DNA of 64,000 nt from Capillidium heterosporum. Lineage: Eukaryota > Entomophthoromycota > Entomophthoromycetes > Entomophthorales > Capillidiaceae. The notes under the pieces are model-generated. The model was not told the DNA's origin and searched no databases. It saw only the letters and a program-made list of their open reading frames with translations. Both the position numbers and the translations under genes were made by a program. Location of the stretch: contig WBMQ01000006.1 of the NCBI GenBank assembly GCA_016630905.1, positions 744,001 through 808,000 on the forward strand, read 5' to 3'. Of the stretch, positions 1 through 64,000 are shown one piece after another (within the stretch, counting starts at the first letter, position 1; each line of letters begins with the position of its first letter).

Positions 1-1060
1 TCTCCTCATAATCAAGCTCATCAATATCCTCGTTGTCCATGTTGTCGTATTCATCTTCGTCCTCCCTTCGAACGGCAGTGAACGTGTAGTCGCTCTCGAG
101 GATATTCTTGTTCAGCTTGAATGGGACCTTGATGTTGGCTCCGTCGTCGTCACCCTCCCCGTCCCGCTTGGATGCTCCAGCTCTAGCCAACTTACGCTTC
201 TTGAGCTCTGCCTTCTCCTTCTTTGTTTTGGCATTTTGCATCGCTTCGATCTCCTCGAGGGTGGGAATACGGTATTTGGGACGCCCCGAGAAGGCGTAGC
301 AGCGGTTTACTGGTCGGACTTCGAACCCGCCTCCGCTCTTTGCAAAGCAGAAGGCAAAATATCTACCAGATTTAGAACCGTCCAAAGTACCTCGCATGAC
401 CTCCTTGTTGTTGCCATCCTCGAGAACCCAAGGCTTAGCTTCGCGGGCACGTTCCATTCGGACTTCGGGATCATGTTGGAAGATTTGCTTGGTCTTCTTT
501 TTAAAGAGATTTTTCTTGTTAAGGGCCGCCCCACCGAAGGGCGCAATCTTGCTTATATCTGCGTTGCTTACAGTATCCTTCTTACCAGCATCATCCTTAT
601 CACCCATACCTTCCTTTTCAGCGTCGGCTTTAGCCTTCTCTTCGGCCTCCTGAGCTTGAATCTCTGCGTAGCTTAACACCTCTTTACGGACTAAGGACCA
701 TGGCTTAACAAGCTCGGATAGCTTAATGTCCTTTGACTTAATACGCATGGCATGAAGACCATGGTTCTCTGGAGGCTTAACACCAGCAAGTACTTTAATT
801 TCTCTAACTTTTACCTGCGTCTTCCCTTCCTTCACAGCCCGCATCTTTGGGGGCTTATACTCCGTCTCCTCAACCAGTTTAACCTGCTCATGGTAATGGC
901 GGGGAATCTCAAATTTACGAAGATCAGTTGGGAGAGATTTTGGGTTGTCTATGAAGATATCTGTCTTTGCAGCTGGTTCCTTGGCAACGTACGGTGCTGG
1001 TGGAGGCTTCGGTACATATGCTGGTAATTTGTAGTATTTACGATGCTTATGCTCCTCCAT
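1..1060 (-). CDS. TFG1: TFIIF alpha subunit (Rap74/Tfg1-like), 3' end outside window
   Basis: The frame is open from the ATG at 1060 through the window edge (353 codons, no intron seen). The protein starts MEEHKHRKYYKLPAY and has a Lys/Glu-rich linker at about residues 150-190. The recognisable TFIIF-alpha core follows at about 205-260: KPWVLEDG, a GTLDGSKSGRYFAF strand and GGFEVRPVNRCYAF, which match the human Rap74 pattern PWLL..GK.GR.F..........Y.....GAFEAFPV..WYNF. Downstream comes IPTLEEIEAMQNAKTKKEK and an acidic run (DEDEYDNMDNEDID), as expected for the charged middle of this subunit. TFIIF alpha binds RNA polymerase II and recruits it to the pre-initiation complex in the nucleus. The C-terminal winged helix lies outside the window. 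Domain identity comes from sequence pattern; function is from the family. Confidence 0.85.
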   Translation of the reverse strand, partial: MEEHKHRKYYKLPAYVPKPPPAPYVAKEPAAKTDIFIDNPKSLPTDLRKFEIPRHYHEQVKLVEETEYKPPKMRAVKEGKTQVKVREIKVLAGVKPPENHGLHAMRIKSKDIKLSELVKPWSLVRKEVLSYAEIQAQEAEEKAKADAEKEGMGDKDDAGKKDTVSNADISKIAPFGGAALNKKNLFKKKTKQIFQHDPEVRMERAREAKPWVLEDGNNKEVMRGTLDGSKSGRYFAFCFAKSGGGFEVRPVNRCYAFSGRPKYRIPTLEEIEAMQNAKTKKEKAELKKRKLARAGASKRDGEGDDDGANIKVPFKLNKNILESDYTFTAVRREDEDEYDNMDNEDIDELDYEE

Positions 1061-1927
1061 CTTACTTCAGCAGTTACAGAGAACTTGGACTACACTTTCT
1101 CAAACTTTTATCTTCAACAAACCTACAATCCAATTATTTAACTTAATAGAGCGGCTAAATATGACGAGCGCTTACTTCAACCAGTCAAATTTTGATTTTG
1201 GCTACGCAGGTTGGCTGGATTTCGAACTTTATGTACTGCTTTACTCTATACATTTTCTTATCAACTTGTTGATGAATTTGTAAAGGAAATCCGAACAAAG
1301 GTAGCAGTACAACATTAATAAACTCTTGAAATATCAAATACTGCTCTTAAGTAATATTTTAAGCAGATATAACAATACCAGAACTTTACATATTTGAAGA
1401 GGCATCAGTTTCTATTATTTTTTATCAACAAATGATGATTACTTCATAAAGTATATACATTTCATATGTTGATGCAAATCACAATACAATAGACTCGTTA
1501 TTAATCTCTATTATGATTTTTATCGTAAGTTAATACATTGTATATAGATCTCATCCATCAAGTTAAGTGATAAGTAGGGTCTATATACTTTCAAATAAAT
1601 ATATAACCTAAATATTTAAAACGGTTTGTCTACAAAAAGGATTACTCCCATATATACGAGCATATACTATAAATCTTTAATAAAGTTAACATTTCATTAT
1701 ATAGTTCTTTTAGTAAATATAGGTAAAACTATACAATATAAAGCTAATATATAATACAATTTGTTTCTAGATATTCCAGAATCTATTAAGCCTTTCACTA
1801 TATAAAGTTTCAAAATAAATATCAAGCTGCCATAGACTAATGTTTTTATTGACAATATATAGAAAGCGAGTTATTTTAATGAAGATGAGTGTATATGTGG
1901 GATAATTTTTAAAATAGTTAGCGTGGT
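1061..1927. other. Intergenic: upstream of TFIIF alpha, downstream of the GPI protein
   Basis: AT-rich sequence without a supported gene. It must hold the TFIIF-alpha promoter (minus strand) and the 3' end of the next gene. I see no repeat or RNA gene in it. Confidence 0.6.
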
Positions 1928-2518
1928 TTAAATGGTATAGAGTGCAGCAGTTAAACTAACTAGTATCAAACTCAGGCTAACCGAATTAAAACTCAAGTTT
2001 GATAAAGAGTCGGAGGTCGACGAGTTATGCGAGAAGGAGTAATAAGTGGTGGTCTTTCGCGACGAGTTGCTTTGATTGGAACTACTATTACTACCACTGC
2101 TGTTGTTGACTGATGCGGTAGCCGAGCTTATACTCGAATTGGAATCAGTAGAACTTGCGGTCGGTTTGGTATCAGAATTATCCTTGGTAGTTGCTGTATT
2201 AGCTACAGTTGGGGTAACAGTGGTGGTAACGATATCTACAAGGTTGGTGTTGATGGGTGTAGGTTGTTTTTGATCAGTTGGTAGTGGAAATGGAAACTTC
2301 TGATTCTGATCGGTGTTGGGTGGAGGGAAAGGGATGACGTTGTTGGGGTTTCTGAAGTTGTAGATCTGGATACACTGTACTAGACAGTTTCCTACTAGAC
2401 CAGAATCCTGAAGTACTGAGCAAGCATTCCTACAATTGTATTCGGCCTGCTGGTTGCTACTTTGACTTGTTGCTAGCTGGAAGGCTAAGCTGGTTAGTAG
2501 GATCGGTCGGACTAACAT
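1928..2518 (-). CDS. Ser/Thr/Asn-rich secreted protein with GPI-type C terminus
   Basis: 196 residues, single exon, starting at an ATG about 130 nt downstream of a TATA box. Residues 1-18 form a signal peptide (hydrophobic core, TSQ cleavage region). A short mature head has four cysteines, C29, C33, C45 and C49, in a C-x3-C-x11-C-x3-C pattern. Next come a Pro-rich stretch (about 63-85) and a long Ser/Thr/Asn-rich region with many N-x-S/T sequons. The C-terminal hydrophobic tail (SLSLILVSLTAALYTI), preceded by small residues, is typical of a GPI-attachment signal. Likely a cell-surface or wall protein. The four-Cys head is too short for me to name a family; no enzyme motif is visible. Confidence 0.7.
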   Translation of the reverse strand: MLVRPILLTSLAFQLATSQSSNQQAEYNCRNACSVLQDSGLVGNCLVQCIQIYNFRNPNNVIPFPPPNTDQNQKFPFPLPTDQKQPTPINTNLVDIVTTTVTPTVANTATTKDNSDTKPTASSTDSNSSISSATASVNNSSGSNSSSNQSNSSRKTTTYYSFSHNSSTSDSLSNLSFNSVSLSLILVSLTAALYTI

Positions 2519-4254
2519 TTATAGTAGATAGAGATTAGGGTTGGTATTGATGGTAAATATGAGGTATAGATGTATGAATGGAGATATGAATGTTGAAATT
2601 GCAATTAGAAAGATATATCTCTCATAAAAATTCGACTCCGTTGTGGCCTTATATACCTACTTGCTTACTCTGAAACTAAAAGCTAATATTTCCGTTGAAT
2701 TTTAAGTGTATAAAACTTGAGAGTCAAGTTTCAAATGTCAACAAAACCAATACAACAAACTTCAACTTGTCGTTTGAAAGTTATGGAAACCGAATCTATT
2801 CAACCTTTGCAGGTTTTCAGACAGCTCCAATGTTTTTGTAGTTTACTTAACCTGTCATTCAACATCCATTTCAAGTCTTTATTGAGTAAACTTGAGTTAA
2901 AAATTAAAGCTGTCGTTAAAAGTATAAAAGTTGGTAATTTAGCGCCAGCCAAAATTGTTGGCTTAGTTTCCCCGTAACAACTATTGAGATTTGTTGATGT
3001 TTATTTTTAACAAGCTAAAGGAATTTGTTTTGGTATCATTAACACTACCTTCATGCCGTTATCCTTGTTAATTCTATTCGAAAGAATCTTCCCAGAAGTT
3101 GGGTATGATCTATTCGATTTTTCTAAAGGAAGTTGGTATAGAGCTAACAGCTGAGCAAGTGACACTACCCGCTTTTCGTAGCAGGGGTAACGGTAAGTGT
3201 ATAGGCTAATGCAAGGATTAGCCTAGTTTAGTTTAACTTATAATTCAAGTGTCTTGATCTAAAAGCTTATCATACAGTTTCAAACTAGTTGTTTTTCCTA
3301 AGCAAGCTTGTTATAAATGAACTTATACTAATCATTTATAGAGTTTTTTACTAAATTGAAACGGGCTTGTAAGTTAAAATAAAGACACCAATAAAAGCTA
3401 CCTTCAAATCAGATTGTAGATAGGTAGAAAACAACAGTAAGCTACTCTAGATAATAAAGAATGTCGTAATCAACTTTATATCAAAGTCATTACCATAACT
3501 GAAATTGTATTCTACCAATCTCACCTACAGTTGCCTACCTGACAAGAAAATGTTTGTAATCAATGTGGATCAATAATTGTTCTTTTAATCAACCGCTTTA
3601 TATAAGAAAGTATAGTAGCTATAAGGCTGCCGTGTATATCATAGTTTTGATGCTCTTCTCTATTGATTTTCATCTTGAGTTCCTTTACTGTATTTAACTT
3701 TCATTCAAAAGACTTTTAAAAAGATTATGTAAATAGGCAAATATTTTTTGATAGTTGTGCCATTTACTGAGGAATATTCTCTTCAGAATAGTTAGGCTGG
3801 ATAATCAACATAGTTTTATTAAATTTTTTGATATATATCAACGAAATCAGTATCCAGTTCCAGCTATATACTTTTATTAAAGAGCTATAGGTATTTCCTC
3901 AACGACGCTATATCAAATTTAATGTCTTGTCATTAGTTATACCATTTGCTTTGTCTAGGTTTAGCTGTAATTTTCAGCTATTCTTAATAAAAACTATATA
4001 TTAAAACCGCAAAGCAAAGTATATATTGAATATTATCACGAGTGGAGATATTGTAACAGGTATGGTTCAAGTACTCGAAATTCAGCTATTTATCCTACCG
4101 CTTCACAACGAATTGCAAACTTTTTATAATAGCTCCAAGGACAAATGCTATTTTAAATCTTATGACATCACAAACTGAAAAAGCCCCACGTTTTGAATGA
4201 GGTGATGCTATAAATCCAAGTCCATGCAACGCTGCAGTCAATTTTTTAAGAGAA
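2519..4254. other. Intergenic between divergent GPI-protein and metacaspase genes
   Basis: Holds the promoters of both flanking genes. An 86-codon ORF at 2717-2977 has no recognisable domain and no conserved features, so it is not called. A slightly GC-richer patch near 3120-3200 shows nothing I can name. Confidence 0.55.
2649..2655 (-). promoter_or_regulatory. TATA box of the GPI-protein gene
   Basis: TATATAA on the minus strand about 131 nt upstream of the ATG at 2518, within GGTATATAAGG. Confidence 0.5.
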
Positions 4255-5713
4255 ATGAGCTACAATCAAAACTACGGCAACAACAACAACAACAACCAGG
4301 GATATCCATCCTTCCCAGAACCTGGTAGACAGAACCAGCAACAGGATTATAACCAAGGACAGAATTACAATCAGCAGCAGAACTATAATCAACAGCAGAA
4401 TTTTAATCAGCAAGGGAATCAAGGTAACTTCAACTTTAACCAAGGACAGAAACTAATAATTTAGGTTACAACCAAAACCAAGGCGATCAAAACAACTCTC
4501 CATTCGGCTTTACTTCAAGGGATGGTGTCTTCAGCGGTGAGATCAACGGTCAAAATATCAGTTTATCAGATTGCCGGTAAAGCATTATCATTTCAAAAAA
4601 TTTATTTACTTTTATTACAGCGGTAATAAAAAGGCCCTTCTCATTGGTATCAACTACTTCAACACTAAAGCCGAACTGAAAGGTACATTTTTCCACAATT
4701 TATGCAACCTAACTTTTATAAGGTTGTATCAACGATGTCAACAACATCGCCAACGCTCTATTGCCCAAATTTAACTTCAATCCCAACAACGTAACTTTAC
4801 TAACCGACGACCAAACTGCTCCCAACCGTATCCCCACCTACGACAACATAATGGGGGCCATGAAGTGGTTGGTCGAAGGGGCCCGTCCCGGTGATTCCTT
4901 GTTCTTACACTACTCTGGTAGCTCAATTTATAGAAATTGAAAACTAACAAACTAAATTTAGGCCACGGTGGTACGGAACGTGATACAGGTAATTTAACCG
5001 GATTTAAAGGTTTTTTATTAACATTTTAATTGTAAACTTACGCTTTCTTTGAAGCAGATGGAGATGAAGAAGACGGTTTCGATGAGACTATCTTACCTTT
5101 GGACTACCAGCAACGAGGCCAGATTAGTGATGACGTAAGTAATCTTACCTTGAAGCTACTAATTTTTCCTAGCTTCTATTTGATACCTTAGTTCGACCTT
5201 TACCTAAGGGGGTTCGCTTGACGGCTATCTTTGACTCCTGCCACAGCGGTAGCGTTTTGGACTTACCCTTCACCTACAAGCATGACGGTACCATCGAAGT
5301 TACCGCCTCCGACTCCTCCAGCCAAGCTATGGCTATGTCATTACTTAAAGCTGGCATGTCGTTCTCTCAAGGTGACAAGGCGGCCGCCATCAGCTCACTA
5401 TTTGAAGGTATTCGAGGTCTAGTTCGCTGGCCCCAAGAAGGGAAACCCCAACGCCACCAAGAAGAAGACAGTTGCTGACGTCATCCAGTTTGCTGGCTGT
5501 AGAGATGACCAGACTTCAGCGGACGCCCGTATTGACAACAAGGCTACTGGTGCTATGTCCTACGCTTTGATTCAGACTTTGCGTGAACACCCTGATCAGT
5601 CGTACCTCCAGCTCCTCAACAACTTGCGTGGAATTTTGAGTGGCAAGTACACCCAGATCCCTCAGATCTCTACCGGCTACCCTATGGACCTCAAGAATCC
5701 CTTTTTCATGTGA
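4255..5713 (+). CDS. MCA1: Metacaspase with Q/N-rich prodomain; one +1 frame break
   Basis: Family C14 metacaspase (Arg/Lys-specific cysteine peptidase of the caspase clan). Proposed exons: 4255-4423, 4465-4576, 4621-4682, 4723-4917, 4962-4988, 5058-5134 and 5173-5713. All introns are GT-AG, 38-69 nt. The prodomain (about residues 1-75) is a prion-like Asn/Gln/Tyr repeat (NYNQQQ). The core starts KKALLIGINYFNTKAELKG/CINDV. The catalytic His is in HYSGHGG and the catalytic Cys in IFDSCHSG. The C-terminal block ADVIQFAGCRDDQTSADA is diagnostic. After GGT CTA at 5416-5421 the frame must shift by +1 (surplus base near 5422) to continue as FAGPKKG...KKKTVADV. Total exon length is 3n+1. A 64-nt intron at 5408-5471 would also restore frame but has no branch site or pyrimidine tract and removes plausible linker. 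Either the gene is broken or the sequence carries an extra base. Confidence 0.85.
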
Positions 5714-6886
5714 AGTCTTAAGCTTATAAGTAAAGTATATGGTTAGTTATATTTTTGTCTACAGTTTTTTAGTTTGGTATTGAGAGGGGTTTCAGCCTAT
5801 TGTGATGTAGGTTGGACTTCAACTCAGTTTCAACCTTTATTTGGCATGGATCCTTATCATTTTTACGGAGCTAAACAACTGTTGAAGTAGTTTAAAACAA
5901 ACACTAAGTACAATTATAGACAAATGTTTGTGTTTTGTAAGATATTACTATTAAGATTATCCTTTATCGCTTTGGCTTTTTTCTGAAACCGATTTCTTAA
6001 CACTCAGTATTTTAAAAAGCTAAGAGATAAGGTTGATATAGATTCCTTATAGGGAACATAGAAAGGTGCAAGGTATATATAACGCTAATTCTTGGTTGTT
6101 TCTCTTCCATGAAGTTTATGTAAGGGTTCAAAATGTTCTACCTTTCTGTTAATTCTCACGTGAACTTTCAGCTAGATAGTTTAGTATAAAGGGAACGTTA
6201 TTCGAATACCTATATAATATCTGATGTAAAAATATATAGTATATGGTATAGGCTCATATAAAAATCTATATAATGGTAAAAGATTTGACTCATACCTTTG
6301 CTTTTAGGCTTTAGAGGTTCTATAGAAGATAAACTTGTGCCAGCGTAGAAAGTCATTTACAATTGACGGATACTACCAAACTTACTTGGAAGCTTCAGCA
6401 CTTTTGGTATCAAATTATTCTGGTCACGTTGCTAAGGGTCGGTAAATTTACCAACATTTAAAGGAAGTTTAAGCACCAAGGAACACAAATGCTTTTATTA
6501 GTAGAGCTCTTTCCATTATCGAGCTTAGGATGTCTATTTGCAGTCTTCTGGATTGCAAGGACCGGATATACGCTTTATTTCTATAAATAGTTGGAGGGTG
6601 TAAATCAGTCTACTTGATGCCTGGCTACTTATAGTAAACAATACCTTGCCTGTTTGAAAGCTGCAACGTCACGTTATTTCGATAATAAATATTTCAATCC
6701 CATGGCCTATAGATCGAACTATATATCACCAAATATCAGTAAATGATTCGATATGATTCATATCGGGCCTGAACTTATTGCATTGTAGAGGCTTTTTACT
6801 ATCATCCAATCTAGCCCTAAAGATGAAATCTCATATATAAACCCATTTCCAACACTGGTCATTTTTCAAAGCTAAAAGAACAAAAG
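5714..6886. other. Intergenic between metacaspase and DAO
   Basis: No gene supported. Contains the DAO promoter near its right end. Confidence 0.6.
6834..6841 (+). promoter_or_regulatory. TATA box of the DAO gene
   Basis: TATATAAA 46-53 nt upstream of the ATG at 6887. Confidence 0.5.
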
Positions 6887-8260
6887 ATGGTAGTCAATTC
6901 AAAACAACTCGAAGGAAAGAAGGTGGTAGTAGTAGGTAGTGGCGTTATAGGTTTAACTTTAAGTTTGGTGTTGAAGCAAAAGTACCCAACTATTGACTTA
7001 ACTATAGTATCGGAACACATTCCAAGTTTGCCAGGTAGGGAGGCTAAATTCGCTAGTCCATTTGCAGGTGCCCACTGGCGTTCAGTTGCTTCCAACTCGG
7101 ACTTACTTACACCAACGTAAGCATTTACTTTATAGCACATATATTTAAAATATACTTTTAGAGTACGATAGAGACACTTTCAACCAGTTTTTAAAATTGA
7201 TAGAGGGTGGAGATTTTGATGACAAGGTGAAAATAGTTCGCGACTTTGAGTACTACGATAACAGCTATGAAGAGAATGACGGCTTGGATTGTTGGTTCAA
7301 AGACTTGGTACCCAACGTAAGTTATCTTTTATTTATAGTTGTTTTAATGAGTTCTTAGTACCGAGTTCTAAATAAATCAGAACTACCTAAAGGTGTAAAG
7401 TTTGGAGTAACACACGATACAAGTAGCTTTACATTTTTACATCCCGATTCTAATAACATCTATAAAATAGTTTGTATCAATACGCCAAGGTATCTATCCT
7501 GGTTAGAACAGCAACTCCTCAAATCCAACGTCCAGTTCATCAACTTGAAGTTAACCCATATCGACCAAGCTTTCCTAGATAGCAATGTAGATATCGTCAT
7601 CAACTGTACAGGTCTAGGTTCAAAAAGCTTGAAAGGAGTTGAAGATAGGCACGTGTATGGAGCTAGAGGCCAAACCCTACTAGTCAACGCCCCTAAAGTT
7701 GATTACACGACTACTAAACTTTGTAAGTTTTCATTACATTTCTTTTATTTATCCTTACTTTTAAAATTGTAGACAAGGACGGTGAGATTACCTATGTCAT
7801 ACCTAGAGGGGACGGCACCGTCATCTTGGGAGGTACTTACCAACCCAACAACTAGTACCATACCTTTTTAAATATTTTTCTAACCTATAACTAAAAGTCA
7901 ATTGGAGTACGACCTCGATACTTCTAACCAAATTGTGGAAAGGGTTCAGCAGTTGACTCAGCATTTCGGGGATAAAGCTTTAGTAATTGGTAAGAACGCC
8001 CACATCATTGGTAATTTCGTTGGTTTTCGACCGGTTCGTAAAGATGGGGTGCGAAACGAAGTAACAAAATTGACTAATGGCAAGGTTATAGCCCATTGTT
8101 ATGGTCATGGTGGATTTGGTAAATATATTTTTATGGGTTGGTACTTATTGTTTGTGGTTTCTTAGGCTATCAAAGCAGCTGGGGCTCGGTTAGTTATTTA
8201 GTCAATTTACTTGAGAAGGAGATGGAAGTCGAGGCTAAAGGTATCAAATCGAAACTTTAA
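6887..8260 (+). CDS. DAO1: Peroxisomal D-amino-acid/D-aspartate oxidase; one +1 frame break in exon 1
   Basis: FAD flavoprotein that oxidatively deaminates D-amino acids to 2-oxo acids, ammonia and H2O2. Exons: 6887-7116, 7162-7316, 7359-7722, 7773-7854, 7898-8118 and 8166-8260; about 381 residues, normal for the family. The FAD Rossmann motif is VVVVGSGVIGLTLSL at about residues 13-27. SPFAGAHWRS, INCTGLGSKSL, YVIPRGDGTVILGGTY and the DAO signature HGGFGYQSSWGS near the C terminus are all visible. It ends in SKL, a type-1 peroxisomal targeting signal. The exons total 3n+1. Exon 1 ends in the wrong phase for exon 2, whose only open frame is TAC GAT AGA. A +1 step around TTA CTT (7103-7108) gives SNSDLLHQQYDRDTF, which fits the family better than the unshifted end. 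D-amino acid versus D-aspartate preference cannot be decided here. Confidence 0.87.
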
Positions 8261-9068
8261 GCATAATTGTTATAGCAATAAATGTGGTGCTATACTCGAC
8301 CATATTCTAATTATTTTTAATACTTGAAAAATCTAAGCCAACTGTCTACTTATATGATACGATGGGCCGACATATATTCCATTGGAAGGTGAAGGTACAT
8401 TGAAAAGTATAAATTTTTTCATGGTGGTACTTATATCATATCAGCTATATATCAGGACAGGTGTTTTCAAATATATTTTAGGTGATTCCCCTATTGACAA
8501 TTTCAATAGATATCTTATAGGTCTTAGGAAATGAAAATATACCTAAATCACACTTTTGAAGAACTTTACCTTGCTTGTTAAATTTATTCCAATATCGGAA
8601 ACTATCGATTTTATAACAAATTGTCTTCATCTAGATACTAGCACTGTTAAGCCTACAAACTTAATTTACTCTAAAGTATACCGTAGGTCTAGGGAATTTC
8701 TGCATTTAGCGCTGCTCTAAGGTACAATAAGACTAGTTGGATCTTGACCTAAATGCACAATGAAGTAAGTCTATTTGGTATTTTGGAAAATTCCACCAGA
8801 CTCTTGCAGCGTTGGATATCCCATCATTCCATCCACTATAAAGCTCCACAAGATTTGTGAGTGACCAGTTACTTTTTAGACTTTGGAAGCTGATTGTTCC
8901 ATAAGGACACAGTATTTTTAGGTGGATAAGTATTGCTTGGATGTTTCTAAGCTTTTCATACTATTATATCGTAAACCATCTCAGCAATAAAATTTAGTTA
9001 TATATTTGAATTTCATGCTGTTTTGTGTTTTCTCTTTTAGTAAAGATCCAATCTACTTCAACTGGTAT
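8261..9068. other. Intergenic
   Basis: AT-rich, no supported gene. Confidence 0.55.
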
Positions 9069-10420
9069 ATGTGTGCTTATAAACCAGCTGAACGATGGTA
9101 ATATTTGAAAAAGCTGATTTTACCGACTTACCTCCTACTTTTTGTCGCCACTTCAGTACTAAGGTGCTTCAAGTTGAATAATTATAGAGGTAATGACTAT
9201 AGGTACTCCAACCCAAAGAAGCAAGGATCTTACGTTGGTATTAAAGAGAACAGTACCATAAAGTTCATTGAGTATATACTCCCACCTTCTGATTACGGTC
9301 CCTACACGAGTGACTACACGCTCAACAGTATATATTGGTAGGTTTTAATTTGGCTTTGGGTTCAATATTGGTATATCTATCGATAATGCTATATGCTACT
9401 GATACTGCAAATCTCTGTATTGGGATACCATCTATGATCTAGGCAATAAATTTTCTAATCAGCTGCCTGTTTGATCTGAAATTCAACTGTCAAAGTACCA
9501 CTAAGGGCGGACTTCACTATTAGTAAGAAGGGATATGATATAGTGCTGATTCATGGTAGATTGTATTTCTTTTTATCCAGTCCCATTTTAACGAAATTTA
9601 AGGGCCACATCTTTTATCTCTATTCTTCCTAACTCACAGCTACTTAATTATAGTGAACACCAATACGATGGATTTTAAGTTGAATAATACAGATGAATTG
9701 AAACTTTTGGTACACTGCACCGTCATATCTGGTACTAAAGTATTTTGATAAAAGGATAGGATCACAATTTAGATAGTACGCTATTTTACAACCTACACGA
9801 TCAAACTTGGAACAGCATATGTACCCATGGAAAAGATCAAATGAAGTTTTTAAGCTCAAACTGATTAAAGGATGTATATATAGTATATTTTTAACAGCAA
9901 TTTCAACTATTTGATTGATCTGTCTTTTATCAACCCATTATTCAGCTTAAATTTGAGAATCTTTGAATAAAAGTATAAAGTACCAAAATTAAAGGATATC
10001 ATATATTTAGACTCTACTTTTGATCATAAGAATAGGTACTACAGCTATATCGGATGCTTAGCCAATATGGATGTTTTAAATACAATCCCTTTTCTTTATA
10101 TTCATGCTGACAACTAAAGCACTATCAAAAACCCATACTAGGTATTTTTTGCAGAAATCTATGCTATTTATAAAATCTACCCCAATAGTAAAGGTCATTA
10201 TAGTAGCTCACTCATTCCAGTTAGGACTCAAACAGAGCTACTATGGCCCAACCTTACTTTATCTACCCCCGACTTGTTAAACTTGAAGCATAATACTAGT
10301 TAAATATTTGGTCTAAACTGAAGATCAGTTATTTACAGCAAAGGCAAATACTTTCCATTATAGATTTACATCCGACCTATATAAGTTGTGAATAAAAATC
10401 GACTTGGGAAGCAACTCCAG
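9069..10420 (+). pseudogene. Decayed copy of the kelch-like membrane protein gene
   Basis: Paralogue of the intact gene at 19928-21472. It starts at an equivalent ATG (MCAYKPAERW) but has a TAA at codon 11, then reads on as LKKLILPTYLLLF, matching LKKLGLMAYFLLF of the intact protein. The matching order continues: SYVGIKENSTIKF for SCVGIKQNNTLKF; NTNTMDFKLNNT for NTNTMDFRLSRT; RTQTELLWPNLTLST for VRTELLWSNPTLST; and a frame-shifted IIDLHPT for VVDLHLAP near 10,360. Multiple stops and indels lie between. It is in the opposite orientation to the other two copies. No function expected. Confidence 0.8.
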
Positions 10421-12239
10421 CCAACAATATAACTCAATCAAACTTTGTTATCAGAAAATGAACCACATTACATTATATTTTTAAACTGCTCTATTTATGT
10501 ATATCTACTGTACTACATTGATGTTGTGTATATTTATTTAGCAAATATAAAAAATACAAAATTTATTAAGGTGCATTTGACTTTTCACTTTTAGATTTAT
10601 ATAATCTATAAAAGTTTCTGCAAGTATACATAAAAATGGTATCTAATTGAGCCTCATTTTGTTGTATAAGCTTGTTTAATATGGTTGAATATTCACTTAC
10701 TATAGATAAAGGCATATTGTCACTTGCTATTACGTTTAACACATTCGATACCTTTAAACTACCTCATCTTATGTAACAACCATTGTCTTTAGGTAGTCCT
10801 GTTCACAAGCTCTATTTAAGATAAATAGACTCTTGATATCGAAAAAATGTACTATATAAAGCTTTGCAAAATGTAGTATACTTTAAATATGAATAAAACT
10901 ATAAAGCTAAATTATACTAAGAAATTTGAGAGGTACTTATTTACAAGTTTTACATTTATACATTAAGAATCTTATTGTTTGGATTTCAAAGGAATATACT
11001 TGGGGATGGTGCTTTAAGATGACACAAAGTCCCTATTATCCGCTATCGATGGTGATACCCTACAAGTTAATAAGCTATTTCCTTACATAGAGAGCTTCTT
11101 TCTTGTTTTCTTTCTTTATCTGGAATAGGATTCTTAGAATTTCACTTAAGGCACCAAATAACTCTGCCATAGTATATGAGTACTTTTAGTTGTTCTGTTG
11201 TAAATTGGTTGGCGTTTGTTTGCTGATATGATAAAGCAAAAGATAGTAGTTTATAGTTTATATAGTGTTAACCTTTCTACTAAATGCTCCACCAAGTTAT
11301 TTTTAGCACTTAGAGTTATTCCGTTTGAAGGGATGTGCTATATCACTATTCGAAAGTACCACCGCTCACAAGGCAAGCGGTTGCTTTTCCAATCAAAGTA
11401 CAGTGTACTGTATTATTTCTCTGCCAAGCCAGTTACACTAATTTAACCTAATCGAGCTGTTCGATCTTTATGCGGTATATATTTGAAGATGTTCACGATG
11501 TTCTAAATTTAAATAGGAAGAATATAGGATTTTGATTTCTATATTTTAAATATAGAGTAGTTCGGATATACTTTTTTAAATGGACCAAATTTAAAAATAG
11601 CTTATGCTATATACTTTTTCGCAGCATTGACTTGGTATGTACCAACGCAGTTCTTGGAATTTGTCCCGCTATGTATACATTAGTCTGTGTCTGTTATAGT
11701 TAAATGAAGTTTTGTGGTCACTCCAGACTAATATAAATAAATAAACCAAAGTATATACTTTAACTAGTTATATCCAGCCATTTAAAAGCGATATAAGAGT
11801 TTCTTATGGCTAAGCCTATGTAAACTCCAGTAGAATCGCTTGCCTATTTGTTTATAGATATATCGATATAAGAATATAATAAGTAGCTTCTTCGTTTTGT
11901 TCTCAGTATATCCCTCCTAGATGGTTTAGGATATGCCCAGCATCCCTAGATCAGAGAGGATACACCATCCTATATAGTATTCAAGTCTGATGAGTAAAGT
12001 TGAACCGGGGATCAAGAAATTTATGAAATATAACATATTTATAACTTAGCTCTTACATATTATTTCATGTTTATATAATACTATTGCTTAGAAAACTTCA
12101 AATATATACCTAGTACACGCCTATTATAAATATCTAATTAATCCTTTTTTGGCATATGGGGTAGCTATCCTGATTGAGATTCAAACCAATATTGTGAAAG
12201 ATAACCATATTCATAAAATTCCAAGAAGTTGAAGTGAAA
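10421..12239. other. Intergenic, AT-rich
   Basis: No supported gene. A 76-codon ORF near 11216-11446 has no ATG at its 5' end and no recognisable domain. Confidence 0.5.
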
Positions 12240-13889
12240 AGAGTGAAAATACGGCGAAATTGAACACGACCTAGAAAACTTTGACGATGATGTCAAGGAA
12301 TAGTGAGCTTTTGATTCAGTTCCTGGAAACTGTAGAAGCTTCAATCCTGGGGGACTGTCATTAACTGATGAATAAGTAGAAGCATCAATTTAAAATTTAT
12401 ATTCTCCCAACTAAACGTATGTATATAGGAAAAATGCAATTATCCTTATATCCAGGCATTATATATAGATTAACACTGCATTTATTTATAGATGGTGAAG
12501 TATCGAAAATTCGATATGGCAACGAAGTAGTCAATTTATTGGAATTTCCCTAGGTACCATGCCCCAGCTCATTCCAAAAAGTACCTCCAAGTTAGACATC
12601 CAATTCAGTACTGCTCAAAGAAATAGGAGCCAGGGGAAATCTACAGAGATCTCTATATCTCTAATTTGCAACTATTAAAACTGCAATAACGATGAGAACT
12701 TTTATATTATTCCAATACTTTATATATTTAGCTAGTATTTTCATACGGAAATAGGAAGCCCATCTATTTTCAACGGATACTTTGTCAACTAAAATTAACA
12801 TTTATAAATTCAACTTGAAAGACCTTTAAAGTGATGTGTTGAAGTTAAACTAAGCTACTAAAAAGAATATTCCACCTGAACGATCCAAACATTGTATGTA
12901 ACTCTTCTATACTTTTATACCTATGAGGTGAAGTGTAGATGGGTATCAGCATAGCAAAAGTACGAGTTTTAGCCCATTTGAAACCTAGGAATATCAATAG
13001 TTTTGAGAATATTCTTTTTATTCCAATGCACTACCTAGGTGGCAATGGGTAAGTTCCGTTACTACCATTATCTCAGCTGTCGATACCTGGTATTAATATA
13101 AGACATTAATAGTTCAGCGCCATACAACTATTTCACTTGGGTACCCAAAGAAGCTTTTTCGGTCTTCTACGGTCAAATATAGATTTTGTTGCTTGGCTTC
13201 CAAGCTTTTCATTTAAAGGATTTGGACGCCAAATCGTCACCAGTTTTACTAAATATGAACTAATTGTCCATATATTTTCCATATTTAGATACTGTCCTTG
13301 CCAAATCTCAAGCTGGCACCTGACAAAAGTCGCTTACCAATTTCTTAGAAAGGTTTGTAAGGATCACATTACGAAATCGGTAAAATTTGATAACCCACTA
13401 CTAAATCACTTTCATCCAATAGCTGATCCCATTTCCAAAATTAATTGGACCAATTTATCACCAAATTAATTTGTAGATGAGGAATTTCTTGAAATTCCTA
13501 TGAGTATAAGAAGATTAACCACAAACGCTCAAAAGTCCAAACTAGAAAGAAGTTTGGGAAACTTCTAAATTGCCCAAGTTGAGCTAGATAATGTACTGGT
13601 TGCTGGCCTATCAACTATCGATAGCTTGAAGGAATTCTAGCGTCTAATTGACTTTAATAAATCTAATTTGGGAAACCTAAGAGGGAGGATTTTTGGCCTT
13701 GGGATTTTAACTGAAACCATTGATTATTTATGTAAATGTGGAAGCAAGTTTTCCAACAGCTTCAATTCGTTCTCAAACTGGTGCTATATAAAGGGGAGGA
13801 GTACCTTCAAGTCCCAAAATTGGTTTTTTCAACGTTCAGATCCTACACAAGATTCACTAATTAAATTCCTGTACATATATCAACACTGA
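12240..13889 (+). other. Patchy ORF debris, possibly an old pseudogene; unrecognised
   Basis: Several short plus-strand reading frames follow one another with protein-like runs (for example DGEVSKIRYGNEVVNLLEFP near 12490-12550, MGISIAKVRVLAHLKPRN near 12940-13000, and a 110-codon frame at 13137-13469), interrupted by stops. Base composition is less extreme than in the flanking spacers. No family recognised; it may be a degraded gene or chance. Confidence 0.25.
13795..13803 (+). promoter_or_regulatory. TATA box of the SPX-domain gene
   Basis: TATATAAAG about 123 nt upstream of the ATG at 13926. Confidence 0.45.
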
Positions 13890-13925
13890 CTAGTTTCACT
13901 ATAACGAACAACAACCATAGGAATC

Positions 13926-14921
13926 ATGACAATAAGCGAGTTCATATTCAGTAGGCAACACAGCCAGTACCTACCCTACTACTTCAACTACGACATACTG
14001 ATATCAACTCTAGATAACTTGATCGAGCTGGAGAAGGAAAAAGCGTACGGGTTCAACTTCACCATAGTTGAATCGGATGAGGAAGACCATAAGTACAAGG
14101 TGATACCCAACATAAGCAACCAGGACTTCAAGGACGCCTACGATCAATTCCTCAAGCTTTTGAGTTGTGAGATTGACCGGATTGATCTCATGATCGACAA
14201 CAAGTTAAACGAACTGTACCGCAAAGTAGATGAGATAAGGATAAACTTACTGTCCAACAACAAGCAGAGCTACCTAAGTTGGTTAGGGTTTACCGATACA
14301 ACACTCAGCGGTTCCTCCTCTCAGCTGTACACTATCGAGTCGGAATTGAAGTTGTTCCTAAAAAGCATAGTGCCCCTTAATAAGTTTTCTTTAAACAAGC
14401 TCTTGGACTTTAAGCAGCAGTTTGTCAACAACTCCAACTACCACCATCTACTTTTGGAGGTAGAGCTAGGATACCAAATCCCAGCCAAACAGAAGTTCTT
14501 CCCCAAAGCTGGTAAGAACAATAGGTACAACTTCTACTCCACTGACAGTGACAAGAGTGACTTAATTACCCCAACTGACAACGTCCCCAGCTTACTACTA
14601 CCTCTTTATGATGATGACAAGAGTATCCCTACTAATCCTAACATCCAACTCACCATGAACAACTTCCTAAACTTACCTACTCCTACTTCGATTTCCAATA
14701 GAAATCTATCGACTTGCAGTTCCCAGAACTCAATATCCAATTTGTCATCCAACTCGAACCTAAGCTCCAACTCCAACTACTCCAAGTCGAGCTTATGTAA
14801 GAACACCCACTTATTCACTACGACTAGCTTGAGGATAAAGAGTTTGTTGAGTCTGGTCAAAAGTTTGCGATTCAAGTTCAACTGCAACACCCTCAAAGTC
14901 AAGTCCATCGGATTTGCTTAA
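13926..14921 (+). CDS. Stand-alone SPX-domain-like protein with Ser/Asn-rich tail
   Basis: 331 residues, single exon. The N-terminal 190 residues follow the SPX layout (inositol-pyrophosphate/phosphate-sensing helical bundle): MTISEFIFSRQ...YLPYYFNYDILISTLDNLIEL like the first two helices; FKDAYDQFLKLLSCEIDRIDLMIDNKLNEL as the F..L..E..K/R...F helix; then ELKLFLKSIVPLNKF and SLNKLLDFKQQF as the last helices (family pattern L..Y...N..GF.KILKKFDK). The last helix has only two lysines, fewer than usual for ligand binding. Residues 195-331 are low-complexity Ser/Asn/Thr-rich with a basic C terminus; no transporter, kinase or RING domain is attached. Fold-level resemblance is by eye; alternative: an unknown helical protein. 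Confidence 0.55.
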   Translation: MTISEFIFSRQHSQYLPYYFNYDILISTLDNLIELEKEKAYGFNFTIVESDEEDHKYKVIPNISNQDFKDAYDQFLKLLSCEIDRIDLMIDNKLNELYRKVDEIRINLLSNNKQSYLSWLGFTDTTLSGSSSQLYTIESELKLFLKSIVPLNKFSLNKLLDFKQQFVNNSNYHHLLLEVELGYQIPAKQKFFPKAGKNNRYNFYSTDSDKSDLITPTDNVPSLLLPLYDDDKSIPTNPNIQLTMNNFLNLPTPTSISNRNLSTCSSQNSISNLSSNSNLSSNSNYSKSSLCKNTHLFTTTSLRIKSLLSLVKSLRFKFNCNTLKVKSIGFA

Positions 14922-15803
14922 AATTTTTAGCTTTGCTACCTACTAACATATCCCTTTCCTTCGTTGTTCTTCGTTTTACCTCACCCTATATCATATATAA
15001 TATACTCCTATAGCTATCTAATAAATATCGTTATCTCTAGCATATGTATTTCCTTTTTTTAAAATTTTCATATATTATTGGATAGGTTATGCCAATTTGA
15101 TAAATTGCACGGATCTCATAAGGCAAGGTATTACCCACTTAGTCCAACGGGAAAATGAGTATCTAGATCTAGGAAAGTGCTCTATTATAAATACTATAAA
15201 TAGGGCAAGCTGAAGGAAGCGGTGGAACTACTTTGCACCAGGAGTTAGAGTAATGAACCTACCAAGCGTTCCCTGCCAAGTTTCCCAAGTACTTTCAATT
15301 TCCCCTTGACCGTTTATCAACAATAGTTTTGAACTTGTAAAAATAGGTATACTTTAAATAAGCTAGTGAAATAGTGAATGGATCTGGACCATGAACCTTA
15401 TAAAATAAGCTACATAGATTTCTTCACTACTTTCCTTTTTATAACATAGGAATATGCTTTCCAAACTAATAGTATTGGCTCTAAATCAATACATGTGATA
15501 AGCTTTGCTTGACACCTGAGAAGCATAATAAATTAGGTAAGCTTCAAAACGGTAATAGAAAGCATAAAAGATGATACAAACCTCATAAATATAGTCAATA
15601 TATATAATACATATGAAAAGAATGCAAATATACTATCAAAAATTAACATTCGTAAACTACAAATAGCTTTAACTCTATAAGTTTTATGTTTATTGCAATA
15701 ATAGTACCATAAAATCAAAAATTACTTTAAGGATCATGTGCCTACAGAAGTCTTGAAACGCAAATTCTACCTGGGTTCTAAAAAATTCATTGGCAGAGAA
15801 AAC
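14922..15803. other. Intergenic between convergent SPX and MPP10 genes
   Basis: 3' ends of both genes; AT-rich with T-tracts; no gene supported. Confidence 0.55.
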
Positions 15804-17608
15804 TTAAGCGGTGGTAGCGGGTGCCTCCTTCCCCTTGTTACGCGACTTGGCGAGACGCTTCTTACGGTTGCGTAAGCGGTTACGTTCCTCTTGGCTGAGC
15901 TCCGCTTTGTTAACGACGTTACCTGCTTGACCCTTGTGTGTATGACCGTGGACTTCCTGAGGAGCCAGTCTAGTGGCGTCAGAGACGGCAACTGGAATAG
16001 CTTCCTCGATAGTTATAGCTGGAGCGTCGTGGACCACCTTGACTTCGAGTTTGGCCATCTTGGGAGTGTACTGACTGTGGGATAGGGCATCCAACTTGTT
16101 GCACAGGTTGGTAAATAGAACTTCGATGGCTTCGTGGGTTTTGATGAGACCGGGTGTCAACTCTTGCTTGTCGGCAGTTCCCTCAGTCGGATCTACTGAA
16201 GCACGATATTCATCTTCGTACACTTCGGCTAAGGAACGCTTTGACTTCTCCATATCTAACTCGATACTGTCCTTACCCAACTTCATGCGTTTAGGGTCTT
16301 TAGCTGGAACTGTCACGTCGTCGAAACGTAACTCGATGATACGTTGTTGGATGAGCTGCTCTAGGCTTTGGGTTACCTCGACGGTGACTACCGGTACTGG
16401 CTTGCTGGCGTTGTCAAATTCTAGGTCTTCTTCCAATAATGAATCGAGGGGACGGTTCTTGGCAGTGGCCTCACCCATCATGGTCCATGGTTTAGCACCG
16501 ACGTTTTCTTCTTCGAGCTCATCAATAATCTTGGACATATTCTCCTGGCGCTTTTCGAATTTGCTTTGTTGTTCCTCTTCCATCTCCGATTCCTCATCAT
16601 CTCCAAACAACTGACGAGGTGCACCATCCATTTCTATATCCATGTCCATATCCTCGTCCGAATCTCTCGCCTTCTTCGTCTCTCGTGGTTTCCTTGAGTT
16701 CTTGCCTTTCTTAACTGACTTGAAGAAGTCAGAGAAAACTGCTTCGTCTGCTTTGAAATCGTCGTCATCATCCTCAATATTTTTATCAAAGTCTATTTCA
16801 CTTTCATTGTCGGAGTCAATTTCAGGTGGATCTAACTCTTCCTGTTCGATATCTTCTACAACTTTGTGCATTTTGTTGAGTGAGAAGAACTCATCGTCAA
16901 CTTCGGTTTGCTCGAATTCCTCATCTTCCTCATCTTCCTCACCCTCCTCATCTTCTTTGTCTTCTAGAGCTGGAGAGCCAAAACCTTCAAAGCCTTCATC
17001 TTCCATTTCGTCGATTTCTTCACTTTCTTCTAGAACTGGAGAACCAAACCCTTCAAAACCTTCATCTTCTATTTCCTCATCCTCTTCTTCATCACTAATT
17101 AGTTCATTTTGCTCTTCACTCTCACCTTCAATACCTTCTTCGTCACTTAGCTCTTCACTATTAGATAAATCGGAGCCCAAGTCCTCTTCATCCTGACTGA
17201 CTCTTCTCTGATGATATATCATCTCCCAACAGATTTGATATCATAGGCTCAGCGTATTCTAAAAAAGGTTTGTTGCGACGTTGAATCTGTTGCCAAATTT
17301 GGTCGGTTTCAAAACCTTTAGTTATTAGCCTTTTAAGGCCTTGCTTCTGATAGGTAACATCTTCATCGATATTCAAACTATAATCGAGTTCTTGTGACTT
17401 TGCTAAATGTAAATAGAAAAAATGAATAATTAAACAAATATAAAAATTTACCTAAACCGTAGAGAGCAGTCGTTAAATCTAAAGAAATCTGAGATAGCTC
17501 CTGATCGGAATCCAGTAATAAATGCTTCTTCTCGTTGACTAGCTTGACGAGATCTGATATCTTTCCGAAATCTACTTGTACGTCGTTGACTTGGTTGGCT
17601 TTCTTCAT
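15804..17608 (-). CDS. MPP10: U3 snoRNP protein Mpp10; one +1 frame break
   Basis: Component of the U3 snoRNP/SSU processome (with Imp3 and Imp4) needed for 18S rRNA maturation in the nucleolus. Exon 1 17608-17452, a 49-nt intron (17451-17403), then exon 2. The N-terminal domain shows TTALYGLAKS and ITKGFETDQIWQQIQ. A long Glu/Asp-rich middle (repeats of EGFGSP) precedes the diagnostic block KPWTMMGEATAKNRPLDSLL, EFDNASKPVPVVTVEVTQSL and KSKRSLAEVYEDEY. The tail is basic (RNRLRNRKKRLAKSRNKGK). Frame of exon 2 changes by +1 somewhere between 17240 and 17188: upstream the frame reads NLLGDDISSEKSQSG-stop, downstream VSQDEEDLGSD. No GT-AG intron can explain it; exons sum to 3n+1. An in-frame upstream start at 17728 is possible. 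Mpp10 is essential in yeast, so a true null is unlikely. Confidence 0.88.
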
Positions 17609-17728
17609 GTTGAATTGCTCTACAAGATAAGTATACTCTTTCCCAACAAGAACTGAGGAAATAAAAAATTGGCATTCAATTTCATTTGCTGGATTTCGAG
17701 CTGTATAAAATTTATACAGTTGCAGCAA

Positions 17729-18696
17729 GCTTCAAAAAATTTGCAGTACTTGAAAAGCTGTAAGTATGCAAGCTATCGTAGTAACCTCTCTACCTCAGTA
17801 CATCCTTAGCTTACAAAATAATTAATAGGATATAGTTAGTAATTAAAAAAATTAGTTATATTTTAAGTGCCTCTATATAAGTTTGAGAAATATAGTGAAA
17901 ATGTTGTGTACATATATTTAAGATAGAAGGATCTAATAAACCTATGTAGCTATTTTTAGATACGTAGAAATACACTAATTATATATTAGTTGACTACTGT
18001 TACTTTTCGATGTTATAAGTATACAAGCATATGGTTTAAAGGATAAGAATAAATTTTTATAAATATACTATTCAAAGTGCAATAGATAATCTATACTTGA
18101 AGGAATATTAGCAAGCTATTGGCACAAACAATTCCGTATAACTAGCATTTTTCCAATACTTATACAGGTGAAATAGTTTAATAGACACTCTTATTCAACC
18201 ATATACGAATATCACTCTTTTAACGCCTTTTCAATAAAATTTCTAAACATCTATCCCAACAAATTGCTATAGTTGGGGAAAGCAATTTAATTTATAGCAA
18301 AAAATAACGACAGCAGTACAGTTAATTCATCACTATAAATTAGTATCCGTACTAACATTTATTAAAAGCGGGAGTAAACAATTGCAATGACATCGTAAAT
18401 ATCGAATTGGTACAAATAGTGGCAAGGATCTATTCAAATAATATTGTTTAGTCAATTTAAAATGTACATGTGGCCATATGTACATTTTAAATCTAAGTCA
18501 GATATGCTAAACTATATATTTGCTACAAACAGTGGCCTAGGCAACTTAATATATACGTTTTATTAAAAGATTCAAGCAAAAGAAATATGTATTGGCAGCA
18601 TCAGAAAAATAAAATGAAGGAAAAGCAACTGATACTCCAGCTATTGGTTAAATAAAGATGATATGACGAACTATAGCTCGTTAGACTCTACATAAC
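17729..18696. other. Intergenic; contains a perfect hairpin
   Basis: AT-rich; no gene supported. Upstream of MPP10 and downstream of the Ser-rich protein gene. A perfect inverted repeat lies at 18455-18492. Confidence 0.55.
18455..18492. repeat. Perfect 15-bp inverted repeat with 8-nt loop
   Basis: ATTTAAAATGTACAT is followed by GTGGCCAT and then its exact reverse complement. Could form a cruciform or RNA hairpin, or be a remnant of a miniature element. Confidence 0.7.
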
Positions 18697-19125
18697 TTAG
18701 TTGTAGAGGAGATGGCCTTTGAATATCATGTCCTGCATCGGAGATTTAGAACGGTAGTTTGGAGGTTCACCGGTAGTCAATGCATCGGTAAATATAGGTT
18801 TGGTTTCAGGCTCAGCTTTAAGTGGATATTTCAACGAGTTGGATCTAGAGTGGACCGAGTCGTAGCGCCTTAAAGAGAAACCCCACTTTTCAGCTATGTG
18901 TGAGGTGTCTGATTCCGAAGTGGAGTAGGATCTATGGTGGCGGAAGGAAAGGGATTTGGATAAAATTGGGTTAAGCACTCCATCTTCACTCTTCAGGGAA
19001 GAGCTAGAAGATTCCGATCGGGTACTGGACGGCCTAGTAAACGAGTTGTTGGGCTTTGGGATTTGCATCGCGTTGTCTTTGATAGATAAAGTCTCCTTGG
19101 ATGGGTTTGAACTGTCAAATTTCAT
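18697..19125 (-). CDS. Small Ser-rich, probably disordered protein of unknown function
   Basis: 142 residues, single exon, starting at ATG 19125. A TATTTAAA element lies about 90 nt upstream. Composition is Ser/Pro/Lys/Arg-rich with phospho-site-like runs (RSESSSSSLKSED, SLSFRHHRSYSTSES, RRYDSVHSRSNSLKYP). The C terminus PMQDMIFKGHLLYN is less disordered and could be a short docking motif. No membrane segment or catalytic motif. I do not recognise a family; a regulatory or adaptor role is speculation. Confidence 0.5.
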   Translation of the reverse strand: MKFDSSNPSKETLSIKDNAMQIPKPNNSFTRPSSTRSESSSSSLKSEDGVLNPILSKSLSFRHHRSYSTSESDTSHIAEKWGFSLRRYDSVHSRSNSLKYPLKAEPETKPIFTDALTTGEPPNYRSKSPMQDMIFKGHLLYN

Positions 19126-19927
19126 ATTGGTTGTAGGGGGTTCAAAGTGTGGGAATAGGCTTATGTAGAAGTGTAAAAGAAGTAAAAGTGAAAAGGTGCC
19201 TTTCTATTACAGCTTTTAAATAGCCTACCTCCTAACCTCCATACCAAAATTGGATTCTAAACTTTATCTAACGCCACGTGATGCTGGAGATAAAACTCAG
19301 TTTAGGGACCAAAACGTAGTCGAGCCAATTATAACTTATAACAATGAGGAGTTGCCAATTTTGTTGTATCAAGTTAAATGCTGACTTGAGTAGAGATTGT
19401 ATGAGAGATAAAGTTATTGAATTTTGGACTTTCAGCTTATTTGTCATCCTACATCCCTCCTTGGCTATCGATAGTAGGAATTGTTGCGATAAGGGTGTTG
19501 AAGCCACTAGAACTAACTGAAATCCGCCACAGCTCAGAATTCATCATCGAATGACTGTGAATAACGAACCTGTACGGCTTATAACATTGACTTGTTACAC
19601 AAAGGTTAGCTTGATAAAGGCTAAGCTAAACAAGTTGTATAAGGAACAATAAGTAGCAGGTATATAAAACTAGGCATCCTGCATAATTTACTATGAGCTG
19701 GAAAGAAATGAGTTTAATTTGTTTATATATATCGAAAGTTTGTAAAGAAAGGCAAATGGATAACAATATACTTGCAGTCTAATGCTCAATATAGAAATTG
19801 CTTTACATCGAACTATTAGTCTTCAATAAACTCGTTCCAAACATAGGAGATATTATATTGTAACCTTAAACACTAAAAACTATAACAATACAGTAATACT
19901 AAACTACACTATATCAGGTATATACCA
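19126..19927. other. Intergenic
   Basis: Promoter of the Ser-rich gene and 3' end of the kelch-like gene. An 79-codon frame at 19268-19507 shows no recognisable domain. Confidence 0.5.
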
Positions 19928-21472
19928 TTAAAAAGGCTTGAAGTCTTTACTTTGATAGATATTACCCTCTGGAACTATAGTCTCATCTGAATCAGGCCCT
20001 CGATCAGTATCACTGACATCCATTACCTGCCCCTCTCGAGTCTTAGGTGCCAGATGCAAATCTACAACGGGATAAAGCTGCCTTTGTATGTAACTAATAT
20101 CACTTCGACTTAGATCGAACATTTGACTAGTGTTGAATTCCGAATTTATCAGACTGGACGTAGATAGGGTAGGATTGGACCATAACAGCTCGGTTCGAAC
20201 TTTGGTAGGAGTTGGAAAGTTAATATCATATTCCTTTCGACTGAAGTGAAAATCTATATAGAAGGAAATAGTTATAAATATAATCATAGAAATGATTATT
20301 AAAATGATGATCCCGAACGCCGTACTTGCCCCACGTATACTATAATAGTAATATTTATAATTCTGCCATACTTTAGAGCCGGCCTGAGGGAGCGGTAGTT
20401 TAGTTGCATTGAGGTGGCTCGTATTGACAGCATACCCAACAAAGCTGCCATCATTTAGCTTGCCAAATGCGTAGTACCTGTTGTAGTAATCGAAAGTAGA
20501 ACCTAAGTAAGTCATCTCCTTAAACTGCGGTATCTCGTACTTCTTCCATTCAAAGGTCTTCAAGTTCAAAGTGAATAGTGGATTTATACAAGGCAAGTTG
20601 GTTGAATAGTTGTAGTTGCTATTGAACAAGTAAACTAGATACCCCTCCTTCAACTGACTTGAGCTTAAAAGCCCACTTGGTCTTTCCCCATAGGTACTTA
20701 TGCTACCCCAAGTTTGGTTGTATAGGTCGTAAAATGGTACATTGTCTAAAGCTGCTACTTTATTTAAATCATGATCGTACCCTCCTATCAAAAATACTTT
20801 AGTATCAGATGTGACGATGCAGTGTGCTGAAAGCTTTGGTCCTTCCGTCCTGCTTAATCTAAAGTCCATCGTATTGGTGTTCAATATAGTTAGGTGACCG
20901 TGGGTTAGGAAAGTGTAGGGATAGAAGGTGTGGTCTTCGAGTTTTTCTAAAGCAGGGTTAGTTGGCAGAGGATAAATTCCACCGTGCATTATTATCACTT
21001 CATATTCTATCGTACCCGTAGTGAAGCTCGATCTTAACGGTACTTTAATAGTTGAGTTTTGAATTAGTGCGGGTAAGTGACTCGAAAATTTCCCACCTAA
21101 GTCGCAAATGTACTCATTGTATATAGGCTTATAGTATGCATAACATATAGCAGCGTCAATAGGCTTAGAAATATTAAAGTTAAAATTAAACTCAAATCTA
21201 TCGGTATACAACCTGCGAAACCTGTAGTCGCTTTGACAAGACATACTGCCTGGAGATGGAATTAGAAAATTGACGAACTTTAGGGTGTTATTCTGCTTGA
21301 TACCGACGCAAGATTCCTTACTCTTTAGACTAAAGTATCTATAACTATCAAGACTAGAATCGTTGGATATAGAAAATCTTAGTATTAGGATGATGACAAA
21401 AAGTAAGAAGTATGCCATCAAGCCCAGCTTCTTTAAAGCTTGACATCGTCTTTTCGATATATAAGTACACAT
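19928..21472 (-). CDS. Kelch-like (beta-propeller) membrane protein, intact copy
   Basis: 514 residues from the ATG at 21472 (MCTYISKRRCQALKKLG); an equivalent ATG starts the dead copy at 9069, which supports this start. A hydrophobic N-terminal segment (LMAYFLLFVIILILRF) is a signal anchor. The ectodomain carries Asn sequons and kelch-like blades: KVFLIGGYDHDLNKV followed by VPFYDLYNQTWGS, then FTLNLKTFEWKKYE and YYAFGKLNDGSFVGYAV. A second membrane helix (FGIIILIIISMIIFITISFYI, about 410-430) precedes a cytoplasmic tail of about 85 residues with acidic, Ser/Thr-rich sequence. Likely a cell-surface sensor or adhesin-like protein; ligand unknown. It belongs to a small local family with two dead copies. 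Uninterrupted reading frame and conserved ectodomain suggest it is expressed. Confidence 0.72.
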   Translation of the reverse strand: MCTYISKRRCQALKKLGLMAYFLLFVIILILRFSISNDSSLDSYRYFSLKSKESCVGIKQNNTLKFVNFLIPSPGSMSCQSDYRFRRLYTDRFEFNFNFNISKPIDAAICYAYYKPIYNEYICDLGGKFSSHLPALIQNSTIKVPLRSSFTTGTIEYEVIIMHGGIYPLPTNPALEKLEDHTFYPYTFLTHGHLTILNTNTMDFRLSRTEGPKLSAHCIVTSDTKVFLIGGYDHDLNKVAALDNVPFYDLYNQTWGSISTYGERPSGLLSSSQLKEGYLVYLFNSNYNYSTNLPCINPLFTLNLKTFEWKKYEIPQFKEMTYLGSTFDYYNRYYAFGKLNDGSFVGYAVNTSHLNATKLPLPQAGSKVWQNYKYYYYSIRGASTAFGIIILIIISMIIFITISFYIDFHFSRKEYDINFPTPTKVRTELLWSNPTLSTSSLINSEFNTSQMFDLSRSDISYIQRQLYPVVDLHLAPKTREGQVMDVSDTDRGPDSDETIVPEGNIYQSKDFKPF

Positions 21473-21911
21473 ATGTGGGTTGAAATAGCAGTTAAGGTAG
21501 ATTGCTTTGCTGTTGGTTAAAGAAAATAATGGCAAGTAGATAGAATTCAACAAATATACAAAAATAAATTCCTGAGTCCAAGATATACTTAAATACTATT
21601 ACCAGGTATATACATGATATCCAATAATATAAAAGGTTTAGAAATCTTCAAGCAGTATTACTCCTACCTAATTTATTGAGTATCTGTAAAGCAATTTGCA
21701 CAAACTCAAATGGGTAAATGATTGCTTACAGGTTTGATTAGGCTTTTCAAGACACCTTATACTCTGGTCATAAACTACTCCAACTTTGCTATTTTTGACT
21801 TAGCAAGCATGATGCTATAGGTTTTGATTAGCGTGGTATTAAATTTCAAAGATACGGTATCGAAGTATATAATTTTACAACTACATCAATTAAAATATAA
21901 TATATATCTTT

Positions 21912-23345
21912 AAAAAGGTCTAAAATATTTACTGCGATATAATTTACCTTCTAGAACTACAGCAGTATCTGAATCAAATCCTCGACTAATATCGCTAACC
22001 ACTTAACTTGCTTCTTTCAAGCTTTAGGATTTGAATGTGAGTATATGATGAGGTATACCTGCCTTTACTGCATATGGTCGATATCACTCTGATTTAGATT
22101 AGACAGTTGACTAATTTTAGCTTCAAGCTTATCAAGTTGGGAGTAGATAAGGTAGGATTGGACCATAGTAGCTTCTTTCAGCTGAAATAAAAGTTCAGGT
22201 ATAAGACTACCATACCAATTATGAAGAATGCAACGCTTATCAAAAGAAAAATCTCAATTATTAGTTGTACTTCCAGCTCAATACAATAGTAGCAGACGTT
22301 CTTGTAGCTAGTTTTAGGATTGAATTGGGAGTGGGATATGGTGGTTGTATTTAGGTAGTTGGGATCGACCAAGTATCCGACGAAACTATCATTTATTTTG
22401 CTAAAGACGAAATATCCGTTGTAGCGATCAAAGGATAGAGTCTATATATGGTATTTCATTAGGCTGCGCAATCTCGTATCTCTTCTGCTCAGAGTTTCTC
22501 AAGTTCAAATACAGCAGTGAATTAATCCAAGGTGGATCGGTAGTGTAACTGCAATTGCTTTCAAATAAATAGACTAAAAATCCATCATATAGATGTTTGA
22601 TAATTAATATACCGTTTGGCTTCTTTCCATAGGTATTTTTACTACCCCAGATTTGACTATGTAAGTTGCAAGAAGGCATCGTATCCAATATTGTAATCTT
22701 ATCGGATGTATTATCGTACCTGCCTATTAAACATACTTTAGAACTGCATATGATAGAGTAATGAGCTGAAAGTTTGAAGCCTTCTATCCTAATTAGACTA
22801 AGAGTTAAAAATATACAGGTAGCTATGGGCTAAAGGGAAATAGATAGAATATATCATCTTCAAATTTGCTTAGAGCTGGGCTGTTTAGTTTGGAATAGTC
22901 TGTCATGGATTAGAACTATATTAGACTCCCCAGAACTTGCAGTAACGCTTACTCTCATTAATATCTAAGTAGTGATATTTTGGATTGGTGTAGACAGGAA
23001 GCTTAAAAATCTACATTTATCGGAGAAATATAAATTAAGTTCATAGGTGTTTAGGAAGCTGATAGAGATATAATCGATGTTGAAATTAAAGATGAATTCA
23101 ACATTATCAAATTTAAAGCTTTCAAGCAAATATTTAACGCTGTTTACATTGTAGCCTGATGGGAGGAGGTAAAATTGGCATCCCATATAGTCTAGACTGG
23201 TTTAATATCGACTGCTAAGCCCTTCTTTAGATTATAATACTTTGAAAATATCATCTACATCTTATGTAAACATCTTTTTAACAATAAGATCACAAACACT
23301 AACAAATACATATTCTTTATTATCTGATGTTCCTTTGGTGATACA
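21912..23345 (-). pseudogene. Second decayed copy of the kelch-like membrane protein gene
   Basis: Tandem, same orientation, immediately upstream of the intact copy. Recognisable in order: IIKNMYLLVFVILLLKRC (N-terminal helix), YYNLKKGLAVDIK for YFSLKSKESCVGIK, FIFNFNI for FNFNFNI, CNLHSQIWGSKNTYGKKPNG for YDLYNQTWGSISTYGERPSG, and YLVYLF/FLVYLF. The 3' end (21912-22000) still matches the coding end of the intact gene, with stops and frameshifts throughout. Confidence 0.78.
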
Positions 23346-24246
23346 TAAATCTATATATTAAAGTACAAACATCAGTTGCTAAACTACGCTTTTTCACCAG
23401 TTAAAGAGAAGGATGCCAAGCTTACTTAGGCAATAAACTCAAGCTATGGGTTCTTATTGAGTTAGATAAATTACTACTATTTACTATTCATTGGAGAATG
23501 TATACTCCTTGTTCCAAACTAAACTCATAGCTTTGTAAAGTGGAATATAAGAAAACTGTAAGTGCAATTCGAAGCAGATGTAGTATTTGAGGAGGAGCAT
23601 TCGAAGATCAACAATTCTCTCAAACATATAAACATTATTCATTTAACAACGAATTTATTACAAAAACATGAAAAGGATTACCTTATGAGAAATGAGATTG
23701 TTCAAGTTCAAATGTTTCTCCTCATTTTACAATACTGGACGTATTGGATCTAGGTCAACTATTAGCTCAGATCTAAACAGAGAAGAGCTTATGTACCATC
23801 TACAGATGCATGCAACAGACATACCGACATATCAACATAAAGCTAAAAATCCAACCTCAGCTCAAAGGATATCATATCAACATTGGCTTGCATCTGTCAA
23901 TCCAACAAGAATTTTAATAAGCTAGATGATAGCTTGAGCCAAATCTTAAAGCTACTTAGTAAACTTGTTGATTTTCGTCGATTCTAGCATATTATACTGA
24001 AGCGTTAACAACAAACTAAATAATGTCTACCTCAAAACTTTGCTAACTTATATACTGATTAAAGCCAACCTTTAAAATTATCTATCTACGCTGTAAAATT
24101 TATAAACTCCATTTTTTATTGCAGGTAGGAACTATTTTTAAAATTGACACAAATGTCAAAATATACAAAAGTTGACTCATAATTGGATCTTTGAGCGTAG
24201 AAATGTAAATAAAAAGTATATATATTTAAAAATGGAGTAGGTTTAA
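23346..24246. other. Intergenic
   Basis: Two overlapping short plus-strand frames (23562-23925) lack recognisable domains; no gene called. Confidence 0.5.
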
Positions 24247-24318
24247 GGTTTCGTAGTGTAATGGCTATCACATCGGATTCTGATTCCGTTAATCCGAGTT
24301 CGATCCTCGGCGAGACCT
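24247..24318 (+). tRNA. tRNA-Gln (anticodon CTG)
   Basis: 72-nt cloverleaf without intron. Acceptor GGTTTCG pairs with CGAGACC (one G-T). The D arm is GTG..TAATGG..TATCAC-like. Anticodon stem TCGGA/TCCGT has a T-T mismatch at its base, with loop TTCTGAT giving anticodon CTG. T arm CCGAG-TTCGATC-CTCGG. A T-tract follows the 3' end (Pol III terminator). Confidence 0.9.
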
Positions 24319-25204
24319 TTTTGTAGCTGGACACTGCTATCTTTAGTTTAGCCTAGTGTTTTTTACACCTGTAAAGGCATTTTGATGTTAAAAGTATCAT
24401 CTTCAATTAGATTTTTTATAAACACAATTGATGACACACTATCAGAAAACTTTCTTATCTCTATCAGCTATCAACCTAAAAGAATATTATAACAATAGCT
24501 TTAACCTTCTATGCAATCTAATTTAGGTTGAATATGAATATTAAAATAAAAGACAATCTTTTGATTTAGCCAAATTCTGTATTTGACTGTCTAAGGCAAG
24601 ATATATAATCTATTAAGCTTTTATCCTTATTCCACTACAAAATCTGTAAACAAACCATCTACCATATGTCAAATGAACATTTCCTCACTTTACCAGAATT
24701 CAATATTCTTTGAAAAGAAAGTTATATCGATGTTGAGTAATTAAATCAATTCATATATTGACCTAAAAGCTGTTGACTGATAAGCTAGTTATTAGTTCAT
24801 AATGAAACTCTCAAATTGACATGGTAAGCATTAAGCTCGGGAATTGGAAGTATCAGTTCTTTAAGATTGTAATTTTATTAGAATACATATAGTTTGAAAT
24901 AAAGTAAAACTATAATGCTAAAAACAACCAAAAGTTCAAAGCTTAAACAATATCACATATACTTGTTATCCTACTAATAATGGTAATTTTTCCAAATGGT
25001 AGAAAGCGTAGAAATCATCAAAATACTAAACCCATTTTCTGGAAATTTTGGTAATTTATTGAATATGCCAAGCTATCTAAAGTAGAAGCTTGAATACAAT
25101 GTAAAAGAAATAAAATAATAAAAAAGAAGGTATCTGATTTAAAATTAATTCGACTTGAGGTCTGAAGTTAAAAATTCTACACATCTCTTCGGTTTTCAGT
25201 AGCT
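24319..25204. other. Intergenic
   Basis: AT-rich, nothing supported beyond the tRNA terminator at the left edge. Confidence 0.5.
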
Positions 25205-26989
25205 CGATAAAAATCAGTAAGAATGAAGGATTAACGAAGATCTACCAACAACTTCATCAGAAATGACATGTCCGTTTTTAGTGATGAAGACCTCAAAACT
25301 CTGTATAAGGTTACTATCCATCGTTTCAAGCAAGGGATGAGCAAAAGGTAGGTTATCTAGCCCGATCGAAGTTCTATTACTGCTATTAAGAGATTCTTGG
25401 GAAATTACTTCTATCATAATAACTAGGATACTCAACCCAACTTATTTGGATATGAAGGATAGGTATAGAAGAATTGATCGATAAGTTGAGCAGCAATTAT
25501 TTGGCTGTGTAGTAAGTTAGGTAGTCGGGACAGTATTTCATTAATAATGGCTGAAGAAGTGATCGATCAAGTACGGATATGCTCCTCAATCTGGAAAAGA
25601 AGATGATTATCCTATGGTCGATTATGGAAGCTAACTTCAAAAAATATCAGGTAAGATGTAAGAAATGACCCTGTAGTGGGTAGGATAGGATTTGATCTTG
25701 CCGACTGCCATCGTGGCGTAGAAGATAGAGCATACATCGATAGGGTTGAAACATCCAACGAAACAGCACCTCATACCATATAGATAAGATTGAGATCCAA
25801 GGTTTGAACAGTAAAAGGGTCAGTATCTTGTGAAAGAGGATGACTAGAGCTGCGATCACCATCAACTTCCAAAGCTTGATCCCCAGTTCGGATTTACTGA
25901 ATGAGGGCCAGGGAACAGCAGTACCTAGATAGTTGAAGATCATATCGACGATATCCTGCAGATGAATATCCTTAATATCCAACCTAAATCAGTCATATCA
26001 AGTAAAGGGGTTTTCAGTGGTGAAGCAGGTGAGTAAATCGGCATTGCCGATTATAGTCATCGCATCCATGAGGAAGAAAGCCGAAGTGAGCCGGTAACCA
26101 ACTGCTTAACCGGTGGTGGGGTAGTTCAGAATGAATAGATTAGGAAAAGGTAAGAGTAGCCTGAACCTATACATACCATTTATAAACAAAATCAGTTCAC
26201 TTTTTAAACTGCCGTTATCAGTTCCACTGTTCATAGTATACAAAGACTATATGAATGGAGTGTTATAGCATACATTGACTAAACTAAAAACTATGACTCA
26301 GCTTATAGGATGTCATTCACATGAACAGATATATACATCTCGACAACCTGCCCTTGACTATATTTTCATTTTGGGAAAGGAGTATCGGATCGATGGAGTT
26401 ACACAAGCCAATATCAAAAAGGATTTCAACTATCATTTGCAACAAGAGAACAAGAGATTAAAAAACAGATTTTTACAAGAAATTTACGAAAATTAGTAAT
26501 AATAAGGCGTAGACGATACCTTCAGTAATAAAACAGTTGGCGAGCGTAACTGGTAACAACAGCAACAGCTAAGATTTTTGTTCCTCTCAAATATATTTCA
26601 CAAGTCTATACAAAAACTTTATACTGGTAAATGTTTTTGTAAGGATACACTAACTAACATGAGCTTTTAGAAACAGGCTGGTCTAATTTGCAGTTATGTA
26701 CAAAAGTACTAAGGTAGTGATAATAAACCTAGAGGACTTCAAATTATTAAGTTGATCTGAGCCCATGCTAGTGAGTTGGATCAACCTAAATCGATCAGTC
26801 TGATTACTACATCAAGCAGGAAAGCTACAATCGAACATGCGCTTTAGTATATTTAAATAAGAGTGATATTGCATGCTTCTGATAAGAAAAGTTTCTTTTT
26901 GACGATTAGATTAGTAAATTCGAGGAACAAAATGAATTATCTATCAAAGCGGGCATTATGTAGTAGGGCTTCAAATGAATGAAATACAT
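25205..26989 (-). pseudogene. Decayed Na+/H+ antiporter gene (tandem copy of NHA1)
   Basis: Same strand and same order as the intact gene at 28062-30070. The 5' end (26989) still has the start region and first exon (the strings around the TCAAAGCGGGCATTATG segment match the intact exon). An exon-4 equivalent lies near 26530-26570. Later parts read LQDIVDMIFNYLGTAVPWPSFS for LQEVVDMIFNYSFFIYLGTIIPWSSFS, and KLMVIAALVILFHKILTLLLFKPW for KLVAIAVLVILFRRIPALLLFKPF. The C-terminal FEVFITKNGHVISDEVV matches LEVIITDNGNIVSDTIV. Frameshifts, deletions and stops separate these blocks. Confidence 0.8.
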
Positions 26990-28061
26990 AGCTATTGTCT
27001 AGGTCAAGTTTGAATTTGAACATTAGTTATTGATTTATATATATTTTTTTGATAATGATTTGTTAATGAACTGTCAGGATGTCGATATATAAAGGCATTT
27101 TGAAAGGTTGGAAGAGGGGCTATATGGACTTCAGGTACGGTAAGCCTTATAAGTGTTGAAAGGTTGAACCTACAAAAAAAATTTCAGAGGATTGAGCCGA
27201 TGCCTAGAGCCTAACATTAAGTTCACGTCAAATGATAAATTGGTTGACAAACTTGAAAAAGATAGCTAAATCTAGCCTTAGCCACTAATAATCTAATTGG
27301 TTGAAATATGACTTCTAGATCCTTTGAAAGACTAAGAAAACTCTTAGGTAAAATAAGAATTCTTGAAATTTTGAAGTGTACATTCCAAACTTTGTATAGA
27401 TATGAAGAGGAATCTATAAGCATTTTAGTAGAATCCATCAATATGAAAATATTAGAAGCTATATATTAATATTATATACATAGTTGAGCCAATTCTATCA
27501 AAAGTTGAATTCAATCTAAAGTTCCTAGAGTCAATTTCGCGTCTTATGTACCTCCTGCATACTATAATATAGAGCTAGATATATATATTTACATGGCTGC
27601 ATCAACATCTAACTAGAAAGTTATGTGGATAAATTACAACCTAAAGTTCTTTGGATTGAATATCCAAAAGACAAGGTAGTATGTAGAAATTGAATGAAAG
27701 GCATAGGTAAAATGTAAAAGAAACAAGTAGATAAAAACATAACCATCAAAAATTCAAGTAAAGTAGTCTATTAGGTAGAGATAAGGAGGGGTAAGTAGGA
27801 AGGAAAATAAAAATCCTAATCCTAGCACCTCAGGTACGGAAGGTTCGAAAGGGCATGTAGGTGAAGTCCAAATTGAACTCCACTTCAAAGCAAAAATAAA
27901 GGAAAAAAGTCAAATATAGATGACCCGAAGATAATACTCATCAAAAAGAGAGTGTGGATGGGAAGGAGTAAAAAGATATAGAAGGAAAGGAGGAAGTGAA
28001 CTTAACAAATCAAAATATGATTCGATTTCAAAGTTCAAACCCCCTAGCTGGGGGTTAAATG
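26990..28061. other. Intergenic
   Basis: 3' flank of NHA1 and the upstream region of its dead copy. A purine-rich stretch (27780-28000) carries GGAAGG/AAAGGA runs. No gene. Confidence 0.5.
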
Positions 28062-30070
28062 TCAGGAACGACTAATGGAGGCTGAGCGTCGAACTACTAT
28101 GGTATCGGAAACAATGTTACCATTATCGGTGATAATAACTTCCAACTCTTCGTCATGGATAGGGTCACTGACGGCGGTCTTTGGTGAAGAGTGAACGGAG
28201 CTGATGTTACCATTCTCAATCAAAATATCGTTAATATCTGAGTTAACATTAAGAGGTTCGCTGAAGACTTGGTCGACCGTCTCCTTTTTCAAATTTAAAT
28301 TGGTTTGACTAGGCACTCTTGATACGGCGGTAGATGGATTGGCACTCTGGCTGGCAGACCTACGGCTTCGGATGACGATCTCCTGACCTGGTAGCAGAGT
28401 AGGTAAGCGTGATACCAAATTGTTGACAGCAACTGAGGTGGCCACTGATTTGGTACGGATCTGTTTACCGATGTAAAAGAGGGGAATTGTGATACCGTGC
28501 ACGACAATGGAGGTCAAAACTAAGAAGCTGACGGTAGGGAAGATGTAAGGGGTAACTTTGAAGTGCTGATCCTTGTAGGATTCCAATTCGTCAACGGCGA
28601 CCATAGCGTAGAAGATGGCACCTACACCGATGGGGCCGAACCACCCAGCGAACAGGGCTTCACGCCAGGTAGGTAAAGCCGGAATAAACGGTTTAAACAG
28701 GAGTAAAGCAGGGATACGACGGAATAGGATGACTAAGACGGCAATAGCAACCAGCTTCCATACCTCGATTTCCAACTCAGGGATGCTAAAGGAAGACCAG
28801 GGAATGATGGTACCGAGGTAGATAAAGAAGGAGTAATTGAAAATCATATCCACCACTTCCTGTAGATGAGTCTCTTTAGTTTCCAAACGGAACCAGTCAT
28901 CCCAGGTGAAAGAATTTCCGGCTACAAAACAAGAAAGTAAGTCGTCACTACCGATGATGGCCATGGAACCCATGAGGAACAAAGCTAAAGCAATCCAGAA
29001 GGCTAGGAAGGACTCTTTATCAATATAACTACGGTCCTCACAGAATCGTAAAATTTTACGGGCCAAGTAACCTACCAGAGCACCTACTACTACCGAGAGA
29101 CCAATTTGGTATCCCCAGATGAGACCGAACCAATAGCCGATCGCTTGACCGGTGGTAGGGTACACCATCAAAAATATGGCGAAAAAGAGGTAGGGGAAGC
29201 CAAGACCTAGATTTTGGAAATTTAGAATAGTGTTTTGATATGTATATTTACCATCGTTGGCACCACTGTAGTTAGATTTCAAATGTAAATTGTCATTAGC
29301 ATATGTATAGTATAAACAATAAATTACGATTCAGCCGACAAAATATCTCTAACGTGAATAGGTACGTGCATCTCAGCGAACCTACCCTTGACAATAGAGT
29401 TGGCTAAGACCTACAATTCACAGTAAAGTTAGTGTTTTGTAACATTAAAAGGACTGTACAGGATCGGTAGGAGTTACACAAGCCGATATCAAAAGGGATT
29501 CCAACTACATCAAAAAGTTAGTCAACCGTAACGATAGAAAATGGCTTACAAAGGTAATGGGTAGGAAGGCGTAGATAATGCCACCAGTTACCAACCACAT
29601 GGCGAACATAACCGGTAGCAGGAGGATTGATAAAGATTTGATTTCAGTCCACATATACTTTCTAATTTTAAAAAGTTAGTGCTTTATAAGTAAAAACGAA
29701 TTTACTTTGGTAAGGAGACACCGGCTGCCATAACCTTGACAAAAGATGGTAAAAAGTTAACAACCTGCTTTGAAAAACCAAAGTACCTGGATAGCGATAA
29801 TAATTCTAGAGAACTCCAAAGTCACCAACTTGTGTTCAGCCCACTGCAAAGGGTTGAACCAGCCTAGGGCTATAGGACCTACTACTATACCAAACAGGAA
29901 TGCTACGACTGTTTATAAAGTTTAGTATGTGTGTCTTGAAATGTAATATTACGTGCTTCGGAAAGGAAAAGCTTCTCCTTGACGACTAGACTAATAAGTC
30001 CAAAGAATAAAATGAAACCACCTATCAAGGCGGGAATGATGTGGTAGGATTCGAGATGGAGGAAGTACAT
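28062..30070 (-). CDS. NHA1: Plasma-membrane Na+(K+)/H+ antiporter, Nha1/Sod2 type
   Basis: 555 residues from eight exons: 30070-29953, 29908-29787, 29734-29706, 29661-29550, 29504-29460, 29410-29328, 29265-29252 (only 14 nt) and 29206-28062; every junction keeps frame. The N terminus MYFLHLESYHIIPALIGGF is the first helix of the fungal CPA1 family. EALVAFLFGIVVGPIALG, TPTDPVLANSIVKGRFAE, IPIHVRDILSAESGANDG-type core and GLGFPYLFFAIFL are the family blocks; the Thr-Asp-Pro and Glu-Ser-Gly-Ala-Asn-Asp motifs supply the ion-binding acidic residues. WFGPIGVGAIFYAMVA and LTSIVVHGITIPLF are the last helices. The C-terminal tail is about 130 residues, hydrophilic and Ser-rich, shorter than in S. 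cerevisiae. It exports Na+/K+ in exchange for protons. A dead tandem copy lies just downstream. Confidence 0.92.
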
Positions 30071-33000
30071 TTATATACTTAGTTGAACTGGTAAAACTTT
30101 GAAAGCTATTAATTATAAGTTGGTAATGTAGTATCAATAAACTGAAGTTAAGAGTTGACTCTACTATTAAACAAAGTGGCAGTGATGGATACTGGTTTGG
30201 TTTAGATTGAACCCTATAGTTGACTTTTAAATATTAATTATTTGTTGATGCGATATATAAAGGCAGCTGGATAGGTTAGATAGTAACTAACTGTTAGATG
30301 AGTTCGCTAGTAAATGTCGTCGAATAGCAATATACTCAAAAGCTAAAAATAGTTGGGTACCGCTATGTGTTGAAGCTGGGTTCCACAAACTAATGAGTTG
30401 AAAACTTAAAACTACAAAAGATGAAGAGTTGAAGTTTTAAAGCTCTACCTCTTCATCTTTATAATTTGCATCTTTACAAGGTAACTTGTTCGTACCCACC
30501 AACAGGTTTGAGGAATAGTTTAAGCTCATTGGTGGCTATTGGTTTTACAAAGTCAAAATTGGAAGGCGCATAACTTGTCGCTTGGCTAATTGAAAAGTTG
30601 ATCAATTTAGAACAAACCAAAGACCCTTACTTTTGGGTTTGGCTGCCTATTGGTATGGCGGGATAAGGCAACTTGCTAATCGCTATATCTGATAGCTTGT
30701 AGGATGTATCCTCCTATTATAAAGGTTGTACCTTTATATTTATAATATGTTACCTTACTAGTATCCTATAAAAACTACATTATGGGTTTTAAATAGAATA
30801 TCCACAGAACCCAAAATTTCAATTTGTGAAATTTTGAACCTTCACTTCCCAATATTACATGTACACCACCTTCCCATCTATCTCTATAGCCGCTATAATC
30901 TTACTAAAGTCTTTTCTCTATCTAAAAGGATGAGTCTTACCAACCTATACTTGATAGAAACTGGTAGTTTTTTCATTTCTATATCCTATCAACATATCCA
31001 CCTTAAGTTTGAATAGGAATATAGAGGTATGAATGGATATAAACTTATAGTATATTTCTTATCATAGAGCTTACGGGAATTACCTGCCTTATAAATATAC
31101 TTCCTATGGTTTATGGAACAAACTTTATTACGGGATGTCTCTGTGAATAGAATTCTATTTTTATGAGAATTCGGATGGGTTCGTCTAGATAAGGATGAAA
31201 AGCTTGATAGAGGGTTGTATAGGATAAAGAAACTATATGAACTGATGTACCGTGACTAAATTTCAAATAGTTTATACTTTTAGAGATAGTAATATATAAA
31301 CTCTATACTTTATCAAGCATATATAAATGATCTCTTTTGTAAAAATATAATGAAATATCAAGTTCATTTTAATTTTCAAAGCTAAATCAAATGGAATTGA
31401 ATGCTAACTATTACTTCTATCGTCTATCGAAAAGTCAGTTTAAATCAAATACAATAGATACGTATATATAGCAGCATATCATCATCTCAAGAACTAGTAT
31501 AGGTACAAGTTCAAGCATATTGAGCTAACCCCTACACCGATCAAAATTGCAACACGTAAACTATACCCAAAGTTGAAATAAGCTAATATAGACGAATCAC
31601 TTTTTTGAATTTGGAGTCTTGAAAATATTCCTGATTTGGAAATGATCACAGCTCCAAATTCGTATTGAGAATATTCTTCAAGTACCAACAAAGTAAACCA
31701 CAAATTCTAATCAAAGCTTTTAACGAATGGTTACCTGCTATACTTACACGCCTTTCGGGTAGTTTATAAGACTTTACCCTGGAGCTTCAAGTCCAGAGTT
31801 CGGCAAAAAAGTTGGACCGAACTTATGGATGCCGTAGTATACCGGATAGTTGCTATTGACTGTACTTTAAAAAGCTGGGGGTACTTGAACTTGAAAATCA
31901 ACTTTTACAAAAGGGTAGGTGGTAGTTGTTGTCTAGCTACCTACATTCCCTGTAAAGCATCAGCTTGAGAAGCTGTATTTATGCAATTGGAGAACCAAGT
32001 CCAATTGGGCAAGGACTTTGGTTAAAAAATATAACGATGCTAAGTTCGTTATTTATATTACGAAAAGTCAAATTTACTACTTTTGTAAAATGAATTAGGT
32101 AGATAAAGGTAATACAAAATACACAATACTAGACTGCTTGTTAAAATTTTGATAGTTTTGTAAGTTTATCTATGTAATGTACTGGCACCTATTCGACTTT
32201 AAAAGTAAGTGGATATGAGGTTGCCACTTCTAGGAAAGCAAATATAGTAGAGTCGCAGAGTAATAAATTTAACTTTGGATAGCGATGAGGGAAAGAATGG
32301 AAGTCGCATGAAAGATGAACTTGGATTGGTAGTATAAAGAGCAAATAGAATAGCTATTCCACCACGAAGCCTTATATATCAGTTTACTTTCAAATACTAG
32401 CCTTTATTTTCACTTCAATCGCTCAAAGTATAGGTATATAGAAGTTTTTCATATTCTTTTGAGCAGCTATATTAAAATATTAAATTTTCATACCTACAAT
32501 TTTAAGTTATAGGCTTTAATTGTTTTGTTTAGGTATTACTTCACCTCACTAGGAAGCTAAAGTTGGTGCTGATCTTGCGATAGGAACCTGTTAAGTTTTA
32601 GGTAAAGGTGAAGTTGTTTATACATAGCGCTGAAATCACTGAAATAAATGAATTTATTAATGTTTACTGAGATTTAATTCAGGATATGGTTTAGTTCGTC
32701 AAGACGCTCAAGTGCTGGACGTAAGTTGACTTAGGTAGAATAGGCTTTGACCAGTAACTGAGATTTTATATGTTAAACTTGAATAAAAGCTTGGTTGAGC
32801 TGACAAACCAAGGATTGATCAAATTCTTTGATTTTGAATAGTGATTAAGGATAGGAAAGCCAAGCTGCTGTAAACTACAAACTTTGTCGAGTTGCTATGG
32901 TATCTTTTTGTAATCCAACTTGAAGGTTGCAGCCCATTATGTCATCCTGTTGATATCTAGCACTCTAGATAAAGTATAAACTTTGTTGAGACATCATTGT

Positions 33001-33202
33001 ATTCATAATATATATAACTGCTACCAGTTTAATTAAAACCACACTAAAAAGGGATATACTAACCAACACATTAATTTATATAACCTTCAATTACAATAAA
33101 AAATGTTTATTTATATTTGCTATCATCTAGAAGTTGTAAAAAATTGTACTACCTATCCAATCCTCCTAAGTAGATACTCCACCCAACTAAGAAACCTCCA
33201 AC
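30071..33202. other. Long gene-poor spacer with one structured GC-richer patch
   Basis: No supported protein gene across 3.1 kb. A 69-codon minus-strand frame at 31494-31703 has no recognisable domain. A structured, GC-richer patch lies at 31741-32030 (separate entry). Confidence 0.5.
31741..32030. other. Candidate structured RNA or element, unassigned
   Basis: Several stems: GTTCGG/CCGAAC (31798-31803 with 31817-31822), an imperfect GTAGGTGGTAG with CTAGCTACCTAC (31915-31944), and AACCAAGTCC with GGACTTTGGTT (31993-32002 with 32013-32023), the last followed directly by an A-run. GC content is above the flanks. I cannot match it to U1-U6, U3, SRP, RNase P or 5S RNA. Confidence 0.2.
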
Positions 33203-33741
33203 CTAGACCAAGCTTTTGACCATCTTCACGTGGTCGATTTTCTGTTGTAAAAAGTTGGAGTTAGGTACTGTTACATATCCCAACTTGTTGTAGAATCCTG
33301 CCTTTGCAGTTTGAGCAGATAGCAATATATCGGTGTATTTCCCCTCTCGCTTCAAATCAGCTTCCCCAGCCTCGATAAGTTTCTTACCCAGACCTAGGCC
33401 TCTAAATTCTTTCAACAACGCGATGCGCGACAGCTTTATAGTTTTGTCATCGATGTGTTCGCCACGCATGGTGCCAGCTACAATTGAGGGACTTGTTTCA
33501 TCCTTACTTTCACTGAAGATGACCCAGTGTTGACATATCTTGTCGGTACTGTAATTCATTTAAAATAAAGCTTTTAAAAAAGTTACCTGTCCCGTTCATA
33601 GTTTGGGTCTACGCCTTGCTCTATACTGAATGCTTGGTACCTCGCTTCATGCCCTCCTTCAAGCAAAATATGTTTTCTCTCATCTATAGTCTTACCTTCG
33701 GTCAAGTCAATATGCTCTACCTTGAATTCGTTGATGGTCAT
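33203..33741 (-). CDS. GNAT-family N-acetyltransferase
   Basis: 166 residues from two exons, 33741-33587 and 33548-33203, with a 38-nt intron that keeps frame (DS/TDKICQHWVIF). The acetyl-CoA binding motif A is clear: IALLKEFRGLGLGKKLIEAGE (V/I-x-x-x-x-R-G-x-G-x-G/A). Motif B follows as ILLSAQTAKAGFYNKLGYVTV, ending in the typical FYxKxGF strand. Upstream YQAFSIEQGVDPNYERD resembles the ElaA/yeast GNAT group (R...VF..EQGV...E.D). It acetylates a small molecule or amine; the substrate cannot be told. A TATAAATA box lies about 120 nt upstream. Confidence 0.85.
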
Positions 33742-35191
33742 CTTATACCTCTATCAAATCTTTATAACTGCTAAGCTCTGTTGTGTCGTGTCGAATTAAA
33801 GTTCAAGTGGAAAGCTCAAAGAAAATACTATAGAAAAAACTGGAAGTAAAGGGTCAAGTATTTATACCTGCGGTACCTTTAGGTATGAGTCACCGTATCC
33901 ATAAGGTTGGTTGTATTGCTTTCAACCTCAACTAAGCTTCTATCAGACGACTTGGAATCCAATTGAATTTTGCTTTAACTCCCATTTTTGTTTCCAAATC
34001 TGGTTACTGCCTTCAACCTAGTTTATAATAAAGCGATTTGAAAATTTCCCAAGCTTCTAGCAGGTTCTATTGCTTTCGAGTCTTCAAATATATATGCTTG
34101 TTTATATACTCATTGCTGTTAATTTTTAAATTGTATCAAAATTAACAGATTTGAATATAGATGACATTCTCCTAACAACTCTGGACTCAGAACACCTATA
34201 AGCCATCAGCTGTGATTCCGTCGGATTTTTTGACCCTATCGAAAAAGTTGGACGTTTTGATATTGCTATCAATATGATGATGCTTGGTATGAATTCTACG
34301 AGCAAGATTGTCGTCCTAACTGAACTGTCATTCAAGTGCTAGCCTCAGGAAACTAGTTCTACCAAAATACTAATTCATCCTTTACTTTTTAGAAGCTTAA
34401 CACTCCTTAGAGCTAATGCTTATAATCTGATAGATGGTGGTGTTGCCTAAAGAGTAGTACAGAATGTCAAGGCCGTTTTGAGAATTTTAAAAATAATATT
34501 TGCCATGATTTGGGCTACTAATGGTTAGGTATAGCTTTGTTGTTGACTAAGGCTGAAAGAGTTGATCTGGAAGGTGAGGTCATCAATATGAATTAGTTTT
34601 GTGTTTCTTGGATCTACCTATACTTGAAAACTTTCATAGTCTGCTATGAAGTGATTAGCTAATTTCTGAGTAGATCAATAGAATAGCTTTATCTTAAAAC
34701 GAAACACATGTATTCATTGATATCCTTTTACATAGACTGCCATTTTGACTTATTATAATCAATTTGAGTTTTCTAAACTTGACTTGTTGATTTACATTTC
34801 GAATAATAGATTCACATCAATATCTATAAAAAATAAATAAAAGTGGCTTCCGAGTTTGAGAAATTAACTAATATATAATCTTATAAATGTTATATATTTA
34901 GCTCTATATCAAAATAGTATTGATAAATGCATTTATATATAAAATACTAATCACATATGTCATAGTATTAGTACGCTTCACTGTTTAATTTACTTTATAT
35001 TGATCTTTAGTGGCCGAGACAGCCTCTAACTCTAATTAGAAGCTTTTACGATTTATTCGCTCAGTTTCCTATTTAGTATACCTTCGAACCTACTCTTCCT
35101 TATTACCTTTATTCGTAGCCATTCTGATATATATATTCACTCACATCAGCTCTACAAACAAAATAAACTGTCTAATTAAAAGTAAAATTAT
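33742..35191. other. Intergenic, up to the left edge of the inverted duplication
   Basis: AT-rich; a 69-codon minus-strand frame at 34126-34335 has no recognisable domain. No gene supported. Confidence 0.5.
33859..33866 (-). promoter_or_regulatory. TATA box of the GNAT gene
   Basis: TATAAATA on the minus strand, 118-125 nt upstream of the ATG at 33741. Confidence 0.5.
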
Positions 35192-35537
35192 GATATTAAT
35201 TAATGGGTTTCCTAGTCGGTACTAGGTATCTCCAAAGCATTTAATCGTAAAGGATAGCATCCAAGATTAATTAAGGGTACCTAAAGCACTAAAACTGCGA
35301 CATTTTCTGGGACAATGTATAATTGCAGTCTAGGTTTTTACTACCGTACAGGACATAGGTTCTAGCATTTACGTTTAGCTCTTTGTAGAAGTGAATTCTC
35401 ACAAAATATTAATTTAGAACGCTGAAACTTAATTAACCCATAGCCAGAATATATCGCCCAAAGGAAGGTTGGGCAACTGGACTCCTTGAACTTTGAAGAA
35501 AAGCAGTTAAAATCTAAATGTATGTCGGAAAATGCAT

Positions 35538-35546
35538 TATAAATAG
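35538..35546 (+). promoter_or_regulatory. TATA box of left CAP gene
   Basis: TATAAATAG 84-92 nt upstream of the ATG; present at the same distance in the right copy. Confidence 0.5.
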
Positions 35547-35629
35547 ACTGAGATTCGAAGGAAATATGCATCATCAAAACATATTTGCATTAATACTCTA
35601 ATACCTTAATTCATACTCTACCTAATACA

Positions 35630-36511
35630 ATGAAGTCCTTCACCACTTTAGTATCCTTAAGCGCCCTAGTCCTCGGATTATCCAAGATCTCCCAAGTTGA
35701 AGCCATCCCAGACTACGCCGTTACCAACAACGCCCAAAGCTACGGTACAGCAAAGCCTGCTTATGGTAATAATGACAACCACAACAACAACTACGGTGAT
35801 AACGACAATCATAGCGGTGGGTACAAGGTTAAAGTTCGCGGTGATGACAAGGACTGTGACGATGACAAGGGTGGCAAGTACAAGGGTCGCAAGCCCCATG
35901 GCTATAAGGATCACAGTCACGATCATGACCATGATTATAGCAACGATGGTGGCTACAAAGTGAACGTCAGCTACGATCCCCCTGCTAAAGTAGTCACCTA
36001 TGCAAAGACCGGTTATGGAGTTTCAGTCCCCGACAACTCCAACTACGGCAAAGCCGTCGACATCCACTACGACGGCAATGATGATGACGACGACCATCCT
36101 GAACGCTACACCAAGGCCGAGTACGGACTTGATATCACCCTCATCCTCAAACTCATCAATGACGAACGTGCCAAGCACAACGCCAAGCCACTACGTATCA
36201 ACCGTAAACTGATGTCGACCTGCAAGGAGCAGTCAGAGTACCAATCACGCTCCCGTAAGATGACCCACCTCGGCTCCGGAGGCTTAGACTTCAAGGCACG
36301 ATGTGAGAAGCAGGGGTACTACTCCAACAACGGGGCCGAGAATATCGCCTACAACCAGGATTGTGAAACTGACGTCGTCAAGGCTTGGATCAACAGCCCT
36401 GAGCATTATGCCAATATCATCAACCCCATCTTCACTGAATGTGGTGTCAGCATGAAGGACAAGTACTGGACCCAGTTGTTTGGCTGTGGCAACACCGGCA
36501 AGAAGTATTGA
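35630..36511 (+). CDS. Secreted CAP/SCP (PR-1-like) protein, left copy
   Basis: 293 residues, single exon. A signal peptide (MKSFTTLVSLSALVLGLSKISQVEA, about residues 1-25) is followed by a low-complexity Asn/Gly/His/Asp region (NNDNHNNNYGDNDNHSGGY, DHSHDHDHDYSND) that could bind metal. The CAP domain fills about residues 168-290: ILKLINDERAKHNAKPLRIN, MTHLGSGGLDF, GAENIAYNQDCETDVVKAW, NSPEHYANIINPIFTECGVS and YWTQLFGCG, i.e. the family's His/Glu pocket and the conserved helix and strand. PR-1/Pry proteins bind sterols or other lipids outside the cell and are often host- or environment-facing. It is the outer gene of an inverted duplication; the second copy encodes the same protein. Confidence 0.92.
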   Translation: MKSFTTLVSLSALVLGLSKISQVEAIPDYAVTNNAQSYGTAKPAYGNNDNHNNNYGDNDNHSGGYKVKVRGDDKDCDDDKGGKYKGRKPHGYKDHSHDHDHDYSNDGGYKVNVSYDPPAKVVTYAKTGYGVSVPDNSNYGKAVDIHYDGNDDDDDHPERYTKAEYGLDITLILKLINDERAKHNAKPLRINRKLMSTCKEQSEYQSRSRKMTHLGSGGLDFKARCEKQGYYSNNGAENIAYNQDCETDVVKAWINSPEHYANIINPIFTECGVSMKDKYWTQLFGCGNTGKKY

Positions 36512-38522
36512 TTGTTCTTTTGATGGTATTCTAATTAATAAACGTTATCTTTGTACTTTAACATGCTATTTTAAAACTGTATTTGTACCAGAGCTGTTCT
36601 ACTTCTTATTAGAGTGTATATTTAAGCTTTTAAAAGCCTTAAATAGGATGGATTTGTTTGAGATTGCCTTTCATGGACTTTTAGTATAGAATCTCATACT
36701 TTTGGCAAAGATAGTAAGCCGAGCTTGATAAGGCTTTTAAGTGTTTCCAAAAGACACATGGTATGCAAAATACAAATATATTTTTAAATTGAGCTAAGCA
36801 TATCAAAAATACCATGTAATGTTGCCTTTTCCTCTCAATTTTAATACTTATTAAGCTATATAAAACTACTATTATTAAATATGAAACATATCAATGGAGC
36901 TCACTGTTGTATCGATTGATAAAGGCAATAACATCACATCCAATTCTAAAGCCTACTCAACTTAGTATTCATATTTACTATATAAATTAAATACACGAAA
37001 ACAAAGCATATAGCAGGATCAGGTTTTCCGAAACATAATTATAGATGCAGCTACATCATCACACCTAGAAATTACCCACATGTATGTTACTGAAAATTAT
37101 GCTTAAATAAGTCCTATTAGATATTAGTTGACTTTTCATATAAACTTTGTGAAATTTATTTGATAGGTTTCTGTAAAAAACCATTTTAAATAATTGATAA
37201 GAGCCTAAATTTTATATAAAATGGTGCTTTCCTTATATATATCTCTATTTTGATAAAACTAATTTGTATTATCGGCCATTTTTAACTAACGATGCCTTTA
37301 TTACTTTTACAATGTACAAAACATTATATAAAGTAACCAACCTTGAGCAAAATAACTCAAGGTATACTGCAATATATTACGAAATATAGATATGTCCAAC
37401 GATCTAATTGTAAATCGAAAGTTGCTTTCTGTTAGGATATCGCTACTTTTAAAAAATATATATCTATTAGGAAATTTGTCAAGTCAAGCTTTATTCAGCT
37501 TATTAGGGACTATAATTTTGTATGTTAACATGGACTACTATTGCCTCTTTGCTAGAAATTTCCAACCTCTCTCAAATGAAAGTACAACTATCTGAGATAA
37601 ACTGAATGCCTTTTGTAAACTGAAAGCATCAACTCATTCAATAACTTTTAAAAATAGCTAAAGTAGCTACAAAATGGTTGGATACATCAATGGCCTTATA
37701 AATATGTAATTCCATGAATATTTTTTAATCAATTCAGAGCAAAAATCCTAAATCCCAAACTACACTTTTGAAAGTATACTATTATTTCACTAGAAATGAC
37801 ATTACATTAAACTATTCTAACCTTCAAGGTACCTATAAAATGATTTTAAGCATATTGATCTTATCTAAAACTTTTAAATTTTACGATCAAGATACTCAAG
37901 GATACTAGCTTATAAAAGCACTAATTAGTTGTATCAAGAGCTTTAGTTTCTACCTGCATAAATTTTTTAGTAGGTTAGTGTACTGTGTTCCCGATGAGGT
38001 GTTTTTGCATTCGATATAAGGTAGATGCTCATATTCAGATAAATTGACCTTACGTGCGAGTTCTATTTACCTATCAACACTTGGAAAGTCTCGTAAAACC
38101 TAAGCTGAAGTAAGGGAACTAGGTTTTCCATTTGGGTGGGGACGAAGTTCCCATTATCTGTTAGAAAAGCCCTACAATTTCATTAGCTATCGTATTATTC
38201 AGTTTGATTTGAAGAAACTAAACACTGTTAAAGCTATATTTGCTCTATGATAAGGATATAGTATACACTAACTTTAAAGTTATACCGAAATACCAAACAG
38301 AGGTAGTGCCTTGTGTATATTAAGTAGAAATAAATTTACTATTATATACCACAAAGATAAGATTCTCTATTTACCATCTACTACCCTGTATTTACATTAT
38401 GTTCCCATTCCATCATCCTATTTATTAAATGTTAAAGGTAATAAGCTATCTAAATTACTAGTACCATGCCAATATACTTGAGAAATATTTGATAACAAAG
38501 TAAATTTTACTATAGCGATTTT

Positions 38523-38546
38523 GGAACGCCCCTTTTACAATATACT
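38523..38546 (+). promoter_or_regulatory. Conserved upstream element of the expansin-like genes, left
   Basis: GGAACGCCCCTTTTACAATA sits about 176 nt upstream of the ATG. It is kept, with two changes, at 42979-43003 upstream of the other copy, although surrounding promoter sequence has diverged. Possible transcription-factor site. Confidence 0.4.
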
Positions 38547-38637
38547 ATGCAGGAATAGCGCATCATCCCACACGAATATATGTTGTATTGTAAGGGAAAT
38601 ATTTGATATCCTCATCCAAGCAGATGAGTTTAAAGTG

Positions 38638-38648
38638 TATATAAATAG
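38638..38648 (+). promoter_or_regulatory. TATA box of left expansin-like gene
   Basis: TATATAAATAG about 75-84 nt upstream of the ATG; the other copy has TATATAAGTAG in the matching place. Confidence 0.5.
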
Positions 38649-38721
38649 ACACTTCAGTACCAACATAAAGGTATACTCATCAGCACTCTACTTTAGCTTC
38701 AGTATTCTACAAAATTTTATA

Positions 38722-39390
38722 ATGGCCTCGTTCAAAAACATTGTCCAACTAACCTGTATCCTCGCACTTACCACGTCTACCGGTGTGATGGGAGCTCTAT
38801 CTGGTAACCAAGGCATATCAACCCATCACTACGAGAAGGATCTTCCCCACCTGGACACCAACCCAGTCTTCTGCGGTGTACTAGGTAGACACCTAAACAT
38901 CAACAAGATCACCGCCGTCCAAGGTTTAAGCCAGAGCCAGTGCGGTACCTGCCTTAGAGTAAACAGCAATGCCGAGCCACATAAAGTCCAGTATGTCATG
39001 GCTTTGGATCAAGGTGGTGTAGGTATAGATATTAACCATGCTTCCTTCAACGCCCTTTTCAACAATGCTGATACTGGCATCTTCGGAGCTACCTGGTCGC
39101 CAGTTGACCAGTCCTTATGTAATGGTGCCATTACCGGTGGGGATTATCCTTTCTACAAGCAACCTATCTCCCCTCCTACATATATCCCTCCTCCTTCTTC
39201 AACTTCCACTCAAGCAGTTAATCCTAAACCTACTGATCCTTACCAGAAGGAGTGTCGTAGTGATGGCATCTGGTTCTGTTTCGACGAGAACACGCTTGGC
39301 ATGTGCTCGGGTGGTCAGATGAACAAAATTGCTTGTTCGGGTGGGCTTAAGTGTAGACCTACTCAGGGTGCCGCTTACTGCAACTTTTAA
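38722..39390 (+). CDS. Secreted expansin/barwin-like protein with C-terminal Cys-rich (chitin-binding-like) domain, left copy
   Basis: 222 residues from the ATG at 38722 (an upstream in-frame extension to 38521 has no ATG). Signal peptide residues 1-27 (ILALTTSTGVMGA). The double-psi beta-barrel domain at about 45-145 has CGVLGRHLN, QCGTCLRVN, YVMALDQGGVGIDINHASFNALF and ATWSPVDQSLC, the barwin/RlpA layout with a GxDI..ASFN motif. A Pro/Ser/Thr linker (about 150-175) leads to a Cys-rich module (CRSDGIWFCFDENTLGMCSGG, IACSGGLKCRPTQGAAYC) like chitin-binding CBM19-type domains. Likely acts on or binds wall polysaccharide outside the cell. Only residue 2 differs from the right copy (Ala here, Thr there). 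Confidence 0.85.
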   Translation: MASFKNIVQLTCILALTTSTGVMGALSGNQGISTHHYEKDLPHLDTNPVFCGVLGRHLNINKITAVQGLSQSQCGTCLRVNSNAEPHKVQYVMALDQGGVGIDINHASFNALFNNADTGIFGATWSPVDQSLCNGAITGGDYPFYKQPISPPTYIPPPSSTSTQAVNPKPTDPYQKECRSDGIWFCFDENTLGMCSGGQMNKIACSGGLKCRPTQGAAYCNF

Positions 39391-39441
39391 TAAACGCTTT
39401 ATACTATTCTAAAATGCCTTCGTTATAGTTTACAATATATA
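38722..39441 (+). repeat. Inverted repeat, inner block, left copy (expansin-like CDS plus about 50 nt of 3' flank)
   Basis: Matches 42078-42797 on the opposite strand. Identity starts at the ATG (only TAATG is shared before it) and stops after TTTACAATATATA, about 50 nt past the stop codon. One substitution at codon 2 is visible. Flanks on both sides are diverged or unrelated. Confidence 0.9.
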
Positions 39442-40256
39442 TATTGACTTATCAAATATATAATGGAAAGTATTCAATGCACAATATACAAAAGGCTATA
39501 TTTGTTGAAAACAAAGTTTATTATACTAGTTTACTTAAAAATACAGCTTATTAAGCTATAGGGACCAAATCCTATATGTAGTAAGGGCGAGGGGCTCTTT
39601 GACAACAAAATACTTCACGGTATATATTGAAACAACAAGGCCACCAGTCGCTCTAAGTGTGCTAACAGTAAAATATAATACCCACCCACAAGAAAGCTAA
39701 GAGTAGTGCCTGATTTTCATCATCTAAAATGACTCCCATAGTATGCCGATGAACCAGTTAAAAAATAGCTGAATTGCTTCCAAAATTCAAATTTAAAAGA
39801 TCAAGTAGATAGAAAAAAAGAAAATGTAAGCCATGCCTCTTACCGGAATCGAACCAGTGGCCTTTCCCTTACTAGGGGAACGCTCTGCCCCTGAGCTAAA
39901 GAGGCTTTTATAAGCTTCTCAAAAATTTATCCATTTATATATTTCAAATTCCGTTGGTAATTTCTCAACTTGAGGAACTGATAGTTTGTTTTAAAGTACT
40001 GTTTGTTTAACACATTAAACTCGATATATTTGAAAAGTTTCTTACATATTTGTTAGAATAATATTCCTATAAATATACTACAGTTCTTATTCCTTGGTTA
40101 AAGTTGTAAATAACTATATATATATTTACTTCGATAGTTATATTCGAAAGAACTTAAACGAAAATAGCTCAACATTCAGAGCTGATATAAACTATAGCAT
40201 GCCATAATTTTTAATATATTTATTTATAATAAAATTTAAAGATCTATAGATATTTA
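39442..40256. other. Spacer with tRNA-Thr
   Basis: Central spacer of the inverted duplication; no counterpart in the other arm. Contains the tRNA gene only. Confidence 0.6.
39834..39905 (-). tRNA. tRNA-Thr (anticodon AGT), copy 1
   Basis: 72 nt including the discriminator A. Acceptor GCCTCTT/AAGAGGC, D arm GCTC-AGGGGCA-GAGC, anticodon stem TTCCC/GGGAA with loop CTAGTAA (anticodon AGT), T arm ACTGG-TTCGATT-CCGGT. TATAAAA lies directly upstream and a T-rich tract downstream. Identical to the gene at 47759-47830. Confidence 0.95.
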
Positions 40257-41270
40257 TCAATGTTTAACCCTCATCCCAAGTAGTTTTCGAACCTTCTGGT
40301 TGATAGGGTCATTTATGGATAAGGTGATTACGGGCGACATAACCTTATGGAACATGACTAACGAGATGCAGATGGCATCCAAGCTAGATGGTCTCGTCCT
40401 ATTAGTCACCAACTCGTAGACAATGGTACAAGTCAGCGGTAAGAATGAAAGAATGAATACCAGCGTGTACAAGATACATTTGAACGCCACATTGCGTAAA
40501 TGCTTCTTAGGTACTTTATCCTCCTCATCACAGTTGGGTTGGGAAGTTGAGACATAGGTCGAAGTCTTACCGACCAAATTGTTGTGTTCCTCCATTCGAT
40601 TAGTCTCCATTAACTGCAAAACGACCGTCTTGTATCGGCTGGTGATGGCAAAGTAAAAGTAGGTGGCGAGCAAGGCTGGAATTACCAAAGTGAAGACGGT
40701 GATCCACAAGTAGATGTGAGTTCTAAAGTCGTTGGGTTGATAAGCTAAGTAGCAGTAGGCGAACGACGGCATTATTTGAAATTCACCTGAAACGCCGATC
40801 AAGGTGGCAAAAGTGATGGTAGGTATCCAGTTCCAGTATTGGAAGATGAGGTAGCGACGATCGGACTTTTTGGTGCTGGGATTACCACAGATCTTACGGT
40901 ACCGGTAAAAAGCGATGGTTGCGGCCGATAGGAGCCAGGTGAACCCACATACCATTATCATGGCTCCTTCCAACTGACAAGTCGTGAAGTTCCAGATGAA
41001 GTAGTTGGTACCTAGCTTGATAGGATAGTAGATGAGTAGCCATAGTGCAAACGTGATATCAATTAGAACTAGCTGCAGCGTCATGAAATTGTCAGTTGTG
41101 TGCAGACTCTTGTTCTTTATGATGACTATTAAGATTAGCAAACTAGCAATTAGTGTGAAAAAGTTGGATACAATGAAGGTGATGGGGACGAAATAAGCTT
41201 CCCAGGTATAGAGTTGAGGTAAAGTGTAGTCCATGTGATCCAAGTTTATTACCTCTTCGTCCATATTCAT
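40257..41270 (-). CDS. Family-A (rhodopsin-like) G-protein-coupled receptor
   Basis: 337 residues, single exon, start ATG 41270. Seven membrane helices: FVPITFIVSNFFTLIASLLI (1), FMTLQLVLIDITFALWLLIY (2), MIMVCGFTWLLSAATIAFYR (3), ILFQ..WIPTITFATLIG (4), LWITVFTLVIPALLATYFYF (5), CILYTLVFILSFLPLTCTIV (6) and SLDAICISLVMFHKVMSPVI (7). A Cys before helix 3 (TTCQLEG) and Cys in loop 2 (AYCYLAY) can form the usual disulfide. Helix 3 ends AFYRYRKIC (DRY-like) and helix 7 ends NDPINQKVRKLL, recalling NPxxY..K/R helix 8. Ligand unknown. It sits in the centre of the inverted duplication. Rhodopsin-like receptors are abundant in some early-diverging fungi. Confidence 0.85.
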   Translation of the reverse strand: MNMDEEVINLDHMDYTLPQLYTWEAYFVPITFIVSNFFTLIASLLILIVIIKNKSLHTTDNFMTLQLVLIDITFALWLLIYYPIKLGTNYFIWNFTTCQLEGAMIMVCGFTWLLSAATIAFYRYRKICGNPSTKKSDRRYLIFQYWNWIPTITFATLIGVSGEFQIMPSFAYCYLAYQPNDFRTHIYLWITVFTLVIPALLATYFYFAITSRYKTVVLQLMETNRMEEHNNLVGKTSTYVSTSQPNCDEEDKVPKKHLRNVAFKCILYTLVFILSFLPLTCTIVYELVTNRTRPSSLDAICISLVMFHKVMSPVITLSINDPINQKVRKLLGMRVKH

Positions 41271-42077
41271 GTTGGTAGCAGTAAGTTTGTATGTTATGTT
41301 TTGGTAGGCTCGTTTGAAAATAATGAAAGGTTTAAATCACTTGGAGTGGAAATGTCAAGTTTAAATAAAAAGGTATATCAGACTTTTTCTTTATATAGGT
41401 TACGACTCTATTAAACATTGATTTACTAACCAATTATAAACATATATTTTCTTGGTGACATATTCTTATTGAATATTACCTAGTTTAAAAGTAAATTCAA
41501 AGTCGATCGGTTTGGCCTATCTAATTTCTATAGAACTTTATAAACAAATCGCTTCTAAGCGAAACAAGATACGATCGCCCAAAACGCTTAGCTCAATGAA
41601 CATGAAGGGAAGAAGAGCATAGTTCCAATAATAACTATAAGTATAGGCGAGTTAAATATTGACCTCGTACTTAGTGGAGATGAGGAGGCTTCTGAAGGCT
41701 GAATCTTTCGGAAAGACGTTGGAAAGGATCTGAGGATTTCTGGTACATCCTTATTGATATTATAGAAGGATGTGAAGACTAATATTTAAACTATACTCAT
41801 CAAACTATAGGTTCATTCAGTGATAACTCAGGAGAAATAGACTAGAGGGATCATTTTGGACTTTATAAGAGCACACATATACTAAAAGAAAGCAACATTA
41901 TTCTCAATGCTTCTAAAAATATATCTATAGCTTTAACTGGAAGTCTTATCTGAATACCTTGGAAATTTCATTATAATATATGTATTAATATAAGTACTAT
42001 ACATATTTAATCATATATGCGTGCTGAAATAATGTGGTGTAGTAATATTTAATAAAGAGATGAGGCAATTAAAGCTG
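41271..42077. other. Central spacer, right part
   Basis: GPCR promoter and the 3' flank of the right expansin-like gene. No other gene. Confidence 0.55.
41391..41397 (-). promoter_or_regulatory. TATA box of the GPCR gene
   Basis: TATATAA on the minus strand about 121 nt upstream of the ATG. Confidence 0.45.
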
Positions 42078-42797
42078 TATATATTGTAAACTATAACGAA
42101 GGCATTTTAGAATAGTATAAAGCGTTTATTAAAAGTTGCAGTAAGCGGCACCCTGAGTAGGTCTACACTTAAGCCCACCCGAACAAGCAATTTTGTTCAT
42201 CTGACCACCCGAGCACATGCCAAGCGTGTTCTCGTCGAAACAGAACCAGATGCCATCACTACGACACTCCTTCTGGTAAGGATCAGTAGGTTTAGGATTA
42301 ACTGCTTGAGTGGAAGTTGAAGAAGGAGGAGGGATATATGTAGGAGGGGAGATAGGTTGCTTGTAGAAAGGATAATCCCCACCGGTAATGGCACCATTAC
42401 ATAAGGACTGGTCAACTGGCGACCAGGTAGCTCCGAAGATGCCAGTATCAGCATTGTTGAAAAGGGCGTTGAAGGAAGCATGGTTAATATCTATACCTAC
42501 ACCACCTTGATCCAAAGCCATGACATACTGGACTTTATGTGGCTCGGCATTGCTGTTTACTCTAAGGCAGGTACCGCACTGGCTCTGGCTTAAACCTTGG
42601 ACGGCGGTGATCTTGTTGATGTTTAGGTGTCTACCTAGTACACCGCAGAAGACTGGGTTGGTGTCCAGGTGGGGAAGATCCTTCTCGTAGTGATGGGTTG
42701 ATATGCCTTGGTTACCAGATAGAGCTCCCATCACACCGGTAGACGTGGTAAGTGCGAGGATACAGGTTAGTTGGACAATGTTTTTGAACGAGGTCAT
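42078..42797 (-). repeat. Inverted repeat, inner block, right copy
   Basis: Counterpart of 38722-39441, same length, essentially identical. Confidence 0.9.
42129..42797 (-). CDS. Secreted expansin/barwin-like protein with C-terminal Cys-rich domain, right copy
   Basis: 222 residues, identical to the left copy except Thr2 for Ala2; same signal peptide, double-psi beta-barrel and Cys-rich tail. The alternative frames also translate identically to those of the left copy, so synonymous sites have not diverged either. The promoter (42798-43003) is clearly diverged from the left one while keeping a TATA box and one upstream element. Confidence 0.85.
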   Translation of the reverse strand: MTSFKNIVQLTCILALTTSTGVMGALSGNQGISTHHYEKDLPHLDTNPVFCGVLGRHLNINKITAVQGLSQSQCGTCLRVNSNAEPHKVQYVMALDQGGVGIDINHASFNALFNNADTGIFGATWSPVDQSLCNGAITGGDYPFYKQPISPPTYIPPPSSTSTQAVNPKPTDPYQKECRSDGIWFCFDENTLGMCSGGQMNKIACSGGLKCRPTQGAAYCNF

Positions 42798-42874
42798 TAG
42801 AGAAATTAGTTGAAGTATTAGAGTTTTAGAGATAAATTTTTTATAAATATACCATTAAATTGATACTTATGCAT

Positions 42875-42885
42875 CTACTTATATA
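42875..42885 (-). promoter_or_regulatory. TATA box of right expansin-like gene
   Basis: TATATAAGTAG on the minus strand about 78-88 nt upstream of the ATG. Confidence 0.5.
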
Positions 42886-42978
42886 CATTCTGAACTTATT
42901 TACTCGAGTAACAGTATCGAGTAGTTTTTATACAATGCAACACATGTTCATGTATAGTAGTGTGATATATCCGTAATA

Positions 42979-43003
42979 ATATATTGTAGAAGGGGTGTTC
43001 CAA
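42979..43003 (-). promoter_or_regulatory. Conserved upstream element of the expansin-like genes, right
   Basis: TTGGAACACCCCTTCTACAA on the minus strand about 182 nt upstream of the ATG; counterpart of 38523-38546. Confidence 0.4.
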
Positions 43004-43880
43004 GATCTGTATAGTAACTTTTGAACTACTATCAAATATGTCTTACTCATCGATATAAAATTAGTATTTGAGTGATCTTTTATCTCACTATCTTAATCAG
43101 TAAAAAGTGGAGAGAAAATCTGATGTAAAGACAAGGTAGTGGATGGTAAACAGAAATTTGTATCTTCGTGGTAGATAAGAATTAATCTATATCCACTTGA
43201 AATATGGTTTATAGTATCGTTGACCTTTCAATATAAGCCTTATATTTGGTGCAGACGAACTCCTATATTATAAAAGTATAGATTTAGCAATATTCAAGTT
43301 CTTTAAAGCGAGCTGAAATATAATACACTAAAGAAATAATAAGGTATTCCCAACCGATAGTGAGACCTTACTTTTTTAAACGGAATATCTAATTTCCTTG
43401 CCTGATCTAGCCTGGGAGAGTTTTCCAATGCAAATAAGTAAATAGAATTAACTTATAAGGTCCACTTACCGAAATACAGACATTCCAAATTGGAATGCAA
43501 AATTGCTCATAAGTAAAGCAACATACCACTCTGTTCAGAAAAGTTATGTAATTTTTTATAGGTTTTTTTATATAAATTACACAATTTTCTTAGCAGAGTA
43601 ATAATAGTTTAATAGTTGGTTTGTTTAAGCTAGATGTGGCAATACTCAAATATAGTTAGTTCTAGCCTCAGATAACTTAATAATCTTCGATGCTTGCTCG
43701 TTAGTGAGGCTTACTAAAATTTTGGTTCTGACCTGTACAAAAAATCCACTTTATGGATACTAAAAAGTTTCTGGTTTTTAATATAGTGTCCATTTATATT
43801 CAAACGATAGTATTCTTTAATAAGTATAGCACAGCAGTTAAAAATTTATACAGCGTGTCGGCTTGAATATCCTTAAGAAA

Positions 43881-44717
43881 CTCCCTATTTGTAAACTTTT
43901 TTAAAGCCAAAATATTTATTTAGAATAAAGCATAAGATGAAGAATAAATATATTCTAGATGCTTTTTAAAGCGCCTAGAGGTTGAAATGAGAAAATGGGG
44001 GACAAATCTTCCCAAATAATATTTTCGTTCCCAGGGAACAAGAAAAGGCTATCAGGTAACAAAAGATCAAGGTCTGGCCAGGATGCGATTTCTTCTGCAA
44101 GTCTACCCTTCATATATTGGGTACTAACTTTTCTCAAGTGATTGGAAAGAGACAAAAAATATTGGAAGCGATCCCAGCTGAAAGAAGCAGCAGAATCATT
44201 CCGAAGTTTATTACAAAGATTCAAAATCCACAGTTTGTAGATGGACACAAGTGTGCCTATAAAAATGGCCGCATTGAGAGATTTTAGTACTCAATGCGTC
44301 CACAATATTTCATTAAAGAACCACAAAAAGTTAGCAAAGCCAGTGGTTTGAGACTATGTAGAGAGGAGGATTGCCCACCCCCATAGCTTGTTGGGGATTG
44401 TGCATTTAAAGTATCTGTGAATTAGTGAGTCTATTGGAGCTGAACACTAAATACACTTTTTGAACTTGCTTGCTGGGTCGATGGTGCGATCTCTTGACCA
44501 AAAAGCTCCCTGGAGTAATTTCCAGAGTATGACTTTGTAGGCTGGGGACTACAATTTATGATCGATCATCTTTCATACGCTGGTGGTTATTGCCGGATTG
44601 ATGTTGACCAAAAAATTCTTGGCGCCTGATCTTGCCTGAAGTACAAGACTTGGATTCAAATTCATGTCTAAGTTCTCCTGTATCTGACCATCTCATACTG
44701 GCCTCCCTATTTGTAAA
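43881..44717 (-). mobile_element. Insertion with 15-bp target-site duplication; probable 5'-truncated non-LTR retroelement
   Basis: CTCCCTATTTGTAAA occurs at 43881-43895 and 44703-44717 and flanks 807 bp of GC-richer sequence. The left arm of the duplication has no such segment at the matching place, giving an empty site. On the minus strand the insert ends in GGCTTTAAAAAAG next to the repeat (A-rich 3' end). It carries a 97-codon end of an ORF (43955-44248) whose AAIFIGTLVSIYKLWILNLC segment faintly resembles the C-terminal region of fungal LINE-type ORFs; upstream frames are broken. Class assignment is inference. Confidence 0.55.
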
Positions 44718-45886
44718 TTTTAAAAGTATCCAACCATCTCAATCCTAAAGCTGTATCTAAATATAATTGGATATATTACTATTTGCAATTTTTCTCAGGT
44801 TATTTCAGTGTTTACTGCTAGAGTGGATGCTTTAACAAATTGAAAGAATAACGGATGGAAAACAATTATACCGTTGTTATTTAGATATATAAAATTCTAT
44901 TGAAAAGTAAAACTTATATTCACAAATAGATTGAATGGAGTTTAACTTGATGGGGTTTTCCTAATAGATATATAAAAGGTATATATTCTTTTATAAGCCT
45001 TAGTACCTCACCGAAAGCAACCTTCGACTGTCATTGGGACATAGTAATATTTTGTAATATATTGTAGTACTTGGCTATTTGCTGGAATGTTCTTTATATA
45101 TTAGTTAATCATTAAGGGCAATAAAAGTACAACTCATGATTAAATTTAGCCTATATAAAATATATGTACAATATGGACATAGTACGTGCACACTTCTTAA
45201 TCTCTTATCAATTGAGTAATTTATAAAGATCTATCAAATAAATTTCACAAAGTTTATATGAAAAGTCAACTAATATCTAATAGGACTTATTTAAGCATAA
45301 TTTTCAGTAACATACATGTGGGTAATTTCTAGGTGTGATGAGGTAGCTGCATCTATAATTATGTTTCGGAAAACCTGATCCTGCTATATGCTTTGTTTTC
45401 GTGTATTTAATTTATATAGTAAATATGAAATACTAAGTTGAGTAGGCTTTAGAATTGGATGTGATGTTATTGCCTTTATCAATCGATACAACAGTGAGCT
45501 CCATTGATATGTTTCATATTTAATAATAGTAGTTTTATATAGCTTAATAAGTATTAAAATTGAGAGGAAAAGGCAACATTACATGGTATTTTTGATATGC
45601 TTAGCTCAATTTAAAAATATATTTGTATTTTGCATACCATGTGTCTTTTGGAAACACTTAAAAGCCTTATCAAGCTCGGCTTACTATCTTTGCCAAAAGT
45701 ATGAGATTCTATACTAAAAGTCCATGAAAGGCAATCTCAAACAAATCCATCCTATTTAAGGCTTTTAAAAGCTTAAATATACACTCTAATAAGAAGTAGA
45801 ACAGCTCTGGTACAAATACAGTTTTAAAATAGCATGTTAAAGTACAAAGATAACGTTTATTAATTAGAATACCATCAAAAGAACAA
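44718..45886. other. Spacer of the right arm, part 2
   Basis: Diverged homology to 37167-37700 up to 45230, then the near-identical 3' flank of the right CAP gene. No other gene. Confidence 0.55.
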
Positions 45887-46768
45887 TCAATACTTCTTGC
45901 CGGTGTTGCCACAGCCAAACAACTGGGTCCAGTACTTGTCCTTCATGCTGACACCACATTCAGTGAAGATGGGGTTGATGATATTGGCATAATGCTCAGG
46001 GCTGTTGATCCAAGCCTTGACGACGTCAGTTTCACAATCCTGGTTGTAGGCGATATTCTCGGCCCCGTTGTTGGAGTAGTACCCCTGCTTCTCACATCGT
46101 GCCTTGAAGTCTAAGCCTCCGGAGCCGAGGTGGGTCATCTTACGGGAGCGTGATTGGTACTCTGACTGCTCCTTGCAGGTCGACATCAGTTTACGGTTGA
46201 TACGTAGTGGCTTGGCGTTGTGCTTGGCACGTTCGTCATTGATGAGTTTGAGGATGAGGGTGATATCAAGTCCGTACTCGGCCTTGGTGTAGCGTTCAGG
46301 ATGGTCGTCGTCATCATCATTGCCGTCGTAGTGGATGTCGACGGCTTTGCCGTAGTTGGAGTTGTCGGGGACTGAAACTCCATAACCGGTCTTTGCATAG
46401 GTGACTACTTTAGCAGGGGGATCGTAGCTGACGTTCACTTTGTAGCCACCATCGTTGCTATAATCATGGTCATGATCGTGACTGTGATCCTTATAGCCAT
46501 GGGGCTTGCGACCCTTGTACTTGCCACCCTTGTCATCGTCACAGTCCTTGTCATCACCGCGAACTTTAACCTTGTACCCACCGCTATGATTGTCGTTATC
46601 ACCGTAGTTGTTGTTGTGGTTGTCATTATTACCATAAGCAGGCTTTGCTGTACCGTAGCTTTGGGCGTTGTTGGTAACGGCGTAGTCTGGGATGGCTTCA
46701 ACTTGGGAGATCTTGGATAATCCGAGGACTAGGGCGCTTAAGGATACTAAAGTGGTGAAGGACTTCAT
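45887..46768 (-). CDS. Secreted CAP/SCP (PR-1-like) protein, right copy
   Basis: 293 residues, identical to the protein at 35630-36511: signal peptide, Asn/His/Asp low-complexity region, C-terminal CAP domain. 438 nt of 5' flank and about 655 nt of 3' flank are also shared, so both copies carry the same promoter, unlike the expansin-like pair. Confidence 0.92.
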   Translation of the reverse strand: MKSFTTLVSLSALVLGLSKISQVEAIPDYAVTNNAQSYGTAKPAYGNNDNHNNNYGDNDNHSGGYKVKVRGDDKDCDDDKGGKYKGRKPHGYKDHSHDHDHDYSNDGGYKVNVSYDPPAKVVTYAKTGYGVSVPDNSNYGKAVDIHYDGNDDDDDHPERYTKAEYGLDITLILKLINDERAKHNAKPLRINRKLMSTCKEQSEYQSRSRKMTHLGSGGLDFKARCEKQGYYSNNGAENIAYNQDCETDVVKAWINSPEHYANIINPIFTECGVSMKDKYWTQLFGCGNTGKKY

Positions 46769-47758
46769 TGTATTAGGTAGAGTATGAATTAAGGTATTAG
46801 AGTATTAATGCAAATATGTTTTGATGATGCATATTTCCTTCGAATCTCAGTCTATTTATAATGCATTTTCCGACATACATTTAGATTTTAACTGCTTTTC
46901 TTCAAAGTTCAAGGAGTCCAGTTGCCCAACCTTCCTTTGGGCGATATATTCTGGCTATGGGTTAATTAAGTTTCAGCGTTCTAAATTAATATTTTGTGAG
47001 AATTCACTTCTACAAAGAGCTAAACGTAAATGCTAGAACCTATGTCCTGTACGGTAGTAAAAACCTAGACTGCAATTATACATTGTCCCAGAAAATGTCG
47101 CAGTTTTAGTGCTTTAGGTACCCTTAATTAATCTTGGATGCTATCCTTTACGATTAAATGCTTTGGAGATACCTAGTACCGACTAGGAAACCCATTAATT
47201 AATATCTAAATAAGCTATCATCGCTTCAATATTTCGCCTTGTTTTATCAATTTATAATAACAAAAAAGATGATTACGCTAGAAAAATGCTAATATACCCA
47301 ACAGAGATTTAACAGTAAAAATCTCAAATTAAGCTATTTGCTGAATATAAACCTACTTTAAACTATAATTTATACTAGTTGTGATTACACCAGCATAGTA
47401 TTTAGCTCTAAATCCATTATAGACTATTGAAAATTCTTTATAAATTGATTTAAAACCTTTGAAAGCGGCCCTAAGTGTTTTCATAGGTGTTTTGTAGAAA
47501 TCCGATTTACTAGGCGTCTATACTAAGTATTAAGCTTCAAGATTCCCTATAAGCGAAATATACTCATACTGAAAATATATTGAAAAACGATTTATAACCT
47601 ATCATTTTCAAATCTTTAGATATTTAGATAAAATTGATTAAAATATAAATATTAAATTTGGATCTCATACAACAATATTAACCTGTTATTTAAATCGTTT
47701 GATATTATAGCATTTGAAAATCTATATAAATATTTATACTTTGAAAAAGAATATAAAA
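46769..47758. other. 5' flank of the right CAP gene and spacer
   Basis: The first 438 nt belong to the repeat block. Beyond 47206 it is unique AT-rich sequence, no gene until the tRNA. Confidence 0.55.
46852..46860 (-). promoter_or_regulatory. TATA box of right CAP gene
   Basis: TATAAATAG on the minus strand, 84-92 nt upstream of the ATG. Confidence 0.5.
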
Positions 47759-47830
47759 GCCTCTTTAGCTCAGGGGCAGAGCGTTCCCCTAGTAAGGGAA
47801 AGGCCACTGGTTCGATTCCGGTAAGAGGCA
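47759..47830 (+). tRNA. tRNA-Thr (anticodon AGT), copy 2
   Basis: Identical 72-nt tRNA to 39834-39905 but on the opposite strand. The upstream TATAAAA is shared; the rest of the flanks differ. T-tracts follow at 47833-47845. Confidence 0.95.
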
Positions 47831-48167
47831 TTGGTTTTTCTAGTTTTTGAGTATTTACTTGTAGCTGAGCCATAGCTCATATTCGTGATTATATAAATTA
47901 GTTTATATATATATATCAAAAATATAAAGTTATCTGTACTTAACCATCAGGTTTTATCCTTTTTGAACTATTAACAATACTTTATTTCGTTAGCGCTACT
48001 TTTATCTTTTAGGTGTCTGGTTCAAATAGATCTGAACAAGGAGCACTCAGATAGAAAAGCATTTGACCTAAAGCGGTCATAATTCTTGTGACCTACGTTA
48101 TCATCCAATCTACAACTGCAAAATTGATAAGGAACCTTTCTTGAAAAATTGACATTGGAAAAGAAAG
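47831..48167. other. Short intergenic region
   Basis: Promoter of the acyl-CoA synthetase gene; no further gene. Confidence 0.5.
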
Positions 48168-50667
48168 ATGGTTATAAAGAATGACACCGATATACTGAGA
48201 AGCAGAGTCCGATCAGTTGCACTACCTAACAGCAAGAGCAAGGGGTCGAGCGGTAACCATTTTTAAATTTTATATCATTTTTTTACTACATTCATATATT
48301 CATTCATTTATTTTTAATTTGATTAGTTATAATTCTAACTTTTATTTTATAGCCATTTATGTATCATCTCTACTGCCAATTTCTTTAGAAAAAGTTCCAA
48401 AATCAAGACCACAGTCACCTTTCCAAGCGTTTGTTGACAGTATATAAATATTTTAATCAATCTAAACTATTTTAGGTTGCAAAGCGTTCCCTAGCCGACC
48501 AATGCTAGGTCATCGTGAAGTAAATGATAACCATCGAAGCGAGTATAAATGGCTAACTTACCAACAAGTGTTGGAAAAAGTCTCCAAGTTTGGTTTAGGT
48601 CTCAACAGTCTTCTTTCACCCAACTTAACTACCGCCACATGTACTGCCAGCAGCAGACCTCTCTACGGCATCTGTAGTAGAGCTCAACCGGAGTGGCTAA
48701 TTGCCGATCTAGCCGGTCAAGGATATGGAATGGTATCGGTTATTCTTTACGAGGATTATAGCCCTGAAGCACTACTACACGTATTGAAAGAGACTAAACT
48801 TTCTTTAATAGTATGTGATTTAACTCGTGCCGGGCATTTGCTCAAGCTGGCTCCAAAGCTCCCCAATTTGAAAACGTTAGTGGTCCTGGAGTCCGAATTT
48901 CAAAAGGAAGAGTACCGATCGCCTAACCATCACCTTAACCTGTGGGCCCAACAGTATAACATAAATCTACTCGCTATGGAGGATGTTATCCAAATAGGTT
49001 GGAAGCGAGGTGGTATGGCCTGCCTTGATCTGCAAGATCCCATCCCTAGTGATAAGCTATTGACTGTAGCTTACACTTCTGGTACCACTGATTTGCCTAA
49101 AGGCGTTGAACTTACTGGTTACCAATTTGCCGCCATTTTATTCTCATTATCCGTCTCACGACCACCTCCACCAAATCAGATCGTGCACCGTTTCGAATAC
49201 TTACCCTATGCCTATATCCATCCCAGAACCCATGTATATTATGCAATTAGTCGAGGTCAGAGCCTAGGTTACCCAACTTTACCTGCCAACCCCTTCCAAG
49301 AGAAAGCTTCGTTCCAATCACTTTTGGATGATATTGGTGCACTAAAACCCGTCGTCCTTCCTATGATACCTAGTCTTCTCAAAGATGTTCATCAAGCTAT
49401 CCTGGACAACAATGAGAAATCAACAACTCCAATGCAACAGCTATTCCACTGGGCACTCAACCGACGCTTGAAAGCTCTACGCATGACTAATCCAAATTCC
49501 AACAGTAGTTTACCTCAGATTGATATGCAAACCCCTTCAGCCTTTATAAAAGCGATTGAGCAGATGCCTTTATTGCATTCTAGGTTCGAAGACCTTGCCT
49601 TCAGCTCAGCCAGGCAACTACTAGGAGGGAACTTGGCTCTGATAACCTGTGGTAACCATTCACTCCCCTCCAACCGAGTTGAATTCCTAATGGCGGTTTT
49701 AAAGATAGACATCGTCCAAGGTAATTTATTTCTTTATATGTTTTTAATTCTCTTTTCAGGCTACGGCGCAACGGAAACATGTGCTATGGGTTTTAGTACC
49801 TTTGCTGGCGAGCCTGGTCCTGGAAGTCATGTTGGTGGTGTCGTACCCCTTATCCAAGCCAAGCTTGTAGATTGCTCTGAGTTGAATTACTCTGTCGATG
49901 ACAAACCATACCCCAGAGGCGAAATTTGGTTACGAGGGCCTGGTTTATTTAAAGGATATTTCAACGTAGCTACATCACTGAAAACAGATCGAGGTGACAG
50001 CAATCCTAATCTGACCAAGGAGCGGTGGTACCCTACCGGTGATATCGCTAGTCTAGATCCCGATCTAGGTGTTTTCACTATCATTGATCGTAAAGCGAAT
50101 TTCTTCAAGCTGGACCAGGGAGTCTATATAACTCCAGAGAAGATTGAAAACGCCTACCGAAAGTTAGCTTTAGTAGACAACATCTACGTTCCCAGCATCA
50201 CCGGTGGTAAGGCATCAGCAGTAGTTGCAGTAGTAGTTCCACAACTTAGAGAATTCCTAGGGTGGGCTAGCTACCAATTCAAGCGACATATCTCCAATTC
50301 AGAGCTGGAGAGTTTGTGCCAAGATGCCGAGGTCAAGGCCAAATTCATTACCACTATCAATCGTGATGTCACTGCCTTCAAAGCTCTTCAACCTGACGAA
50401 TTAGTCAAGGGCATTCACCTCGAAATCAAAGGGTTCGGCAATGGAGGTAGAGATTTGGTGACTCCTACCAACAAGCTAAAGCGTCACCATCTGAAACAAT
50501 GGTACAGTAAGGAAATTTTGGCGATATATAAGGAATTGGGTGTCGATGGGCTTGAAAATAGCGAAGTTCAAGCGCCTAAGCCTGACAGTCAGCAGGCTAT
50601 CCATCTACCTGAAGTTGAAGCTGTCGAGCCATCATTTGATACGATCGCCTCCAAGCCTAAGATGTAG
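48168..50667 (+). CDS. Long-chain acyl-CoA synthetase (AMP-forming)
   Basis: 774 residues from four exons: 48168-48252, 48353-48439, 48476-49720 and 49760-50667 (introns 100, 36 and 39 nt), all in frame. The N terminus (SVALPNSKSKGSSAIYVSS, then FVDSCKAFPSRPMLGHRE) fits fungal/animal long-chain FACS enzymes. The ATP/AMP P-loop is VAYTSGTTDLPKGVELTG, and the A5 motif is GYGATETCAMGF. YPTGDIASLDPDLGVFTIIDRK gives the adenylate-binding Asp and hinge, and ANFFKLDQGVYITPEKIENAY is the FACS signature. A C-terminal Lys within the TPTNKLKRHHLK block fits the catalytic lysine region. It activates fatty acids with ATP and CoA for lipid synthesis or beta-oxidation. No PTS1 at the C terminus (ends SKPKM). 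Confidence 0.92.
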
Positions 50668-53034
50668 GTTAAAGGTAGTACATGAATTATAAACTTTTAC
50701 TTTAGGAATACTATTTTTGCAACTCCTATCCAATAAATTTAATTAGTATAGGTTTTTTCATTAATGAATTTTCTAAAGCATTTAATTTAGAATACATATT
50801 AGATAGTTCTTAGCATAATACCAAAATATAAAGCAATATTCGGTATAAGTTTATCTTTTTTTCAATTCAATATGCTTTGCTTTTACACTATATTTACTAA
50901 TATTCAATATCCATATTGGGTAGATAAAGTGTTCGTAAATTATATACCACCTCCGATCGGATTTAATTTGAAATATAGATTGGATAAACGTATTCCAACT
51001 TGCAAAGTTAGATCCATACGGAGTTTGCACTACTTTAGCAAGAATTTCGGATCCGTAGTCGGAATTCTAGTCGCTTTATTTCCGATCGGGGTTTCATCAT
51101 TAATCGGGCTGTGGATAGTAAATTCGTTCTAAATTAACCACAAGCTAAAATAATTTCGCATTTATTCATTATAGACAGCTGTTTTGGAATGGGGTTGTTT
51201 TGTCTTCAACGTTCTTATATACAACTTGCAAAAATTGCTATAGCTAATTTTTTAATTTGAGCTGTACAATAAGAGTAATCAATAGAAAGCTTTGCTAGAA
51301 AGAACGATTGCTTTTAGTGGCTGCTCCTTAAATTATGAGTTTACTTATATAGCCTATTTCCTGCGCAACTAATAGAATAGCAGTACTACGATAAAGCTAA
51401 TAGTCATTGATCGATCACTTGGCTCACTATCCAAGTAAGGAACCTACCATCCTAGCTCCACAAAACTTCAGGTGGGTCTACCAAGCCACCCAGAGAATCT
51501 AGTGTGCGTGAAAGATTGAAGAGGTTCATTAAGAATGAGTCAAGTTGAGAGCTTAGGAGCAATTTCAAATATCTCACGTAATTTTACTCATAAGTTTCAG
51601 CTAATTTCGGAATCTACCAAATGACGGGATACCAAATTATGTAACTAAGGTCATGTTGTCAGATCTAATCAATAGTTCGATAGCCATTGATAGGATGTCG
51701 TTGTGACAAATCATTTGTTCCTTTGTATCTGAAGTGGATAATTTAATCTAAAACCTACTCTTGAAGTTTATCCCATTCGATATGGCCTGCTCATATTAGA
51801 CGTTATTTCATATTCTACAATGCCATAATAAGTAAAAGGGTGGAATCCCCTCCCTAAATACCTATGACATAGTTAATCAAGTAATCAAGAAATTCCAAGT
51901 CCCAAACTCCAAGCTTTTATCCAAGTTTGGAAAGTGGCTTAATAATTAATATTCCAAAGTTGTAATCGCGATATAACTTTATTACCAAGCAAATCTCGAC
52001 AATAAACGATCTAATTCAACGCTGCGCAGTGGCTGCTAGTTGTAAAATTATGCCACACGCTTGCAGTTTGAAATCATTTCAGGCATTTCTATTGGCCAGC
52101 CAAAACTTAAATTTAGAAAATCCAGGCAGCGGGAAAAACGTTCATCCAATTACTGAGCGAACCCATCACCCCGTTAATGTTTAAGCTACTGGAATGGGCT
52201 GATAGTGCAAGCGACTTTAAAAGCAATCAAATCCTTCTTAAAACACTTGAACTCCAATTTAACTTACAACTCTCGTTTGAACGTGCTAAGCCTTCCAAAC
52301 TACCGCAGTGCAAGTTAATTATAAATCCCATCCAGACTTAAAACAATGTAAGTAGTGCTCGCTATTTGTTATATCCCTGTTCTAATAAGCTTTATAGACC
52401 CATCACTTGGTTTTTTAAAACTCTGCTTAGTTTTTTAAAATCGTACCTGGTTAAAACATCCTATCCCAACTGCCGAAGCTTTAGTTACAAACTGTTTGTA
52501 CTTAAGCTTTAACTTCGACTACCGACTTCGCTTTGTTACCATTACTTCCTTATAACCCTTATATTATTCCAAGCAGCCACGATGGCTTTTACTCAATAAG
52601 TTTCACCACAACTTCCGCCTTTACCATTAACCAATACAATTATAAGCAGCAACCAAACCAGTACAACCTTGAGGATTTACTTTTCAACCTTCACCAGTCT
52701 TTAAACTTTTATTCACGCGACCACCACCAACCACCTTTTAAACAACCCTACGAACTTCCCCCTTGCTGGCTAGACTATTACCTTTACCAACTCTATAGCT
52801 CTACCCCAGTCGTAAACACAACCCTACCCCCTACCTTTATTGTTATATTTTCTCCCCCTTCTCGCAAGAGACCCAAACCACTTTACCTCTTTATCTCCCG
52901 CTAGTACTTAGTACTTTATAGGTAACCTATATTTACGCAATGCACACTAACAAGTCGCAGTTTTTAGCGAACCTTGAATTGTCTTGAGAGGTCTCTGGTT
53001 TAACCCCAATTAACATCTACCTTTAGTTACTTAA
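50668..53034. other. Long spacer including the cyclin leader
   Basis: One weak small ORF (50872-51132) near the left. The right part (52490-53034) is C/T-rich without ATG codons and looks like a long 5' leader for the cyclin gene; its open frame at 52533-52904 has no ATG. Confidence 0.45.
50872..51132 (+). CDS. Small ORF with hydrophobic C terminus, doubtful
   Basis: 86 residues from an ATG 205 nt past the acyl-CoA synthetase stop. The last third (SVVGILVALFPIGVSSLIGLWIV) is one membrane helix, the middle is basic (KYRLDKRIPTCKVRSIRSL). It could be a tail-anchored peptide or a remnant of a larger gene. No family recognised and no expression signal seen. Confidence 0.25.
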   Translation: MLCFYTIFTNIQYPYWVDKVFVNYIPPPIGFNLKYRLDKRIPTCKVRSIRSLHYFSKNFGSVVGILVALFPIGVSSLIGLWIVNSF

Positions 53035-54093
53035 ATGAACAGCAAAATCTTATTTACCAACAGTATCCGATCCGATGGTGAGGGGCTCTACGCCCCCCCT
53101 GAGCTCCACATCTCGAGTGGATCCAACTCGTCCAGCATGAGCTCTCAACTCCCCTCCCCTCACCATCTCGAAGAACCCCAATTTGCTTTCAAAACCGACT
53201 TCTCACACCACGATAAAACCGTCCATAACCACGGTTACCTATCCCACTCAAGCCGCCATGCCGTCGATCTTAGCCGTCCGGCCCATCCCTACGCCCGTAT
53301 CCAAATCAAGGACCTAGTTAACCCACGTCCCAGCGATAACTCGGCTACGGTTGGGCCCACCAAATCCAAGAAGCGCAATGGAAGCATGCAGGACCTCGAA
53401 CAGGCTGTCAAGCACGGTCGTCAGATGGTCCAGCACCAGCAGAAGATTCTCGCCGCCTCATCCTCCACCAAGTCGAACACCGTCGTCAAGTGTCTTATAG
53501 AATTAGCCGCTATGACCATCGACTTCATCTGGGGCCCGCTCGACAAGTCGGGCAACAGCGACGTTTCTCAACAGCTGGCCATCCGTCACTACGTCACCGA
53601 GCTTTTGCGTAGAAGCCGTGCCACCAAGAGTATTGTGCAGATCGCCCTTATCTACTGCCTCCGCGTTAGCGAAACCGTACTCAAGGCCCGAAAACTCTAC
53701 GCAACCCAAGCCCCTGTTGTAATCGACCCTTCCAAGCCTACTCTACCCACCAACGCCGCCTTCTGTGGGCGGCGTATGTTCTTGGGGGCCCTCCTTTGCG
53801 CCTCCAAGTATGTCCAGGATACCAACTTCTCCAACCGCACCTGGGCCAAAATAGTTGGCCTGACCCCCTACGAGACCGGTATGACTGAAGCTACTTTTTT
53901 GAAGCTCATCAACTACAACCTGTATCTCGAAGATGCCTCCTTCTACCCAGTTGCCCTAGTTATCCTTAACCAGTCGTTGGCCTGCCCCACTCAAACTATC
54001 ACTCGTCGTATGGTGGAAGAGATCTACCGCCCTGAATTCTTGAATTTGAGTCAAGAGTCCAAGTATCCCTCTTCCCCCGAATCGATTAGTTAG
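53035..54093 (+). CDS. Pho80/Pcl-type cyclin
   Basis: 352 residues, single exon, ATG preceded by a long C/T-rich leader. The N-terminal 150 residues are low-complexity (Ser/His/Pro). The cyclin box at about residues 150-320 has VKCLIELAAMTIDFIWG, RSRATKSIVQIALIYCLRVS, then the diagnostic RRMFLGALLCASKYVQDTNF/SNRTWAKIVGLTPYETG and EATFLKLINYNLYLEDASFY. This is the Pcl/Pho80 group that activates the Cdk Pho85 (or Cdk5-like kinase) in cell-cycle, polarity or phosphate signalling. Which Pcl it corresponds to cannot be told. GC content and codon use are higher than in neighbouring genes, suggesting strong expression. Confidence 0.87.
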   Translation: MNSKILFTNSIRSDGEGLYAPPELHISSGSNSSSMSSQLPSPHHLEEPQFAFKTDFSHHDKTVHNHGYLSHSSRHAVDLSRPAHPYARIQIKDLVNPRPSDNSATVGPTKSKKRNGSMQDLEQAVKHGRQMVQHQQKILAASSSTKSNTVVKCLIELAAMTIDFIWGPLDKSGNSDVSQQLAIRHYVTELLRRSRATKSIVQIALIYCLRVSETVLKARKLYATQAPVVIDPSKPTLPTNAAFCGRRMFLGALLCASKYVQDTNFSNRTWAKIVGLTPYETGMTEATFLKLINYNLYLEDASFYPVALVILNQSLACPTQTITRRMVEEIYRPEFLNLSQESKYPSSPESIS

Positions 54094-56259
54094 TTTTTAC
54101 CAAGTCGTACTCCTCATTTAGTTTTCAATTACTTTGAGGCCTTGGCTTACCTTTTTATTTTTCTATCATATAAATGCTACGTCTTTCATCTTCACATCTT
54201 TCCTTTTAGCATAGTTTTAGTTTTTAAATGGTGGTTCCAAGTATAGTATATTGTAATATACATATATCTGTTTGTCTGCCATACAGTTGGTATAGTGAAG
54301 CCTTTGATTTTGGCAACAATTTTAGCAATCTTTTTCTAGATTCTTTAATTTCGCTTTCCCTGAACTTTTGATAATCTACTAAACCAAGCCTTGTAACTTT
54401 AAGTTAGCCAATCAACTACTACCTCAATTTTAATGATACGTCCCCATTGGTTAGACCTGTTGGGAATAGGTTAATCGGGTATAGTTGGATAAACAAAAGA
54501 CTAGCAAAGTTCAAATGTAGCTAACTGTTAGATAGGAATCTGGTAACTTCATGTTTCGAGGTTTGAGGTGGATATCGTACCACTTTGGTATTTTATGAAC
54601 AATCAAGATGTTGCGGGTACATTTTTCTTTTGGGTTGGAAACAATGGTTTCATATAAATTAGGTCTCCCTTCAACTTGCATTTATGAGTTTTAACACTGG
54701 TTCGGTCCACTTTCATTGCATCGCTTTCGAACTACTTTTCTGTTTTCATTAATAGTTGAAGGTTGAAAATAGAAGAGCTTTGCAAATTGATGCAAAGTTT
54801 ATGAACTGGGGTGATAGAAAATAAAACGGTTCAGTTCCTAAAACCAAGTATAGGCGAGAACTTGAACTTGTTCTATAAAGGTAGTAGACAAACTGGTTGG
54901 AGTGCAAGCTTGCAACAACCAGCTGATAGCTAAACTATTATTGAAGACAACCAATAAAGTAAGCTTATTCCTTGCAATCGGCATATCGCGTTTATTTCAA
55001 GTCATACAACCTGAAAATTTTTGAAGGGTTATGAAATCCTTTAGGTTCACTATTGAAGTTCTAGTTGCCAGTATAAATTAATTATCTACGTAATGTATTG
55101 AAAACTCAAAACTCGATCCAACCATTTCTATTAGAGAATGGAATCTCAATGGAAATTACGCAAAAGTTTACTAGCTACTGGCAACCAGTATTAAAAAAGT
55201 ACCCCTAGTAAACCATAGCCTGCAAAGTTAAAAATCATTTACATTGTGATAGATTTCATGGTGTAAAGTATAACTTTATATATTGATGCAAATATATTAG
55301 CGGAGGCAGCATACTTGCTTGTAATATGGAACTGGTGGATGCAAAATATATTCCTATATCCAAATTTTGCCTCACCTTTCTTGGAGTAAATACCAAATTG
55401 TTTACTGAAATCTCAGAACAAACGGAGATGCCGATACTGCTAAAAGAATATGACTAGAGAGATAATGACTAATATCTGGTATTTACAGATGATATGCTTA
55501 TATAAATATGGCATCCATTCAATTTAAAAGTTTAAGCAACTCTTAATTTAGCTAACACGAAATATATGCATCGACATACTAAACTAACCTTAATAAATCA
55601 GTAACTAATACCTATCAATATCATAGTCTTAAGAGCTTCGATATACATATGTCTAACTATAGGAATTATATACTATTTAACTTAACTGGTCCTAAACTAT
55701 CGATGATATATATTGAGATGTTCACCCATTCAAATTTATCCTATCGATTAATATAATATTTCCTTGTACTTGGTTGCATCAGATTGAGTGTCTTATACTC
55801 CATTTTAAGATCCAGCCAACATAGCATAGCCAACTAATACAGCATTCTAATGTGAAAATATAGCTGGTAACTTACCTTTGAAGTACTATCCTTACGACTT
55901 TCAAAGAATTAACTAGGTAGCGTCAACAAAAAGCTTTAAAATTAACCATAAAGAGGAACAAATTGCCTTTCATGATATTATGTTGTATGTGGTACAAACA
56001 GTATCTCCAAATAAATATAACCGAGCCAAGCTAGAATAATTATTTATGAAGCACAAAACAAAGTGAGGTGTAGTTAGATAGAGAGAAAATGGGAAATAAG
56101 CAGGCAGTGAGGGTAAAACTCTAAGTCAAGACGTAGGGGGAAATAAACTATACACAAGGGTAGGAGATGTTTGAGATACTCTAAATAATCTCATACATCT
56201 GCCCGGTTCCATTCGAGCTGACGAAAGGGACTAAACTAAATTCCAACTGTAAAGCCATT
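54094..56259. other. Intergenic between convergent cyclin and phosphatase genes
   Basis: 2.2 kb of AT-rich sequence with no supported gene, repeat or RNA. Confidence 0.5.
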
Positions 56260-57463
56260 TTAACTCGAGTAGATGAGTTGGAAGGTCTCCAAGGTCTTTA
56301 TCAGATCCTTAGATGGCAGTACCTTATCCATCAAAAAATCGAGGATGTAATCTAACTCGATGTCATCCCTATTGGAGTACCAAGTGGAGCAAGGGATGGC
56401 GTTCTGGGGGTGGAACTGATAGCTGAGTGGTGAGTTGTCGATGATCAAGGTACGATCCAAGTCACGGCCAAGTTGGGATAGATCCTTTATAAAAATAATT
56501 AGTTGGCTTTAATTAATACTCCAAAATTTACCTTGACGTAGGTGCCGTTCAAATTATAGCAGGCGTTCCGGTACAATCGGTGGTGGATCCAACCCTCCTT
56601 ATCCAAGACGTCAAGTAGTGGAGAAGCGTACTAATATATAAAAATCAAAGATAAGTATTTTCAATATACACTTCAAAAGCTTACCGTCTCCAAACTAGCG
56701 GTGAAGATGACGACTTCGAACTTCTCGCTAACCTGTTTCAAAAAGTTGGTGACGCCAGGTCGCTAAGTTGACATAGACGTTGTACTCCTTCTCCTTGACT
56801 ATAATTGGTACTATTAAATCCGGTACCTGATCCTTCTTCAACTATTTTAAAAATACAAAGTTAATACAGATTTAACTTCGCAGTAAATTACTTTAAACGA
56901 AGAGTGCACCAGGGTTTCATCCAAATCTAGGATCAAGCATATCCTATCAGCGTACTTGGAGTTAAAAGGTAGACGGTTGAACGAAGAGGAATTCTATACT
57001 AAAGTTAGAAAAGGCTACCTATTTTCCAAAATTACTTTTGTTGTAACAACTTTCAAGTCCTTTTCCGGTTTACTATCAATAGAGTAAATTATAGAGTCAA
57101 CCTCTTCAATTTGTTGCAGTTGCACTTGGGGTGAGTCATGTTTAGTTGGCGTCAATTTGGTAGAGTCGAGTTGTAATTTGAACAGCAGTTTTCGGATGCT
57201 GAATAGTCTACGTTTGAAGCGGGAGAAAAATGAAGCTCGCATCGTAGGCATAGGTTCTATTGTATAAAAGGTAAGTATAAATAAAACGTGTCCATTTTAC
57301 CTATAGTGGTGAGGGTTTGTAAGCTGGTGATGGCTGGTTTCTTTGGTTCATCGTTATCCAGTTTGGTGTTGATTAAAATAGTCTCAGTAACTACATTGTG
57401 GTGGTCCTTGCTGAAGGGTAGGACCAAGTTCTTGTTATAAGCTAGTTGGGTTGCCGTCGCCAT
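56260..57463 (-). CDS. CTD-like HAD phosphatase (SCP/Psr/Nem1 group); one +1 frame break
   Basis: About 321 residues from six exons: 57463-57301, 57256-57036, 56993-56892, 56841-56685, 56630-56532 and 56484-56260. The N-terminal 125 residues are basic and unconserved. The catalytic core begins [18 protein letters not shown] (DxDxT nucleophile), then [82 protein letters not shown] and [15 protein letters not shown], all FCP1/SCP homology motifs. It dephosphorylates phospho-Ser/Thr, for example on the Pol II CTD, or on lipin if Nem1-like. In exon 4 the conserved strand VYVNL/RPGV is split by one extra base (AAC TTA G CGA, surplus near 56763); exons sum to 3n+1. A TATATATA lies only 7-14 nt upstream of the first ATG, so the start may be further in. 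Confidence 0.86.
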
Positions 57464-60283
57464 AGCGTGTATATATAGCTGTTGATTAATTAAAAATTAA
57501 TTGAAAATAAATTAGATGGGTTTTTAAGAGACTTGAAAGCTAATTAAGCAATTGAAAGTTTATCTACCTCTCCTCTTGACAATTATCCGTAGTCAGCCTC
57601 AAAAGCTAAAAAGTTTCGAAGTTACAAAGCTCAATAAACTAACCTAAATTTTTTAAGGGGCCTACCAGTCTGGGCGTTGGCAACTTTGAAATTGTGGAGT
57701 AAAACTGGGAAACTACGTCTCCATAATATTTTGGACACAACTTTTTAGGTATACTTTCGCCTTATAGTTATCAATAGTTGGTGTTACATAGGAACACTTT
57801 TAGTTTGAACAGGATATAAAGAATCATGATGAACTTGGCAGGTTGAAAGGAGAAATGCTACGTCTAATGCCAGCTCTCTGTCTACCGGTTTCCCAACACG
57901 TATTAAAATATGTATTTGCTGCATTTAGCCCAGAAAAGTCAACAAATATGGTATCTCCTTTGAACCTTTTGTGTTTAAACTAGCCTGCCTAAATGGAAAA
58001 ATGTCTGCACTTCTTACGTCAGTATTTGAGGATATATATCACATAGATTTGAACTTTTAAGTTTAAAGCTTCAATTTTGATTTAGGTTTCTCAAATATAG
58101 ACCCAAAATGTGCTAGCATCTAAGGCGAACCTTATAACAAAAAATCATCATCAGGGATCAGTCAGCCATAACAAGCCAACGGTTGACAAATGCTTCACTC
58201 TTTGTTAGTAAGACTACAGATAAAGGATGCACCCTTAAAACTTCAACATCAAATATCGAAACTGAAATTGTCTTGAACATATAGAATTTAGACTCTGAGA
58301 CGAAACAAAACCAAGATCAAAACCTCCTTTAGGTGAGTCTTCAATAAAATGTGTAGCCCTGTTGGCAGTATTAGGTGTATTATCGAGAAGTTTGAAGTGT
58401 CTATTTTTTCATTTGCAGGTATTGTCAAAGCAGCAAATTTATAGTATAATTCAGTGGCATTTGACTTTGCAGGTTTGGAACAAATTTACTCGGCTATTGG
58501 CATCTTTTAGTAAGATATATTCTGAAAATTTGTGCCAAGCTGACAAGGTCTTTATCAATATAAAATTACAAAAATGCAATCTTTTACAACTGGAGAACAC
58601 GAACTAAACCAGTAAGCGACCGATACTAAAGATCCCTTTCAACATCATTACAAGTATTGTAAGCTTTATTTTAAGATGGTAAAAAGGTGCTAAAGCTAGA
58701 ATATGTATTAAAAGAAGGACAGTTCATCTCTCATCAACTCAATTGAAACAGTCTCAACAAAATTTCTAGGGATATCAGCCTAAAAGTTTACATTTTATTT
58801 ATACTAAATAGAAACCAGTGCCTTCAAACTTAAACTTAGATTGCCAGTAGTGGTATACTCTTTTGTACTTTCATCAAAATATGATATAGGCAGTGTATCA
58901 GTCAAGATTAATTGAAGTGAGGTTTATCAAAAGCACTAATTTGATCAAGTCTGAATCTTATTTCTACTATCAATTAAAAACTTGACGTGTCTACCTATAT
59001 TGACACCCTACCTACTCAAAATATATGTTCTAATTCAGCGCAATTATTGCAAACTGCTTATAGTCTTTGGGCGCCATAGGTTGAGCATATACATATTAAA
59101 GTAAGCTGAGATGTTATACAAACTTATCTAAAATTGAATATAAACTATAGAAAAATCAAGATATAACTTAATAGAATGTAATAAAGGTATGATTTAAAGC
59201 ACACCTTTGGGTAAAGTTTTATTTATATATTACAAGATGAAATCAGTAACTACAATGTAACAAGGAACATGCTATTGCTTCGTAAATGGTAGGATATTTC
59301 ATTTCAACAGGGTCCAAAATCAGCAACTGGCCTAAAACAGACGTATATCCTTAATTTTTATACCATTTTATTAAATATTTCGACCCTATATATACTCAGC
59401 CTTTACATGCCAATGTGCAAATATCAGTAAAGTTCATATATATAAGTAACCGTTTCCATAGCCAAATTCATCTACACCAGTCAAGGTCGGGTCAGGTGAG
59501 ATCAAGTAAATTGTTGGGTACTAAATCCCATCTCAAGTCAAATTTTAGCATCTAAAACTTAAGCAAGTGCTTTTATATCATCTTCACTGTCCAAAGCTAT
59601 CACTACATATCCAGTCTAAAATTCCAAGTTTTGACTAAAGATCCCAGATCACATCCTATTTTCATCTAACGGTGAGGGGTTATAGTCTTAGCCGTTTACA
59701 CTCAAGTATCAGCTGATGCTTTTATATGATGGAAAACCATATACTAAAGGTATAAAGTTACATCTTTTCCATGTTCAGACGAAGTTTACTTGATTGACTG
59801 GTAAGGTAGTGAAGTTAGTATAGAAAACCTAGCTTACTATAAATGGTATAAATAAGCTGGTATTCAGAATAAATATTTTATTGAAATTGCATGTAGCTTA
59901 TAAGTATATGGTCTGCAGATATTATAAATTTGAATTCCCATTCCGATACCAATATTAGACTATGAAGGTGCACTTGGCTGTTTTTCCAATTTTAAACTTC
60001 CATCCCAAGGTCTTGGTGTGAAAGTAATTTAAATTTATTGTTAGCCCTCTCGCTTGTAGTAGAAAGTCTAAATATACTTGGAGCCTTTTCAAATTAGATT
60101 CCCAAATCAAAGCCCAACCTTTAGCGTTACTGGTTTTATCGCAACGAAATGAAATCTGCAATCAAGGGAAGGGGGTTTTTAGCACAGCTCCAGCGTCATC
60201 CTACAGATCCAATTTACTTTATTATTAAATATACCAAGTTTGGTGATAACAAAAAACTATGAAAAACAAGCGTCATCCTCAAC
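57464..60283. other. Long gene-poor spacer
   Basis: 2.8 kb; two short frames (58362-58607 plus, 59955-60161 minus) lack domains. Nothing else seen. Confidence 0.5.
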
Positions 60284-63200
60284 TTACACGAACGGACGCC
60301 AACCATAGTACATGAAAAGGAGTGTCTGCTTGTCAGTAGCCCGCTCTACCAGCATATCAACTATAGTACTTGGAGATAAAACCAAATTACCATAGATGTC
60401 GCTATCCAACTTCCGTCCGAGCCGATGTAGTACGAAAGCAGAGTTCAAACTATCATTATCATTTCTATATTGATCAGTTCGCATATATTCCTCTCTAAAA
60501 GCCTTTAAATCTCGAAGTCCTAATGTATCATACAAGTCAGGTAGATTTCCCAAGTTTTTGGTGTATTGATCAATCTCATATTCCGAATACTGCATTTTAG
60601 GGTAGAGGACAGTACCTCTACCTCTTATCCCAACCTCCACATCATTGACAAATTTTTTGAAAAATGCCATCAGCTCCTCCCTATTGTCGCGTAGGACCTT
60701 CAATGTGATCTGGCAGCACTTTTTAAAGTGGTAGTTTAACCCCAGTGTCCCCATTACATCCTCCAAATTTTGGGTTAAGCGGAAGGGGACGCGCTCGGGA
60801 ATTTTCCAGTAGGCGAACTTCTCAAAGATGACATCAAAGTCGATATGGATGACTTGCCCACTGCTTGTATCTATCATTATGTTGTTGGGATGGCGGTCCC
60901 CCAGACCGATTATGTAACCTACAATTGATGTTACAGCTAATGAAGTTACAAAGGTGAGTTTAGCTTGATGCAAAAGCCTGTGATCAGTAAACTGCATTTG
61001 GAACCATCTGTTCAAGGTGGGTGGGTATTTTTTACACAGAGCGGAAAATTCATCTTGGCACTGAACTTTGCTAAATTTGGTAAACTGGTGCCTTTCCCAG
61101 AGCTTTTGGAACTCGTCTAAGCCTGCTTGCTGCTTGTCGGAAATTGATTTGGAATGAGCGATCGCCTTCCCTAAAGTTGCTGTATTTTCAACCCACTCAA
61201 TCAATCCCAGCTTCGTAGTGATTGGAATTGCTGAATAGGTTCGGATGTTGAGCTTTCGTTTTGAAGCTTCGACATCTTGAGCGAATATATTGTTGAGTCT
61301 TTCGAAAAATGACATAAGCTTGGCATCTTTATGGATATTGTCGTCGCGTTTTAGGAGAAATCGATAGTTTTCGCCGTCGCTTCCGTCGAAGGTCAATGCT
61401 AGAGGGGTGAGTGCGCTACATAACACATCAAATTGGTCTTGGATAGAAATCAACCTTGGAGCTCCTGGAATAAATGGTGAAAAGTTTGCATTGGCGTTGG
61501 CGCAGGCATCGGTAGGTAGTTCAAAGGTGAGGTACTTACGAAGTGGAATCAGGACGTCAAAATTTGCACCAGCGTACCTTTGGATATAACTTTGAATTTT
61601 ATCTCTACTACCCTCGACATCATTGCGGACGTATACGGGTATCTTGCTAAGGAAAATAATAAAATTCATAAAATTCACGTATTTTCTTAGTATTTCAGTG
61701 TCATCCAACCTTTGTATGAGAGCTTGGAAGTGCTGCCTTCGTATTAAATCTTGTGAACAGAAGGATGGAGTTGCTAACCAAAAGGCTTCATCGGGATAGG
61801 CAGAGATTACTTTGCCAATTATATTGGAAATTACTTTGGTTACAATATGGGGTTGACAAAGGACTTGGGATACCAATAGGTCAAAGATCGGGAGTAGTTG
61901 ATAGGGTTGGGCTAACCTGCCTATTTCGTTAATACTATTGCAGCTAGATGCAACTGAATTGTGCCTTTCGAATAAATAAAAATTATCAAACCAGATTGAC
62001 ATCACCCTGGGGAGGAATTTTACAACGTAACGTGACCCTAATGGTAGCAGGTCTATAGATAGGTGGACGGCCTTCTGCCATAAATTTGCTACCAAAGCTT
62101 CAGTCTCGAATGACTTTAACTTGTACCGCAAAGTTGCGTCGATACAATCCAAGTGGACCTTGACTAGTAGGAACAAACTCTCTTCGTCTCTCCCAAATTT
62201 TTGATTCAGAGCAACTAACTCAGGTATCATAGAGTTGATGCCTTGCTTTGAGTTTTTCAATTTACATTTTATATTAATTAGCTTTGCCACTCTATGCCAG
62301 TCTATTGAGCCGTAAAAAAGAGTTGAACAAACCTGGTTGGGCTCATTGGAATTAACCAGAAATTTGGTTAGTAGGGCAGTTGCTTCTGTCTTACGACCTT
62401 GGGAGTTCAACCATTCCAAACGTTCGACAATTAAGGATGGATGTCTATTAGATTTCTGTTGGTTCAGAAGAGTGTCAGAGCCGTGGTAGTTCTCGAGCCT
62501 TCGGGACAATTTGGATGCTGTTACTGTCAAGTAAGCCAAGGCTTCATCGAGTATGTTTAGGTAGTGTTCATCGGCTCCCAGCCAAGAACTACTTACTAAT
62601 AAGCTTTTGTACTGTTGAAACATGGCTATATGGACCGCGCGTATTTGAATTGTGTAGTCCTTGTGTTGGGCGATTGATCGGGTCCTTGTCATTAGGAGGT
62701 CAATCAAGGATTTTATTTGATTGGCTTTGATAGTGGAGTGAGCATTTTTTATCAGTAGTCGAGTGAAAAGCTCGAGGTCGTACAGGATGTGGGCTTCGAT
62801 AAATAGGTTGAAGTTTGTTGTGTAAGCTGATGAATTGTTAAACTCCAGCTGAGACACCAAGCTTAGGTATTCTGATTCTAAACTCGACTTAAGGTTGGAT
62901 ACGCTACCTTCGAGGGCATAGGTCAAAACCTTTTGGATGATGCCGTCATACTTGAAATGCAAAATGCTATCTAAAATGGCTTAGATTAGCCCTTCTTTCA
63001 TCTACTTGATTAAGCTTTACCTTTGTTATAGTCAATTTTATTATTATCAGGTTTGCAATTTTGGCTTGATGAGTTGATTTCTGTTATGAGCTTATTTCCT
63101 AGTTTAATTGTTAGCATGTAGATTTGAGTTTGTATTTTTTACCTAAAGTCGAGTTAAAGATATGGTTATAGTCACTAGTTGAGTTTAACATCGGTTTATC

Positions 63201-64000
63201 CGCAGTTGTATTCGGTTTTAGGCGATTTAACGCATGCCTCCACAAGTCTATCTCGTGCTGAGACTCATAATCTCCAATCTTCCCATAAACTTCCGATAAC
63301 CTAGAATATTCATAATTCAACTCAAAGTCACCCATACTACGTTTGGCTTTTACTATCTCGTCAAGGTATTCGAGGGCTCGGTAGTAATTCAATGTTTTTA
63401 TAGAGACGTCGACGATTAACTTCTTTGGGATGTTATTCAGTAGTAGATCCACTTGCATAAAGCTACATCGGTCTTTATAACTTTCATTTGGTTTGATATC
63501 GGTGGAAATTTCCATTCTTAACCTGTAGTTACTTATATAGTCTAGGGAGTTTAGTAGCACCTGAGGTATTTGGGTTTGATCGTCAAGTTGCTTAACATAT
63601 CCGTGTGAATTGAAGTGTTGTAAGACCAATTCGTACTCCGCAAGTAAAGCTTCTACAATTCTCCTTTCTCCAAATAGTAATGTTGAAAGCACCACTTCGT
63701 TAAATATATAGAGTGCAGTTGCTGGATTTTGACGGGTTAGCTGCTTTAATGGGGTGAATAGATCAGAAACCGGTGTGTTGGCTAAGTGGAATATTAAACT
63801 GTAGACGAGTTTGGTTATCCAGCTATCTAGCCCAATTCCATCGTTGAAAATTAAATAGAATGCTTTAGTTTTAGGTATTGCAGGTTCTATATCAGAAGTC
63901 GCAGTGTTAGAAAAATGGTTATCTATAGTTAAATAGAAATTAGCTGCCTTGGACAGTGTCATGTTGTAGCTCTGCAATAGCTTCTGAATACAGGATTCGA
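60284..64000 (-). CDS. MEC1: ATR/Mec1/Rad3 checkpoint kinase, C-terminal part (5' end outside window)
   Basis: PI3-kinase-like Ser/Thr kinase of the DNA-damage and replication checkpoint, acting with Lcd1/ATRIP in the nucleus. Exons in the window: 64000-63143 (open at the edge), 63098-63021 and 62970-60284, with 44- and 50-nt introns, both in frame. The FAT region covers the first thousand residues seen here. The kinase domain has FLLKRDDNIHKDAKLMSFFE (ATP-site lysine), the catalytic loop IGLGDRHPNNIMID, and the activation segment VIHIDFDVIFEKF, then VPFRLTQNLEDVMG, typical of ATR. FATC closes the protein: IVDMLVERATDKQTLLFMYYGWRPFV. The ATR group is preferred over TOR or ATM because of FRLTQN and the FATC pattern. 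The HEAT-repeat N terminus is outside the window. Confidence 0.93.

What the first reader, a model, noticed from the sequence alone, without database searches (positions are those of the whole stretch)
35192..47206. Old inverted duplication whose secreted-protein genes have been re-homogenised
Two arms carry CAP and expansin-like genes in mirror order around a GPCR and tRNA-Thr. Spacers and one promoter are clearly diverged but alignable, while the CAP block (about 1,975 bp) and the expansin-like CDS (about 720 bp) are almost base-identical. That mosaic is what repeated gene conversion between palindrome arms gives (as for ampliconic palindromes), not one recent duplication. It is an unusual arrangement for two extracellular, probably interaction-facing gene families.
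Basis: partly seen in the sequence, partly recalled or inferred. Interest (0 to 1): 0.75.

Follow-up and report, generated by a model that had tools for sequence, protein, structure and literature searches.

The report
Gene-converted inverted pair of secreted-protein genes
In a fungus related to Conidiobolus, two secreted-protein genes were duplicated long ago as a mirror image, and the two copies have recently been copied over one another so that the genes are identical while the DNA between them has drifted apart; fruit flies and worms show the same behaviour, and a protease gene pair elsewhere in this genome does too.

Summary
The CAP block has 1,776 consecutive identical bases (including 438 bp upstream of the ATG), the cerato-platanin gene 716. 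The spacer between the genes and the cerato-platanin promoter, inside the same arms, are homologous but about 29-35% diverged. A 5'-truncated LINE with a 15-bp target-site duplication lies in arm B's spacer only; its branch of about 0.09 substitutions per site suggests the spacer was left alone for long, while the genes were overwritten very recently. Uniform age, selection alone and a wholesale misassembly are excluded; gene conversion between the arms is the best explanation. The tRNA-Thr belongs to a dispersed 12-copy family and is not part of the structure. Drosophila amylase and Hsp70 pairs and the C. elegans hsp-16 palindrome are close precedents: a new member of a known kind, notable for lineage and recurrence.

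The parts
35192..37177 (+). Arm A, homogenised CAP block (1,776 identical bases, then a 211-bp edge with one gap and five mismatches)
35630..36511 (+). CAP (PF00188) gene, 293 aa, CDS identical to its copy in arm B
37178..38144 (.). Arm A spacer, homologous to the arm B spacer but about 29% diverged where aligned, no LINE
38145..38725 (+). Arm A cerato-platanin promoter and start, diverged (35.3% of 648 columns over 38060-38724)
38722..39390 (+). Cerato-platanin (PF07249) gene, 222 aa; the start codon and the first base of codon 2 precede the homogenised tract
38726..39441 (+). Arm A homogenised tract (716 bp): CDS from within codon 2 plus 51 bp after the stop codon, up to the inner end of homology
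39442..42077 (.). Unique loop between the arms; holds a 7TM receptor gene (40257-41270, minus strand, PF00001) and a dispersed tRNA-Thr (39834-39905, minus strand, not part of the arms)
42078..42793 (-). Arm B homogenised tract of the cerato-platanin gene
42129..42797 (-). Cerato-platanin gene, arm B copy
42798..43369 (-). Arm B cerato-platanin promoter, diverged
43370..45219 (.). Arm B spacer, diverged, enlarged by the LINE insertion
43896..44702 (-). 5'-truncated LINE 3' end (a related copy, L001, carries zf-RVT, PF13966), target-site duplications CTCCCTATTTGTAAA at 43881-43895 and 44703-44717; arm B only
45220..47206 (-). Arm B, homogenised CAP block
45887..46768 (-). CAP gene, arm B copy

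Best explanation
An old inverted duplication of a 4.25-kb two-gene unit (CAP plus cerato-platanin) around a 2.6-kb loop has had its genes overwritten recently by non-reciprocal gene conversion between the arms. Probable route (inferred): a break or fold-back pairing in one arm is repaired by copying from the other arm of the same or the sister chromatid. Tracts spread through stretches that are still similar, stop where homology ends on the outside, and stop in the diverged or LINE-bearing spacer on the inside. Purifying selection on the coding sequence keeps the genes similar enough to re-enter conversion, while the spacer has drifted beyond pairing range. Result: two identical CAP genes with identical upstream regions, and two cerato-platanin genes with nearly identical proteins under separately evolving promoters. 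Shown: the mosaic, in-place replacement at the inner edges, relative ages, no third close copy in the searches made. Inferred: the recombination route, direction, and any benefit (dose or uniform protein).
For: Identical tracts lie in register next to homologous diverged stretches of the same arms. 0 of 1,776 and 0 of 716 differences against 35.3% in the promoter (JC about 0.48); 107 and 114 fourfold-degenerate codons without a third-base difference; the CAP tract includes 438 bp upstream and, with two differences, about 655 bp downstream of the gene. The LINE in arm B only, with intact target-site duplications and a terminal branch of 0.09, shows that the spacer was not exchanged since the insertion. 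No third close copy: next best CAP 68% and next best cerato-platanin 60% protein identity over part of the protein (DNA). In a longest-identical-run test on 81 paralogue alignments, the two segments of this pair and a tandem CAP pair on C43 are the only ones with p at or below 0.001. The inverted subtilase pair on C1 repeats the pattern.
Against: No second strain or species could be inspected, so the classic test (paralogues cluster by strain) was not run. Short-read polishing of almost identical copies could have erased a few true differences. Both tracts end exactly where homology ends, which conversion allows but does not predict. The assembly has redundant or very recent duplicates elsewhere (C12/C16 at 99.6%; C4 arms at 100%; C4 trypsin pair at 99.6%).
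Confidence: 0.9

Rival explanations
1. The conversion of the cerato-platanin gene was mediated by a reverse-transcribed mRNA, using LINE activity, instead of by DNA from the other arm.
For: The 716-bp tract starts inside the coding sequence (codon 2) and stops 51 bp after the stop codon, where a 3' end is plausible; both copies are open frames without an intron; LINE copies that differ by as little as 0.1% exist in the genome.
Against: The right end coincides with the end of arm homology, where DNA conversion would stop anyway. The CAP tract contains 438 bp upstream and about 655 bp downstream of the gene, so DNA-level copying acts at this locus.
Confidence: 0.08
2. Assembly artefact: one arm, or the gene copies within it, was duplicated or overwritten by assembly or polishing.
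For: The assembly holds perfect or near-perfect inverted repeats and a redundant contig elsewhere.
Against: Spacers and promoters differ at about a third of sites with transitions in excess, and only arm B has a LINE with target-site duplications; polishing does not make 30% divergence into identity. The locus is interior in a 1.68-Mb contig.
Confidence: 0.04
3. A stepwise history: an old duplication of the spacer and cerato-platanin part, and a separate recent duplication that placed the CAP block in mirror position.
For: The outer edge of the CAP block is also the end of homology.
Against: The diverged homologous spacer adjoins the CAP block in both arms at the same point, so an insertion would have had to land exactly in register; it also leaves the identical cerato-platanin tract unexplained.
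Confidence: 0.04
4. Strong selection on the sequence alone kept the genes identical.
For: Both proteins are probably functional (open frames, Pfam domains).
Against: 107 and 114 fourfold-degenerate codons show no third-base difference and about 1.1 kb of non-coding DNA around the CAP gene only two differences before the last few bases of the block.
Confidence: 0.01

Closest known systems
Drosophila amylase (Amy-p/Amy-d) palindromic pairs
   Same: Linked inverted pair of secreted-protein genes; [quoted passage not shown] 'secreted' is recalled).
   Different: Single-gene arms, shown across species; here two genes per arm, a fungus, one genome, and the CAP tract includes its upstream region.
C. 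elegans / C. remanei hsp-16 four-gene palindrome and other inverted pairs
   Same: Two-gene arms in mirror order kept near-identical, gene conversion proposed (PMC1803023, abstract and passages).
   Different: In C. elegans the intergenic arms are identical too; here the spacer has diverged and only the gene blocks are homogenised.
Drosophila Hsp70Aa/Ab and Hsp70Ba/Bb
   Same: Palindromic pairs under gene conversion (PMC3924832, passages).
   Different: Chaperones; evidence there rests on species comparison and shared silent polymorphism, not available here.
Mammalian sex-chromosome palindromes
   Same: Arm-to-arm gene conversion keeps identity above 99% (starts of the abstracts of PMC3723533 and PMC8981503 in the listing; papers not read).
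   Different: Large palindromes on sex chromosomes, near-identical along the arms; here a 4-kb unit with a patchy result.

Membership tests
Inverted paralogue pairs under interlocus gene conversion | Homologous inverted arms | tested here: met
Inverted paralogue pairs under interlocus gene conversion | Identity tracts in register with more diverged homologous sequence | tested here: met
   diverged homology adjoins each tract on one side only (the inner side of CAP, the 5' side of cerato-platanin), the other side being the end of homology
Inverted paralogue pairs under interlocus gene conversion | Duplication older than the identity of the tracts (independent clock) | tested here: met
   spacer and promoter divergence, LINE branch length
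Inverted paralogue pairs under interlocus gene conversion | Paralogues within a strain or species more alike than orthologues between them, or shared polymorphism | not testable with these tools
   No second strain is held; the best match of the cerato-platanin protein in another species is 50% identical over 67% of it
Ampliconic sex-chromosome palindrome | Sex-linked or non-recombining chromosome | not testable with these tools
   No chromosome or mating-type information
Ampliconic sex-chromosome palindrome | Arms near-identical along their whole length | tested here: not met
   Middle of the arms is about 29-35% diverged
Cerato-platanin | PF07249 above the curated cut-off | tested here: met
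   27.8 bits, cut-off 24.4; residues 59-133 of 222 only; PDB sequence matches weak (best E 0.018)
CAP superfamily | PF00188 above the curated cut-off | tested here: met
   60.6 bits, cut-off 21.1

The most novel reading that the evidence does not exclude
In this fungus, inverted pairing is a recurrent way of keeping secreted-protein genes identical: several CAP, cerato-platanin, subtilase and trypsin pairs sit in mirror orientation and are continually re-homogenised at the gene while promoters and spacers diverge, giving a fixed protein at double dose with separately evolving control. The subtilase pair on C1 and the patchy trypsin pair on C12 would be further cases.
Probability: 0.3. Interest if true: 0.62.

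Novelty: new member of a known kind. Interest (0 to 1): 0.42.

Why it matters
It is a clean natural experiment: one locus gives an identical gene pair with identical upstream regions (CAP), an almost identical gene pair with diverged promoters (cerato-platanin), and an internal clock (LINE). It warns that near-identical secreted-protein paralogues in such genomes must not be dated by their coding sequence or counted as recent expansions. If the recurrence in subtilases and trypsins holds genome-wide, inverted arrangement would be a general means of concerted evolution in early-diverging fungi.

Tried and rejected
Recent single duplication, selection alone and wholesale misassembly were rejected (see rivals). 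tRNA-Thr as part of the arms was rejected: 12 matches on four contigs, asymmetrical places. A donor elsewhere in the genome was looked for and not found (only the best candidates are scored by that tool). GC-biased conversion was looked at through GC3 of the pair and three paralogues: cerato-platanin 0.49 against 0.545 and 0.56, CAP 0.64 against 0.50, so inconclusive. Direction of conversion cannot be read because the tracts have no differences to polarise. The species could not be named: best named matches are Conidiobolus coronatus (cerato-platanin, 50%) and Entomophthora muscae (AMP-dependent ligase, 43%). Controls without the mosaic: one direct trypsin pair on C3, 71.5% identity, longest run 24, reached in 236 of 2,000 shuffles; sugar transporters, 20 alignments of which 3 are the same place twice, 16 of the other 17 within the null and one slightly over (run 116, largest of 500 shuffles 111). 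Literature searches aimed at a fungal, Conidiobolus or entomophthoralean precedent: three returned no paper, and no title or start of abstract in the other listings reports such a gene pair; I did not read those papers apart from passages of two, and other listings hold fungal papers on gene conversion or structural variation (PMC10294615, PMC8150848) that I did not read. The held library lacks most subscription papers.
Full report
WHAT IS THERE. The window lies at 744001-808000 of a 1.68-Mb contig (C41) of a 29.5-Mb, 44-contig genome. It is fungal: the nearest named relative of the cerato-platanin protein is from Conidiobolus coronatus (50% identity over 67%) and of the neighbouring AMP-dependent ligase from Entomophthora muscae (43%). 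Two inverted arms, 35192-39441 and 42078-47206, surround a 2.6-kb loop with a 7TM receptor gene (PF00001). Each arm carries a CAP gene (PF00188) outside and a cerato-platanin gene (PF07249) inside. Both proteins begin with a hydrophobic stretch that looks like a signal peptide; this is my reading, no predictor was run.

THE MOSAIC. Alignment of the arms shows, from outside in: no homology; 1,776 identical bases through the CAP gene and its surroundings; 211 bases with one gap and five mismatches, four of them in the last few bases; a spacer with 448 of 634 locally aligned bases identical once the LINE is cut out (16 sd over shuffles); a promoter region with 439 of 641 identical (37 sd); 716 identical bases through the cerato-platanin gene; no homology. 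The outer and inner flanks score at chance (0.7 and 0.1 sd), so the duplicated unit ends where the identical tracts end. Differences in the promoter are 147 transitions and 82 transversions over 648 columns; unrelated sequence would be expected to give about one to two (general knowledge). The cerato-platanin tract starts within codon 2, and the first base of that codon is the only coding difference in either gene pair.

RELATIVE AGES. Promoter divergence is 0.353, JC about 0.48. In arm B's spacer sits the 3' end of a LINE: 37 of 40 genome matches begin within ten bases of one another at its 3' end, while the other end varies, those at the far end being limited by the query; a related copy (L001) has a frame with a zf-RVT domain (PF13966, 28.7 bits, cut-off 27.5); a 15-bp target-site duplication flanks the insertion. 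In a tree with the eight copies cut out as loci its terminal branch is 0.09; its sister L008 has 0.05 and the other seven 0 to 0.02. That branch is an upper bound on insertion age, because it may include changes before insertion. The gene tracts have 0 of 1,776 and 0 of 716 differences, which by the rule of three limits their divergence to about 0.0017 and 0.0042. On these figures the last exchange of the CAP block is below about half a per cent of the age of the duplication, and the spacer has not been exchanged since the LINE came in.

NO THIRD DONOR. Protein searches of the genome found 11 cerato-platanin matches (the two arms, then 60% and 51% identity on contig C6) and 20 CAP matches (the two arms, then 68% on C2); DNA searches found only the two arms at high identity apart from the tRNA. 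The best CAP and cerato-platanin matches elsewhere lie on different contigs.

IS IT SPECIAL IN THIS GENOME? I ran a longest-identical-run test with shuffled mismatches on 81 alignments (250 bp or more, E up to 1e-15, identity up to 98%) among 26 of the 31 CAP and cerato-platanin loci and the window; five loci were left out because they repeat the window or another locus, pairs above 98% (such as L018/L019 and L026/L027) were left out by the identity limit, and some rows repeat each other because loci overlap. Five rows had p at or below 0.001: the two segments of this pair, and three rows of a tandem CAP pair on C43, two of them the same stretch; all others had p of 0.02 or more. The C43 pair has a 129-bp identical tract in a background of 172 differences in 780 columns (0 of 20,000 shuffles). 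Of four family searches, two (subtilases and trypsins) showed inverted pairs with equal or nearly equal scores. The subtilase pair on C1 (133219-134982 and 149961-151724, inverted, 15 kb apart) has 2 differences in 1,764 bp inside homologous flanks on both sides (123 of 167 and 387 of 541 identical; 21 and 67 sd). The trypsin pair on C12 is patchy, 160 differences in 1,562 columns with a 154-bp run (0 of 5,000 shuffles) and no homology in the short flanks seen. The trypsin pair on C4 is 99.6% identical throughout the 1.8 kb seen and says nothing about conversion. One direct trypsin pair and 16 of 17 informative sugar-transporter alignments show no mosaic; one transporter pair is slightly over the null. 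Thus conversion between paralogues recurs here, but I cannot say that inverted pairs are favoured: a partial coordinate survey showed no clear excess.

HOW IT PROBABLY WORKS. Replacement in register, with homologous but diverged sequence continuing at the inner edges, is what gene conversion leaves. The inferred route is repair of a break in one arm by copying from the other, on the same or the sister chromatid. Drift in the spacer and the LINE make the middle a barrier; coding constraint keeps the genes similar enough to be used again. For the CAP gene 438 bp of upstream sequence is included and both copies should be controlled alike; for the cerato-platanin gene the promoter is excluded. The two cerato-platanin promoters still share a 22-base element with two variable positions (38523-38544 and 42980-43001; no other match within 3 mismatches in the window, expected 0.01 by chance), so they may share part of their control; the pattern was taken from that same pair.

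COMPARISON. Drosophila amylase pairs are palindromic and show concerted evolution of coding sequence with independent flanks; Hsp70 pairs are palindromic too (PMC3924832, passages). The C. elegans hsp-16 locus has two-gene arms (PMC1803023, abstract and passages). The present case works like these. The across-species test that supports them best could not be run here. In the paper on E. muscae and allied genomes the words 'gene conversion' do not occur in the main text (PMC11105155, find); of a 2025 C. coronatus genome paper I saw passages only (PMC12387763).

VERDICT. The phenomenon is known in kind.

Noticed in passing
G000:C1:133000-135600 (L074) and C1:149350-151950 (L075): Inverted subtilase pair with the same mosaic: 1,764 bp with 2 differences inside homologous flanks 26-29% diverged; a further subtilase match lies on the inner side in both arms (C1:136044, a weak fragment, and C1:148577).
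   Followed up: partly
G000:C43:303371-309257 (L030, L033): Tandem CAP pair with a 129-bp identical tract in a 22% diverged background.
   Followed up: yes
G000:C4:73361-80000 and C4:108861-115500 (L052, L053): Inverted repeat identical over all 6,640 bp seen, extent unknown; recent duplication, palindrome or assembly artefact.
   Followed up: partly
G000:C12:2544663-2548046 and C16:31603-34986 (L026, L027): 99.6% identical stretch on a large and a 64-kb contig, probably a redundant contig or second haplotype.
   Followed up: no
window 38523-38544 and 42980-43001: 22-base element shared by the two diverged cerato-platanin promoters, a candidate regulatory site.
   Followed up: partly
window 8980-10042 and 20471-21576: Another inverted pair (one side in a kelch-like ORF, below the Pfam cut-off) at about 65% identity with no unusually long identical run: an internal control without homogenisation.
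   Followed up: partly
window 40257-41270 and 24 genome matches: Rhodopsin-type 7TM receptors occur as a family (20 of 24 matches over the cut-off) with local clusters on C3, C42 and C44 in this fungus.
   Followed up: no
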